49,358 nt of DNA. It comes from Saprospiraceae bacterium (lineage in GTDB: Bacteria > Bacteroidota > Bacteroidia > Chitinophagales > Saprospiraceae). The translations under genes were made by a program, and so were the position numbers. The stretch's first letter is position 1; every line of letters begins with the position of its first letter. This document shows, piece by piece, positions 1-49,358 of this stretch. The notes under the pieces are model-generated. The model was not told the DNA's origin. It saw nothing but the letters and a program-made list of their open reading frames with translations, and did no database searches. Where the stretch lies: positions 1-49,358 of the forward strand of contig JABAQQ010000057.1 of NCBI GenBank assembly GCA_019187225.1, in the 5' to 3' direction.

Positions 1-92
1 AGGCCATACTCGACTTTTTCAAAAATATCAAAGAACATAAACAAGCGCTGGAGTCGCTCCTGACGCTCAACTTTCGCATTGCCGGACTATAG
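1..92 (+). CDS. C-terminal fragment of an unidentified protein
   Basis: An open frame enters from the left edge (phase at base 3) and ends at TAG 90-92, giving about 29 residues that finish KQALESLLTLNFRIAGL. The amphipathic, Leu- and Lys-rich tail would suit the C-terminal helix of an outer-membrane efflux (TolC-like) or other helical protein, but this is too little to assign a family. The 132 bases that follow hold nothing I can support. Confidence 0.45.
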   Translation, partial: AILDFFKNIKEHKQALESLLTLNFRIAGL

Positions 93-224
93 TGGTTTTT
101 CGCAAACCACTTTCCGCCGGGTATAACTATGCATTTCGATTTTCAAAACAGTATTCCGACGCAGAACAAAAATTTTTAAATTTTGTTTGACGGAAAACTT
201 TATATGCCCTGACTGGGTCGCCTG

Positions 225-725
225 TTACTCAAGAATCACAGGTATCCTATACCCTCCATGCTCTCCGATTTCTGATATAAATGGATATTCCCCTTCCTCG
301 ATAGTAAATGTATCCCAGTTTTCATCTACCGAACCCTCAACAATATCTTCATCAACGATAAGGGGCAATTCTGACGCAGAAGCTTCTATTTGAAGGGAAT
401 CAAGTGTTGTTAATATGATTGTCATTATATATGCCCCAAGAGAACCATCGTATTCTATGACCCCAAAAGGATGTGGTGCAACTATCGAACAGCAATCATC
501 TTCCCAAAACCAACAATCCTCAAAATTGCACAACCCCCATCCATCGCAATTTTTTTTTGCTCGCCCCCATTCGTCCCAACACGCTCGATAGATCGGCACC
601 CGATCTTGTACCGCTTTACTTTTATTTATCATTGTTACGGGTTGGGAGGGTTGCCTATTTTTTATGCAACCTATAAATTCAAATGCGGCAATTGCCAGTA
701 AGCAGAAAAAAATTAAGTTTTTCAT
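225..725 (-). CDS. Cys-rich putative lipoprotein, function unknown
   Basis: This 166-residue protein begins MKNLIFFCLLAIAAFEFIGC: two residues, a Lys, a hydrophobic stretch and an FIGC lipobox at residues 17-20, so it is probably exported and lipidated at Cys20. Residues about 48-77 form a Cys/Trp-rich patch (RACWDEW, NCDGWGLC, EDCWFWEDDCC) that could hold disulfides or a metal. The remainder is acidic and ends in a Gly-rich segment. I do not recognise the family. Base composition is clearly AT-richer than the genes from 1.5 kb onward, hinting at different ancestry. It stands alone on the minus strand, transcribed away from the regulator at 1122. Confidence 0.7.
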   Translation of the reverse strand: MKNLIFFCLLAIAAFEFIGCIKNRQPSQPVTMINKSKAVQDRVPIYRACWDEWGRAKKNCDGWGLCNFEDCWFWEDDCCSIVAPHPFGVIEYDGSLGAYIMTIILTTLDSLQIEASASELPLIVDEDIVEGSVDENWDTFTIEEGEYPFISEIGEHGGYRIPVILE

Positions 726-1121
726 CTTTTTATTAGTTTATTGTATGAATCGCACTCCTATAATTACGGAAGAAGCCAGTGCTTCAATATTGAATTGGCT
801 TTTTTATACATACGAACCTCCTTATAAAAATCATCGACTGATTTTTATCAATCCTGAATAAGGCAGTGAATCTGAGGTTGAAATTTTGGGAGATAAGCCG
901 GCAACATTTGAAGCAGGCATGAAAGGTGGTTGTACATAATTGGTAGCTTGTAAATGAGAGAGTATCGCATGATTTGAGCGAGTAAATCTCGCACCACAAA
1001 TTTCCTACCCCTAAAGTGTTAAAGTCCACAGCAGAATTGACGGATTCCTCTCCAAATTTGACATATTTGCACTTCAGTTTTGCCGTAATCCCCTTTTTTA
1101 TCAAATACTCACCTCGTACCA
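726..1121. other. AT-rich intergenic region between divergent genes
   Basis: About 400 bases separate the minus-strand lipoprotein from the plus-strand regulator. A minus-strand open frame covers part of it, but its translation has no recognisable features and it overlaps the regulator start, so I do not call it. The region should carry both promoters; no clean TAnnTTTG element was found. I see no RNA gene. Confidence 0.5.
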
Positions 1122-1646
1122 ATGCCTAATTTCGCCAAAATCCTACGTGCCGTGCGCCACCGCCACCGGCTGACCCAAGAACAAGCTGCCGAAATTTTTT
1201 CATTCTCGCTTTCCACCTTGCAAAGAATAGAATCGGGCCAGCGCGACCTGACCTATACCGAGTTGACGCGTATTGCCGAGTATTGCGGAAAAGAAATACA
1301 TGAAATTGTCGAATTTGAAAATGAGATGCCTCAACCTGATGCCCCTGAAAAAGAAGAATGTTTTGAAAAAATTATCTCAGCCCAAAACGAGCAAATCGCA
1401 TCTTTGCTCGAAGAAATCAAAAACCTTTGCGGCATAGTCAAAAAACTGATAAGTGGGGGGGGGGGAGAGATGACCCTTAAATGTTCGACGAACAGAACTA
1501 TTAACCCGGCAACCACCGACCATGAACATCTTCCTCACCCACGGCTATTTCCTCCGCGAAGACCCGAAAGAGCAGGCGATTATGAAACCATACCCGCCCC
1601 TGGGTTTGCTTTACCTGTCCGCCTGGCTGGACTTGCATGGCGTTGA
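1122..1646 (+). CDS. XRE-family HTH regulator, frame altered at a poly-G tract
   Basis: Residues 1-65 are a Cro/CI-type helix-turn-helix: an LRAVRHRHRLTQEQAAEIFS helix pair, the recognition segment LSTLQRIESGQRDLTYTELTRIAEYCG, then an acidic linker and a short coiled-coil-like helix (about 85-110). The frame then enters 11 G residues (1455-1465) and continues as a Pro/Arg-rich tail to 1646, overlapping the next gene by 125 bases. That tail looks like out-of-frame reading. With 10 G the protein would end at 116 residues, with 12 G at 119, both typical of compact XRE proteins. The DNA-binding domain is secure; the natural C-terminus is not. It lies just upstream of the radical SAM gene on the same strand. 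Confidence 0.75.
   Translation: MPNFAKILRAVRHRHRLTQEQAAEIFSFSLSTLQRIESGQRDLTYTELTRIAEYCGKEIHEIVEFENEMPQPDAPEKEECFEKIISAQNEQIASLLEEIKNLCGIVKKLISGGGGEMTLKCSTNRTINPATTDHEHLPHPRLFPPRRPERAGDYETIPAPGFALPVRLAGLAWR
1455..1465 (+). repeat. G11 homopolymer inside the regulator gene
   Basis: Eleven consecutive G follow the codons for LIS at the end of the predicted helix. The count sets the C-terminus: 11 gives the 174-residue read-through form, while 10 or 12 gives a stop within about 5-8 codons. Tracts of this length are prone to slippage in replication and also to sequencing error. Confidence 0.9.
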
Positions 1647-3006
1647 AAACGAGGTGTTCGACACGACTTTTTCCAAGAAAGAAGATTTGAAAAAATTCCT
1701 GCTCGAACACCGCCCGCGCATCGTGGCGCTCTACGTCAACCTGATGACGAAACTCAATGTCATCGAAATCATGCGTTTCATCCGCGCGCAGGAATCGCTG
1801 AACGACAGCCTCATCGTGCTCGGCGGCCCCGACGTGACGCACAACGCGGAAGATTATCTCAAATGCGGCGCGGATTTGATCGTGATCGGAGAGGGCGAGC
1901 AAACGATGCTGGAGATTGCGGATTGGGGATTTCGGATTTCGGATTTTGCCGATTTCGATTCCACGATCCACAATCCACGATCCGCAATCCACAATCCGCA
2001 ATCCGCAATCCACAACATTTCCGGCCTCGCTTTCCTGCTCCCCGACGGTTCGGTTTTCAAAACCGCACCCCGCGAAAAGATCCGCGACCTTGACCGTCTG
2101 CCTTTCCCAAATCGCCGGAAAATCAACCTGCAACTTTATCTGGACGCCTGGAAACGGACACATGGCCACAGCGCGGTGAGCATCAGCACCCAGCGCGGCT
2201 GCCCCTACACCTGTCGTTGGTGCAGCACTGCCGTGTATGGTCAGAGTTACCGCCGCCGCAGCCCGGTAAAAGTGGCGGATGAGATCGAATGGTTGCAGAA
2301 AAACTACGATTTCGACCTGATCTGGTTCGTGGACGACGTGTTCACGGTGAGTCATAAATGGCTCGGCGAGTTTCACGATGAATTGAAAGCCAGGGATTTA
2401 AAAATAAAATTCGAGTGCATTACCCGCGCCGACCGGCTGAACGAGGAAGTGATCCGGGTGTTGAAAGACTGTGGTTGTTTCCGGGTTTGGATCGGGGCGG
2501 AGAGCGGTTCGCAACGCATCATAGACGCGATGGACCGCCGGGTGGAGGTCGGGCAGGTGCGCGAAATGATAAAAGCGGCGCGGCGGGAAGGCATTCAGGC
2601 CGGTACTTTCATCATGCTCGGTTATCCGGGCGAGACGGAAGCCGATATCCGGGAAACAGTGAAACACCTCAAAGATTCCAACCCCGATCTTTTTACCATC
2701 ACGGTGGCTTACCCGATCAGGGGAACAGGATTGTACGAAGAAGTACAGGCGACTTCAGTCGCCTCCTTGCTCTGGGCTGAACGCAGCGACCGGGATATTG
2801 ATTTTCAACGTACTTACCCCCGCCGCTACTACGATTATGCCGTGCGATGGACGGTGAATGCTGTGCATTGGCACAAAGCGAAAGTTGCAGGCAAACAATT
2901 CAGTTTCAAGGGCTTGAAACTGTTGGGAAAAATAGGGGCGGCAAAAGCGGGAATGGCCTGGTGGCGGATCGCAGGCGAACTAACGTCGCTCCGGAGCGGT
3001 CGGTAG
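1522..3006 (+). CDS. B12-binding-domain radical SAM protein
   Basis: A 494-residue radical SAM protein with an N-terminal cobalamin-binding-like Rossmann domain. Residues 1-130 contain PPLGLLYLSAWL and LGGPDVTHNAEDYLKCGAD, characteristic of this class (BchE/P-methylase-like). The AdoMet cluster motif CPYTCRWC places Cys at 227, 231 and 234, followed by FVDDVF, IGAESGSQR and GYPGETEADI, as in B12-radical SAM TIM barrels. Substrate unknown; such enzymes often methylate or cyclise unactivated carbons. Residues about 132-164 are a low-complexity insertion (IHNPRSAIHNPQSAIHN) and residues 409-414 read through another palindrome, both probably repeat DNA. The first ATG is used; the start overlaps the upstream regulator tail. 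Confidence 0.88.
   Translation: MNIFLTHGYFLREDPKEQAIMKPYPPLGLLYLSAWLDLHGVENEVFDTTFSKKEDLKKFLLEHRPRIVALYVNLMTKLNVIEIMRFIRAQESLNDSLIVLGGPDVTHNAEDYLKCGADLIVIGEGEQTMLEIADWGFRISDFADFDSTIHNPRSAIHNPQSAIHNISGLAFLLPDGSVFKTAPREKIRDLDRLPFPNRRKINLQLYLDAWKRTHGHSAVSISTQRGCPYTCRWCSTAVYGQSYRRRSPVKVADEIEWLQKNYDFDLIWFVDDVFTVSHKWLGEFHDELKARDLKIKFECITRADRLNEEVIRVLKDCGCFRVWIGAESGSQRIIDAMDRRVEVGQVREMIKAARREGIQAGTFIMLGYPGETEADIRETVKHLKDSNPDLFTITVAYPIRGTGLYEEVQATSVASLLWAERSDRDIDFQRTYPRRYYDYAVRWTVNAVHWHKAKVAGKQFSFKGLKLLGKIGAAKAGMAWWRIAGELTSLRSGR
1912..2014 (+). repeat. Low-complexity inverted repeat inside the radical SAM gene
   Basis: The left arm (about 1914-1947) is built from GGATTTCGGATTT-like words, the right arm (about 1972-2011) from AATCCGCAATCCAC-like words. 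The arms are imperfect reverse complements and can fold into one hairpin. The reading frame stays open across it, adding about 33 residues between the B12-binding and radical SAM domains. Confidence 0.8.
2747..2764 (+). repeat. Short palindrome in coding sequence
   Basis: AGGCGACT-TC-AGTCGCCT, an 8-bp perfect stem with a 2-base loop, lies in the radical SAM gene and encodes part of QATSVAS near the end of the barrel. It looks like a small REP-type unit read through in frame. Confidence 0.55.
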
Positions 3007-3104
3007 ACATCCGGAGCTCCGCCCCCGGCCGGAGATGTCACTCTGCCTTCGTCAGGATGACACATGCGAACCAGAAGTTATCTGAAATACGCGCCACAGT
3101 GTCA

Positions 3105-3124
3105 TTTCCCGCAGATTGACGCAG
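3105..3124 (+). repeat. REP-like unit, inverted copy of the 3378-3425 repeats
   Basis: TTTCCCGCAGATTGACGCAG is the exact reverse complement of the core of both tandem units at 3378-3425, so these copies flank the long palindrome at 3205-3299. Confidence 0.8.
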
Positions 3125-3204
3125 AAAAATTTACGCAGATAGCCGCAGTTTTGAGAGTGTTCACGTAAATACCGGCTAAAAAATAAGTACCGGATTTTCC
3201 CTGT

Positions 3205-3299
3205 CCACCGTGTCATTCCGAGGCACGAGGAATCTGGTTAAGATATTGAATATCAGTTGCTTTTTACCAGATTCCTCGTGCCTCGGAATGACACGGTGG
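3205..3299 (+). repeat. 34-bp perfect inverted repeat (REP-like hairpin)
   Basis: The left arm 3205-3238 and right arm 3266-3299 are exact reverse complements over 34 bases (starting CCACCGTGTCATTCCGAGGC), separated by 27 bases. It lies between the stop of the radical SAM gene and the stop of the convergent gene at 3473, where a bidirectional hairpin could stabilise or terminate both transcripts. The word ATTCCGAGGCACGAGGAATCT is itself palindromic. Confidence 0.9.
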
Positions 3300-3377
3300 T
3301 TAAGAAAATGAGAACTTGTTTTTTGACCTTTACTAAGTATGCCAGACTTAAGCGAGCATTCCTCAGATTTTTAATCT

Positions 3378-3425
3378 TAATCTGCGTCAATCTGCGGGAA
3401 ATAATCTGCGTCAATCTGCGGGAAA
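3378..3425 (+). repeat. Two tandem 24-bp repeats
   Basis: Units 3378-3401 and 3402-3425 are identical and contain CTGCGTCAATCTGCGGGAAA; a third, partial copy begins at 3426. The whole 3007-3472 gap is a repeat island with no gene that I can support. Confidence 0.85.
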
Positions 3426-3472
3426 TAATCTTGAGGGCCGTCCTGAATCGCATGACATCTCCTTCCCCTGCG

Positions 3473-4051
3473 TCATTTCACCTCCTGCTCAAAATTCATC
3501 TTAAAGCCGATGCGCTGGTTCGGTTCCGGCAGGTCGTCGTCGTAGTCTTCCCAAGCGGTGACGTCGGTCATAAATGTTTCGAGGTGCCGCAGGATATAGG
3601 CGTCCTTCAATTCTTCGGGTCGGTAAATGGCGATGGTTTTGGGCGGTTGCGGCTGGCCGTATTTTTCGATAAAGGGAAAATTGATGAGCACGAGGATCTT
3701 GCCGTTGAAGAGTTGCTGATAAACCAGTGAGCCGTTGTGTTTGATGAGGTCGCGGCGCAGATCGCTCCCGACCGGCTCTCCGAGTCCGCTTTCGGAATGG
3801 CCAAGCGTCAGCACGATCGCTTCGAGGTTTTCGATGTCGGCGCGTTCCTCGATGGTACATTCCAACCCTCCGGCAGTGGCCAGTTCGGTCAGCCGTTCTA
3901 TCACCGTTTTCCGGAGGCTGGTTTTCCATACTTCGCGGTAACGTTGGGTGTTGTCCAGTACTTCCTTGTAGTGTTCTACTTTCCTTTTGAAATTGGTCGT
4001 TTCGGTTTCAGTGTATGGCATAGGATTGTTGTTTGATGTTGTTTGAAACAT
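3473..4051 (-). CDS. Conserved hypothetical cytoplasmic protein
   Basis: A 192-residue protein without signal peptide or membrane segments. The N-terminal third is charged and helical (NFKRKVEHYKEVLDNTQRYREVW), the middle is mixed alpha/beta (LECTIEERADIENLEAIVLTLG), and the C-terminal part has hydrophobic strands (GKILVLINFPFIEKYG, KTIAIYRPEELKDAYILRHL) and an acidic DDDLPEPNQRIGF end. I do not recognise the family. An alternative start is the ATG at residue 11 (4021), which would remove a low-complexity FQTTSNNNP leader. It is convergent with the radical SAM gene and separated from it by the repeat island. Confidence 0.72.
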   Translation of the reverse strand: MFQTTSNNNPMPYTETETTNFKRKVEHYKEVLDNTQRYREVWKTSLRKTVIERLTELATAGGLECTIEERADIENLEAIVLTLGHSESGLGEPVGSDLRRDLIKHNGSLVYQQLFNGKILVLINFPFIEKYGQPQPPKTIAIYRPEELKDAYILRHLETFMTDVTAWEDYDDDLPEPNQRIGFKMNFEQEVK

Positions 4052-4108
4052 GGATCGTGCAAATCATGTGTTTAAACAACACGCAACTTTTTCAAAATGT
4101 TGCCTGAT

Positions 4109-6229
4109 TTATAAAGCAAACGCGACATACGCATCCCCCGAATGTCGGCCCAATTTGCCGCCGCCGCAAGCGACCACGAGAAATTGCTTACTGCCCACCG
4201 CATAAGTAGCAGGCGTGGCAAAACCGCTGGCTGGAAGTTCGGCTTCCCAAAGCAGGTTGCCGTTCCTCCGGTCGAACGCGCGGATCTTTTCATCCTTTGT
4301 CGCGGCAATGAATACCAATCCGCCTGCAGTCACCACCGGTCCGCCGTAATTCTCCGTACCGGTGTGGCGAATGCCTTTTTTCTTTAAGTCCGCGTCTTCG
4401 CCGAGCGGTACCGACCAGCGGTACTCGCCCGTATTCAGGTCGATCGCGTTCAAAGTACCCCACGGTGGTTTGATGGCGGGCTGGCGGTTTTTATCCTGCA
4501 AACGGATATAACCTGCGTGGGTGAAAGGAATACCTGCTTCCCGTTCGGCTGCGTGTTGGCCGTCTTCGCCAACCGTTTTTTTATCCGTTAAGTAAGCGAC
4601 AATGGCATCGCGTTCTTTCTGAGAAAGATGACCGTAGGAAGGCATCGCGCCTTTGCCCTGCCGGATGATCTGACCGAGGTATTGCTCTGCCCGCCGCTCT
4701 TTGATATTCAACAGATTGGGGTTGGCTCCATTGCCTTGCCGGTTAATGCCGTGACAACCGGGGCAATGTATCGCATAGAGTCTTTGACCCTGGCTGACCT
4801 GCCCGCCATCGCTTTTCGGCAAATCCAGCATGCGGAGCACCCAGGGCATTTCGCTGCTGTTCACGTATAAGACTCCCTCGGGGTCGGCTGCCGCGCCGCC
4901 CCATTCCGCGCCGCCATCGAAGCCGGGCAACACCAGCGACCCTGCCCGGCTCGGCGGGCTGTAGAATTCTTTTTGAAGAATCGAAAAAACCGCGCGCAAA
5001 CTGTCGCGTTGTTCGGAATAAGGATTGATGTCGGCTTCCGTCATGCTCTGGCGGGCAAAAGGGGCGGGTTTAACAGGGAAAGGCTGCGTCGGCCATACGT
5101 CTTCACCGGGCATGGCGCCCCAATCCGGCGCGGGTCGCTCTTCTATGTTGAACAAAGGTTCGCCGGTTTCGCGGTCGAACAGGAATACCAAACCCTGCTT
5201 GGTCGGCTGTGCTACGGCAGCGACTTTTTTACCAAAACGATTGACTGTCAATAGGGTAGGCGGGCAGGGAGGGTCTCTGTCCCAAAGATCGTGGTGGGTG
5301 AATTGAAAATGCCAGAGTCGTTTGCCGGTGTTGGCGTCGAGCGCCAGCAGGCAATCGGAGAACAAGTTTTGCCCCTTGCGGTTGCCGCCCCAGAAGTCGA
5401 ACGCCGCCGAGCCGGTAGGAACGTATGCGATGCCGCGTTCCTTGTCCAATGCCATGCCCGGCCAGCAATTGGCGCCGCCGATGCGTTGCCAGGCGTCGGG
5501 GGCTTGCCAGGTTTCGTAGCCGTATTCGCCGGGATGCGGGATGGTATGGAAGATCCAGCGTCTTTCGCCGCTGCGCACGTCGTAGGCGCGGACATGGCCG
5601 GGCGCTGCGTCGGCGCCTTCGGAGACGCGCATCCCCAGGATCAGGAGGTCTTTATAAACCGCGCCCGGCGAGGTATTGACGATAAAAAAGTCCTTTTTGT
5701 GGTAATCCAGGTCGTGCCGCAAGTCCACTTTGCCGCCGTCGCCGAAAAAGGTATCGGGTCGCCCGGTGGCCGCGTCGAGGGAGATCAGGAAAGTGCCGGC
5801 GCAGTAAAACAGGCGTTGCGCCTTGCCATCTGTCCAATGTGCCAGGCCCCGGCACACGCCCGCCCAGGAATTTTCGCCGCCGAGCCACCCGAAGGTTTTG
5901 AATTTCCAGCGTTCCTGTCCCGTGACTGCATCCAGTGCGAAGATGTTCACGTCAGGCGAAGCGCCGTAGAGTACTCCGTTGATAATGAGCGGATTGTGCT
6001 GAATTTGAGTGGTGTTTTTTCCTGTATCGGCGCCGCCGCTGTGGTAAGTCCAGGCGACTTTCAGGTTGGCGACGTTGGAAGTGTTGACCTGGTCGAGCCG
6101 GGAAAAATGGGTGCGGGCGTCGTCGCCGAGGTAGGAAGACCAGTCAGTGTCTTTTGGAGCAGAGGTGCAGGCGGAAATGATAATAAGGGCAGGCAGGAGG
6201 CCGCGGGATGTTCGCATTGAAAGTGGCAT
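4109..6229 (-). CDS. PQQ-dependent dehydrogenase lipoprotein with a cytochrome c domain
   Basis: About 706 residues. The N-terminus (MRTSRGLLPALIIISAC) is a lipoprotein signal with an SAC lipobox, so the enzyme probably faces the periplasm. Propeller motifs of quinoprotein dehydrogenases follow (WTYHSGGADTGKN, ALDAVTGQERWKF, DANTGKRLWHFQ, DLNTGEYRWSVPLG). A heme c site CPGCH (Cys489, Cys492, His493) sits in an inserted cytochrome domain with GAMPSYGHLS as probable Met ligand. It likely oxidises an alcohol or sugar and passes electrons through its own heme; the substrate cannot be read from sequence. The frame stays open to 6355, but a terminator at 6260-6299 lies inside that extension, so the start is placed at ATG 6229 (or 6217). 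Confidence 0.88.
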   Translation of the reverse strand: MPLSMRTSRGLLPALIIISACTSAPKDTDWSSYLGDDARTHFSRLDQVNTSNVANLKVAWTYHSGGADTGKNTTQIQHNPLIINGVLYGASPDVNIFALDAVTGQERWKFKTFGWLGGENSWAGVCRGLAHWTDGKAQRLFYCAGTFLISLDAATGRPDTFFGDGGKVDLRHDLDYHKKDFFIVNTSPGAVYKDLLILGMRVSEGADAAPGHVRAYDVRSGERRWIFHTIPHPGEYGYETWQAPDAWQRIGGANCWPGMALDKERGIAYVPTGSAAFDFWGGNRKGQNLFSDCLLALDANTGKRLWHFQFTHHDLWDRDPPCPPTLLTVNRFGKKVAAVAQPTKQGLVFLFDRETGEPLFNIEERPAPDWGAMPGEDVWPTQPFPVKPAPFARQSMTEADINPYSEQRDSLRAVFSILQKEFYSPPSRAGSLVLPGFDGGAEWGGAAADPEGVLYVNSSEMPWVLRMLDLPKSDGGQVSQGQRLYAIHCPGCHGINRQGNGANPNLLNIKERRAEQYLGQIIRQGKGAMPSYGHLSQKERDAIVAYLTDKKTVGEDGQHAAEREAGIPFTHAGYIRLQDKNRQPAIKPPWGTLNAIDLNTGEYRWSVPLGEDADLKKKGIRHTGTENYGGPVVTAGGLVFIAATKDEKIRAFDRRNGNLLWEAELPASGFATPATYAVGSKQFLVVACGGGKLGRHSGDAYVAFAL

Positions 6230-6259
6230 ATCTGCCGCTAAAGTGCATTGATTTTTGGG

Positions 6260-6299
6260 AAAACAAAAACGGGCACTCTCCCTGACAAAAGAGTGCCCG
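6260..6299 (-). terminator. Intrinsic terminator downstream of the NTF2-like gene
   Basis: Read on the minus strand, CGGGCACTCT (6299-6290) pairs over 10 bp with AGAGTGCCCG (6279-6270) around a 10-base loop and is followed by TTTTTGTTTTC. It ends transcription from the gene at 6373-6825 and separates it from the dehydrogenase gene. Confidence 0.85.
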
Positions 6300-6372
6300 C
6301 TCTCCCTAATCACTGAAATTCTATTTTTTAAAAATATCGTCCGATGAAAGTACAAAACCCGGAATCACAGGC

Positions 6373-6825
6373 TCATTTCAAATCCACATTCCCATCCACG
6401 AACTTGCAATCGAACCAGAACCGCGTGATGCGCCATACGTCGTCGCTGCCGCGCACCAGGTCGAACTCGTAAGAGCCTACGAAGGTTCGGGTATTCCGCC
6501 CCGATTCGAGGGGCTTGAAGTGATAGGCTATACCGTAACAAAAGGCATGGGCAACGTCGTCGCCGTGGACATCCACCACAAAATTGCCGACCTGGTGGTG
6601 CAGTGCCGCGAGATCGCGCAGTCCTTCGTCCCAGCGGCCGGTGATCTCTTGCGGCGTGAGATGCTCCGCTTCGCCGCCCGAAAGCGAGGTCATGTCAAAT
6701 TCCACGCTGTCGGCAAAACATTTTTCCACCATGAGCCAGTTGCGGTTGTCGGTCTGTACGAAAAGTTGGGTGATGACATCCACGATTTGCTGGCGCTTGA
6801 CGAGCATTTCAGACGAATAATGCAT
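6373..6825 (-). CDS. NTF2/SnoaL-like domain protein
   Basis: A 150-residue single-domain protein with the SnoaL-like/NTF2 pattern: an N-terminal helix (IVDVITQLFVQTDNRNWLMVEKCFAD), a short strand with VEFDMTSLSGG, a TPQEITGRWDEGL helix, then curved beta strands (HHQVGNFVVDVHGDDVAHAFCYGIAYHF, RTFVGSYEFDLVRGSDDVWRITRFWFD). Family members are polyketide cyclases, isomerases or small-molecule-binding proteins, so a specific reaction cannot be given. No signal peptide, hence cytoplasmic. Its transcript ends at the terminator at 6260-6299. The gene is divergent from the carboxypeptidase at 7030. Confidence 0.82.
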   Translation of the reverse strand: MHYSSEMLVKRQQIVDVITQLFVQTDNRNWLMVEKCFADSVEFDMTSLSGGEAEHLTPQEITGRWDEGLRDLAALHHQVGNFVVDVHGDDVAHAFCYGIAYHFKPLESGRNTRTFVGSYEFDLVRGSDDVWRITRFWFDCKFVDGNVDLK

Positions 6826-7029
6826 AATAAATTGGGCTTGTTGATTGAAAAGAGATGAATAAAACCGGGCACAAAAATCGCCTTACCGCATTTTTGCCCC
6901 CATGACTTTTGTCAGCCGGACGGATGATGTAAGCGCATAGATGCGGAATCTGTCCGACAAAACGCATTATTTTCTGAAAAAAAACAGATGTTTGCCGCCT
7001 GCATCACAGCCAAACGCAAATTTTCCCGG

Positions 7030-9540
7030 ATGAATACGTTCCGACCGCTGCTCTCTTTCTTTCTGCTGATCTCCATCCAGCCTTTATTCAGCCAGAATGC
7101 CTTAAAGTCACCCGACGAATTTTTCCCCCACAAAAGGGGCGAACAGTTCACGCCCCACCACCAACTGACCGATTACTTCGAGTATTTAGCCGCCAATGCG
7201 CCTTCCACGATGCGCCTGGAACAATATGGCAAAACCAACGAAGACAGACCCCTGCAAATCGCCATTTTCTCCTCCCCCGAAAACATGGCCCGGCTCGAAC
7301 AGATCCGGCTGAACAATTTGCGTATGACCGGCCTTACTACCGACGGCCGCCCCGACCTTTCCAATCCCGTCGCCATCGTTTGGCTCAGCATGAGCGTGCA
7401 CGGCAACGAACCTTCCGGCTCCGAATGTAGCCCCATCCTGGCGCACCGCCTTGCCGCTCAAACGGATCCGCAAACACGCGAATGGCTCCAAAATACGGTA
7501 GTTATCATTGACCCTTCACTCAATCCCGACGGCTACGACCGCTACACCCATTGGTATCGTATGGCGGCCAATGTGCTCAAAAATCCCAATCCCGACAGCC
7601 GCGAACACCGCGAACCCTGGCCCGGTGGCCGCCCCAATCACTATTATTACGACCTCAACCGCGACTGGGCCTGGGCGACCCAGGCGGAGACCCAACAGAG
7701 ACTTGTTGCCTACCAACGCTGGATGCCGCATGTGCACGCTGACCTGCATGAACAATACGTGAACAACCCCTATTATTTCGCCCCGGCAGCCGAGCCGATG
7801 CACGACTACATCACGCCCTGGCAACGCGACTTTCAGACCCGGATCGGGGAAAACCACGCCCGTTATTTCGACCAGAACGGCTGGCTGTATTTCACCAAAG
7901 AAACTTTCGACCTGTTTTACCCTTCCTACGGCGATACGTACCCCATGTTCAGCGGCGCCATCGGCATGACATATGAGCAGGCCGGTCATTCCGTCGCCGG
8001 GCGGGCCATCGTCACCGCCATCGGCGACACACTTACCCTGCACGACCGCATAGCACACCATCTGACCACCAGCCTTTCTACGATCGAGATGGGCAGCAAA
8101 AATGCCGCTAAGATCGTCGAGAATTTCCGCGACTACTACAGCCGGTCGGCCACCCAGCCCCCCGGCGCGTACAAGGCTTTCGTCATCCGCGAAACCAACG
8201 ACCCCAACAAGGTCAACGCCCTTTGCAGATTCCTCGACCGGCACCAGATCCGCTACGGCAGGGTAGGGACTGGATTGTCCGGGGTGAAGGCGTTCGACTA
8301 TCTGAGCGGGAAAGAGACCAATGTTTCGATCAATCCGAACGACCTGGTGATCAGCGCCTATCAACCTAAAGCCGTGCTGGTGGAAGTGCTGTTCGAACCG
8401 GAACCGCGTCTGTCGGATTCGCTTACCTACGACATCACGGCATGGGCGATGCCCTTCGCCTGGGGCCTCGATGCCTATGCATTGAAAGAGCGGCTGGAGT
8501 CTAAAAAATCCTTCGAGCCTTACAAAGCGCCGGAAGTCAGATTGTCTGCTTCGCCCTATGCCTGGTGCGTACACCGCCGTTCCATCGCCGAGGCGGTGTT
8601 TTTGAGTGAAATACTGCAAAAGGGTGTGAAAGTGCGCACCGCTACCAAGCCTTTTGCGATGGCCGACCAACAATTCGATGCCGGAACATTTGTGATCAAC
8701 CGCGGCGACAACCGGCTTCTTGCCAACGAACTCGACGGGATGTTGAAAACTGCCGCCTCCAAAGCCAATGTGCCGCTGCATCCGATCTTTTCCGGTTTTT
8801 CCGGCAAGGGCAGTGACCTCGGCTCGGACGCTTTTTCACCGATCGACAAACCTTCCGTAGCGCTCGTTTATGGCGACGACGTGGATGAAAATTCTTTTGG
8901 ACATACCTGGTTTTTCTTCGAGCGCGAACTGGGATATCCCGTGTCGCCTGTTCCTTTGGACAAAATTCACCGCGTCAACCTCGACGAATTCACAACGCTG
9001 ATCGTGCCGGGCGGTTCTTACAGCCTTACCGACAATCAATTGAAGATCATACAGGAATGGATAAAAAGCGGCGGCAGGCTCATCGCTTTCGATGGCGGCG
9101 TCAAAGCCTTTGCCGGCAAGGAAGGATTTGAGATGAAACTGAAAGAAGAGCCGAAAAAAGACACGACGGCGGCACCCAAACCTTACCGTTCTCAGGAACG
9201 CGAAAACATCAGCGACCAGTTGCCGGGCGCCATCGTGAAAGCGAAAGTGGATAATTCGCACCCGCTCGCATTCGGCTTTTCCGATTCTTATTTTTCTTTG
9301 AAAACGGGTGCTGAAGCCTATCAAATGCCGGACAAAGCCAATGCGGTCATTTACTTAGAAGATAGCTATACTTCCTACGGCTTCATCGGCAGCCGCCTGA
9401 AACCGCGCCTGAAAAAAACACCTGTAGTCGTCGTTCAAAAAATGGGCGGCGGCCAGGCGGTGTTTTTTGTGGACAACCCGCTGTTCCGGAGTTTTTGGGA
9501 GCAAGGGAAAGTGTTGTTCGCGAATGCGGTGTTTTATTGA
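7030..9540 (+). CDS. Secreted M14-family zinc carboxypeptidase
   Basis: About 836 residues from ATG 7030, chosen because MNTFRPLLSFFLLISIQPLFSQ is a clean signal peptide; an ATG at 6988 would add 14 implausible residues. The M14 zinc motif HGNE gives ligands His124 and Glu127 (SMSVHGNEPSG), with a third His in MPHVHADLHEQY (His236 or His240) and substrate-side residues in LNPDGYDRY and DLNRDWAW. The C-terminal third (VALVYGDDVDENSFGHTWFFFERELG, LIVPGGSYSLTDNQLKIIQEWIKSGG) resembles a class I glutamine amidotransferase/DJ-1-like fold, common in this Bacteroidota subfamily. Probably a periplasmic or surface peptide trimming enzyme. It ends 19 bases from the convergent gene at 9560. Confidence 0.9.
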   Translation: MNTFRPLLSFFLLISIQPLFSQNALKSPDEFFPHKRGEQFTPHHQLTDYFEYLAANAPSTMRLEQYGKTNEDRPLQIAIFSSPENMARLEQIRLNNLRMTGLTTDGRPDLSNPVAIVWLSMSVHGNEPSGSECSPILAHRLAAQTDPQTREWLQNTVVIIDPSLNPDGYDRYTHWYRMAANVLKNPNPDSREHREPWPGGRPNHYYYDLNRDWAWATQAETQQRLVAYQRWMPHVHADLHEQYVNNPYYFAPAAEPMHDYITPWQRDFQTRIGENHARYFDQNGWLYFTKETFDLFYPSYGDTYPMFSGAIGMTYEQAGHSVAGRAIVTAIGDTLTLHDRIAHHLTTSLSTIEMGSKNAAKIVENFRDYYSRSATQPPGAYKAFVIRETNDPNKVNALCRFLDRHQIRYGRVGTGLSGVKAFDYLSGKETNVSINPNDLVISAYQPKAVLVEVLFEPEPRLSDSLTYDITAWAMPFAWGLDAYALKERLESKKSFEPYKAPEVRLSASPYAWCVHRRSIAEAVFLSEILQKGVKVRTATKPFAMADQQFDAGTFVINRGDNRLLANELDGMLKTAASKANVPLHPIFSGFSGKGSDLGSDAFSPIDKPSVALVYGDDVDENSFGHTWFFFERELGYPVSPVPLDKIHRVNLDEFTTLIVPGGSYSLTDNQLKIIQEWIKSGGRLIAFDGGVKAFAGKEGFEMKLKEEPKKDTTAAPKPYRSQERENISDQLPGAIVKAKVDNSHPLAFGFSDSYFSLKTGAEAYQMPDKANAVIYLEDSYTSYGFIGSRLKPRLKKTPVVVVQKMGGGQAVFFVDNPLFRSFWEQGKVLFANAVFY

Positions 9541-9559
9541 AAAATAGAGAATAAATAGC

Positions 9560-10216
9560 TCACAAACGCACCTTCCGCAGTCCTCGGATATGTCCTTCCG
9601 GATTTTTTAACATCAGCATCGTATCGTTTAACAACACGATCTCTTCCCGATAGCCCTCATCTCCATAGATCAGCACCGGTTGATGTTTTTCAATCGTCAA
9701 ATAAAAAATGGGCGGACAAGAAAATATTACCGTGGTGCTGTCATCGAGCCGTTTGAATTGCTGAACAACGCTTTGAATAGATTTTTTTCTGACCAAAGCA
9801 AACTCCATGTTGAAGTTGGAAATGAATTGTGCGTCAGGATGGGTCGCGATTTTTACCCCGCTTTCCAAATCGAAATCATCCTCCCAATAGCCAGTAAGAA
9901 GAGCAGCGACCAATTTCATTTCTTTCGTGTTTGTATGCCTGAAAACGGAACATCCTATGAGTGCAGGCAATGCCAGCATAATTAACGCAAGTTGTGACCT
10001 CCAGCCCGGCGGGCTGTAATGTTGGTAGCAATTGTGTGACACCCCATTTTTACGAGCCCCGGAGGGGCGAAATACAGGTTTTTCATATAAATCTTCCATA
10101 TTCCGCCCCTCCGGGGCTTGTTGAAATGTAGGTTGCCATCTCCTACCAATATTATCGCCCCGCTGGGGCTGGAGGTCACAACCTACGTTAATTACTATCT
10201 TTTTGAAAAACATCAT
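9560..10216 (-). CDS. Putative lipoprotein with its signal peptide split by a repeat insertion
   Basis: From ATG 10216 the gene reads MMFFKKIVI, then about 70 codons of repeat-derived sequence (GCDLQPQRGD, APEGRNMEDLYEKP, PSGARKNG, SPPGWRSQ), then MLALPALIGCSVF and a 110-residue C-terminal domain (TGYWEDDFDLESGVKIATHPDAQF, IQSVVQQFKRLDDSTTVIFSC). Removing 9980-10189 (210 bases, exactly 70 codons) restores MMFFKKIVIMLALPALIGC, a textbook lipoprotein signal with LIGC lipobox. The present gene may use ATG 9979, leaving a very short signal, or may be inactive for export. An ATG at 10318 extends the frame further but has no signal-like features. The mature domain is not recognised. Confidence 0.65.
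   Translation of the reverse strand: MMFFKKIVINVGCDLQPQRGDNIGRRWQPTFQQAPEGRNMEDLYEKPVFRPSGARKNGVSHNCYQHYSPPGWRSQLALIMLALPALIGCSVFRHTNTKEMKLVAALLTGYWEDDFDLESGVKIATHPDAQFISNFNMEFALVRKKSIQSVVQQFKRLDDSTTVIFSCPPIFYLTIEKHQPVLIYGDEGYREEIVLLNDTMLMLKNPEGHIRGLRKVRL
9980..10193. mobile_element. Nonautonomous palindromic element inserted in the lipoprotein gene
   Basis: The ends 9980-10007 and 10166-10193 are inverted repeats matching at 26 of 28 positions (AATTAACG, then GTTGTGACCTCCAGCCC). AATT occurs at both edges and could be a 4-base target duplication. Inside, 10055-10069 and 10104-10118 are a perfect 15-bp inverted pair (AGCCCCGGAGGGGCG), each arm itself nearly palindromic. It encodes no transposase, so it would have to be mobilised in trans, as REP/BIME or MITE units are. 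Confidence 0.75.
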
Positions 10217-10397
10217 GCCTATTATTTCAAGTGCTTTCAAACCTAAAACAGAACAGGTAATTGTACAAATTCGATTTTCTTTTAAAACACTCAATCGATG
10301 AAAAACGGCATTTACCACTTAAAAAGGTTATTTCAGAAAATGGCTTGGAAACCACCCGCGTTCCAGGCCACTTTTGTTTCCAAAAAATCGCCGTGGC

Positions 10398-11774
10398 ATG
10401 AAACGCTCTTCGATTTGGATCTTATGCTGTCTGCTTGCCACCTCTGTGCATGCACAGCCGGGCGAATGGCGCGTCACAGGCCGGGTGTACGGCGAAGCGG
10501 GTGAATTATTACCCGGCGCTACCGTCATTGCCGACGAAACGGCGCAGGCCGTGACCGACACGTCGGGTGCGTTCGACCTGCGGTTGCGCGAGCGCCCGAA
10601 GGCGCTCACTGTACGGCACGTCGGTTATTTCCTGCAGCGCATGCGCCTCGATACGGTGACATTTTCAGGAAAAACTGCCCGGGTGCAATTTTTCCTGGTT
10701 TCCAATACGGTTTCGTTGCCCGAAGTTGCCATTTCAGAAAAACCTGTAGAAACGCTTTTTCAGGAAAATTACCAAACAAACCTGATGGACTACGTTTTTG
10801 CGGGGAAAGACCTGCTCTTGCTGGTCGGGGAAGGCAAAAAATACTATTTACGGCTCGCCAATGACGCGGGTCGCACACTTGCTGAAATGCGTCTACCGGC
10901 GGAGCATTTCATTCAACTGCATCAAAGTTGCACGGGCGATTTTCATGTAGTGGGCGATGCCTGGGCCTGGGAGGTAGCGCTGAGCGGCCAGAAAATTGAC
11001 ACCTTGCCGCGTTACCCGGCGATTCATTTTCACGAACTCATAGAACCTTGTGTGCTGATTCACAATGATTTTTATTTTTTCAGAGAAACAGGACCTTTCC
11101 GCCAGTCGGTGCGCTACGTTTATTTTGATTTGAATAAGCAGCGCCATTTACTGGCATACATCCGCGACGAAGCAGCGGAGGAGCAACTGTCGCGCCGATA
11201 CCGCGAAATCCTGCACGCTTACATGCAAACCATCCCCGACGTTGACCGCGACGATATCCTGACGGGGAAAAGCCCGCTCGCCGACCCTGCGCAGGCATTA
11301 AAGCCGGAAAATCTGGGCAAAATGGCCGAAACCAACGCGCTGGTGGGTGCTATCGGTTTTTTCAATGTGCTGATTGCCGATTCCGTGTATGCGCCCTTGT
11401 TCAAAATCGGCGGGTTGATTTGCGTTTTTGACCACGTGAACGGTTTTTTGTTGCGCTTCGACATGGCCTTGGGAGGCGATTCATCCATACCAATCGGTTA
11501 CCACCATGCGCCTGGCTGGCGTAAAGAGACGATTTTGGATGTTGCGCTCGACCGGGTTTACGGGCGTTTTACCGGGAAAAACGGCGGGTTGGTGTTGAAA
11601 GAAATTGACGTGGGCGACGGCGGGATCCGCAAAGAATACGCTCCGGAAATAGCGCCTTATCTGGCCGATAACTTCCAGATGCGCAACGGCTATTTGTACT
11701 TCATCGGTCAGCCGGAGGTGAATGTGCCGAACCGCAGGTTGTATAAAGTCAACTTGTTCAAGTTTGGGAAATAG
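10398..11774 (+). CDS. Secreted protein with a CarboxypepD_reg-like N-terminal domain
   Basis: About 458 residues from ATG 10398, which gives the signal peptide MKRSSIWILCCLLATSVHAQ; an ATG 24 bases upstream would only add a charged leader. Residues about 24-110 match the carboxypeptidase regulatory-like fold of Bacteroidota surface proteins (WRVTGRVYGEAGELLPGATVIADE, TDTSGAFDLRLRE, LTVRHVGYFLQRMRLD). The rest is a beta-rich region without motifs I recognise (LLLLVGEGKKYYLRLANDAGRTLAEMRLP, GGLICVFDHVNGFLLRFDMAL); the regular strand pattern suggests a propeller-like fold, which is inference. No sorting domain is visible at the C-terminus. It is convergent with the permease remnant, with 6 bases between the stops. 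Confidence 0.78.
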   Translation: MKRSSIWILCCLLATSVHAQPGEWRVTGRVYGEAGELLPGATVIADETAQAVTDTSGAFDLRLRERPKALTVRHVGYFLQRMRLDTVTFSGKTARVQFFLVSNTVSLPEVAISEKPVETLFQENYQTNLMDYVFAGKDLLLLVGEGKKYYLRLANDAGRTLAEMRLPAEHFIQLHQSCTGDFHVVGDAWAWEVALSGQKIDTLPRYPAIHFHELIEPCVLIHNDFYFFRETGPFRQSVRYVYFDLNKQRHLLAYIRDEAAEEQLSRRYREILHAYMQTIPDVDRDDILTGKSPLADPAQALKPENLGKMAETNALVGAIGFFNVLIADSVYAPLFKIGGLICVFDHVNGFLLRFDMALGGDSSIPIGYHHAPGWRKETILDVALDRVYGRFTGKNGGLVLKEIDVGDGGIRKEYAPEIAPYLADNFQMRNGYLYFIGQPEVNVPNRRLYKVNLFKFGK

Positions 11775-11780
11775 ACAAGC

Positions 11781-12383
11781 CTAATCACTCCCCGGCTTTC
11801 CCTTCATCCTGCTTTTCTGCCACAAATAAACCGGTACCCCCAGCAGCACAATAAACACACCCGACCAGGTGTTTTGCGGTTTGGTAATTAGCAAAATCAC
11901 ACAAATTGCACCCGCTACCACGATATACAGCATCGGCAAAAAGGGATAACCGATCACGCGGTAAGGCCGCTCGGTATCCGGTTCCTTGCGCCGAAGAATA
12001 AAAATGCCCCCGATAGTGACGATGTAAAACAACAGCGAAGCGAAAGTACAGTAGTCGAGCAAATCGCCATAAGTACCTGACAAACAGAGAACACTTGCCC
12101 AAATTGCCAGAGCCAGCAAGGCGAATCCCGGTACGTTGTATGCATTAAGCGAGGCTGCTTTTTTGAAAAACAGGCCTTCCTGCGCCATCACGTAATACAC
12201 CCGGGCGCCCGCCAGAATGAGACCGTTGTTGCAGCCGAAGGTGGAGATCATGATCAGCCCCGCCATGAGTGCTGCGGCGATGTTGCCGAATATCATGGAA
12301 GCGGCGGCGGTGCCTACCCGGTCGGTGCCGCCACCGGCGAACTGGATACCCTGCCCCAACGCGTCGGTCGCGTCCGGTGCGCC
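11781..12383 (-). pseudogene. Truncated APC-superfamily amino acid permease (C-terminal part)
   Basis: The frame encodes the last part of an APC permease: APDATDALGQGIQFAGG, a segment with GNIAAALMAGLIMISTFGCNNGLILAGARVYYVMAQEGLF, VPGFALLALAIWASVLCLSG, a helix ending ILRRKEPDTERPYRVIGYPFLP, and a final helix pair. An in-frame TAA at 12384-12386 precedes it, and no ATG fits before TTG 12357-12359. Full-length relatives have about 12 helices; only about five remain, so the N-terminal transport core is missing and the gene is almost certainly dead. The break at about 12383 lies next to the inverted repeats at 12469-12610, suggesting a rearrangement. Confidence 0.8.
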
Positions 12384-12468
12384 TTATTTGAGTTGTTTGA
12401 AATTGTTGGTAGCCAATCTTTTAAACGCAACTTTCGTTCAAAACCACTTTGCCCTGTCTATAAAACAG

Positions 12469-12610
12469 GAGTCATGCGAATCAAGGGCAAGAGTTAGTCT
12501 TTGATTTTCAGGTGCTTACGTTTACGAAACTTTCAAAGTTTCGTAAACGTGCCACCTAAGTAATTGAAGTCCAATGCACATGAGTGTTTTGCTCCTGATT
12601 CGCATGACTC
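12469..12610 (+). repeat. Nested inverted repeats at the permease breakpoint
   Basis: Outer arms GAGTCATGCGAATCA (12469-12483) and its exact reverse complement (12596-12610) enclose a near-perfect palindrome at 12518-12550 (16-bp arms ACGTTTACGAAACTTT around one C), extended by AGGTG and CACCT at 12510 and 12553. The 12384-12641 stretch holds no gene. Confidence 0.85.
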
Positions 12611-12641
12611 ATGCTATTCGGGCTTAACTCCACCCAATCCA

Positions 12642-12785
12642 CTAACCGCCGCGCGGGAAGTTGGCTTCGTCTTCGTCTACCGAATCTGGTGGCGCGGTCG
12701 TCAGCACACGCCAGAAAAAATAGCCCGTGACACCCAGGATGAGCAGGTTGGCAAGGAACATGAGAATAAGAGCCGTTGCATTCAT
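12642..12785 (-). CDS. MetS-like NSS transporter small subunit (47 aa)
   Basis: A 47-codon gene, ATG 12785 to TAG 12642: MNATALILMFLANLLILGVT, then GYFFWRVLTTAPPDSVDEDE and ANFPRGG. One transmembrane helix followed by a short acidic, Pro-containing tail is the hallmark of the MetS family, the small partner of MetP-type neurotransmitter:sodium symporters (known from Corynebacterium methionine uptake and common in Bacteroidota). It sits 28 bases downstream of the NSS transporter gene on the same strand, the standard arrangement, so the two should be co-transcribed and form one complex in the inner membrane. The dead permease behind it is unrelated. Confidence 0.8.
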   Translation of the reverse strand: MNATALILMFLANLLILGVTGYFFWRVLTTAPPDSVDEDEANFPRGG

Positions 12786-12813
12786 TGGCGAAAGTTTTTT
12801 TAATGGAACAAAA

Positions 12814-14412
12814 TTACGCTTTGCCTGTTCGCTCGCGCTTCATCTGGGCGCGATACACCATCCAGGCGATTCCTGCAAAAACGGATAACAGCAGCAGGCG
12901 TGAGCCATTCACGTAGAGCAATTGAGTATTCAGGCGGTCCACAGTTGCCATGTCGCTCGCCGCCTGCGCTGCGGCGATCTGCTTGTGAATGGCCTTGTTC
13001 ATTATCGTATCAATGATACCGCCCGCACTGAACAGGCTGCCGAGAAACACACCCACCAAAATGACCGGAGTAACGTATTTGATGATGAATTTGAACATCT
13101 CCGGCACCCGGATATCCGCACCACGCGTGATCTCTTTCCAGCCTTTATCCATACCGAATATCCACGCGAACAAGATGATCTCGAGCATGGCAAACACAAC
13201 GAGCGATACAGTGCCGGCCCAATAATCGTATTCGCCGAATACGCCGTAGTTGTAAAATACCACCGTCGGCAGCCCCAATACCATCACGGCGAACCCGAAA
13301 GCCCAGGCGGAAGCTTGGCGTTTCCAGCCGAATTCGTCCTGTAAAAAGCCCATGATCGGCGTGCCCATCGCCAGCGAGGAGGTAATGCCGGCGAAGAACA
13401 ACAGGCCGAACCATGCCATGCCCGCTATCGCTGCCAAAACCGGTCCCCATTGCTGGAACAGGTACGGAAGCGTCTGAAAACCGAGGCCGAAACCGCTGCC
13501 GCCTGCCACCATTGTTTTTACCTGGTCAATACCAAGGTAACCCACGCCGATGGGGATAAGAATGGCCGCGCCGAGGCACACTTCTACAAATTCGTTCATC
13601 CAGCCTGCACTCATGGCATTCAAAGCCACATCATCGCGTTGGCGGAGGTAAGAAGCGTAACACTGAATGCTGCCCATGCCGACCGAAAGGGTGAAGAATA
13701 TCTGTCCCGCCGCGGCGAGCCACACCTTAAAGTCCCAAATGGATTCGAATTTTGGCGTCCACAAAAAGTTGAGGCCGACCGTGCCGTCGTTGACAGCGCC
13801 TGATTCGCCGGCAGCGAGTGTGACCCCTCGCACGGCGAGAAAAATACCGAACATAATGAGCAGGGGCATTCCGATCTTGGCTGCCCGCTCCACACCGCCG
13901 CTGAGACCCCGCGATAAAATCCAGGTGTTTAATGTCAGACAAATCACCCAGAATATCACCGGCTCGCTCGTTCCGAGCGACACATACTGGTTGAAAAAAT
14001 CGCCGACCTGTTCCCGCGTCTGTCCGTGAAAGGAACCGCTAATGGAATGCCAGACATAGGAGAGCGTCCAACTTTCTAAGTAGCAATAATATGCTGCTAC
14101 GGCCAGGTTGGTAAAGATGCCGAACACACCGACATACTTCCATAACTTTTGCTTTTTGGGCGCCATGCTGTTGAGAATGAACGGGGTGGAATGGTCGCCG
14201 TACTGACCTCCGAAGCGCCCCATGCTCCATTCCACAAACAGGAGCGGCAAGCCCATGAGCAGAAAACAAACCAGATAAGGAATAATGAAGGCGCCGCCGC
14301 CGTTGTTGATGGCCTGTGCCGGAAAGCGGAGAAAATTGCCGAGACCGACTGCGTTGCCGGCCATGGCTAATACCAAACCGACCCGGCTTCCCCAGGATTC
14401 TTTGCTTGACAT
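12814..14412 (-). CDS. Sodium-dependent (NSS/SNF) amino acid transporter, MetP-like
   Basis: About 532 residues from ATG 14412. MSSKESWGSRVGLVLAMAGN followed by AVGLGNFLRFP is the TM1 sodium/substrate-site signature of LeuT-fold NSS transporters. AFIIPYLVCFLLMGLPLLFVEW (TM2), WKYVGVFGIFTNLAVAAYYC (TM3) and later hydrophobic helices fit about 11-12 segments. The frame stays open to 14535, but those 41 residues are basic and low in complexity and overlap the repeat region, so the start is set at the signature. With the MetS-like subunit downstream it probably imports methionine or another neutral amino acid with sodium; the exact substrate is inference. Confidence 0.9.
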   Translation of the reverse strand: MSSKESWGSRVGLVLAMAGNAVGLGNFLRFPAQAINNGGGAFIIPYLVCFLLMGLPLLFVEWSMGRFGGQYGDHSTPFILNSMAPKKQKLWKYVGVFGIFTNLAVAAYYCYLESWTLSYVWHSISGSFHGQTREQVGDFFNQYVSLGTSEPVIFWVICLTLNTWILSRGLSGGVERAAKIGMPLLIMFGIFLAVRGVTLAAGESGAVNDGTVGLNFLWTPKFESIWDFKVWLAAAGQIFFTLSVGMGSIQCYASYLRQRDDVALNAMSAGWMNEFVEVCLGAAILIPIGVGYLGIDQVKTMVAGGSGFGLGFQTLPYLFQQWGPVLAAIAGMAWFGLLFFAGITSSLAMGTPIMGFLQDEFGWKRQASAWAFGFAVMVLGLPTVVFYNYGVFGEYDYWAGTVSLVVFAMLEIILFAWIFGMDKGWKEITRGADIRVPEMFKFIIKYVTPVILVGVFLGSLFSAGGIIDTIMNKAIHKQIAAAQAASDMATVDRLNTQLLYVNGSRLLLLSVFAGIAWMVYRAQMKRERTGKA

Positions 14413-14479
14413 AAAACGGTTAGAAAATAAAGTGTAAAGAAGATTGTTGCATTTTTTACGGCGGGAAAGATAGAGCAGT

Positions 14480-14604
14480 TTTTGAATTTGGAATTTTTGA
14501 TTGTTGATTTGTTGATTTATACGCTGTTTGAGCAAATAATCTTCTTCTTTTGCTACGCCAAATCACCAAATCACCACATCACCACATCAACCAATCACCG
14601 AAGA
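14480..14604 (+). repeat. Low-complexity inverted repeat between divergent genes
   Basis: The left part (about 14480-14518) repeats TTGATTTG/TTGTTGATT-like words, the right part (about 14562-14604) repeats AAATCACCACATCACC-like words. They are imperfect reverse complements and end directly at the GTG start of hemD. The promoters of the transporter and hemD must lie in or beside it. Confidence 0.65.
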
Positions 14605-15297
14605 GTGACCGCCTTCATCACCCGCGACCTTTCCGACTCCTCCGAATTCAAAAAAGTACTTTCCGCTGCGGGCTGGCAGGTGGAAGGCCGTTCGTTGGTC
14701 GAACTTTCTCCTATGCCTTTCCGGGAAATTCCCGCTGCCGACTGGGTATTTTTTTCGAGCAAAAACGCCGTGCGGTTTTTCTTCGAGTCATTAAAGTCAC
14801 GGGGCGACTCCGAGTCACCCCGTGACTTCATGCACACCCAATGGGCGGCCCTCGGTCCGGCGACCGCAAAAGTGCTGGCAGAATACGTAGGGAAAGTGGA
14901 TTTTACCGGCACAGGTGAGCCGGAGGGGACGGCGGATGCATTTCGACGCCTTCCGCAAAAAAAGGAATTGCGCATCCTCTTTCCCGCCGCCCGGCACTCC
15001 CGGCAAAGCGTGATGTCGCTCCTCACTCCCGATTTTCAGTGCCTTCACTTCCCGATCTACGACAACCGCCCTGTTGCCGATCCACCTTATTCGGACGCTG
15101 ATGTACTGGTTTTTACCAGCCCGATGAATGCGGAGGCGTATTTTTCAAAAAACAAGTTGGAAATACACCAGCGGGTGGTCGCCATCGGCGAGACGACGGC
15201 GGGGGCGCTGCGGGAATTGGGAATTTCAGATATTGCTACTGCGGAAGAAGCGACGGAGCGCGGTCTGGCAGAAGCAGTGCTGCGATTGCGAGGGTAA
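14605..15297 (+). CDS. hemD: Uroporphyrinogen-III synthase
   Basis: About 230 residues from GTG 14605. HemD cyclises hydroxymethylbilane to uroporphyrinogen III in tetrapyrrole (heme/B12) synthesis. Family features: FITRDLSDSSEFKKVLSAAG at the start, DWVFFSSKNAVRFFFESL, WAALGPATAKVL, LRILFPAARHSRQSVMSLL, DVLVFTSPMNAEAYF, VVAIGETTAGALRELG. The GTG is preferred because the upstream in-frame ATG (14482) would add 41 residues encoded by the low-complexity repeat. A palindrome at 14794-14828 is read in frame as KSRGDSESPRDF, in the loop between FESL and the ALGPATA motif, where relatives have a short linker. Heme supply fits a genome with a heme dehydrogenase. Confidence 0.88.
   Translation: MTAFITRDLSDSSEFKKVLSAAGWQVEGRSLVELSPMPFREIPAADWVFFSSKNAVRFFFESLKSRGDSESPRDFMHTQWAALGPATAKVLAEYVGKVDFTGTGEPEGTADAFRRLPQKKELRILFPAARHSRQSVMSLLTPDFQCLHFPIYDNRPVADPPYSDADVLVFTSPMNAEAYFSKNKLEIHQRVVAIGETTAGALRELGISDIATAEEATERGLAEAVLRLRG
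14794..14828 (+). repeat. 35-base palindrome inside hemD
   Basis: AAGTCACGGGGCGACTC (14794-14810) pairs with GAGTCACCCCGTGACTT (14812-14828) at 16 of 17 positions around a single C. It reads in frame as KSRGDSESPRDF. Confidence 0.85.
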
Positions 15298-15301
15298 TTT
15301 T

Positions 15302-15309
15302 TACTTTTG
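15302..15309 (+). promoter_or_regulatory. Candidate Bacteroidota -7 element
   Basis: TACTTTTG, followed by C, matches the Bacteroidota -7 consensus TAnnTTTG, lies just after the hemD stop and is correctly oriented for the gene at 15444. No clear -33 TTTG was found at the usual spacing, so support is partial. Confidence 0.35.
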
Positions 15310-15347
15310 CGCCGTTCAATCGGTATCCATAACGGGACACTGGATTT

Positions 15348-15412
15348 TTGACATTGGATATCAAACTAAATGATTGGTTGTCAGGGTCTGAATGTCCAAC
15401 ATCCAATGTCAA
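15348..15412 (+). repeat. Intergenic inverted repeat upstream of the TPR protein
   Basis: TTGACATTGGAT (15348-15359) and ATCCAATGTCAA (15401-15412) form a 12-bp perfect stem, with further related words (GGACACTGGAT, TGTCCAACATCC) around it. Confidence 0.7.
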
Positions 15413-15443
15413 TTGATTTGTCTGCATCCTCATAATTAATATC

Positions 15444-17534
15444 ATGGCGAAAAGACCTTTACCCGGTAAAGCACAACAACAACGTCCTCAACCCCGTCCG
15501 CAGGCCAAACCCCAGCCGAAACCCAAAACCGCCTCTCCCGCGCGCGAAAGCGGCGAGCCGGCGGGCTGGCTCACTTTCGCGCTTGTGGCGATGGCCATTA
15601 CGGCACTTTGTTACCTGCCTTCCCTTTCCAACGGCCTGGTGAACTGGGACGACGACCCGAACATCACGGAAAATCCGAACCTCCAGCGCATCAACGAGGA
15701 CGGGCTGGCTAAGGCCATTCCCGATATTTTCAGCATTGACAAAGGCGCCGTGATCGGCAACTACAACCCGCTGCCCATCCTGACTTTTGCCATAGAGAAA
15801 TCGCTGGCCGGCGGATTCGGCGACAAACACAATCGCCTCATTCACATCAACAATCTGCTGCTGCACCTGCTCACGGTATTTTTCGCCATGAAACTGCTGG
15901 CACGCATGGGCATCGGCAACTGGGGGGCGTTTGTCGGCGGGCTGCTGTTCGGCATACACCCGATGCGGGTGGAATCGGTGGCCTGGGCGACGGAACGCAA
16001 AGACGTGTTGTTCGCCGTGTTCTTTTTCGCCGCGCTGGTGTACTATGTGAAGTGGTTGAAACAGGGAGATAAAAATGAGAACCGCACCGGCACTTACATC
16101 ATCATGCTGATCCTGGCGACCCTGTCCTGTTTTTCCAAAGTGCAGGCCGTGACCTTGCCGCTTTCGATGCTGGTGCTGGACTACTGGTTCCGCCGCCCCA
16201 TTAATTTCAAACTGATCTGGGAAAAAACGCCGTTTTGGGCGCTCTCGCTGGCGTTCGGTCTGATCAACCTCTACACCCTCCGGCAACAAGGCTCCACGAC
16301 CGACGACATCACGGAGTTCAACCTGCTCCAGCGCCTGTGTATCGGCTCGTATTCCTTCGTCGTGTATCTCTACAAATTAGTGTTCCCCTATCCGATGTCG
16401 CCGCTGTACCCATACCCGAAACCTCTGCCGTGGGAGGTGTATGTGGCGCCGGTGTTTTTCCTCGCGTTCTGGTTCTTTATCTGGCGCATGTGGAAGCAGG
16501 GCAATGCAACTGCCGGAGAAGGCCGCGCCGACGACCGCCGCATCTGGGTGTTCGGCGCCTTGTTCATGTTCTTCAACGTGATGTTCCTTTTGCAGGTGCT
16601 GGGCGCTGGGCAGGGCTTGAAGGCCGATCGCTTTACCTACGTCCCTTATTTCGGTTTTTTTGCCGTCGCAGCCTGGTTTTTTGAAAAATACTACCGGCAG
16701 GAAAAAACAAAAAGCCTGGCCCAGATCGTCGCAGCCGTTTTTTTCCTCGCATCTGCCGTATGGACGGTCAAACAGATCGGTGTGTGGAAAAACGGCGAAA
16801 CCCTCTGGACGCACGTCATCAAATTTGAAGGGAAAACGAACTCGCTGCCTTACTGGAACCGCGGGCAATATTACCGAGAGATGGGCGACTACAACCGGGC
16901 CTTGCAGGATTACACCCAGGCCGTGACCATCAATCCCGAAAATCCCGAACTGTACAACAGCCGGGGAAAAACGTATTTCGATATGGCGATGTCGGGCAAA
17001 TTCAACAACCAGCAACAAGACCTCGTGCAAAAAGCCATCAAAGACTACTCCGATGCGCTGAAAAGACAGAATATCAAACCTAAATCGAAGGCGGAAATAC
17101 TCATCAACCGCGGCGCAGCGAACGGCTTTTTGCGCAATTTCCAGCAATCCATCCAGGACCTGAGCGAAGGACTGGCGATAGATCCCACCAATGAAAACGG
17201 CTATTTCAACCGCTCCATCGCGTACTACACCATGGGACAACTCGACAATGCGCTGGCCGACTACGACGAATACCTCAAATACAAACCGTACAACGCCGAT
17301 GTGTTGTACGAGAGCGGCATGATCCTGCGCTCCAAAGGGCAAAATCAGGAGGCCATTGAACGCCTGACGAGGTCAATACAACTCAAACCGAATTTTGGTT
17401 ATTCGTATCTCGAACGCGCCCGCGCTTACATGCAGGCGGGCAACCGCGCTGCGGCACAGCAGGATTACCAGCGCGCGCAGCAGATGGGGGCCAATAAGAC
17501 GGAATTTGATGCACGGTTGGAGGGAGGGCAATGA
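15444..17534 (+). CDS. TMTC-like polytopic membrane protein with C-terminal TPRs
   Basis: A 696-residue protein. Residues 1-40 are a Pro/Gln/Lys-rich cytoplasmic leader. About ten hydrophobic helices follow (WLTFALVAMAITALCYLPSL to about residue 450). The first loop has NWDDDPNITENPNL, resembling the acidic motif of GT-C glycosyltransferases, and HPMRVESVAWATERKDVLFAVFFF recalls the conserved block of TMTC/PMT-like proteins. From about 470 to 690 come TPR units (YYREMGDYNRALQDYTQAVTINPENPELYNSRG, AYYTMGQLDNALADYDEYLKYKP, YLERARAYMQAGNRAAAQQDYQRAQQMG). TMTC proteins O-mannosylate extracellular domains in animals; a protein glycosylation role here is inference. It is convergent with the gene at 17566. 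Confidence 0.78.
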   Translation: MAKRPLPGKAQQQRPQPRPQAKPQPKPKTASPARESGEPAGWLTFALVAMAITALCYLPSLSNGLVNWDDDPNITENPNLQRINEDGLAKAIPDIFSIDKGAVIGNYNPLPILTFAIEKSLAGGFGDKHNRLIHINNLLLHLLTVFFAMKLLARMGIGNWGAFVGGLLFGIHPMRVESVAWATERKDVLFAVFFFAALVYYVKWLKQGDKNENRTGTYIIMLILATLSCFSKVQAVTLPLSMLVLDYWFRRPINFKLIWEKTPFWALSLAFGLINLYTLRQQGSTTDDITEFNLLQRLCIGSYSFVVYLYKLVFPYPMSPLYPYPKPLPWEVYVAPVFFLAFWFFIWRMWKQGNATAGEGRADDRRIWVFGALFMFFNVMFLLQVLGAGQGLKADRFTYVPYFGFFAVAAWFFEKYYRQEKTKSLAQIVAAVFFLASAVWTVKQIGVWKNGETLWTHVIKFEGKTNSLPYWNRGQYYREMGDYNRALQDYTQAVTINPENPELYNSRGKTYFDMAMSGKFNNQQQDLVQKAIKDYSDALKRQNIKPKSKAEILINRGAANGFLRNFQQSIQDLSEGLAIDPTNENGYFNRSIAYYTMGQLDNALADYDEYLKYKPYNADVLYESGMILRSKGQNQEAIERLTRSIQLKPNFGYSYLERARAYMQAGNRAAAQQDYQRAQQMGANKTEFDARLEGGQ

Positions 17535-17565
17535 TTGACGGCAAATTATCAACCAGTGGATCGTT

Positions 17566-18723
17566 TTACTCCCCCAAACACTTCGCCGCCCGCACCAGCA
17601 CATCCACCCCCTGCACCTCATAATCTTCGTAGCCTGTGCTCCAGGCGACGCGGAGTTTGTCGAGTTCGGTTTTACGCAGTTTTTTCATCGCGGCAGCGTC
17701 GAGCGGATACTGGCCGCGGTAGGTAAAGAATTGGCCGGACTCGTCGCGCACACCATCGTCATTGCGCAGGTTGTACAAGGTAAAAGTGTCGCCGTCGAGG
17801 AATTTCAGGCTGACGATGCTGTTTTTCGCGAGGCTGCCAAAGGATTTGCGGGCATTGGCGTCGCGGAGGGTGAAAGTGAGGTGCAACTGTGTGTTGGCGC
17901 CGCTGCCCGACAAAGCCGCTTCGCATACGATGTGCGGCTGGTCGGGCGGCAGGATCTTTTTCATTACTTCATTGGTATACCGGAAGAGTTGTTCGCGCGC
18001 TGTCTCCCGGTAGATCTCGCCGGAGAATTCGTCGCGCGTGTTCACAGCGAGCGCACAGGGGCGTTTCGGGGGGGTGAGCATCACGTCGGCGGCGGGATCG
18101 TAAGGTTTGTATTTCGGGCTTGTCTTTTCCGGTTTTTTTTCTTTGGGCTTGCGTTTGTCGGAAACGGCGACAGAGTCTGTCGGGGTGTCGTTCACACCCT
18201 GATGGGCAAGTATTTCGGCAATGGGCTTTTCTGTTGGCGGATGGAGCAGTGCATCGAGTTCCTTCACTTGTTTCCAGGCTTTGCGGATGTTTTTGCGTTG
18301 ACCGGTGGAGTCCATATTAACCACTTTATCGGCAAACGTCAGCGTTTGGGTGGCCTGTTTTTGGTTTTTTTGCGCCGTTTTTTCTGCGCCTCGGGCTGCT
18401 TTCAAAATGCCGGCCAGCGAGTCGAGGGTCGCTTTGGGCGTGAGCGTGTCCTGCCGGGCTGTTTTCCAGTTTTGTTCGGTAGCTTCGCGGACGACGGCGG
18501 CAGTGAGCGCCTGCCGGGAGAGTTCGGCTTCGGATACCCTGGCAAAATCGGCTAAGCGGCCCGCCAGCGAAGCAAGTTCCCCGACGGAAAGGCTGTCGGG
18601 GTGGGGGAGGGAATCGGGCAGGACGGCGGCCGGCTCCTGGGCCGATGCGATGAAATAAAAACCGGCAAAAAAAACGGCAGCCAGACAACATCTGAGCCGG
18701 GAAAAACGGTAGTTCATAAGCAA
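17566..18723 (-). CDS. Secreted hypothetical protein with coiled-coil region
   Basis: 385 residues starting MLMNYRFSRLRCCLAAVFFA, with signal cleavage likely after IASAQ; ATG 18717 is an equally good start. Residues about 40-170 are helical and Ala/Gln/Lys-rich (ELASLAGRLADFARVSEAEL, RGAEKTAQKNQKQATQTLTF), then a Lys/Pro linker (KRKPKEKKPEKTSPKYKPYD). The C-terminal half is a compact domain with NTRDEFSGEIYRETAREQLFRYT, GANTQLHLTFTLRDANARKSFG and FLDGDTFTLYNLRNDDG. I do not recognise the family; the latter pattern is common in Bacteroidota secreted proteins. There is no sorting domain, so it is probably periplasmic. It is divergent from the peptidase gene at 18886. Confidence 0.7.
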   Translation of the reverse strand: MLMNYRFSRLRCCLAAVFFAGFYFIASAQEPAAVLPDSLPHPDSLSVGELASLAGRLADFARVSEAELSRQALTAAVVREATEQNWKTARQDTLTPKATLDSLAGILKAARGAEKTAQKNQKQATQTLTFADKVVNMDSTGQRKNIRKAWKQVKELDALLHPPTEKPIAEILAHQGVNDTPTDSVAVSDKRKPKEKKPEKTSPKYKPYDPAADVMLTPPKRPCALAVNTRDEFSGEIYRETAREQLFRYTNEVMKKILPPDQPHIVCEAALSGSGANTQLHLTFTLRDANARKSFGSLAKNSIVSLKFLDGDTFTLYNLRNDDGVRDESGQFFTYRGQYPLDAAAMKKLRKTELDKLRVAWSTGYEDYEVQGVDVLVRAAKCLGE

Positions 18724-18885
18724 AACGAGTATTCAGAGCGGATTGTGGGATGGAAAAGCGGGGCAAGTCCTACTTTCGCGGCGAAAATAAGGGGGATTGG
18801 CGTCATTGAAGTCATTCCGGTCATTTCGCCATTACATTCTTTCGATCATTCAAATTGCACTTAGTCATTCAACAGTCGTTCGCAG

Positions 18886-21048
18886 ATGAAACCTTTTTCC
18901 ATTTTTTGTTACCTATTTTCTCTCGTTGTACTCCTAAACGCCTGCAATTCAGGCAACAAACAGACAGCTTCCCAAACGATGGAATTCAAGAAGATCCCTG
19001 TCACCTATCCGTCCACCAGGAAAGACACAACTGTTGCGGACGATTACTTTAGCACAATCATTAAAGACCCATACCGCTGGCTCGAAGACGATCAAAGCGC
19101 TGAGACGAAAGATTGGGTGCAAAAACAAAACATCGTCACATTCGGCTATCTGAGCCAGATTCCTTACCGCGAAAAGATCCGCAAACGGCTGGAGCAAATA
19201 TGGAATTATGAAAAGTTCGGAACCCCTTTCAAGGAAGGCGGCAAATACTATTTTTTCAAAAACGACGGCCTGCAAAACCAGAGCGTCCTGTATGTGCAGG
19301 ACCGGCTCGACAGCGAACCGAAAATGGTGCTCGACCCGAACACCTTTAGCCCCGACGGCACCACTTCGCTGGGTGAACTCGACTTCTCCAAAGACGGGCG
19401 CTATCTTGCCTACAGCATCTCGAAAGGGGGCTCCGACTGGCGTACGATTTTTGTCAAAGACCTGCAAACCAACCAGTTGTTGCCCGATCAGATCGAATGG
19501 GTGAAATTCTCCGGCATCGCCTGGCAGGACGACGGTTTTTATTACACCCGCTTCCCCGAACCGGCAGAAGGCGCAGCCTTGACGGCGGCGAACAAATTCG
19601 GCGCCGTTCACTTTCACAAACTCGGCACTTCGCAAAGCGCGGACAAACTGGTCTACAACGACAAGGCTCACCCCGACCGTTCGTTCGGCGCGGCCACGAC
19701 CGACGACGAGCATTTCCTGTGCATCTCCGGCTGGGAAAGCACCAGCGGCAATGCGTTGTGGTTCAAGGACCTGACGAAGGAAAAATCTGTATTCGTACCG
19801 GTGGCGGCGACTTTTGAGCACGATTACGCCGTCATCGAGAACCTCGGCGAAAAACTACTCGTGTTGACGAACAACAATGCCCCCAACCAGCGCCTGATCC
19901 TCGTCAATACTGCTCAACCGAAACCCGAACACTGGGAAACGCTCATTCCCGAAGACACTGCGGACGTACTTCAAAGCGCGGCAGTCTGCGGCGGAAAGAT
20001 CGTATGCTCCTACCTGCACCATGCCTCGAGTTCGCTGCGGGTGTTCGATCTGCAGGGGAAATTCCTGAAAGAAGTCGGGTTGCCCGAGCTCGGATCGGTG
20101 ACCGGTGTGAGCGGCAAAAAGGATGAACAGCAGGCGTTTTTTAGTTTCAACTCCTTCCTGCGCCCGGCGACGATCTATTCGCTCGACATGAACTCGCTGG
20201 AGATCAGGGTGTTCAAAGCGCCGAAACTCGATTTTAATCCCGACGCCTTCATGACCGAACAGGTTTGGTATGCGAGTAAAGACGGCACAAAGGTGCCGAT
20301 GTTCATCACCCGCAAGAAAAACATCGCTTTCGATGGTACGAACCCAACGCTGCTGTATGGCTACGGCGGGTTCAACATCTCTGTCACACCTGCCTTCAAT
20401 CCTTCACGGGCTGCATTGCTGGAGAACAACGGCATTTACGCAGTGGCCAACATCCGCGGAGGCGGCGAATTCGGGGAAAAATGGCACGATGCGGGCACAA
20501 AGTGCAAAAAGCAGAATGTGTTCGACGACTTCATTGCGGCAGCCGAGTTTTTAATTGAGAAAAAGTACACTGCCCGCGAGCGACTCGCCATCATGGGCGG
20601 TTCCAACGGCGGCCTCCTGGTGGGTGCCTGCATGACCCAGCGCCCCGACCTGTTCGGCGTTTGTTTCCCGGCGGTGGGCGTACTGGACATGCTGCGTTAT
20701 CACAAATTCACCATCGGTTATGCCTGGGCGACGGACTACGGCCGCAGCGACAACAAAGACGAATTCCCTTGCCTCATCAAATATTCTCCGCTGCACAAGG
20801 TCGAAAAAAAGGCGTACCCGGCCACCATGATCACTACTGCCGACCACGATGACCGGGTGGTGCCGGCGCATTCGTTCAAGTACGCAGCCACCTTGCAGGA
20901 GCATCAGCAGGGCGACAATCCTACCCTCATCCGCATCGAGACAAGCGCCGGACACGGGGCCGGCAAACCGACCAGCAAATTGCTCGACGAAGCGGCGGAT
21001 ATCCTTTCCTTCATGCTCTGGAATATGAAAATGCAGGTGATTTATTGA
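18886..21048 (+). CDS. Prolyl oligopeptidase family (S9A) lipoprotein
   Basis: 720 residues. MKPFSIFCYLFSLVVLLNAC is a lipoprotein signal with an LNAC lipobox (Cys20). DPYRWLEDDQSAETKDWVQKQN is the classic S9A N-terminus, followed by a seven-bladed propeller and the alpha/beta-hydrolase domain with the nucleophile in GGSNGG (Ser573), Asp655 in DHDDRVVP and His690 in SAGHGAG. The spacing agrees with the family, so all three catalytic residues are present. It cleaves short proline-containing peptides, here probably in the periplasm, complementing the M14 carboxypeptidase at 7030. The 5' region 18780-18880 is made of GTCATT-like direct repeats ending just before the start. Confidence 0.93.
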   Translation: MKPFSIFCYLFSLVVLLNACNSGNKQTASQTMEFKKIPVTYPSTRKDTTVADDYFSTIIKDPYRWLEDDQSAETKDWVQKQNIVTFGYLSQIPYREKIRKRLEQIWNYEKFGTPFKEGGKYYFFKNDGLQNQSVLYVQDRLDSEPKMVLDPNTFSPDGTTSLGELDFSKDGRYLAYSISKGGSDWRTIFVKDLQTNQLLPDQIEWVKFSGIAWQDDGFYYTRFPEPAEGAALTAANKFGAVHFHKLGTSQSADKLVYNDKAHPDRSFGAATTDDEHFLCISGWESTSGNALWFKDLTKEKSVFVPVAATFEHDYAVIENLGEKLLVLTNNNAPNQRLILVNTAQPKPEHWETLIPEDTADVLQSAAVCGGKIVCSYLHHASSSLRVFDLQGKFLKEVGLPELGSVTGVSGKKDEQQAFFSFNSFLRPATIYSLDMNSLEIRVFKAPKLDFNPDAFMTEQVWYASKDGTKVPMFITRKKNIAFDGTNPTLLYGYGGFNISVTPAFNPSRAALLENNGIYAVANIRGGGEFGEKWHDAGTKCKKQNVFDDFIAAAEFLIEKKYTARERLAIMGGSNGGLLVGACMTQRPDLFGVCFPAVGVLDMLRYHKFTIGYAWATDYGRSDNKDEFPCLIKYSPLHKVEKKAYPATMITTADHDDRVVPAHSFKYAATLQEHQQGDNPTLIRIETSAGHGAGKPTSKLLDEAADILSFMLWNMKMQVIY

Positions 21049-21709
21049 GGTTGCAGGGTTTGAAAGTTTGAGGGTTTGAGGGTTTGAAGGTTTAAGGGTT
21101 GCGCTAACTCTGAAACTTTCAAACCCTCAAACTTTTTAACCTCCAAACCTTGTTTCCAATCATTGCGAAAAAAAGCTCTTTAAATTCATTTATCATGGTA
21201 AAAGCGTTGATAATGAGAGAGATGGAAGCGAAGGGCAAAACATATTATTACAACTCCCCTAACTTTGGTACGGTTTTTGGCTTTTTCCAACGGATTGTGC
21301 AAGATAGGCGACAAATGAAGCGATAGATACGGACAAAATGCAATGCAGAAAAACCCTTGAAAATGCACAGGGCATTGATTGATAATTACTTGTGAGAAAA
21401 CAGTCAGAACCGCCCCTAAAATCAGAACTTCTCCGATTGTGTGATATCGCTGTAACATTGCGCCCGGTTTTTTCAATCTGAGTCCGCTTTTGCGGGCAGG
21501 CAAATCTTTAATCCCGCCGCCTTTACGGTTAGTTTCTCGTGTAAAAGTGTTTTTCAGCACGGCTGATGTGTTCCATTTTTTACGCGACTTTATCTGACTT
21601 GTAAACAGCATTCTTTCATTCCAAACCGATCGCCTGCATGAAGAAACCAATACCTTTCTTCAGACCTCTCTCCTCACTTACCTTTTTCCCATTATCAAAC
21701 TTGTTGACC
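21049..21709 (+). other. Intergenic region before the giant surface protein gene
   Basis: 660 bases. The first 100 hold the hairpin at 21057-21149. The remainder (21150-21709) contains no gene I support; a minus-strand frame at 21186-21650 has no recognisable content. An in-frame ATG at 21638 could extend the next gene by 24 residues, but the signal peptide argues for 21710. It probably contains the promoter and leader of the giant gene. Confidence 0.55.
21057..21149 (+). repeat. Low-complexity hairpin after the oligopeptidase gene
   Basis: GGTTTGA/AGTTTGA words on the left and TCAAACCCTCAAACT-like words on the right. AGTTTGAGGGTTTGA (21065-21079) and its exact complement (21119-21133) form a 15-bp stem, followed by TTTTTAACC. 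It may end the peptidase transcript. Confidence 0.75.
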
Positions 21710-24700
21710 ATGAACAACTCGACAACTCCTCGCCGTTGGGCGATGGCAGTGGCGACCTTCGTTTGCCTGCTCGCAGGACAAAGTGCCTATGGCCAGTGCG
21801 GCGATTTCGTCACGGAACCCGCCCCGGGCATCGTAAACATTACGCTCAACCTCACTGCCATGAACGGCACAACGGTTGACCTGAACAGTACGGTGATGCT
21901 TGCCTACGGGTTTGCCATTGACCCCGCCTGTTCCTATGAAATTTCGCCGGTCTCGGACTTTTCTTCCGGCGTCGTCACTTTGCCCTATACTTTTGACTGC
22001 TCCGACATTGGTGCAGCTCAGACGTGGTATGTGCGCGTGAACGGTCCTGCCGGTCCCAGCACCCTCAATGGCAATTTCCGCCAACTGAACATTACGATCA
22101 ACGACAACATCCTTCCCTTGATTGGGGATACCGGCAATCCGCCGCCGTTCAGCAATGACCCCGGATTTTGCTCCTATTCCGGCGGAGTACCGGGCGCAGC
22201 CATGACCCTGATTGCCTGGCCCGGCGTCCCCGGTGCAGGCCAATATACCGATAACTGTAACGCCAATCTCTTTTATACCCTCACCGGCGCTACTACCGGT
22301 AGCGGTGGAGGCGATGTAAGCGGCCTGACGTTCAACGTGGGTGTTACCACGGTGACCTATACCGTAACCGACAACGATGGCAACTCGGCCAGCGACCAGT
22401 TTTCAATCACCGTCGTGGATACGGAACCACCCGTAGCGAATTGCGGCATCACTCCCAGTTACTTTTTCAATACATCCGACGACGTTCCGGGCGACTGTGC
22501 GACCCAATTGATCATGACTTTCGGCGCCAGCGACAACTGCCCCGGTGTGACGGGCAGCTGGGCGGTCACAGGAGCTACTACAGCCTCCGGCAGCGGAACT
22601 TCTGGCAGTGCATTTTTCAATTTGGGACTCTCGCTGGTAACTTTCACGGCGATGGATGCTGCCGGAACTACCTCGACCTGCACCTTCGACGTGACGATCA
22701 CCGACAATGAAGTTCCCGCTATCACCTGTCCGGCCAACGCGACCAAAAATACGGATCCCGGCGTTTGCACCTATACGACAGTTGGCAGCGAATTCGACGC
22801 CACTGGCATGAGCGACAACTGCTCCATCACGTTCTCCGGCACGAATCCGATGAACTCCGTTGACGGTACGAATACTTTGAGTGGCGAGGCATTTTCTTTG
22901 GGCAATACCGTCGTTACCTGGGAGGTTGCCGACGACAACGGCAATACGAATACCTGTAGCTTTACGGTAACTGTGGTGGACAACCAGAATCCCATCGTTA
23001 CGCATACTTTTCCTCTTTCTTACAACGTCAACGTAACGCCCGGCGATTGCTCGGCGACCGTGACGATCGAGCGTCCGAACATCGGCTTGCTCTGCCTGAT
23101 ACCGATCTTCGACAACTACACGGTGACCGACAATTGCTCCATCACCAATTTCGCGCCGGTAGAAGGCCCGGCTGTGGTGAACGGCACGACTGATCCGAAT
23201 TTCCTGAATGCCGTGCAGGCGCTCGATGTCTGCGACCCGACGACCAAATTTGTGGCCATCCAGTTCCCCGTCGGCACCACCACCATTCCCTACACCTGGT
23301 GCGACGATAACGGCAATTGCACGACCATTACCCTTACGATCGTTGTGAACGAACCGGAAGCGCCGACGGCCTTGTGCAAACCCGCCGGTACGGTAGTGCT
23401 TTCGCTCGATGCCAACGGCCAGGCGACGCTGCTCGCTTCGCAGGTGGACAACGGCTCCAGCGACAACTGCGGCGCCGTAGTGCTGTCCGTTGCGCCCAAT
23501 ACATTCACTTGCGCCAACGTGGGCAACAACCCCGTGACTCTGACGGTGGACGACTTTTCGCCGCTTTCTCCTTCGAGTACCTGCAATACCTCGATCACCG
23601 TCGTGGATGTGCAACCGCCTGTGGTGAATTGCCCGACCAACATCGTCATTTCAGCCGGCGCCAACTGTGAAACCAACGCCTCGGCCATCACCGGTCTGGC
23701 GATGACCATGCAACCCAACGGCAGCGCTTTGAGCGGCCCCGGTCAATACCAGGACAACTGCGGCGTTACCATGATCAATTACCTGCTGACCGGTGCAAAC
23801 TTTACCGGTCCCGCTTCCGGCGCATATCCGATCCCGAATACGGTCAATTTCAAAAAAGGCTTGACGCCGGTCACCTATACATTCAAAGATGCGGCAGGGA
23901 ACTCTTCCGCCTGCAGTTTCAATGTAAACGTGGACGACTTGCTGGCGCCCACGACAGCCAACTGCCCGTCTCCGGCTCCGGTCAATGCCAACTTAGGTGG
24001 CTGCCTTGCTGCGGTGACGTGGACGCCTCCCACATTTACCGATAATTGCCCCGGCTCCGTCAATGTTACCTCGACGCACAACCCCGGTACCTTCTTCTAT
24101 TTCGGCACTACTCAAGTGACCTACACAGCAGTAGATGCCGCAGGCAACGTCGGCACCTGCACCTTCAATATTGTGGTGAACGACATCCAGGCGCCGGTCG
24201 CCAACTGCAAAAACATCACAGTCGCCCTGAATGCGGGCGGTACGGTGACGGTGAATCCCAACCAGGTAGACAACAACAGTACGGACAACTGCTTTTTCAA
24301 TTATACCAGCGCTCCTGCCACATACACTTGTGTCAATATGGGGCCCAACACGTATACGCTGGTCATCACGGATGGCGGCGGACTGACTTCCACCTGCAAC
24401 GCGACCGTGACCGTAACAGACAACCTGGCGCCGGTCATCACTAATTGCGGCGCCTTTACGCCATCGCAGGTGAACCTGGATGCCAACTGTTCCGGCACTT
24501 TGAACGCCGCAGTATATGCCGGTAATTTCATCATTACGGACAATACGCTCAACTCCACCCCTTCCTGCGCGCTTACTTTCGAAGTAGACGTAGATGGCAG
24601 CGGTTTTACGCCTTCTTATACGTGGAATTGCGCGGATGTGGGTACCAACGTGGTCACTTTCCGCGTGAAAGACGTGTTCGGCAACAGCGCCGTTTGTACC

Positions 24701-27700
24701 AAAACGATCATCGTGAACGATGTGACGGCGCCGATCATCAACAATGCCAACAGCATTGCGCCGCCTTCCATTACCATTGAATGCGACGACTACGACCCGC
24801 TGGATTTTACCACCCTGGGTCAAATAACGCTGGCTGACGTGACAGATGCCTGCGACGATGCCTGCAGCGATGTCATTGATATATCTTACAGCGACGGATT
24901 TTCGTTCGGTCCTTGCGACAATGAATACTTCATCACGCGTACGTGGACGGTGGAAGACCAGGCAGGCAACCAGACATTCCACGTTCAGCTTTTCACCATC
25001 GTGGATACCGAAGCGCCCACCTTCAGCGGGGTACAAACGCTTGTCAATTTGCAGGCCAACAACCAGAACGAAGTGCCTCCCTGTGCAATCCCGCATACGG
25101 TGGAATTGTTCCCTTTCAACGTGAGCGACAATTGCACCAGCAATTTTAATGACTTTACGATTGGTTATGTGGTCAACTTCCCGGTAGGTTCCATCAGCGG
25201 CTCCGGCGCAACGGTGACGACCAATTTCCCCATCGGTACTTCGACCGTTACCTTTACAGTTACCGATCCCTGCGGCAATGCTAATCAGATTGCGATTTCT
25301 GTGGTAGTGGATGATGTAGATGGCCCGGTGATCAACGAACCGTTCGGCTTTTTCTTCGGCAATACCCAGACAGTATGTGATAGTGTATTCACTATTTTGA
25401 ACGCCACCGGCAACTGTGGCAACAACTTCACCTGGTACCGTCCTTACGACCTGGGGCTCGACTTCCTCGATTGTTCCACCCACACGGTGACGGAAACCAT
25501 CAGCGATCCCACCGTGCAAAGTGCGATCAATGCTTCTTCGCCATTCGACTACACCAATCCGCCGTTTTTCAGCATCCACCCGACCACTTTTTTCCCTGTT
25601 GGAGAGACGGTAATCACCTATTTGGCGACTGATGTAGTGGGCAATACAACGACCTGTGCCTTTACCGTTAAAGTTTTGGATACGCAGGCGCCCGATGTCA
25701 CCTGCCCGCCCAGCCAAAATCTTTCGATTGCCTCCGGGTGCGTTGGCGTGACAACTGTGCCTAATTACCTGAACGGTGTGCAGGTGACCGATAACTGCCC
25801 GAACAATGTGTCGCTGACCCAATCACCGGCAGCCGGCACTTTGCTGTCGGATATCGTTAACCCGGTTCAGGCCGGCGAAACGTTTACCGTAAAAATTAAA
25901 GCAACCGACAACGAAGCCAACAGTCTGTCCGATTCCTGCACCTTCACCGTCACCCTGTTCGATGGAACGGCGCCGGTGCCGGATGTCCCGATCCTGCCGG
26001 TTATTACCAGTTTTTGCGGAAAAGATACCGTAGAAGCACCCTCCGCTACGGATTGCGACGGCAGTATGTTCGTTACCATTTACGGTACGCCTTCCGTACC
26101 GGTGATGGGAATTCTGCCGCCGTTCCTACCGGGTGGCCCGCCGCGCTATATTCTGAATGCAGGCAACTATGCCATCACATGGTCTTATACCGACCCGCAG
26201 AATAATACGACAACGCAATTGCAAAGCGTACAGATTTTTGTGGATGTATTTCCGCCGACAGCCAACTGCAAGCCTCCGTTCTCGGTGAACCTGAGTGCTG
26301 CCGGTGATTACGCGCTTTCGATTTCAGAAGTGGACAATGGCAGTTTTGACCAACACGGCTGCGGTCCGGTTACATTGAGCCTCAACCCCGCCGTTTTGAC
26401 ATGCAGCAACCTCAATACACCGGCCAATGTCTCTCTGATCGTCAAAGACATCAACAACAATGTAGCCCAATGTGTCACTTCGGTAACCGTCAATGACGTT
26501 ACCGCCCCGGTGATGTCGCCCATCCCGGCGAACGATACGCTGGAGGCCTGCGACCTCATTCCTGCGCCTGCCAACATCACTGCAAGCGACGTTTGCGACG
26601 CCAATGTGGACATCACCTACAAGCAGGACACGATCACATTCGTAAATGCTTACAGATACACCATCCGCCGCACCTGGAAAGCGACCGACGATTCCGGCAA
26701 TTCCTCTACCGGCACTCAGATCATTACGGTTCTGGACACCAAAGCTCCCGTATTTGCGGCAGCGACGCCTGATACCATCGTGGTGGTGACCGATTTGAAC
26801 AATATGGATTGCAAAGACACGGTGGCCATCAACGTCGCGCCATTGGTGGACGACTGCGATTCGACCACCCTGACGATCACCAACAGCAGAACCGGGCAAG
26901 GAGCGAATTACAGCGAAATACTGCCCACGGGTACGTACTCGCTCATTTTCACAGCTAAAGACGGCAACAACAACTCCTCGACACACTCGATCGTGCTCAT
27001 CATCAGGGACGGTACCAATCCGATCGCGGCCTGTATCAACGGTGTGAGCGTATCGCTGCAATCCTCCGGAACTGTGACCGTCACCTCGGCGAACATCAAT
27101 GCCAACAGCAGCGACAATTGTACGCCGCAGAATCTGTTAGACCTGAAGATCCAGCGCCTCGATCCGCTTGGCGCCATCACTACCAGCATCATTTTTGATT
27201 GCGACGACGCCGACGGCGTCACGCAACATCCGGTGAAACTGTACGTGAAAGATCAGGCTGGCAACGAATCTACCTGTGAGACTTACATTGTCGTTCAGGA
27301 CAACGTCTTCCCGGTCATCACTTCCTGTCCGCCGAACAAAACGCTTCAGTGCACCGCCGATTTTTCACCGGCGGCAAACGGCACCGCAGTGGCGACGGAC
27401 AACTGCACGGTGGCTTCCATCACATTTGCCGACTCGACGGTGACAGATACGAATGGCGTTTACTGCAACTTCGTCTACCGTGTCTGGCAGGTACTCGACC
27501 AGGCCAATAACCTGACAACCTGCGTCCAAATCCTGAACGTACAGGATACGGTAGCGCCGGTGTTGAGTTCTTACGCTCCCGATGATACGGTGAGCTGCTC
27601 ACAGGGGCTTCCTTCACCTGCATTGGTGACGGCAACGGACAATTGCACGCCCAATGTGGTGGTTACTTTACAACAAGACACGATTGACATCGCGCAAGGC

Positions 27701-30259
27701 CCCTGCGGTCAGTATTCCTTCACGGTGGTGCGCACCCGTACTGCCATTGACGATTGCGGCAATACCGAAGTACATACGCGGAAGATCACCGTAGTGGACA
27801 ATGAAAATCCATTGTTCCTCGGCATGCCCGATACTATTACGATCAAATCGGCCGATTACCCGCCGAATCAGAACTGCACTGTTCCGCTGACGCTTAACAT
27901 CGGACAATACCTGACCGATTGCCAACCCGACAGTTTGATCAACGTGACGAATACTGCACCGCACGGCAACGGCGGTCTCGACATCAGCGGCAACTATGCC
28001 GTTGGAACTTACAATATCAAATTCACGGCAACGGATGCCTGCGGTAACGTCAATACGGATTCGATCGTCGTGCGGGTACTGGACAACAGCATCCCAACCG
28101 TGATTTGTAACGACAACGTGGTAATTTCGCTCGGTACCAATGGTGAAGCGACCATCATGCCCGACGATATTGACCTCGGCAGCACCGACAATTGCGCCAT
28201 TGATACGATGATCCTCTCCCAGTCCACTTTCGACTGCCAGGATCTGGGCATCAATGAGGTCAATCTGACAGTAGTGGACGTGAATGGAAACTCGAACTTC
28301 TGTACGGTAGATGTGAACGTGATGCTCGGCCAGAATGCAGGCTTCTCGCTCACTACCACCGGAACTCCGGAATCGTATTTCGGCGCCAATGATGGTACGG
28401 CAACGGCTGTGGCGACCGGAGGATCGGGTCAGTTCTCCTTTGACTGGAGCAATGGCGCCACTACTTCCGCTATTACCGGACTTGCCGCCGGGACTTACAC
28501 TGTCACGGTGATTGATACCATCAGCGGTTGTTTGCAGGTGGATACTGCTATGGTGGGCGCCGGTGCGATTATTACACTGACCGTTGGCACGGCAGAGGGA
28601 TGCGCCGGTCAAATAGTTACGGTACCTGTGACCGTGAACAATTTCACCAACGTCAACGGCTTCCAGTTTACGCTCCATGCCGGTCTTGACTCGGTCGGCA
28701 CCATACTTGGCCTTGCCAGCAGCAGCATTCATCCCGACATTGCGGCTCAACTCGATGCCAACCTGCTGACCGGCAATAATCTCGGCATTTTCTGGTTCGA
28801 CAGCGCTCTGACTTTGCCCAATGGCACTGTTCTGTTCACTGTGGATATTCTGCTCGGTCTGGATTCAGTGGGATCCACAACTCCGGTCTCCGTTACCAAT
28901 GCGCCGGTAGGCCTCCAGTTCACATTGGACAGCAGCGGAACGCCGGTCGTCGTGAGCATGGTCAATATTATCAATGGCCTGGTGGAGATATCCTGCGGCA
29001 CACCCGACCTCGAAATCGGCGGCGACATCCAGACCTGGAGAGTGCCGACCCAACCGGTTCCGGGTGTTCAGGTATCGCTTACAGGCGGCGTGACGGCCAA
29101 CCAAACCACTGGCGCGCCCGGTACCTACCTCTTCGGCATACCGGACAATACCAACACCACCGTGGAATGCGATAAAGTTACTCCGGGCAATGATGGTCTG
29201 ACCGGCGCCGACGTGCTGCTCATCAAACGCCACGTGCTGAACATTCAGCAACTTGTTTCTCCGTACCAGTATGTCGCGGCGGATGTGAGCGGCGAAGGTC
29301 AACTTTCCCTGATTGACTACGCCCGTATCCAACAGGTTGCACTTGGCTTGCAGCAGCATATCACCGGTTCGCCCGACTGGAAATTTATACCGAAATCCTA
29401 CGTGTTCCCGACGCCCAACCCGATCAGCGTGGCACCGCCGGAAAGCATCAGCCATACTCCCGCCAATATGGACTTCCCCGACGATGACTTCGTGGCGGTG
29501 CGCATGGGCGACGTGAACGGCAGCATTACGCCGACCTTTACCAACGACGACATCGTAGACGACCGCTTCGGCGCTTTCCGTTTCCGGTTGGAAGATCGTT
29601 CGTTCGCTGCCGGCGATATCATCGAAGTACCCTTCACAGCATCGGGCTTTACCGACCGTTCCGGCTACCAGATGACGCTTCGCTTCGACCCGAAAGTGTT
29701 CGAACTGGAAGGAATTGTCCCGGGGATTTTACCCGATATGGGCGATGAGAATTTTGGTGCCATGCGTTTGCACGAGGGGATTCTGACGACGCTCTGGGTA
29801 ACTGCAGAGCCGATGTCCATTGCCGACGGCGAAACGCTCTTCACGCTGAAATTCAAAGTTTTGCGCAATGGATCATCCCTGGCTGAAGTGTTGCAACCTG
29901 CTTCCGATATCACCCGTGCCGAAGGTTACGACCGCGACGGCAACCCGCTGAAACTCGATTTCGAGTTTGTAGAGGGGCTGAACAGCGTCGAATATGCTAC
30001 CTTCGCGCTTTATCAAAACCAACCCAACCCGTTCAATGAGACGACAACCGTTGGCTTCCGCCTCCCGGAAAGCGGACGTGCGGCGTTCCGCGTATTCAAC
30101 GCATCGGGCCAGTTGGTGAAAACGGTGGTAGGCAATTTTGAAAAAGGGTACAACGAACTGACGTTCCGCCGCGACGAATTCGGTGCACCGGGCGTGTACT
30201 ATTACGAACTCGAAACCACCGGGAACAGCGACCGCAAAAAGATGATTTTGATGGATTGA
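21710..30259 (+). CDS. Giant HYR-repeat surface protein with cohesin-like, dockerin-like and type A T9SS domains
   Basis: About 2,849 residues. Signal peptide 1-29 (RRWAMAVATFVCLLAGQSAYGQ). Residues about 135-2207 hold some 22 HYR-type modules, seen as repeated ends like STCTFDVTITD and TNTCSFTVTVVD plus SDNC motifs. Then come one SprB-like repeat (about 2214-2284; FDWSNGATTSAITGLAAGTY), a cohesin-like fold (about 2287-2427; VNGFQFTLHAGLD), a dockerin-like pair of Asp-rich helices (about 2492-2560; GNDGLTGADVLLIKRHVL, DVSGEGQLSLIDYARIQQV), a second cohesin-like domain (about 2622-2760) and a T9SS type A sorting domain (about 2764-2849; NQPNPFNETTTVGFRLPESG). Secreted by T9SS and anchored at the surface, it is probably an adhesin or scaffold. 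It forms a same-strand group with the next three genes. Confidence 0.92.
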   Translation: MNNSTTPRRWAMAVATFVCLLAGQSAYGQCGDFVTEPAPGIVNITLNLTAMNGTTVDLNSTVMLAYGFAIDPACSYEISPVSDFSSGVVTLPYTFDCSDIGAAQTWYVRVNGPAGPSTLNGNFRQLNITINDNILPLIGDTGNPPPFSNDPGFCSYSGGVPGAAMTLIAWPGVPGAGQYTDNCNANLFYTLTGATTGSGGGDVSGLTFNVGVTTVTYTVTDNDGNSASDQFSITVVDTEPPVANCGITPSYFFNTSDDVPGDCATQLIMTFGASDNCPGVTGSWAVTGATTASGSGTSGSAFFNLGLSLVTFTAMDAAGTTSTCTFDVTITDNEVPAITCPANATKNTDPGVCTYTTVGSEFDATGMSDNCSITFSGTNPMNSVDGTNTLSGEAFSLGNTVVTWEVADDNGNTNTCSFTVTVVDNQNPIVTHTFPLSYNVNVTPGDCSATVTIERPNIGLLCLIPIFDNYTVTDNCSITNFAPVEGPAVVNGTTDPNFLNAVQALDVCDPTTKFVAIQFPVGTTTIPYTWCDDNGNCTTITLTIVVNEPEAPTALCKPAGTVVLSLDANGQATLLASQVDNGSSDNCGAVVLSVAPNTFTCANVGNNPVTLTVDDFSPLSPSSTCNTSITVVDVQPPVVNCPTNIVISAGANCETNASAITGLAMTMQPNGSALSGPGQYQDNCGVTMINYLLTGANFTGPASGAYPIPNTVNFKKGLTPVTYTFKDAAGNSSACSFNVNVDDLLAPTTANCPSPAPVNANLGGCLAAVTWTPPTFTDNCPGSVNVTSTHNPGTFFYFGTTQVTYTAVDAAGNVGTCTFNIVVNDIQAPVANCKNITVALNAGGTVTVNPNQVDNNSTDNCFFNYTSAPATYTCVNMGPNTYTLVITDGGGLTSTCNATVTVTDNLAPVITNCGAFTPSQVNLDANCSGTLNAAVYAGNFIITDNTLNSTPSCALTFEVDVDGSGFTPSYTWNCADVGTNVVTFRVKDVFGNSAVCTKTIIVNDVTAPIINNANSIAPPSITIECDDYDPLDFTTLGQITLADVTDACDDACSDVIDISYSDGFSFGPCDNEYFITRTWTVEDQAGNQTFHVQLFTIVDTEAPTFSGVQTLVNLQANNQNEVPPCAIPHTVELFPFNVSDNCTSNFNDFTIGYVVNFPVGSISGSGATVTTNFPIGTSTVTFTVTDPCGNANQIAISVVVDDVDGPVINEPFGFFFGNTQTVCDSVFTILNATGNCGNNFTWYRPYDLGLDFLDCSTHTVTETISDPTVQSAINASSPFDYTNPPFFSIHPTTFFPVGETVITYLATDVVGNTTTCAFTVKVLDTQAPDVTCPPSQNLSIASGCVGVTTVPNYLNGVQVTDNCPNNVSLTQSPAAGTLLSDIVNPVQAGETFTVKIKATDNEANSLSDSCTFTVTLFDGTAPVPDVPILPVITSFCGKDTVEAPSATDCDGSMFVTIYGTPSVPVMGILPPFLPGGPPRYILNAGNYAITWSYTDPQNNTTTQLQSVQIFVDVFPPTANCKPPFSVNLSAAGDYALSISEVDNGSFDQHGCGPVTLSLNPAVLTCSNLNTPANVSLIVKDINNNVAQCVTSVTVNDVTAPVMSPIPANDTLEACDLIPAPANITASDVCDANVDITYKQDTITFVNAYRYTIRRTWKATDDSGNSSTGTQIITVLDTKAPVFAAATPDTIVVVTDLNNMDCKDTVAINVAPLVDDCDSTTLTITNSRTGQGANYSEILPTGTYSLIFTAKDGNNNSSTHSIVLIIRDGTNPIAACINGVSVSLQSSGTVTVTSANINANSSDNCTPQNLLDLKIQRLDPLGAITTSIIFDCDDADGVTQHPVKLYVKDQAGNESTCETYIVVQDNVFPVITSCPPNKTLQCTADFSPAANGTAVATDNCTVASITFADSTVTDTNGVYCNFVYRVWQVLDQANNLTTCVQILNVQDTVAPVLSSYAPDDTVSCSQGLPSPALVTATDNCTPNVVVTLQQDTIDIAQGPCGQYSFTVVRTRTAIDDCGNTEVHTRKITVVDNENPLFLGMPDTITIKSADYPPNQNCTVPLTLNIGQYLTDCQPDSLINVTNTAPHGNGGLDISGNYAVGTYNIKFTATDACGNVNTDSIVVRVLDNSIPTVICNDNVVISLGTNGEATIMPDDIDLGSTDNCAIDTMILSQSTFDCQDLGINEVNLTVVDVNGNSNFCTVDVNVMLGQNAGFSLTTTGTPESYFGANDGTATAVATGGSGQFSFDWSNGATTSAITGLAAGTYTVTVIDTISGCLQVDTAMVGAGAIITLTVGTAEGCAGQIVTVPVTVNNFTNVNGFQFTLHAGLDSVGTILGLASSSIHPDIAAQLDANLLTGNNLGIFWFDSALTLPNGTVLFTVDILLGLDSVGSTTPVSVTNAPVGLQFTLDSSGTPVVVSMVNIINGLVEISCGTPDLEIGGDIQTWRVPTQPVPGVQVSLTGGVTANQTTGAPGTYLFGIPDNTNTTVECDKVTPGNDGLTGADVLLIKRHVLNIQQLVSPYQYVAADVSGEGQLSLIDYARIQQVALGLQQHITGSPDWKFIPKSYVFPTPNPISVAPPESISHTPANMDFPDDDFVAVRMGDVNGSITPTFTNDDIVDDRFGAFRFRLEDRSFAAGDIIEVPFTASGFTDRSGYQMTLRFDPKVFELEGIVPGILPDMGDENFGAMRLHEGILTTLWVTAEPMSIADGETLFTLKFKVLRNGSSLAEVLQPASDITRAEGYDRDGNPLKLDFEFVEGLNSVEYATFALYQNQPNPFNETTTVGFRLPESGRAAFRVFNASGQLVKTVVGNFEKGYNELTFRRDEFGAPGVYYYELETTGNSDRKKMILMD

Positions 30260-30264
30260 TATTT

Positions 30265-30428
30265 CGGACGTTGGACTTTTTGATGTTGGACTTTTTGACG
30301 TTGGACGTTGGACAGATGACGAGTGGCAATTTCACAAATAACAATTTTAGAATGGCCATTTTTTGTTAATCATCTTGTCCAAAATCCAAAGTCAAAAAAT
30401 CCAACGTCCAACAGTCCATCGTCCGGAC
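30265..30428 (+). repeat. Large low-complexity hairpin between the two surface protein genes
   Basis: The left arm (about 30265-30313) is built of CGTTGGACTTTTTGA words, the right arm (about 30376-30428) of TCAAAAAATCCAACGTCC words; their best stretch pairs at 14 of 15 bases. The loop holds the palindrome AATGGCCATT. It occupies most of the gap before ATG 30471. Confidence 0.78.
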
Positions 30429-30470
30429 TTTCATTTGGCAACTATTTCTAATTGCTTGATAATTAAAACC

Positions 30471-33400
30471 ATGAGAAATATCCTACTAATCCTGACTCTC
30501 TTCGCGTCGCTCGTGTTCACACGGGAAGCGGTTGCCCAGACGGTCACTTTGAAAGCCGATACAATCAACATCAGCTGCACCTCGTCCGATACGTTTCTGA
30601 TCCCCATCCGGGTTGAAAATTTTCAGAATATCGGTTCGTTTCAGTTTACCCTGATGTGGGATACGGCCAAACTCGACTATGCCTACACCACTCCTCTCAA
30701 CCTCTTGCTCCAGGGTGCAGGCGTAGATTATGATTCCAATACCACCCAAATCAATCAGGGAAAAATCGCTTTCATCTGGACAAAAACGACCGGCGCGAGC
30801 CTTCCCAACGATTCGATCATTTTTAACCTCGCGTTCCGGCGCATCGGAGGCGCTTTCGCTTCGCTGATGTTCGTCAACACACCGGTGCCCGTCGAGGTGG
30901 CCAACGTCAATGCCGACATCCTTCCTGTAGTCACCGTGACCGGAGGCGTGAAGCCGATTGATGACAAGGCACCTGTGGTCTTTTGTCCGGACAATGTAAC
31001 CGTACAGGGCACTGGCCCGACGCCGGTCAATGGTATCGCACCGGACAGCATCACGGACAACTGCGCTCCTGTGGCCAACATCGGATGGGCCTCCGCCGGC
31101 GCGACGGTGACGAGCCAGCCCAACGACCCCGATGCCAGTGGCTTCCCGTTCAACATCGGTCTTTCAACCGTGACCTATACGGTGTCCGATGCGGGTGGCA
31201 ATACCGCGACGTGTTCATTTACAGTAACCGTAGAACTTTCGTTCAGCAGTGATACACTGACGATCATCGCCCAAAATGCGACGGTCTCCTGCAGCCAGAC
31301 GGTGAGTATCAACATTACCGCCATCAATTTCGATTCGATCGGTTCGCTCCAATTCTCATTGGGCTGGGATACAGGTGTGCTTCAATTCAGTTCCGTCAGC
31401 AATTTCAATCCGGCATTGCAACTTGTTCTGGGCGACAACTTCAATACGACCCAATCTGCCAACGGCTTGCTGGCGTTTTTGTGGACGGCCAATCCGCCCG
31501 AAGGCGTGACGCTACCGCCCGGCGCTACCTTGTTCACCATCAATCTGAACGTGCAAACGGGTGGTGGAAATAATTCCAATCTTACCTTCGGCGATGTTCC
31601 CGTCGTTCGGGAAGCATATTCCAATGCCAGCGGTTCGCCGGAGGAGGTCGCCGCATTCTGGATCAACGGCGCCGTCAATGTTATAGACGATGTTCCGCCC
31701 ATTCTTGAATGTCCCGGAAATGTGTCGCTCGACTTGCCTCCCGGTAACAGCAATGTTCAGGTGAACGACCTCGAACCCGAAGCCTTGCTCGACAATTGCG
31801 GAGGCAATGTCGGCCTGGCTTATATGCGGACCGGCGCTACCTCCGGATCCGGCACAGGCAACGCCAACGGCACCTACAATCCGGGCGTGACGACCGTGAC
31901 TTATACTGCGACCGATGCTGCGGGCAACACCAGTACTTGCTCCTTCACCGTAACGGTAAACGCAGCCGGTATTCTGACGCTTTTACTGGATTCCGTGCAA
32001 GTAGATTGCCAATCCGGCGGCGGCCAGGTAGCGGTGAATGTTTCCGTGGAAAACTGGGACGATATCTTCGGACTGCAATTCCAGGTGGAATGGGATGAGA
32101 CGGTGCTTCAGTTCGATACTTTCGGCAATTTCAATGCGGGACTCAACCTGACTCCCGCCGATTTCGGCGCTACCCAAACCGGCAACGGCATTCTTTCATT
32201 TTTTGCCGGCGGCCCCAGCAGCAACTGGCCGCAATTGCCCGACAGCAGCGTTATTTTTACGATCTATTTTAATATCCTGAACGCAGGGGGCACATCGGCG
32301 ATCTCCTTCACCGGTTTTATTGAAGCCATCAACAGCACCATCAATACGGTGCCGGTGACGACGGTGGGTGGTTATTTCTCCGCCGGAGCCGATAACACGC
32401 CTCCGGTCGTGGAATGCCCTCAAAATATTACGGTGGATATTGCGGGCAACGATTGCAGTACCAACGTCAATATCCCACTCCCCATCGCCAGCGATGCGTG
32501 CAGCGGAGTGGATTCCATTACGCGTGTTCCTTCGAGCGATATTTTCAATTCAGGTGTGACCTCGGTCATTTTTACGGTGACAGACAGTGCCGGCAATTCG
32601 GCCGCCTGCTCGTTGCTGGTAACGGTGAACGACAACGCGCCGCCGTTTTTCACCGATTGTCCGACCGGTATCACGACACCGGCGCCCGGCTTCAACTGTC
32701 AAACGCTGGTGAACTGGCAACCGCCGGTAGCTTCCGATCCCTGCGGCCAGGCCAACCTGACGATTACTTCCAATTATACCCCCGACAGCCTTTTCTCCGT
32801 CGGCCAGACGATGGTATTGTATACCGTTACGGATGCATCGGGTAATTCGGCCAATTGCAGTTTCCTTGTCGCCATACAGGATACCGCCGCGCCGATCATC
32901 ACCTGCCCGGGCGACCTGACCGTATCGCCTGACGGCAGCCCCAACTGCGGCGCCGTGGTGGACTACGGCCTGCCACTGGCCTTCGACAATTGCGATACCA
33001 GCGTCATAGTGGTCATCAATACCGGTGACCCCGCTCCGGGCGATACCTTCCCTGCCGGAACGACCCCGGTGACATACTTTGCCACCGACGGTTCCAGCAA
33101 TGTCTCATCTTGTTCGTTCAGCATCACAGTCGTAGACAACGAAGGCCCCGTGCTCATATGCCCGGACAGCATCGTGGTGACAGCCGCTCAGGATACCTGC
33201 GGTGCTCCGGTGGAGTGGCCCGCCGTAACGGCCTCCGATGCCTGCGACGGGCCCCTGACACCGACTTCCAGCTTCCAACAGGGGCAGTTCTTCCCGGTAG
33301 GTACCACATTGGTTCCTTACACAGCTACCGATGCATCGGGTAATTCGGGTAATTGCAGTTTCACCATCACGGTGACGGAAACTGTACCACCGATCATCTT

Positions 33401-35234
33401 GGGCTGCCCTGCCGACCGTGATATTTTGTTGCAATCCGGTCAATGCGATACTACCGTATCCTGGGACCCTCCGGCGGCAACTGACAACTGTTTGTTGGAT
33501 TCGTTCACTGCCAGCAACCCTCCCGGTTCGGTATTTCAGGCCGGTACGACAATAGTTACCTACACAGCAGCGGATGCTGCGGGCAATACGACCACCTGCT
33601 CGTTTACTGTCAATTTAATAGACGAAATCGCGCCGTCATTGAGCAATTGTCCGCAGGATACCACCTACAACAACGTAGGCCCGTGCGGCATCATTGTCAC
33701 CTGGCCCGATCCCGTTGCATCAGACAATTGCACGCCGCCATCCGAGCTCATTATTACCTCCACCCACATGTCGGGTGATACGTTCTACAATGGGCAGATC
33801 AACAATGTAGTCATCACCGTTTTTGACGCCAGCAATAATTCGTTCTCCTGCGAGTTTACCATTGTAGTCAACACCGATGATCCGCCAAGTTGGACCAATG
33901 TTCCGCAAAACATTGTCATCACAGGTTGTCCGCAAACGGCAACCTGGACGCCTCCGACACCGGCCGGCGTTTGTGAACTGGATACCATCTTCTCCACGCA
34001 CCAACCGGGCGCTTTCTTCGGGACCGGCACTACCAATGTGACCTATTCGTGGGTGGATGCCATTAAGGGAGATACTACTTCCGTGACATTTACCGTAACC
34101 GTCGGTGAAACCGAACCCCCGGTAATGGATTGTCCGTCCGGCCCTGTCGTGGTGAATGCCGGCGGCGCCATCATATCCAATCCCGGCCAATTCCTTTTGC
34201 TTGCAGATACGGCGGCAGGTTGCACCGGAGCAGTACTGGAGTTTGGATTGCCTTCGGCGACGGACAACTGTGGCATTGATACGCTCTCACAAACGGATGG
34301 TTTATTGTCGGGTGCAGTATTCCCGGTTGGCCTGGATACGCTGGCCTTTACGGCGTTGGATTCTTCAGGCAACACGACCGTTTGTTTGGTTGCGATTGAC
34401 GTTCAGGGATTACCGGATCTGAATGTAACTTCAATGCCTGCCCTCGGCTGCCTGAACGATAGCGTAACGGTGACAGCCACTCCAATTCCCGGCGCTACCT
34501 ACACCTGGACCTTCGGCGATGAAACGCTCGACGACACAGGCAACACGATTGTGATCCCGGAGTTTGCCGAAGCCAATGAAGGGACTTACACTGCCGTCGC
34601 TACCATAAACGGCTGTTTCATACCCTCCTCTTCCACGACTATCGGGTTGGCAACCGCTCCCGATGCCGTGGACGATACGGACATTTTCGTGATGCCGGGT
34701 GATACGGTGTTTTTCAATATTCTGGAGAATGACGTGCTGGTTCCGCTGTCCGATTTCGATATTACGAATGTGAGTGCACTGAATGGATTGATCAATCTGG
34801 GCAACGGCTTGTTCGCCTTCATTGATTCGACGGGCAGGGGAGGCAATTTTGTATACGAAGTGTGCTCGAAATCCTGCCCCGACTTGTGCGACGACGCGCA
34901 GGTGACCATCCGGGTACAGGACGACCGTGAATGCCGGGTGCCCAACATTTTCACTCCCAACGGCGATAATATCAACGATTGGCTGGTCATCCCTTGCCTC
35001 GACTCCGGTTTGTATCCGGATAATTCGCTCGTGGTGTACAATCAGTGGGGCGACAAGGTATATGAAGCGTCGCCCTATTCCAATAACCTTCAAAGCGGCA
35101 ATGATGGAGTGCCGTGGCGCGGTACGCTCGATGGCAAACCAGGTCAGGACCTGCCCGATGCCACGTATTTCTACATATTCAAACCGGGGTCGGGTGAGCC
35201 AACCATCAAAGGTTTTGTTGAAATATTCCGTTGA
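30471..35234 (+). CDS. HYR/cohesin-like surface protein with CHU_C (type B T9SS) domain
   Basis: About 1,587 residues from ATG 30471. MRNILLILTLFASLVFTREA is the start of the signal peptide; an in-frame ATG at 30363 lies in the repeat. Three cohesin-like domains (about 25-160, 260-405, 500-640) share IGSFQFTLMWD, IGSLQFSLGWD and IFGLQFQVEWDETVLQF. They alternate with and precede about ten HYR modules (ends like TATCSFTVTV, SGNCSFTITV) up to about 1320. An Ig-like segment (YTWTFGDETLDD), a cadherin-like segment (DAVDDTDIFVMPGD) and the gliding-motility-associated C-terminal domain CHU_C follow (about 1470-1587; VPNIFTPNGDNINDW, GDKVYEASPY, DATYFYIFKPG). CHU_C is a type B sorting signal, usually needing a PorP/SprF partner, which is encoded next. 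Confidence 0.92.
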   Translation: MRNILLILTLFASLVFTREAVAQTVTLKADTINISCTSSDTFLIPIRVENFQNIGSFQFTLMWDTAKLDYAYTTPLNLLLQGAGVDYDSNTTQINQGKIAFIWTKTTGASLPNDSIIFNLAFRRIGGAFASLMFVNTPVPVEVANVNADILPVVTVTGGVKPIDDKAPVVFCPDNVTVQGTGPTPVNGIAPDSITDNCAPVANIGWASAGATVTSQPNDPDASGFPFNIGLSTVTYTVSDAGGNTATCSFTVTVELSFSSDTLTIIAQNATVSCSQTVSINITAINFDSIGSLQFSLGWDTGVLQFSSVSNFNPALQLVLGDNFNTTQSANGLLAFLWTANPPEGVTLPPGATLFTINLNVQTGGGNNSNLTFGDVPVVREAYSNASGSPEEVAAFWINGAVNVIDDVPPILECPGNVSLDLPPGNSNVQVNDLEPEALLDNCGGNVGLAYMRTGATSGSGTGNANGTYNPGVTTVTYTATDAAGNTSTCSFTVTVNAAGILTLLLDSVQVDCQSGGGQVAVNVSVENWDDIFGLQFQVEWDETVLQFDTFGNFNAGLNLTPADFGATQTGNGILSFFAGGPSSNWPQLPDSSVIFTIYFNILNAGGTSAISFTGFIEAINSTINTVPVTTVGGYFSAGADNTPPVVECPQNITVDIAGNDCSTNVNIPLPIASDACSGVDSITRVPSSDIFNSGVTSVIFTVTDSAGNSAACSLLVTVNDNAPPFFTDCPTGITTPAPGFNCQTLVNWQPPVASDPCGQANLTITSNYTPDSLFSVGQTMVLYTVTDASGNSANCSFLVAIQDTAAPIITCPGDLTVSPDGSPNCGAVVDYGLPLAFDNCDTSVIVVINTGDPAPGDTFPAGTTPVTYFATDGSSNVSSCSFSITVVDNEGPVLICPDSIVVTAAQDTCGAPVEWPAVTASDACDGPLTPTSSFQQGQFFPVGTTLVPYTATDASGNSGNCSFTITVTETVPPIILGCPADRDILLQSGQCDTTVSWDPPAATDNCLLDSFTASNPPGSVFQAGTTIVTYTAADAAGNTTTCSFTVNLIDEIAPSLSNCPQDTTYNNVGPCGIIVTWPDPVASDNCTPPSELIITSTHMSGDTFYNGQINNVVITVFDASNNSFSCEFTIVVNTDDPPSWTNVPQNIVITGCPQTATWTPPTPAGVCELDTIFSTHQPGAFFGTGTTNVTYSWVDAIKGDTTSVTFTVTVGETEPPVMDCPSGPVVVNAGGAIISNPGQFLLLADTAAGCTGAVLEFGLPSATDNCGIDTLSQTDGLLSGAVFPVGLDTLAFTALDSSGNTTVCLVAIDVQGLPDLNVTSMPALGCLNDSVTVTATPIPGATYTWTFGDETLDDTGNTIVIPEFAEANEGTYTAVATINGCFIPSSSTTIGLATAPDAVDDTDIFVMPGDTVFFNILENDVLVPLSDFDITNVSALNGLINLGNGLFAFIDSTGRGGNFVYEVCSKSCPDLCDDAQVTIRVQDDRECRVPNIFTPNGDNINDWLVIPCLDSGLYPDNSLVVYNQWGDKVYEASPYSNNLQSGNDGVPWRGTLDGKPGQDLPDATYFYIFKPGSGEPTIKGFVEIFR

Positions 35235-35237
35235 AAT

Positions 35238-35346
35238 GGTTATTGGTTATCGGTTATTGGTTATCGGTTAAAAAGTCAGTCTGTTTTTTCAAAGACGAAA
35301 CACTATTTACCGATAACCAATAACCGATAACTAATAACCCATAACC
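35238..35346 (+). repeat. Hairpin of GGTTATTGGTTATC words
   Basis: The left arm 35238-35270 and right arm 35309-35339 are reverse complements over about 31 bases with one mismatch (ACCGATAACCAATAACCG on the right). It lies between the CHU_C protein and the PorP/SprF gene. Confidence 0.85.
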
Positions 35347-35355
35347 TTTCTTACA

Positions 35356-36300
35356 ATGAAAAAACTCTTATTCTCCCTTTTTATACTGACCGCCTGCCTC
35401 CGGCTTTCTGCTCAGCAGGACCACCACTATTCGCAGTTTATGTACAATAAACTCTATTACAACCCCGCCTATGCGGGTACGCGTGGTGTGCCGACGATCA
35501 CAGGCATCTTCCGCAGTCAATGGATGGGCTTCGACGGAGCGCCCCAATCCGGCCTGCTCAGCGTTAACTCGCCCTTCCTGACGCCCCGCGTCGGTATTGG
35601 TGGAGTGCTGTCTATGAAAAAAATAGGCTTGAACCGCGATTTCACAGGTTCACTGGCCTATTCCTATGAGTTGATAAAACTGGAAAATGCCTCTGTGCGT
35701 GCCGGTATTCAGGGCTCCATCCGTTCGCTGAGCATAGCGTTCGACGATGCCACTCCCGTGGTAGGCGACCCTTCTCTCGATAACCAGCAGGTCAATTCCA
35801 TTTACGGGAATGTTGGTGCGGGTGTTTACGCTACTTTTGCCCAGCGCTACTACCTTGGTTTTTCCGTCCCCCATATCTACAGAAACACGATCGGAATACC
35901 CAATCCCAATGCCTACCAAATTGCCAGGGAGTCTCCGCACTTTTATGCAACTGCCGGTGGGATTTTTCCGCTCAGCGAAGACATCAACCTGATGCCGGCC
36001 GTATTGATCAAGTACGTACAGCACGCGCCTTTGGACGCCGACGTCAACGTGAACCTTGACATCCATCAAAAAGTGACGGCAGGTCTGTCGTATCGCGTGG
36101 GGGGCAATGGCGCGGGCGAATCCGTTGACCTGCTTGTTATGTGGCAGGCATCGCCCCAGATCGGAATCGGAGCAGCCTACGATTTTTCATTGTCGGATGT
36201 GAAAGACTACAATGCCGGCTCGATAGAGGTGCTGTTTCAGGCGGATTTGAAAAAACCAAATAAAAAGAAGGGGGTTTTCAGCCCGCGGTTTTTTATGTAG
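35356..36300 (+). CDS. PorP/SprF family type IX secretion membrane protein
   Basis: 314 residues, signal peptide about 1-20 (MKKLLFSLFILTACLRLSAQ). QDHHYSQFMYNKLYYNPAYAGTRG is the diagnostic PorP/SprF N-terminus; amphipathic beta strands follow (GIGGVLSMKKIGLNRDFTGSLAYSYELIKL, RYYLGFSVPHIYRN, VTAGLSYRVGG) and the end runs GIGAAYDFSLSDVKDYNAGS. Members are outer-membrane beta-barrels that help export and attach T9SS cargo with type B (CHU_C) domains, as SprF does for SprB in Flavobacterium. Direct adjacency to a CHU_C protein suggests it is the dedicated partner. Only about 120 bases, filled by a hairpin, separate the two genes. Confidence 0.93.
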   Translation: MKKLLFSLFILTACLRLSAQQDHHYSQFMYNKLYYNPAYAGTRGVPTITGIFRSQWMGFDGAPQSGLLSVNSPFLTPRVGIGGVLSMKKIGLNRDFTGSLAYSYELIKLENASVRAGIQGSIRSLSIAFDDATPVVGDPSLDNQQVNSIYGNVGAGVYATFAQRYYLGFSVPHIYRNTIGIPNPNAYQIARESPHFYATAGGIFPLSEDINLMPAVLIKYVQHAPLDADVNVNLDIHQKVTAGLSYRVGGNGAGESVDLLVMWQASPQIGIGAAYDFSLSDVKDYNAGSIEVLFQADLKKPNKKKGVFSPRFFM

Positions 36301-36411
36301 AAAATCCGGTTGAAGTTGAACCGGTGGAGAACAAGTGAATCCCTGCGTTTTGCGTTATAACCGGTTCATCATTAATGTCATCTTAATTTTATTAATCTTT
36401 TACCGAAAATC

Positions 36412-38733
36412 ATGGGAATCATGAAAGCCCGCAACCGCATTGCAATCCTCATTGCCTTTTGGCTTCCCGCCTGCCATCTGCTTGCCCAAACTGATGCAGC
36501 GCCGGTGACCGTGCAGGTCAAAAATGAAAATGCCATCAATACGAAAGGACTGGAATTCAGCCCCACTTTTTATGAAGATGGGATCGTATTCATTTCTACC
36601 AACACGGCCGGTCTGAAAAAACTCACCGATCAAAACAAGCAGAACTATACTTCCATTCTCCGTTCGCGGCGTAGCTCGGACGGCGCATTGGGCACTGCAG
36701 AACCTTTCGCCAGGGAAATTTCCACCCAATACAACGAAGGCCCCGTCTGTTTTGACCGCACCGCCGAAACAGTCTATTTTTCCCGGAATATCCTCGTCAA
36801 TGGCAAAGAAAAACTCAGCAAGGATGGAAACCTGATGATGCGGATCTATTATTCCACAAACGAGGGTGGGGCGTGGAAAGAGCCGCAACCCGTATTCCCC
36901 GTAAACGATGAAGGTTATGCCGATTGTCACCCGGCCATCAGCATTGACGGAGACAAATTGTTCTTCTCTTCCAACCGTCCCGGCGGCCAGGGCGGGATGG
37001 ACATTTATGTTTCCTATCGCGTTGGCGAATCGTGGAGCGAGCCGGTGAACCTCGGCGCAGGGGTGAACACTTCCGGCAACGAGGCTTTCCCCTTTATTCA
37101 TGCTGACAACTCCTTGTATTATGCTTCCACGGGCCTGCCCGGAGGCCAGGGGGGGTTCGACCTCTATTACGTGATCCCTGAAGAGAACTCGCAGTGGACG
37201 AAACCGGTTAACATGGGTACTCCTTTCAATACTCCCGGCGACGACTTTGGCCTGATCGTAGACCTGAACAAGATCAACGGCTACTACTCCACCAACGGCA
37301 ACGGCGGCGCGGGCGCCGACGAAGTTTTTAGTTTTCACGTGGAAAACGGCAACCTCGACGATTACCTGCTGCAGAATCAGCGCGTGCCCGACCGCGACCT
37401 CGACCTGCGCATCGTAGTGACCGAAAAAAACTCCAACAAAGCTGTTTATGAAGCGGCGGTTCAGATACTTGATTACGGCAAAAACAACGTCATCGGTCGC
37501 GACGAACAGGGAAATCTGATCACGATCCAGAATGTGAACGGCCAGGAAGTGATGAAATCGCTGCCTCCTGACAAAGGCATCAACGGTGAAACGGACGCCA
37601 AAGGCCGCTTCCTGACAGAGGTTAAGCCAGGCAGTTATGCCGTCAGTGTGTCCAAAGAGGGCTATCAGTCTAAACAGATCCGCATTCAGATATCCAAACC
37701 CGGCAATGAAGTCGCTGTGCAGTTGGAAAAAACACCGAACATCAACAAAATTCAATGGAATCCTTCGGTATTCAACTACGTCACCAATGCTCCGCTCGCC
37801 GGCGCCGTGATGGTGCTGACCAATAAAACCACCGGTCATCAGGATACCGTAGTGACCGATGCCAATGGCATGGTAGATCATTACCTCAATCCCAACACGA
37901 AATATAAACTGGACATGTTCCAGGCCGGCCGTCTCATCGGCAGTACCGAGATTGATACCCAGGGATGGCTGCCCAACCAGTTGACCATGCAAAATATCTC
38001 GGTGGCGCCCTTGTTGCCGGGCTCTGTTATCGAATTGCCCAACATATACTATAACTTTAACGATGCTACTCTGCGGCCCGACGGGCGAAAGGACCTCGAC
38101 CTGCTTGTTTCCCTGATGAAACAGCACCCCAGCATCAAAGTCGAACTCGCCAGCCATACCGATTGTCGCGGTAACAACAAATACAACCAGACCCTCAGCC
38201 AGCGCCGCGCCGACGGCGTGGTGGATTACCTGGCTACGCAGGGTATTGCCCGCGCCCGCATGCGCCCCGTCGGTTATGGCGAAAGCGAACCGCGCAACAG
38301 ATGCCGCGACGGCGTGAACTGCTCCGAACAGGAACACGCCCGCAACCGCCGTACCGAAGTGCGTATCCTCACGGGTGTACAGGGCGCGGCAATGGTGTAT
38401 GTGGACGGACAGATCGCCAATCAGGCGAATCCGCCTGCTCAGGCACAAAACATCAATACATCTCCCGCTCCGGCAGGGCAGATCCTGGTGAGCAATGCCG
38501 AGCGTGATTCTTACCATGTGGTGGCCGGTTCATTCCTGATGGAAGAACGTGCGCAAAAACAATTAGGCAACATTCACAACGCCGGATTCAGAGACGCTCA
38601 GATCGTGCGTTTTCCAAACTCCACCTATTTTTCGATCAGTGTCGGTAAATTCAAGTCGCGTAAAGACGCCGACGCTTTGAAAAAACGCCTTGAAAGCAGC
38701 GGAATTGATGCCTTCGTACGGGCGGTGCAATAA
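36412..38733 (+). CDS. OmpA-family PorE-like protein with C-terminal SPOR domain
   Basis: 773 residues (an alternative start at ATG 36421 shortens it by three). A signal peptide ends near LLAQT; LPAC at residues 18-21 from ATG 36412 could act as a lipobox. Residues about 40-340 carry PD40/WD40-like propeller repeats (ADCHPAISIDGDKLFFSSNRPGG, EAFPFIHADNSLYYASTG, DDFGLIVDLNKINGYYSTNGNGG). Carboxypeptidase-regulatory-like segments follow, then an OmpA domain (about 541-653; IYYNFNDATLRPDGRKDLDL, ELASHTDCRGNNKYNQTLSQ, RNRRTEVRI) that binds peptidoglycan, and a SPOR domain (about 699-773; YHVVAGSFLMEERAQKQLG). PorE of Porphyromonas has a similar propeller-CRD-OmpA layout and ties T9SS to the wall; the SPOR addition is unusual. 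Confidence 0.9.
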   Translation: MGIMKARNRIAILIAFWLPACHLLAQTDAAPVTVQVKNENAINTKGLEFSPTFYEDGIVFISTNTAGLKKLTDQNKQNYTSILRSRRSSDGALGTAEPFAREISTQYNEGPVCFDRTAETVYFSRNILVNGKEKLSKDGNLMMRIYYSTNEGGAWKEPQPVFPVNDEGYADCHPAISIDGDKLFFSSNRPGGQGGMDIYVSYRVGESWSEPVNLGAGVNTSGNEAFPFIHADNSLYYASTGLPGGQGGFDLYYVIPEENSQWTKPVNMGTPFNTPGDDFGLIVDLNKINGYYSTNGNGGAGADEVFSFHVENGNLDDYLLQNQRVPDRDLDLRIVVTEKNSNKAVYEAAVQILDYGKNNVIGRDEQGNLITIQNVNGQEVMKSLPPDKGINGETDAKGRFLTEVKPGSYAVSVSKEGYQSKQIRIQISKPGNEVAVQLEKTPNINKIQWNPSVFNYVTNAPLAGAVMVLTNKTTGHQDTVVTDANGMVDHYLNPNTKYKLDMFQAGRLIGSTEIDTQGWLPNQLTMQNISVAPLLPGSVIELPNIYYNFNDATLRPDGRKDLDLLVSLMKQHPSIKVELASHTDCRGNNKYNQTLSQRRADGVVDYLATQGIARARMRPVGYGESEPRNRCRDGVNCSEQEHARNRRTEVRILTGVQGAAMVYVDGQIANQANPPAQAQNINTSPAPAGQILVSNAERDSYHVVAGSFLMEERAQKQLGNIHNAGFRDAQIVRFPNSTYFSISVGKFKSRKDADALKKRLESSGIDAFVRAVQ

Positions 38734-38761
38734 TAGGTTTTACAGGTTAACGGGGTTTGTG

Positions 38762-38811
38762 GGTTAACGGGTTTGCGGGATAAATACTCGTATACCCGTT
38801 AACCTTTTTAC
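38762..38811 (+). terminator. Hairpin/terminator after the PorE-like gene
   Basis: GGTTAACGGG (38762-38771) pairs perfectly with CCCGTTAACC (38795-38804), followed by TTTTTACC. It sits in a low-complexity block of GGTTAACGGGTTTG words and could end the surface-protein transcript. Confidence 0.55.
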
Positions 38812-38873
38812 CTTCGCGCCAACTTTCGGAGGCAAGGTTTGTTTCCCGAAAAAAGCTAAAAGAGGATTTTGTC

Positions 38874-39221
38874 ATGGCTATAATGATAACCGATGAGTGC
38901 ATCAACTGCGGTGCGTGCGAACCGGAATGCCCCAACAACGCCATTTATGAAGGCGGCGTAGAGTGGGCTGTTTCGGACGGTAACACGGTAAAAGGACAAT
39001 ATACGCTGGAAGACGGCACAGTGGTGGATGCCGACAGAAAAAACGCTCCCATTTCCAACGATTTCTATTACATCGTGCCCGACAAATGCACCGAATGCGT
39101 CGGATTCCACGAAGAACCTCAATGTGCCGCCGTATGCCCGGTGGATTGTTGTGTGCCCGATCCCGACCACGTGGAATCGAAAGAACATTTACTGGAGCGA
39201 AAAGCGCGGCTGCATCTGTAG
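38874..39221 (+). CDS. 2[4Fe-4S] ferredoxin
   Basis: 115 residues. Cluster I is ligated by Cys9, 12, 15 and 19 ([12 protein letters not shown]); cluster II by Cys72, 75, 84 and 88, with a long spacer between the second and third ligands ([18 protein letters not shown]), as in the YfhL-type ferredoxins of Bacteroidota and Proteobacteria. About 50 residues with a beta-like insert separate the clusters ([20 protein letters not shown]). A low-potential cytoplasmic electron carrier; its partner is not apparent here, though radical SAM enzymes such as that at 1522 need a reductant of this kind. Single gene. Confidence 0.93.
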
Positions 39222-39310
39222 AGTGATGATGAGTGATGCGTTTATGTCGCGCTCGGCGTTCATCGTTTCTAACTCATAACTTACAACTCCTCAAAGAAGT
39301 TTTCATGGTT

Positions 39311-40312
39311 CTAATGATTGCCTGCTGTTCCGGCAAACCGGGATGAGCGGGCAATTTTGTTGAATGCCGCAAACACATCCCCAAAATCAAACGTCTCCAG
39401 ATTCCGCCAGAAATCCAGCGTCTCCTTCAACTGGCTTACCGACGATACGCCGAGCAAAATCCCGCTCAGATCCGGATGCAACCCTGCGAATATCAATCCC
39501 ACGTGATTCATCGTCTTCACCGGAGGCCGCACAAAGGCCGTATTCAGTTCGGGTAAAAGGCTCCGGATTTTTTCCAGCACCGCCGCTACTTTTTCCGGCT
39601 GGCCGCCCCTTGCGAGAAAGACGCTGCCGGGTTCGTAATGTTGATCGAGTTTCACGCCGCCGCCATTGATGCCGTAAGCGAAGAGGCGGTGATGGGTGGA
39701 TTGCTTAGTGGCGATTGGTGATTGGTTGTTGGGTTGGAAGGGGAGGAGAAATGGCTCGTAACGTTCAATATCCGACTGAAAAACGTTGTGTTTCAACTGA
39801 ATATCGAGTGAAAGTCCCAAATCCTTATTGACAGCGGCGTAGACTTCCGGGAATTTGATGCCGGACAGTCCGGGTCGGATGCCGGTGTCCCGTTGCAGCG
39901 TCGCAAGGCTTTCCAACGACGCGCGGATATCCGCCTGGTCGTCGCGGTTGTCCCAGTGGAACATAAGGCAATGCAAATTATCCCCGAACAAACGGTGGTA
40001 TTCCTCACCCATCATCAGCACGAAGGAGGGGGCGAGGTTCACCTCCGGAGAGCGCATGTTGTCGAGGCTGCCGATCTTCATAGTGATATGCAGGTCACGC
40101 AAACCGTGCGCCTGAACGTATTCGAGCAGAATTTTCTCGGATGCCCGGAAATCGGCAGGATTTCGGTTGATGGGATAATTCGTAGCGCAGTCCACGTCAC
40201 GCCGGCCGCTTGCGAGCCAGGTATCGAGCAGGCGGAAGGCTTCCTGACGCGCGACGTTCCAGCCCCATTGAGCCGAACCGAGGATCAGCGACCGGGTTGT
40301 TGTATCCTTCAT
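39311..40312 (-). CDS. Aldo/keto reductase family protein
   Basis: 333 residues with AKR features: LILGSAQWGWNVARQEAFRLLD at the start, the catalytic tetrad Asp41 and Tyr46 (DVDCATNYP), Lys79 (ITMKIG) and His119 (CLMFHWDN), and the C-terminal cofactor-side ILLGVSSVSQLKETLDF. It probably reduces a carbonyl with NAD(P)H in the cytoplasm; the substrate is unknown. Residues about 192-210 (PNNQSPIATKQSTHH) are encoded by a GT/AC low-complexity tract and look like an insertion in a surface loop. It is divergent from the bacilliredoxin gene; the intervening 160 bases hold its promoter. Confidence 0.85.
   Translation of the reverse strand: MKDTTTRSLILGSAQWGWNVARQEAFRLLDTWLASGRRDVDCATNYPINRNPADFRASEKILLEYVQAHGLRDLHITMKIGSLDNMRSPEVNLAPSFVLMMGEEYHRLFGDNLHCLMFHWDNRDDQADIRASLESLATLQRDTGIRPGLSGIKFPEVYAAVNKDLGLSLDIQLKHNVFQSDIERYEPFLLPFQPNNQSPIATKQSTHHRLFAYGINGGGVKLDQHYEPGSVFLARGGQPEKVAAVLEKIRSLLPELNTAFVRPPVKTMNHVGLIFAGLHPDLSGILLGVSSVSQLKETLDFWRNLETFDFGDVFAAFNKIARSSRFAGTAGNH
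39684..39737 (-). repeat. Low-complexity tract inside the aldo/keto reductase gene
   Basis: GATTGGTGATTGGTTGTTGG-like words on the plus strand, read in frame on the minus strand as NNQSPIATKQSTHH. It resembles one arm of the low-complexity hairpins found elsewhere in the window. Confidence 0.6.
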
Positions 40313-40407
40313 CGTTGTTCGTTTTTAGTAGTTCAACATTCGATATTCAAGCGGGTAAAGGTATATCCTGAACAAACTCCGTTCTGTGCTGTTTTTGCGA
40401 AGCGAAT

Positions 40408-40415
40408 TATCTTTG
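40408..40415 (+). promoter_or_regulatory. Probable -7 promoter element of the bacilliredoxin gene
   Basis: TATCTTTG followed by C is an exact match to the Bacteroidota TAnnTTTG element, 57 bases before ATG 40472. The nearest TTTG upstream (40393-40396) is closer than usual, so the -33 box is uncertain. The leader behind it repeats CTCACG/TCTCAC words. Confidence 0.5.
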
Positions 40416-40471
40416 CACCCACATTAACACCCGAATCTCTCACGTCTCTCACATTCTCACGCCTCTCACAC

Positions 40472-40885
40472 ATGTATCCGATACAGCTTACAACTCCTAT
40501 GGCGCAAGACCTCACCAACTACGGTTTCGAGGCTTTGACAACGCCTGCTGAAGTAGAACAGGTATTTGAAAATCAGGAAGGTACTGCATTGCTGGTGGTA
40601 AACAGCGTTTGTGGTTGTGCCGCAGCGATGGCGCGCCCCGGTGCAAAACGCTCTCTTGAAAATGGTAAAAAACCGGCAAAACTATACACGGTTTTTGCCG
40701 GAGTGGACGCGGAAGCCACTGCCAAGGCACGGGAGTATCTGCTTCCGTATCCGCCCTCTTCGCCGAGCATCGCCTTGTTCAAAGACGGCAAACTGGTACA
40801 TTTTCTGGAACGTCGCCACATCGAAGGCCGCCCTGCAGAAGTCATTGCGGAAAATTTGAAAATGGCGTATGAACAGTACTGCTGA
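40472..40885 (+). CDS. Bacilliredoxin (BrxA/BrxB, YphP/YqiW family)
   Basis: 137 residues from ATG 40472. MYPIQLTTPMAQDLTNYGFE and LLVVNSVCGCAAAMARPGA are diagnostic: the CGC motif places the redox cysteines at 47 and 49, followed by TVFAGVDAEATAKAREYL and PYPPSSPSIALFKDGKLVHFLERR, where the thioredoxin-like fold carries Ser-Pro before its strand. These proteins remove bacillithiol from protein cysteines or act as a related thiol-disulfide exchanger; many Bacteroidota keep them. An upstream in-frame extension exists but belongs to the antisense side of the aldo/keto reductase gene. A TAnnTTTG promoter precedes it and a structured terminator region follows. Confidence 0.93.
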   Translation: MYPIQLTTPMAQDLTNYGFEALTTPAEVEQVFENQEGTALLVVNSVCGCAAAMARPGAKRSLENGKKPAKLYTVFAGVDAEATAKAREYLLPYPPSSPSIALFKDGKLVHFLERRHIEGRPAEVIAENLKMAYEQYC

Positions 40886-40894
40886 TCAGTAGCA

Positions 40895-40998
40895 GTTTTA
40901 CCCGCCGGAGCTTTCCTGTCTCTATTGAGAAAATATGGCAGGTAAAAAGTGAAGGCGGGAACAGTAGCCCGCTATTGTCAGGACTCTGCGGGTAAAAC
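40895..40998 (+). promoter_or_regulatory. Riboswitch-like multi-stem leader (class unknown)
   Basis: GTTTTACCCGC (40895-40905) pairs perfectly with GCGGGTAAAAC (40988-40998), closing a region with two inner hairpins: 40915-40942 (CCTG/CAGG and TCTC/GAGA) and 40955-40972 (GCGGG/CCCGC). The last three bases of the closing stem are also the first three of the terminator stem (40996), so the two helices exclude each other at their edge. That three-way-junction-plus-terminator layout suits a riboswitch controlling the transporter at 41094. It matches no class I can name. Confidence 0.4.
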
Positions 40999-41037
40999 AG
41001 GCAGCAGGTCGGAAACTTGCTGCCTGTTGCATTTTTT
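40996..41037 (+). terminator. Strong intrinsic terminator before the DASS transporter
   Basis: AACAGGCAGCA (40996-41006) pairs over 11 bp with TGCTGCCTGTT (41018-41028) and is followed by GCATTTTTT. It either ends the bacilliredoxin transcript or is the expression platform of the leader at 40895-40998. Confidence 0.85.
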
Positions 41038-41093
41038 GCAAAATATATTTAGCCGGTGTGCAATTTTCGCCGTTCGTTTTGTCCTTTTGCGAT

Positions 41094-42518
41094 ATGAACC
41101 AACGTCTTCTTGCCCGGCTTTCCGGCCCGGTTTTATTTCTGTTGATCACAGTTTTGCCCGTTCCTGCCGGCATGCCGGAAGCTGCGAAAATGACCGCCGC
41201 CATAGCCGTATGGATGGCCGTTTGGTGGATCACGGAACCAGTTGATATTGCCGTGACCTCTCTGCTGCCGCTCGTGCTGTTCCCCTTGTGCGGAGTGGCG
41301 CCTTTAAAGAACATTTCCGGTGAGTACGGCAACGAGATCATATTCCTTTTTATCGCGGGTTTTTTCTTTGGAAAGACCATCGAGCGCTGGCAATTACACC
41401 GCCGCATTGCCCTCCGCCTGGTATATTGGCTGGGTAGCAACCCGGCGCGGACAGTGCTGGGTTTTATGATCGCTACGGCGTTTATCTCGATGTGGATATC
41501 CAATACCGCGACGGCGGTGATGATGACTCCCGTGGCGATTGCAGTAGCCCGCGACGCGCATTTTCAGGGCAATAACTTCAATAAAACCCTGTTGCTCGGT
41601 GTGGGTTACGCCTGTTCGATCGGAGGCCTGGCTACCATCATCGGTACGCCGACCAACGCGATCTTTCTTTCCTATGTGCAACAAAAAATGGATGTCCAGG
41701 TATCGTTTTGGCAATGGTTTGTCTTTGGGCTGCCCTTCGCGATGACATTGCTGGTTGTCTGCTGGTGGTTGTTGTTGCGCATATTTCCCTTAGAAAAAAA
41801 CGCCGGCGGCACGGATCATGACGGCCGTGCTGCCATCCGGGCGGAACTGGCGCTGCTGGGGCCCCTCACCTTGCCCGAAAGACGGCTGATGTGGGTGTTC
41901 GGCACAGTCATTCTGGCATGGGTGACCGGTTCCCTGATGTGGTATGATCGCGTGCCCAATTGCAACGACACCGTTGTGGCAGTAGCGGGGGCCATTATGT
42001 TATTTCTCGTGCCTTCCGACGACATTCGACGCCCCCTGCTCGACTGGGACACGGCCCTGAAAATTCCCTGGGGCATCATCTTGCTATTCGGCGGCGGGCT
42101 GGCATTGGCCAAGGGCTTCGATCAAAGCGGCCTGGCGGCCTGGCTGGGCGAACAGATGAAAGGTCTGAATACCCTTTCTCTTGTTTTTATACTGTTGGCA
42201 GTGCTGGCGGTGGTAGTATTGCTGAGCGAGGTGGCGAGCAACATTGCCACTGCTTCCATGATGATGCCCGTGCTGGCGGCACTGGCTGGAAGCATCGGAG
42301 CGCATCCGTTCGGTTTGTTGCTGAGCGCGACCCTTGCGGCTTCCTTTGGATTCGGCTTGCCCGTGGCGACAGCACCCAATACGATTGTCTACAGCTCGGG
42401 TTTCATTTCCACACGCGATATGGCAAAAGCAGGTTTTTTGCTCGATGCGGTGGCGATACTGTTGTTGCTCGCTTTTTTGTACGTGTTGTTGCCGGTGGTG
42501 TGGGGGATACGGTTTTAA
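41094..42518 (+). CDS. DASS/SLC13 family sodium-coupled anion transporter
   Basis: About 474 residues from ATG 41094 (an upstream ATG at 41058 is possible). About 11-12 hydrophobic helices. AVWMAVWWITEPVDIAVTSLLPL and NEIIFLFIAGFFFGKTIERW are typical of DASS symporters. The two signature Ser-Asn-Thr-like hairpins are ISNTATAVMMTP and SEVASNIATASMMMP, and IIGTPTNAIF is also present. The family imports di- and tricarboxylates or sulfate with sodium; the two signatures favour a dicarboxylate-type carrier but do not settle the substrate. The gene is preceded by the structured leader and terminator at 40895-41037. Confidence 0.92.
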   Translation: MNQRLLARLSGPVLFLLITVLPVPAGMPEAAKMTAAIAVWMAVWWITEPVDIAVTSLLPLVLFPLCGVAPLKNISGEYGNEIIFLFIAGFFFGKTIERWQLHRRIALRLVYWLGSNPARTVLGFMIATAFISMWISNTATAVMMTPVAIAVARDAHFQGNNFNKTLLLGVGYACSIGGLATIIGTPTNAIFLSYVQQKMDVQVSFWQWFVFGLPFAMTLLVVCWWLLLRIFPLEKNAGGTDHDGRAAIRAELALLGPLTLPERRLMWVFGTVILAWVTGSLMWYDRVPNCNDTVVAVAGAIMLFLVPSDDIRRPLLDWDTALKIPWGIILLFGGGLALAKGFDQSGLAAWLGEQMKGLNTLSLVFILLAVLAVVVLLSEVASNIATASMMMPVLAALAGSIGAHPFGLLLSATLAASFGFGLPVATAPNTIVYSSGFISTRDMAKAGFLLDAVAILLLLAFLYVLLPVVWGIRF

Positions 42519-42722
42519 AATAATTGCAGGATGCGATTTTGCGTTTTTTCCCGGCATGTGCATTGGGGAAAACGCGATGGGATTTTAAATGATGGAAAAT
42601 AACCGCGCAATACCGTAGCAAAATGCAGTATACAAGGTCTTATTTGTCATTTGCCCAAAAAAACGATTGAGATGGCCTGAAAACGGCTAAATTGGCCCTT
42701 CAAGAAAAGTGCCCTTTTCCAG

Positions 42723-43955
42723 ATGTTCAAATCCTTCATGTTCCTGTTGCTCTTATTCTTTTGTCCAGCTTCGGGTGTGGAAGCGCAGGGCGGCTTTTTT
42801 ATACCGGAAGGGCAGCGGCAGATGGATATTCCATTCGAGTATACCAACAATTTTATCATCCTGACCGTCACCTTCAACGGCCTCCTGCCTTTGAAATTCA
42901 TATTCGACACCGGGGCCGAACACACGATCCTGAGCAAGCGGGAGATCAGCGATATGCTCAATGTGACCTACGAGCGCGAGTTTCGCGTGACCGGTTCCGA
43001 TCTGAAGACCGAACTGGTGGCTTATTTAGCCCGTCGTGTGCGCTTCGATATACCGGAAAAAGCCGCCGCACCATCGGTGGACATCCTGGTTTTGCAGGAA
43101 GATTATTTTCGCTTCGAAGAGTACGCCGGAGTCAATGTACACGGCATCATGGCCGCAAATGCCTTTTCAAAATACATCATCAAGATCAATTATGACCGCA
43201 AGGTGATGACGCTTTACGACCGTGCATATTTCAAAGTACGCGAAGCGGGTTACGAAGCGGTGCCGGTCGAAATTTTCCGCAATAAAATTTACCTGAAGAC
43301 CAATCTCAAAATTGTGCCCGATTCCGTAGCGCCGGTGAAACTGTTGCTCGACACGGGCGCGGGTCTTCCCCTGTTGCTTTTCAGCGATACGCATCCCCTG
43401 CTGCACCCTTCGGCAAATGCCATCTCTTCCAACATCGGCATGGGCTTAGGCGGCTATCTGGAGGGTTTTACCGGCCGGATACACCATGTTGAAATAGGCG
43501 CTTTCTCCCAACAAAATGTCATTACCTACTTTCAAACGCTGGACACCGTGTACAATGCCGAACACCTCAACAAACGAAACGGGCTCATCGGCAACACCCT
43601 GCTCAGCCGTTTTTATGTCATTCTGGACTACCAGACAGCGACGATCTGGCTCAAACCTGCGCGGAACTTCAAAAGCGAATTTGTTTATGATCGCAGCGGC
43701 CTGAACATCATCGCTTCCGGCGCCAACTTCAATCGCTTTACCGTGCAGAGCGTCTTGCCCAATTCACCCGCTGCCGAGGCGGATTTCCGCAAGGGCGATG
43801 AAATCGTCCGGGTCGGTTGGTTGCCCACTTCATTTTCTTCGCTGGCCGACCTGCAACACACATTTCAAAAAAAAGCAGGTAAAAAACTCAAGGTCGTGAT
43901 ACGGCGCGATGGCAAGCTGATAAAAAAAAGGATCGTACTGCGGGATTTGATTTAA
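42723..43955 (+). CDS. Retroviral-type aspartic protease with C-terminal PDZ domain
   Basis: 410 residues. Signal peptide 1-22 (FMFLLLLFFCPASGVEAQ). There are two pepsin/retropepsin-like lobes, each with the catalytic DTGA motif (Asp62 in FIFDTGAEHTILSKRE and Asp210 in LLLDTGAGLPLLLF), each followed by an Ile/Leu-Gly strand (VNVHGIMAANAFSKY, NGLIGNTLLSRFYVIL). A PDZ domain ends the protein (about 325-410; VLPNSPAAEADFRKGDEIVRVG, LKVVIRRDGKL). Two DTGA sites in one chain mean the active dimer is intramolecular. Such proteins occur throughout Bacteroidota with unknown substrates; the PDZ domain probably binds protein C-termini in the periplasm. Confidence 0.9.
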   Translation: MFKSFMFLLLLFFCPASGVEAQGGFFIPEGQRQMDIPFEYTNNFIILTVTFNGLLPLKFIFDTGAEHTILSKREISDMLNVTYEREFRVTGSDLKTELVAYLARRVRFDIPEKAAAPSVDILVLQEDYFRFEEYAGVNVHGIMAANAFSKYIIKINYDRKVMTLYDRAYFKVREAGYEAVPVEIFRNKIYLKTNLKIVPDSVAPVKLLLDTGAGLPLLLFSDTHPLLHPSANAISSNIGMGLGGYLEGFTGRIHHVEIGAFSQQNVITYFQTLDTVYNAEHLNKRNGLIGNTLLSRFYVILDYQTATIWLKPARNFKSEFVYDRSGLNIIASGANFNRFTVQSVLPNSPAAEADFRKGDEIVRVGWLPTSFSSLADLQHTFQKKAGKKLKVVIRRDGKLIKKRIVLRDLI

Positions 43956-43964
43956 AAATGTTTA

Positions 43965-44441
43965 TCAACTCAACACATCCACCATCGTTTTCAATGCGAC
44001 AAAAATGGGTTCGCGACCTTCTTTGGTGACGAGGGCGTCGGGGTCGTCTTCCTCTTCTAACACTGCATCTTCGGCGAATGCCAGCAGGTCTTCCTGCGAA
44101 GTTTGCTCAAAAAAAGGATTGAGCCGGTCGCGGAACTTTTTGGCCGTCGAATGCTCCAGCACCTCGTAGTTTTTTTCCTCTGCCATACCAATCTGTTCTT
44201 CGGAAACCGGCTCGATGGGACCATTTACTTTTATGATCGCCAGCCAGGCAATGAGCGCGAGGTATTGGAGATAGCCTTTTTCATCCTCGTTGAGCAGGTC
44301 GAAGTTGTCGCTGAACAGCCACGCGAACAACACCGGTTGCGCTTCGGCGAAGGCTTCCATGCTCCGTTCATACTCTTCATCTGGCAGGTTTTCCAATTCT
44401 TCGATAACTGCGTCTATTATTTTTTCAGAAACGAATTCCAT
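43965..44441 (-). CDS. Acidic hypothetical cytoplasmic protein
   Basis: 158 residues, rich in Glu and Asp, all-helical by eye (MEFVSEKIIDAVIEELENLP, YERSMEAFAEAQPVLFAWLF, YLQYLALIAWLAIIKVNG), ending in DALVTKEGREPIFVALKTMV. No signal peptide or metal motif. I do not recognise a family; the composition recalls small conserved Bacteroidota proteins. It is convergent with the protease gene (9 bases between stops) and divergent from the amidotransferase gene. Confidence 0.72.
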   Translation of the reverse strand: MEFVSEKIIDAVIEELENLPDEEYERSMEAFAEAQPVLFAWLFSDNFDLLNEDEKGYLQYLALIAWLAIIKVNGPIEPVSEEQIGMAEEKNYEVLEHSTAKKFRDRLNPFFEQTSQEDLLAFAEDAVLEEEDDPDALVTKEGREPIFVALKTMVDVLS

Positions 44442-44621
44442 ATATCAAGTCTTTGAAAATCAAAAAGTAATTGATTGGAAAGGGGGCAAACTTACTCTGT
44501 TGGGGGCTCATTGCCAAATAAAAACGCTGAACGCCCGCTTCGTTTTCATTTCCGTTTCCGACCTTCGCTTTTTATTATCCCGCCGATTGACATTCATCAT
44601 TCATCATTCGTCCTTTTCAAG

Positions 44622-45428
44622 ATGCTTCTCCGCGTTGCCCTTTTAGACATGTACAACGGCGAATCCAATCGCGGGATACCGATGTTGCAAAACATCCTGC
44701 GCCGCTACTCTGATGTGCTGGAATTCGACCGTTTTGATGTGCGCGCCCGATGCGAAATCCCGGATATTTCCTACGATATTTATATTTTTTCGGGTGGCCC
44801 CGGCGATCCGCTCGAAAGTGGCGGTCAGTGGCAGGAGCCGTTTTTTAACCTCATCGGCCAACTCTGGCAATGGAATCTTCGCTGCGATACAAAGAAGCAC
44901 GTTTTCTTTATTTGCCATTCCTTCCAGATGGCCTGCTATCACTTCGGAGTCGGGGAAGTATCGCAACGGTATAAGATGTCATTCGGTACCTACCCCGTGC
45001 ACAAAACGCACTGGGGCAAGGAAGAACCCTTGTTCGCACAATTGCCCGATCCGTTCTATATCGCCGATTTCCGGCGATACCAGGTGACCAATCCCAATCA
45101 CGACCGCATGAGAGCAATGGGCGCTCATATCCTCTGCATGGAAAAACTTCGCCCGCACGTCCATTATGAACGAGCCGTGATGGGCATTCGGTTTAGCCCG
45201 GAAATAGTAGGTACTCAGTTTCACCCGGAAGCTGACCCCGAGGGATTGCTCGAATATTTCATGGAAGACGAGCGCCGCCAGTCCATCGTGGAAGAACACG
45301 GCGAAGCGCGTTATGACCGAATGCTTCGCGACCTGGCCAATCCGATGAAGATCCGCCGCACGTTCGACACGGTGATCCCGGGCTTCCTGGAAAATGCCAT
45401 CGAGCAGTTGTCGGCGGAGCTGGTTTGA
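44622..45428 (+). CDS. Class I glutamine amidotransferase-like protein
   Basis: About 268 residues from ATG 44622; upstream in-frame sequence is repeat-like (ATTCATC words) and carries no signature. The amidotransferase triad is present: nucleophile Cys98 in FFICHSFQMAC, His201 and Glu203 in GTQFHPEADPEG. DIYIFSGGPGDPLESGG matches the oxyanion and glutamine loops. The elbow reads ICHSFQ rather than GICxGxQ, so the usual Gly after Cys is Ser; activity may be hydrolytic or altered. No synthase domain is fused and none is adjacent, so the ammonia acceptor is unknown. Confidence 0.87.
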   Translation: MLLRVALLDMYNGESNRGIPMLQNILRRYSDVLEFDRFDVRARCEIPDISYDIYIFSGGPGDPLESGGQWQEPFFNLIGQLWQWNLRCDTKKHVFFICHSFQMACYHFGVGEVSQRYKMSFGTYPVHKTHWGKEEPLFAQLPDPFYIADFRRYQVTNPNHDRMRAMGAHILCMEKLRPHVHYERAVMGIRFSPEIVGTQFHPEADPEGLLEYFMEDERRQSIVEEHGEARYDRMLRDLANPMKIRRTFDTVIPGFLENAIEQLSAELV

Positions 45429-45579
45429 TCAGTAGTTTGGCTACCCGCAGGATGAAAAATCAGCCGCCTGCGAAAAAAAATAGTTCAGTACAGAAAAAAA
45501 ATACCCAAAAAAAGGCAGGGTTTTTGTAGTAAAAAGTTTGGACATGAATCTTACTAAAATAAGTAATCAAGCAGAATTA

Positions 45580-45650
45580 TTGCCACAAAGACACTAAGGC
45601 ACAAAGTGCTGATTCTCTGTAAATTTTATGTCTTTGTGACTTCGTGGCAA
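45580..45650 (+). repeat. TTGCCACAAAG inverted repeat
   Basis: TTGCCACAAAGACACTAAGG and following ACAAAG (45580-45606) face CTTTGTGACTTCGTGGCAA (45632-45650); 17 of 19 end bases pair with a gap. This word is a widespread intergenic repeat in bacteria. Confidence 0.7.
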
Positions 45651-46198
45651 GGTGTAAATAATTTTGTGCGCTTACTTAATACTGTATACTTGTTCATAAA
45701 GCAGTATCTTTACCTGATTTTATTTTAATCCGTTGTCCTTTGTAATCTCATGAGTGAACAGGGCATCTGAATGTCCCACCTGCACTGTAACCGGCTCGTT
45801 TTTTAGCCGTTACTGCATTTTCCGCACTCATTTTCTTTCCCTTTTCCGATTTGGCACTGCTGACGATGCCAGGCAAATCTCTTTTTTGCTTCGAAAAAGT
45901 GAAAAATTGACGAGAGTCGCTAATCGCAGCGCGTTACGCGCTATCAACCCTCATCAACCATTTTTTAATCCCTATCTCATAAAAGTTTAAAAAAGTCCCC
46001 CGAATGGTGCCACATTTACTTCGGTGTGTAGGCCGTTTCGTTTGTTGTCGCGCCGCTTTCCCGTCGGCGCGCGTGTTTGTCCTGAACAGTTCGGAGGCAA
46101 AAGGGTCCTGTTTGTGCCCTCCTTTTTCCGTTTTTTGTAAATTTCCGCTTTCCCCTTCCGGCCGGATCGTCCGGGCGGATAATTTCCATTTTCCATTT

Positions 46199-46243
46199 AA
46201 AACCGCTCTCCGGCCTCCTGTGCCGGGGCGCGGTTTTTTGTTT
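46199..46243 (+). terminator. Intrinsic terminator in the leader of the anchor-D protein gene
   Basis: AAAACCGC (46199-46206) pairs with GCGGTTTT (46230-46237), with an inner CCGGC/GCCGG stem (46210-46214 and 46222-46226), followed by TTTTTTGTTTT. It points toward the gene at 46326 but ends 83 bases before it. Confidence 0.75.
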
Positions 46244-46325
46244 TCGGCCGGACGGATCAGCCTGGCCGGCAAAATTCTTTTGCGTCAAATAATTTTTGCT
46301 CAATAACTAACAAAAGTTGTCACTT

Positions 46326-49300
46326 ATGAATCAACGCGTACTTGCCCCGTCGAAAGTATTTACTTCGCAAAACATTTGTTTTCAGAATGTTATGCCTCAA
46401 CTACGCAATCGCTGCTTCCCTGCCGTGCTGCGCTTTCTGTTTGCCGTAACCGCGCTTTTCGGCATGAGCCAAACGAGCGCGCCGGCGCAGGTTACCATTG
46501 CCTCCCAGGGTTTTGAAACCTCGGGCGGCACTTGGGGGATACTGACCGGCAGCAGCCATATTTCTACCGATGCCGGCGCGGGTGATTCTCCGTCCAGTCA
46601 GCGCATCCGGGGAGGCACACACTCCTGGCAGGTGAACGATGAGACCGCTGTGCTGCAGCTGATCCCTGTCAATGTGACGGGTTATACCTCCGTGAAAGTG
46701 AAGGTGCGTATTTCCAGCACGTCTGCAAGCGGAAGCAATGGCGCGGATTCAGGCGACAATTTGACCGTCGAAACTTCTTTGGACGGGGCAAGTTTTACGG
46801 ACGACATCGATGTGGCGGGCAACAGCAATTCCCGTTGGAGTTACAACAATGCTGAAAATGCCGTGACGACCGCAGGCACACTGATGAGTGTGGCGGGCAC
46901 ACCCGGCACCAACCAGGGAACAATCTTTTCGACCCTGGTGGTCGATATTCCCAACGGTACCACTTCGGTAGGTTTGAGGATCACTGCCGACAACGACAAC
47001 GCCGACGAGTTCTGGAATGTGGACGACGTCGAGATCATCGGCACAGTTTCTCCGGCAGAAATGAATGTGCTGGGCAACAATACTTCCATCGCCGACGGCG
47101 ACGCGACGCCGAGCCCGGCAGATTATACTGATTTCGGGAATGTGGGTGTGGGCATCGGGTACAGCCGCTCCTTTACCATTAAAAACCTCGGTACGACCGA
47201 CCTGAACCTCACCGGCTCGCCCAAAGTAGTCGTGGGCGGCGCCAACGCCGCTGATTTTGTGGTGACGACCGCTCCTGTCTCACCTGTCGAAGGGGTAGGG
47301 GGGGCTACTACGTTTACCGTGACATTTACACCCGGCGCGGCGGGGCTTCGCTCGGCAACGCTAAGTATCGCCAACGACGACAGCGATGAAAATCCTTACA
47401 ATTTTTCCATACAGGGAACAGGCGTGAACGCCCCTGAAATGGAAGTCCGGGGCGACGGCATGACCATTGCCGACGGCGACGCGACGCCCAGCACGCTCGA
47501 CGGCTCCGATTTTGGCATTACTTCGACGACAAGCGGCACGGTGACGCACACTTTTACCATTCATAACTTCGGCAACGCGGACCTCAACCTGACAGGTACG
47601 CCGAAAGTAGTGGTCGGTGGCGCCAATGCGGCAGATTTTACAGTAACGATGCAGCCCACCACGCCGGTGAGCGCAGGCGGTTCGGTAACCTTTACTGTCG
47701 ACTTCAACCCCAGTGCCGACGGCTTGCGTACGGCAACATTGAGCATTGACAACGACGACAGCGACGAAAATCCTTATAATTTTTCCATTCAGGGTGAAGG
47801 AAGTTTCGATATCAATGATTGCGGCAACTCCTGCAGTGCCGGCGATGTAAACGTCACGGCAGTGATTATCGGCGATATCAATGGCGTTCCGGTACCGTTA
47901 AATAGCTGCGCAAACCAGGGATCAACCATAGAAGCGCGCTTGATTTTTGTGATTGAAAACGGTGCCGGAACAGATCGCTATGCTTTCAGAGTAGGCGCAG
48001 ATGTATGGATTGACGGCATGGATTCCGGCATGGACATCATTTACTGCCATCCGACCTCTGTGCCCGGCAACTCCACCGTTGTCATTGTGGACGGTGATTT
48101 TATGTTCACCTACGGACAGACCGTGGAATTGAAAAACCTGACGATCGCCTGGCGGACACAAAACATGGCAACGTGCGCGAACTCGCAGGATTGCAACGAT
48201 TACCCCAACGGGCAATGCCGTCAATTCACTACCTACACCGTTACCAGCCCCTTGTCGGTGGATTTTTCATCCGCCTGCGGAACTCCTGCCCCGCTCACGG
48301 CAGTGTTTACAGACGAAACGATTGGCGGTACGGCGCCATATACCTATTCGTGGGACTTTGGCGATCCCGGCAGCGGCGCCAACAACACCTCCGCTTTGCA
48401 AAACCCCACCCACACATTCAGCGCCCCCGGCACCTATACCGTTTCGCTGACGGTAACCGATGCCGACGGCGTTTCCTGTACGCATGTGGAAGATTTCAAT
48501 ACCAACGATTGCTGCCAGGATGCCACTGCCGATGCAGGTGCTGGCCAGCCTGTTTGCGTCAATGACGACGTATTTTTGTCAGGTATGATCACCGGCGGCT
48601 CCACCACCGGTACCTGGGACGACGGCGGCGCGGGCGGTACCTTTTCGCCCAATGCGAACGACCTGAACGCCACCTATACGCCTCCGCTCAACTTTACGGG
48701 CACAATTACCATCACCCTGACGCCGGATGCGCCCGCAGCGCCCTGTGTCGCTATTCCCGACGACCTCACGCTGACAGTGGCGCCCAACCCGACGCTAACC
48801 GTCACGGCGGTGGCGCCCGCCGGCGCAACCTGCGGCGATATGATCAGCATTGATTTCGAGGTGAGCAGCAGTTTCACCGATATTTCTTCCCTGCAATTCA
48901 GCGTGGAGTGGGATGAAACCATGTTGATGTACGTCAGCCCCGCTACCGCGCTGCAAATCGGCGGCGCAGGCGGCGACCCGGTTATCGGCGACGGCGACGC
49001 GTTGACATTGGGCGAGCTGACCTACACCTGGTTCGACCCATCAGGCTTCGACGGCGAAGACCTGGGCGACGGCACGACCATTCTGACCCTGATGATGAAA
49101 GTGCTCGGCAGTACGGGCACCGCGACCGTATCCATTACGGACAATCCCGCCATACGAGAGATTGTGGACGCGAATTTTTGTTCTAACACGGTCACCCCGG
49201 CCAATGCCGACATCGCCTTGAGTCCGATCACGGTGAACTGCCCGGCAGATTTTGCCGTGTGCGTAGACGCCGCGCCGTTTGCGCTGACGGGCGCCACGCC

Positions 49301-49358
49301 GCCGGGCGGCACGTACAGCGGCACGGGCGTGTCGATGGGTAATTTCAACCCCGCCGTT
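46326..49358 (+). CDS. Secreted choice-of-anchor D / PKD / cohesin-like surface protein (3' end outside window)
   Basis: 1,011 codons and still open at the right edge. A signal peptide ends near [12 protein letters not shown] 46392 ([20 protein letters not shown]) is an equally likely start. Residues about 55-235 are a jelly-roll-like domain ([13 protein letters not shown]). Two choice-of-anchor D modules follow (about 240-495), each with [14 protein letters not shown] and [11 protein letters not shown]. Then a Cys-containing region, a PKD domain (about 650-720; [14 protein letters not shown] and [14 protein letters not shown]) and a cohesin-like domain (about 835-965; [20 protein letters not shown]) related to those at 30471. 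A C-terminal T9SS domain is expected beyond the window but not seen. Confidence 0.88.

What the first reader, a model, noticed from the sequence alone, without database searches (positions are those of the whole stretch)
9980..10193. 210-bp in-frame element insertion splitting a lipoprotein signal peptide
Seen directly: the gene reads MMFFKKIVI, then a palindromic element, then MLALPALIGC. Removing exactly 210 bases (70 codons, using one copy of the flanking AATT) restores MMFFKKIVIMLALPALIGC, a perfect SpII signal. The element has 28-bp terminal inverted repeats (26 matches) and a 15-bp internal inverted pair, and stays open in frame. An apparently recent, footprint-clear insertion that adds 70 residues instead of breaking the frame suggests selection for readable insertions or a very young event.
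Basis: partly seen in the sequence, partly recalled or inferred. Interest (0 to 1): 0.75.

Follow-up and report, generated by a model that had tools for sequence, protein, structure and literature searches.

The report
Hairpin mobile element inside lipoprotein gene
A 204-letter hairpin-shaped mobile element of the IS982-derived MITE kind appears to have jumped into the export signal of a gene found so far only in this bacterium; it stays in frame most likely by luck, and it carries a hairpin unit that a second, different mobile-element family in the same genome also carries.

Summary
At 9979-10194 a 204-bp palindromic element with TAATTA on both sides interrupts a minus-strand ORF between MMFFKKIVI and MLALPALIGC, adding 210 bp (70 codons) in frame. 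It is best explained as an IS982-type MITE. Its 15-bp end, with up to a few mismatches, pairs around 16 other elements in this genome. With one letter changed it ends a 922-bp IS982-family element with an intact 273-aa transposase in a congener. Flank identity supports a 6-bp target duplication (15 of 30; five informative against 0.47 expected). No IS982 transposase was found in this assembly. The Y1/REP lead is not supported.

'Selection for readable insertions' is not supported: 13 of 17 copies have no open frame, 6 of 16 insert lengths are multiples of three, and no other copy lies inside a called gene. 'Very young' is not supported: the interior has no close sibling. No empty site was found; the gene has no match in 41 other congeners.

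Less ordinary: the four-hairpin interior with a GTAG-ending box also sits in a second MITE family with other ends and 8-bp duplications.

The parts
9560..10216 (-). host gene: orphan putative lipoprotein, interrupted after codon 9; ATGATG start at 10216, stop at 9560-9562
   Evidence: ORF; no Pfam family at E 0.001, one match far below cut-off at E 10; 0 of 41 other congeners; coding score 0.075, best of six frames here but at the low edge of known genes
10238..10245 (-). TAGGTTTG, fits the Bacteroidota -7 box TAnnTTTG (consensus recalled), upstream of the ATG
   Evidence: match to a recalled consensus only
9979..9984 (.). left copy of target duplication TAATTA
9985..9999 (+). left terminal inverted repeat ACGCAAGTTGTGACC
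10002..10016 (+). hairpin 1, CAGCCCGGCGGGCTG
   Evidence: alignment A1; stem changes
10017..10028 (+). box TAATGTTGGTAG (form in most other aligned elements AATAT[C]TTTGTAG)
   Evidence: GTAG invariant in 14 of 14 aligned elements
10056..10068 (+). hairpin 2, GCCCCGGAGGGGC
10105..10117 (+). hairpin 2', GCCCCTCCGGGGC
10143..10154 (+). mirror box CTACCAATATTA
10157..10169 (+). hairpin 1', GCCCCGCTGGGGC
10174..10188 (-). right terminal inverted repeat (ACGTAGGTTGTGACC on the minus strand)
10189..10194 (.). right copy of target duplication TAATTA

Best explanation
The element is a non-autonomous, palindromic MITE (204 bp) with the ends of an IS982-family insertion sequence. An IS982-type DDE transposase acting in trans cut it at its ACGCAAGTTGTGACC ends and inserted it at a TAATTA site, duplicating those six bases. 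The site lay around codons 9-10 of an orphan lipoprotein gene, so 210 bp were added. By chance the length is a multiple of three and this frame has no stop, so the ORF stays open (252 codons counted from the GTG at 10318), but the charged start (MMFFKK) is now 70 residues away from the hydrophobic core and lipobox (MLALPALIGC). Most likely the product is no longer made or exported normally, because the signal is split and the message carries a very stable long hairpin. Shown: ends, flanks, family, a congener IS982 element with the same ends, open frame, fold. Inferred: movement in trans, the insertion event itself, loss of function.
For: The ends, with up to three mismatches (two right ends placed by hand), pair around 16 other elements in the genome. 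A congener (G004) carries a 922-bp element with ends ACTCAAGTTGTGACC and an intact 273-aa ORF scoring 148.6 bits against the IS982 model NF033520, cut-off 130. A decayed 922-bp copy and a 398-bp shorter relative lie in two more congeners. The exact end TTAACKCAAGTTGTGACC was found in 33 stretches of the GTDB collection: 11 are congener loci already seen, and of the other 22 several run into what reads by eye like an IS982-type gene. Six-base flank identity in 15 of 30 elements (permutation mean 6.1) and 5 identities at sites other than TAATTA (mean 0.47, p about 5e-5). Same four-hairpin architecture as 13 other elements from three genomes, with paired changes in stems. Gene side: MMFFKKIVI+MLALPALIGC, a TAGGTTTG box upstream, best coding score in this frame.
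Against: No IS982 transposase found in this genome, by protein or by model, though the assembly is in 73 contigs. The window's flanks are the palindrome TAATTA, so by themselves they cannot tell a duplication from longer ends. Fifteen of 30 elements lack exact 6-bp flank identity, among them both 922-bp insertion sequences (5 of 6 each). No ortholog and no empty site. The coding score of the host ORF (0.075) is low, wrong frames of known genes reach 0.184, and my gene caller starts the ORF 65 bp downstream of the element, so it may be a weak or non-gene. The chance expectation for the GTDB pattern is about 15 exact matches (my estimate), so many of the 22 other stretches may be noise.
Confidence: 0.8

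Rival explanations
1. The in-frame insertion is kept by selection: the 70 residues, or a new start inside the element (for example the GTG that gives MSHNCYQHYSPPGWRSQLALIMLALPALIGC), still give an exported lipoprotein with a longer N-terminus, as Rickettsia palindromic elements give readable inserts.
For: The frame is open through 70 codons and the end of the element next to MLALPALIGC reads ...RSQLALI, which lengthens the hydrophobic core.
Against: No other copy lies inside a called gene; 13 of 17 copies have no open frame and insert lengths are multiples of three in 6 of 16, as chance would give; very stable RNA hairpin in the reading frame.
Confidence: 0.1
2. The ORF is not a gene; the element sits in intergenic DNA like its siblings and the open frame is coincidence.
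For: Orphan; low coding score, 0.075 against a mean of 0.261 for windows of known genes, while wrong frames reach 0.184; the gene caller places the start downstream of the element; congener G046 has the two neighbouring genes about 95 bp apart with no such gene between.
Against: Joined flanks give a good lipoprotein signal by eye behind a TAnnTTTG box, and this frame scores best of six.
Confidence: 0.2
3. The element is a REP/BIME moved by a Y1 (RAYT) transposase; the GTAG box is its tag.
For: The box ends in GTAG and the genome has three Y1_Tnp genes. An element with these ends lies 3.9 kb from one of them, and single loose ends lie 1.2-1.3 kb from two.
Against: GTAG is not at the foot of a hairpin but 8-9 nt behind one and about 24-27 nt before the next; defined ends and duplicated flanks; two of the three Y1 genes sit among hairpin arrays of another sequence and none is bordered by this unit.
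Confidence: 0.05

Closest known systems
MITECca01 of Cardinium (PMC9769881; abstract and passages read)
   Same: MITE of about 240 bp with the ends of an IS982-family parent (ISCca4), in what I recall to be a Bacteroidota genus
   Different: There intact copies of the parent are in the same genome; here none was found in the genome, and one set of ends encloses three unrelated interiors plus the window variant and minimal forms
Rickettsia palindromic elements (described in PMC10969869 and PMC3733652; passages read)
   Same: Palindromic repeat read in frame inside a host gene
   Different: Nearly half of the RPEs are described as inserted in ORFs; here 1 of 17 copies is in a probable gene and 13 of 17 have no open frame
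GTAG-tagged REPs with RAYT (PMC3733652; passages read)
   Same: GC-rich hairpins with a GTAG nearby
   Different: No tag at the hairpin foot, duplicated target, no Y1 gene bordered by the unit
MITEs of Anabaena sp. 90 (PMC3542288; passages read)
   Same: Mostly intergenic (132 of 147 there), a minority interrupt genes
   Different: Those had no similarity to the ends of IS in their genome; here an IS982 element with the same ends is known in a congener

Membership tests
IS982-derived MITE | Terminal inverted repeats shared with an IS982-family element | tested here: met
   14 of 15 bases of the left end equal the ends of the G004 element, whose transposase passes the NF033520 cut-off
IS982-derived MITE | Target-site duplication as made by the parent | tested here: inconclusive
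   TAATTA on both sides of the window copy; 15 of 30 family members exact, 5 at informative sites, but both 922-bp IS copies 5 of 6
IS982-derived MITE | Short, no transposase gene | tested here: met
   204 bp; the 252-aa ORF crossing it has no Pfam family
IS982-derived MITE | Multiple copies in the genome | tested here: met
   17 paired elements with these ends; but the window's own interior variant was found only once
IS982-derived MITE | Intact parent in the same genome | tested here: not met
   0 matches; I do not treat this as defining, since a MITE can outlive its parent or the parent can fall in assembly gaps
Rickettsia-type palindromic element | Readable in the host frame as a family property | tested here: not met
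REP moved by RAYT | GTAG at the foot of the hairpin and bordering Y1 gene | tested here: not met
lipoprotein (signal peptidase II substrate) | Charged start, hydrophobic core, lipobox with cysteine | not testable with these tools
   Sequence of the joined flanks fits by eye; no signal-peptide predictor was run

The most novel reading that the evidence does not exclude
The four-hairpin unit (hairpin, AATATTTGTAG-type box, spacer, hairpin, and mirror image) is a portable palindromic cargo taken up by MITEs of at least two unrelated transposase systems (IS982-type ends with 6-bp duplications; GTAAAAACTTAGGCA ends with 8-bp duplications), and it also spreads as a bare tandem array. Ends and interior would then evolve as separate, exchangeable parts, and the unit itself would have a selected function (stems change on both sides while pairing is kept).
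Probability: 0.35. Interest if true: 0.55.

Novelty: new member of a known kind. Interest (0 to 1): 0.35.

Why it matters
The insertion itself adds one more IS982-type MITE and a likely case of gene damage that merely looks like a readable insertion. The wider value is that this genome offers a clear case for asking how MITE interiors arise: the same ends around unrelated interiors, and one interior unit under different ends. That makes exchange of interiors between mobile-element families testable by sequence comparison.

Tried and rejected
Empty site in relatives: the joined host protein was searched in 40 genomes (own included) and the part downstream of the element in the 42 genomes held of the genus (own included); only the own genome matched at E 0.01. 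Synteny: in G046, the only congener among the loci I held that keeps the 10374 gene beside the M14 peptidase, the two are about 95 bp apart with no host gene; tblastn of the host protein found nothing at E 1e-3 in 49 loci cut from the congeners. Y1/RAYT as mobiliser: rejected. IS66 transposase as partner of the second MITE family: PF03050 has 0 matches in the genome, so its partner stays unknown. Rfam: on the six stretches tried nothing reached a gathering score; the microRNA-type hits listed are, I think, what long hairpins give. Plasmid collection: no match; the phage collection was not searched. Promoter idea: in two congeners the box reads TATCTTTG, which fits the recalled TAnnTTTG consensus, but the forms in the own genome do not, so I dropped it. 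Literature: IS982 with target duplication found 0 papers; shared ends with different interiors gave nothing usable beyond PMC3542288. The features of IS66 and of IS982 ends that I mention are recalled.

Rows left out of counts: one search used 30 elements; the C19 copy (interrupted by a transposase-like ORF), two unpaired ends (C22:127863, C25:76768), G016:C597 (right end replaced), L176 and three chance pairings were not counted. The alignment took 14 elements; the shortened C24 and C28 copies, C19, G006:C8, G016:C597, the minimal forms and the two other interior classes were left out. One search examined 23 of the 25 second-family elements. One search examined 22 of the 33 stretches. One search printed three loci in the wrong orientation; one search put this right.

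Full report
What is there. The minus-strand ORF 9560-10318 reads ...MMFFKKIVI, 70 further codons, MLALPALIGC.... The extra stretch is a palindromic element of 204 bp (9985-10188) with TAATTA on both sides, so 210 bp are added. Its ends are ACGCAAGTTGTGACC and, on the other strand, ACGTAGGTTGTGACC; the repeat finder gives arms of 29 nt, 93% complementary, and an inner pair of 30 nt, 87%. As RNA it folds to -132.9 kcal/mol, z -15.3, with 0 of 200 shuffles as good.

The family in this genome. The genome has 7.18 Mb in 73 contigs. A contig of a congener (G017) has the length and match positions of a record titled Saprospirales UBA10441, so I take the organism to belong to that order. The 18-base end with up to one mismatch occurs 17 times forward and 11 times reverse, against 0 and 0 for the reversed control. 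Pairing the ends (up to three mismatches; the right ends of C19 and C44 placed by hand) gives 17 elements including the window copy, plus two unpaired ends. Nine have a four-hairpin interior with GCCCC/GGGGC stems (contigs C2, C14, C19, C20, C24, C27, C28, C44, C50; C24 and C28 are shortened and C19 is interrupted by a transposase-like ORF). Three (C15, C20, C22) have a second, unrelated interior, two (C11, C24) a third, and two are minimal (54 and 65 bp); the window copy is alone. Whole-element identity, where measured, is 0.77-0.99 within these three classes and 0.51-0.57 between them. The window interior is 0.49-0.63 identical to the 19 other elements of similar length, against 0.47 on average and 0.51 at most for 30 shuffled interiors. 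So one set of ends encloses different interiors.

Target duplication. I compared the six bases outside the ends in 30 elements: 16 from the own genome, 13 from five congeners, one from a GTDB record. They are identical on both sides in 15; shuffling right flanks among elements gives 6.1 on average. The informative cases are not TAATTA: TAGTTA, TATATA, TAAATA, TACTTA, TTATTA, five in all against a mean of 0.47, p about 5e-5. Against this, the other 15 are not exact, including both 922-bp insertion sequences with 5 of 6 each. A 6-bp duplication is well supported for the family but not proven for the window copy, where the hexamer is its own reverse complement.

The transposase. A congener (G004) has a 922-bp element with ends ACTCAAGTTGTGACC and an intact ORF of 273 aa. 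It scores 148.6 bits against the NCBIfam IS982 model (cut-off 130) and matches Pfam DDE_Tnp_1_3. G022 has a broken 922-bp copy and G017 a 398-bp shorter relative. The exact end (TTAACKCAAGTTGTGACC) occurs in 33 stretches of the GTDB collection, 11 of them the congener loci already seen. Of the other 22, some in records named Saprospiraceae, Dependentiae and Chloroflexi run into what reads like such a transposase gene, often near a contig end (by eye). About 15 exact matches are expected by chance for this pattern in a collection of that size (my estimate), so many of the 22 may be noise. In the own genome neither the protein nor the IS982 model finds a copy; 3 of 42 genomes of the genus pass the model's cut-off. 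The MITEs here may be stranded without a parent, or the parent may be lost in assembly gaps.

What it does to the gene. The gene has no Pfam family at E 0.001 and only one match far below cut-off at E 10. It has no match in 41 other congeners, so there is no empty site. In G046, the only congener among the loci I held with both neighbours together, they are about 95 bp apart with no such gene between. Its coding score is 0.075 per codon, best of the six frames; windows of known genes average 0.261 (minimum 0.071), their wrong frames average -0.225 but reach 0.184. Of four ORFs not used for training, three score 0.134-0.338 and one (225-725) -0.121. A TAGGTTTG box lies at 10238-10245, in front of ATGATG (the consensus is recalled). 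I think it is a real, perhaps acquired gene (about 0.8) whose signal peptide was split.

Is the open frame selected? Across flanks and element, 13 of 17 copies have no open frame in any of six; the window copy has one. Insert lengths are multiples of three in 6 of the 16 uninterrupted copies, as chance would give. In a simple gene-call test none of 17 IS982-type and 23 second-family elements lies inside a called gene. Ends of called ORFs overlap three elements (C50; second family at C13:8138 and C31:67823), and the caller starts the host gene 65 bp behind the window element. By the longest possible ORF, the C28 copy would lie five codons inside one of 196 aa, which looks to me like a chance frame. 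Eight of 17 IS982-type copies lie between convergent genes, against 3 of 21 intergenic gaps in the window; those at C2, C24:107069 and C27 sit at or within two codons of the end of a long ORF, as TAATTA contains TAA. So readable insertion is not a habit of this family.

The Y1 lead. Three Y1_Tnp genes are present. Two sit among hairpin arrays of their own sequence, and no hairpin-box unit was found in the 5-8.5 kb held around each. An IS982-type element lies 3.9 kb from the Y1 gene on C24; single ends with up to three mismatches lie 1.2-1.3 kb from the Y1 genes on C24 and C9; the third has none within 2 kb. I see no bordering relation.

Shared interior. Thirteen full-length elements from three genomes and the window element align in one architecture: end, hairpin 1, box AATAT[C]TTTGTAG, spacer, hairpin 2, centre, and the mirror image. 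Five-base stems are perfect in 14, 14, 12 and 13 of 14 for the four hairpins; hairpin 1 has four stem sequences. On the two outer hairpins 99.3% of cells pair against 89.1% in shuffles, and the covariation score is 0.230 against 0.075, with 0 of 500 shuffles as high for both, and near zero when the partner is slid. Weaker measures: pairs changed on both sides 4 against 2.2 (12 of 500 shuffles as high), further pair types 4 against 4.1 (no excess). The rows are related, so these numbers are not probabilities.

The same box behind a hairpin is found under other ends in this genome. A search for CGAAATATTTGTAG with one mismatch gives 52 forward and 42 reverse hits against 1 and 3 for the reversed control. 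Many belong to a family with ends GTAAAAACTTAGGCA around hairpin GGGGCAGCGCCCC. Of 25 such elements 19 have exact 8-bp flank repeats, two have 7 of 8 and four have 3 or fewer. GTAA ends with 8-bp duplications recall IS66 (from memory), but no IS66 transposase was found in the genome. There are also elements with GTAACTGTTCAGG and GTAACTGGTTAGCATA ends, one with other ends, and a bare tandem array of about 50-bp units at C2:62160-62670. Twelve of 13 box bases agree (GAAATATTTGTAG and GAAAGATTTGTAG) at the same place directly behind hairpin 1 in families with 6-bp and 8-bp duplications, which I judge unlikely by chance. Whether it reflects exchange of interiors, common descent with swapped ends, or convergence is open. 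In about 490 kb of congener loci the unit was seen only in G006 and G016, in loci picked for the IS982 ends, so I have no evidence of the second family outside this genome.

Compared with the literature. An IS982-derived MITE is known in Cardinium (PMC9769881; abstract and passages). In-frame palindromic elements are known in Rickettsia (described in PMC10969869 and PMC3733652; passages). MITEs that break genes are known in Anabaena (PMC3542288; passages). My searches for IS982 MITEs, for MITEs in Saprospiraceae and for shared ends with different interiors listed no report of this family by title or abstract; the held library is partial and I saw only the top of the longer lists, so I do not claim it is unpublished. 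Verdict: a new member of a known kind, with one open observation, the shared hairpin unit, that deserves a survey.

Noticed in passing
window 14794-14828 (hemD, ORF 14482-15297 +): A 35-bp palindrome AAGTCACGGGGCGACTC-C-GAGTCACCCCGTGACTT is read in frame inside a HEM4-domain gene. The congener G009 has a different 35-bp palindrome with the same outer bases at the same place, so the stem seems kept while its letters change; one ortholog only.
   Followed up: partly
window 1914-2013 (radical SAM/B12 gene, ORF 1522-3006 +): A stretch of GATTGCGGATT-type inverted repeats is read in frame at about residue 131, near the end of the B12-binding domain and before the radical SAM domain; no ortholog in the congener loci I held.
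   Followed up: partly
G000 contigs C1, C2, C4, C7, C10, C13, C19 and others (L200-L211, L233-L251, L253-L276): A MITE family with ends GTAAAAACTTAGGCA and exact 8-bp flank repeats in 19 of 25 elements; its transposase was not found.
   Followed up: partly
G000:C2:62160-62670 (L207, L278): Tandem array of about 50-bp units, each a GGGGCAGCGCCCC-type hairpin followed by ATATTTGTAG; no terminal repeats seen.
   Followed up: no
G000:C19:58783-60379 (L078): A MITE of this family is itself interrupted by a transposase-like ORF (446 aa; not tested against a library) whose ends read CAATGTCGTTGACTTAAGG, inserted in an inner hairpin with about 10 repeated bases (by eye).
   Followed up: no
G000:C9:100612-101432 (L091) and G000:C3:164362-165700 (L092): Two Y1_Tnp genes sit among arrays of hairpins (CCCACCGA..TCGGTGGG and CCCCGGAA..TTCCGGGG), which look like their own REP families.
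   Followed up: no
G016:C597 (L107) 306-560: An IS982-type element whose right end is replaced by a GTCATCCTTCGCTGCGCTCAGGATGACACC-type repeat, starting right after the shared GGT.
   Followed up: no
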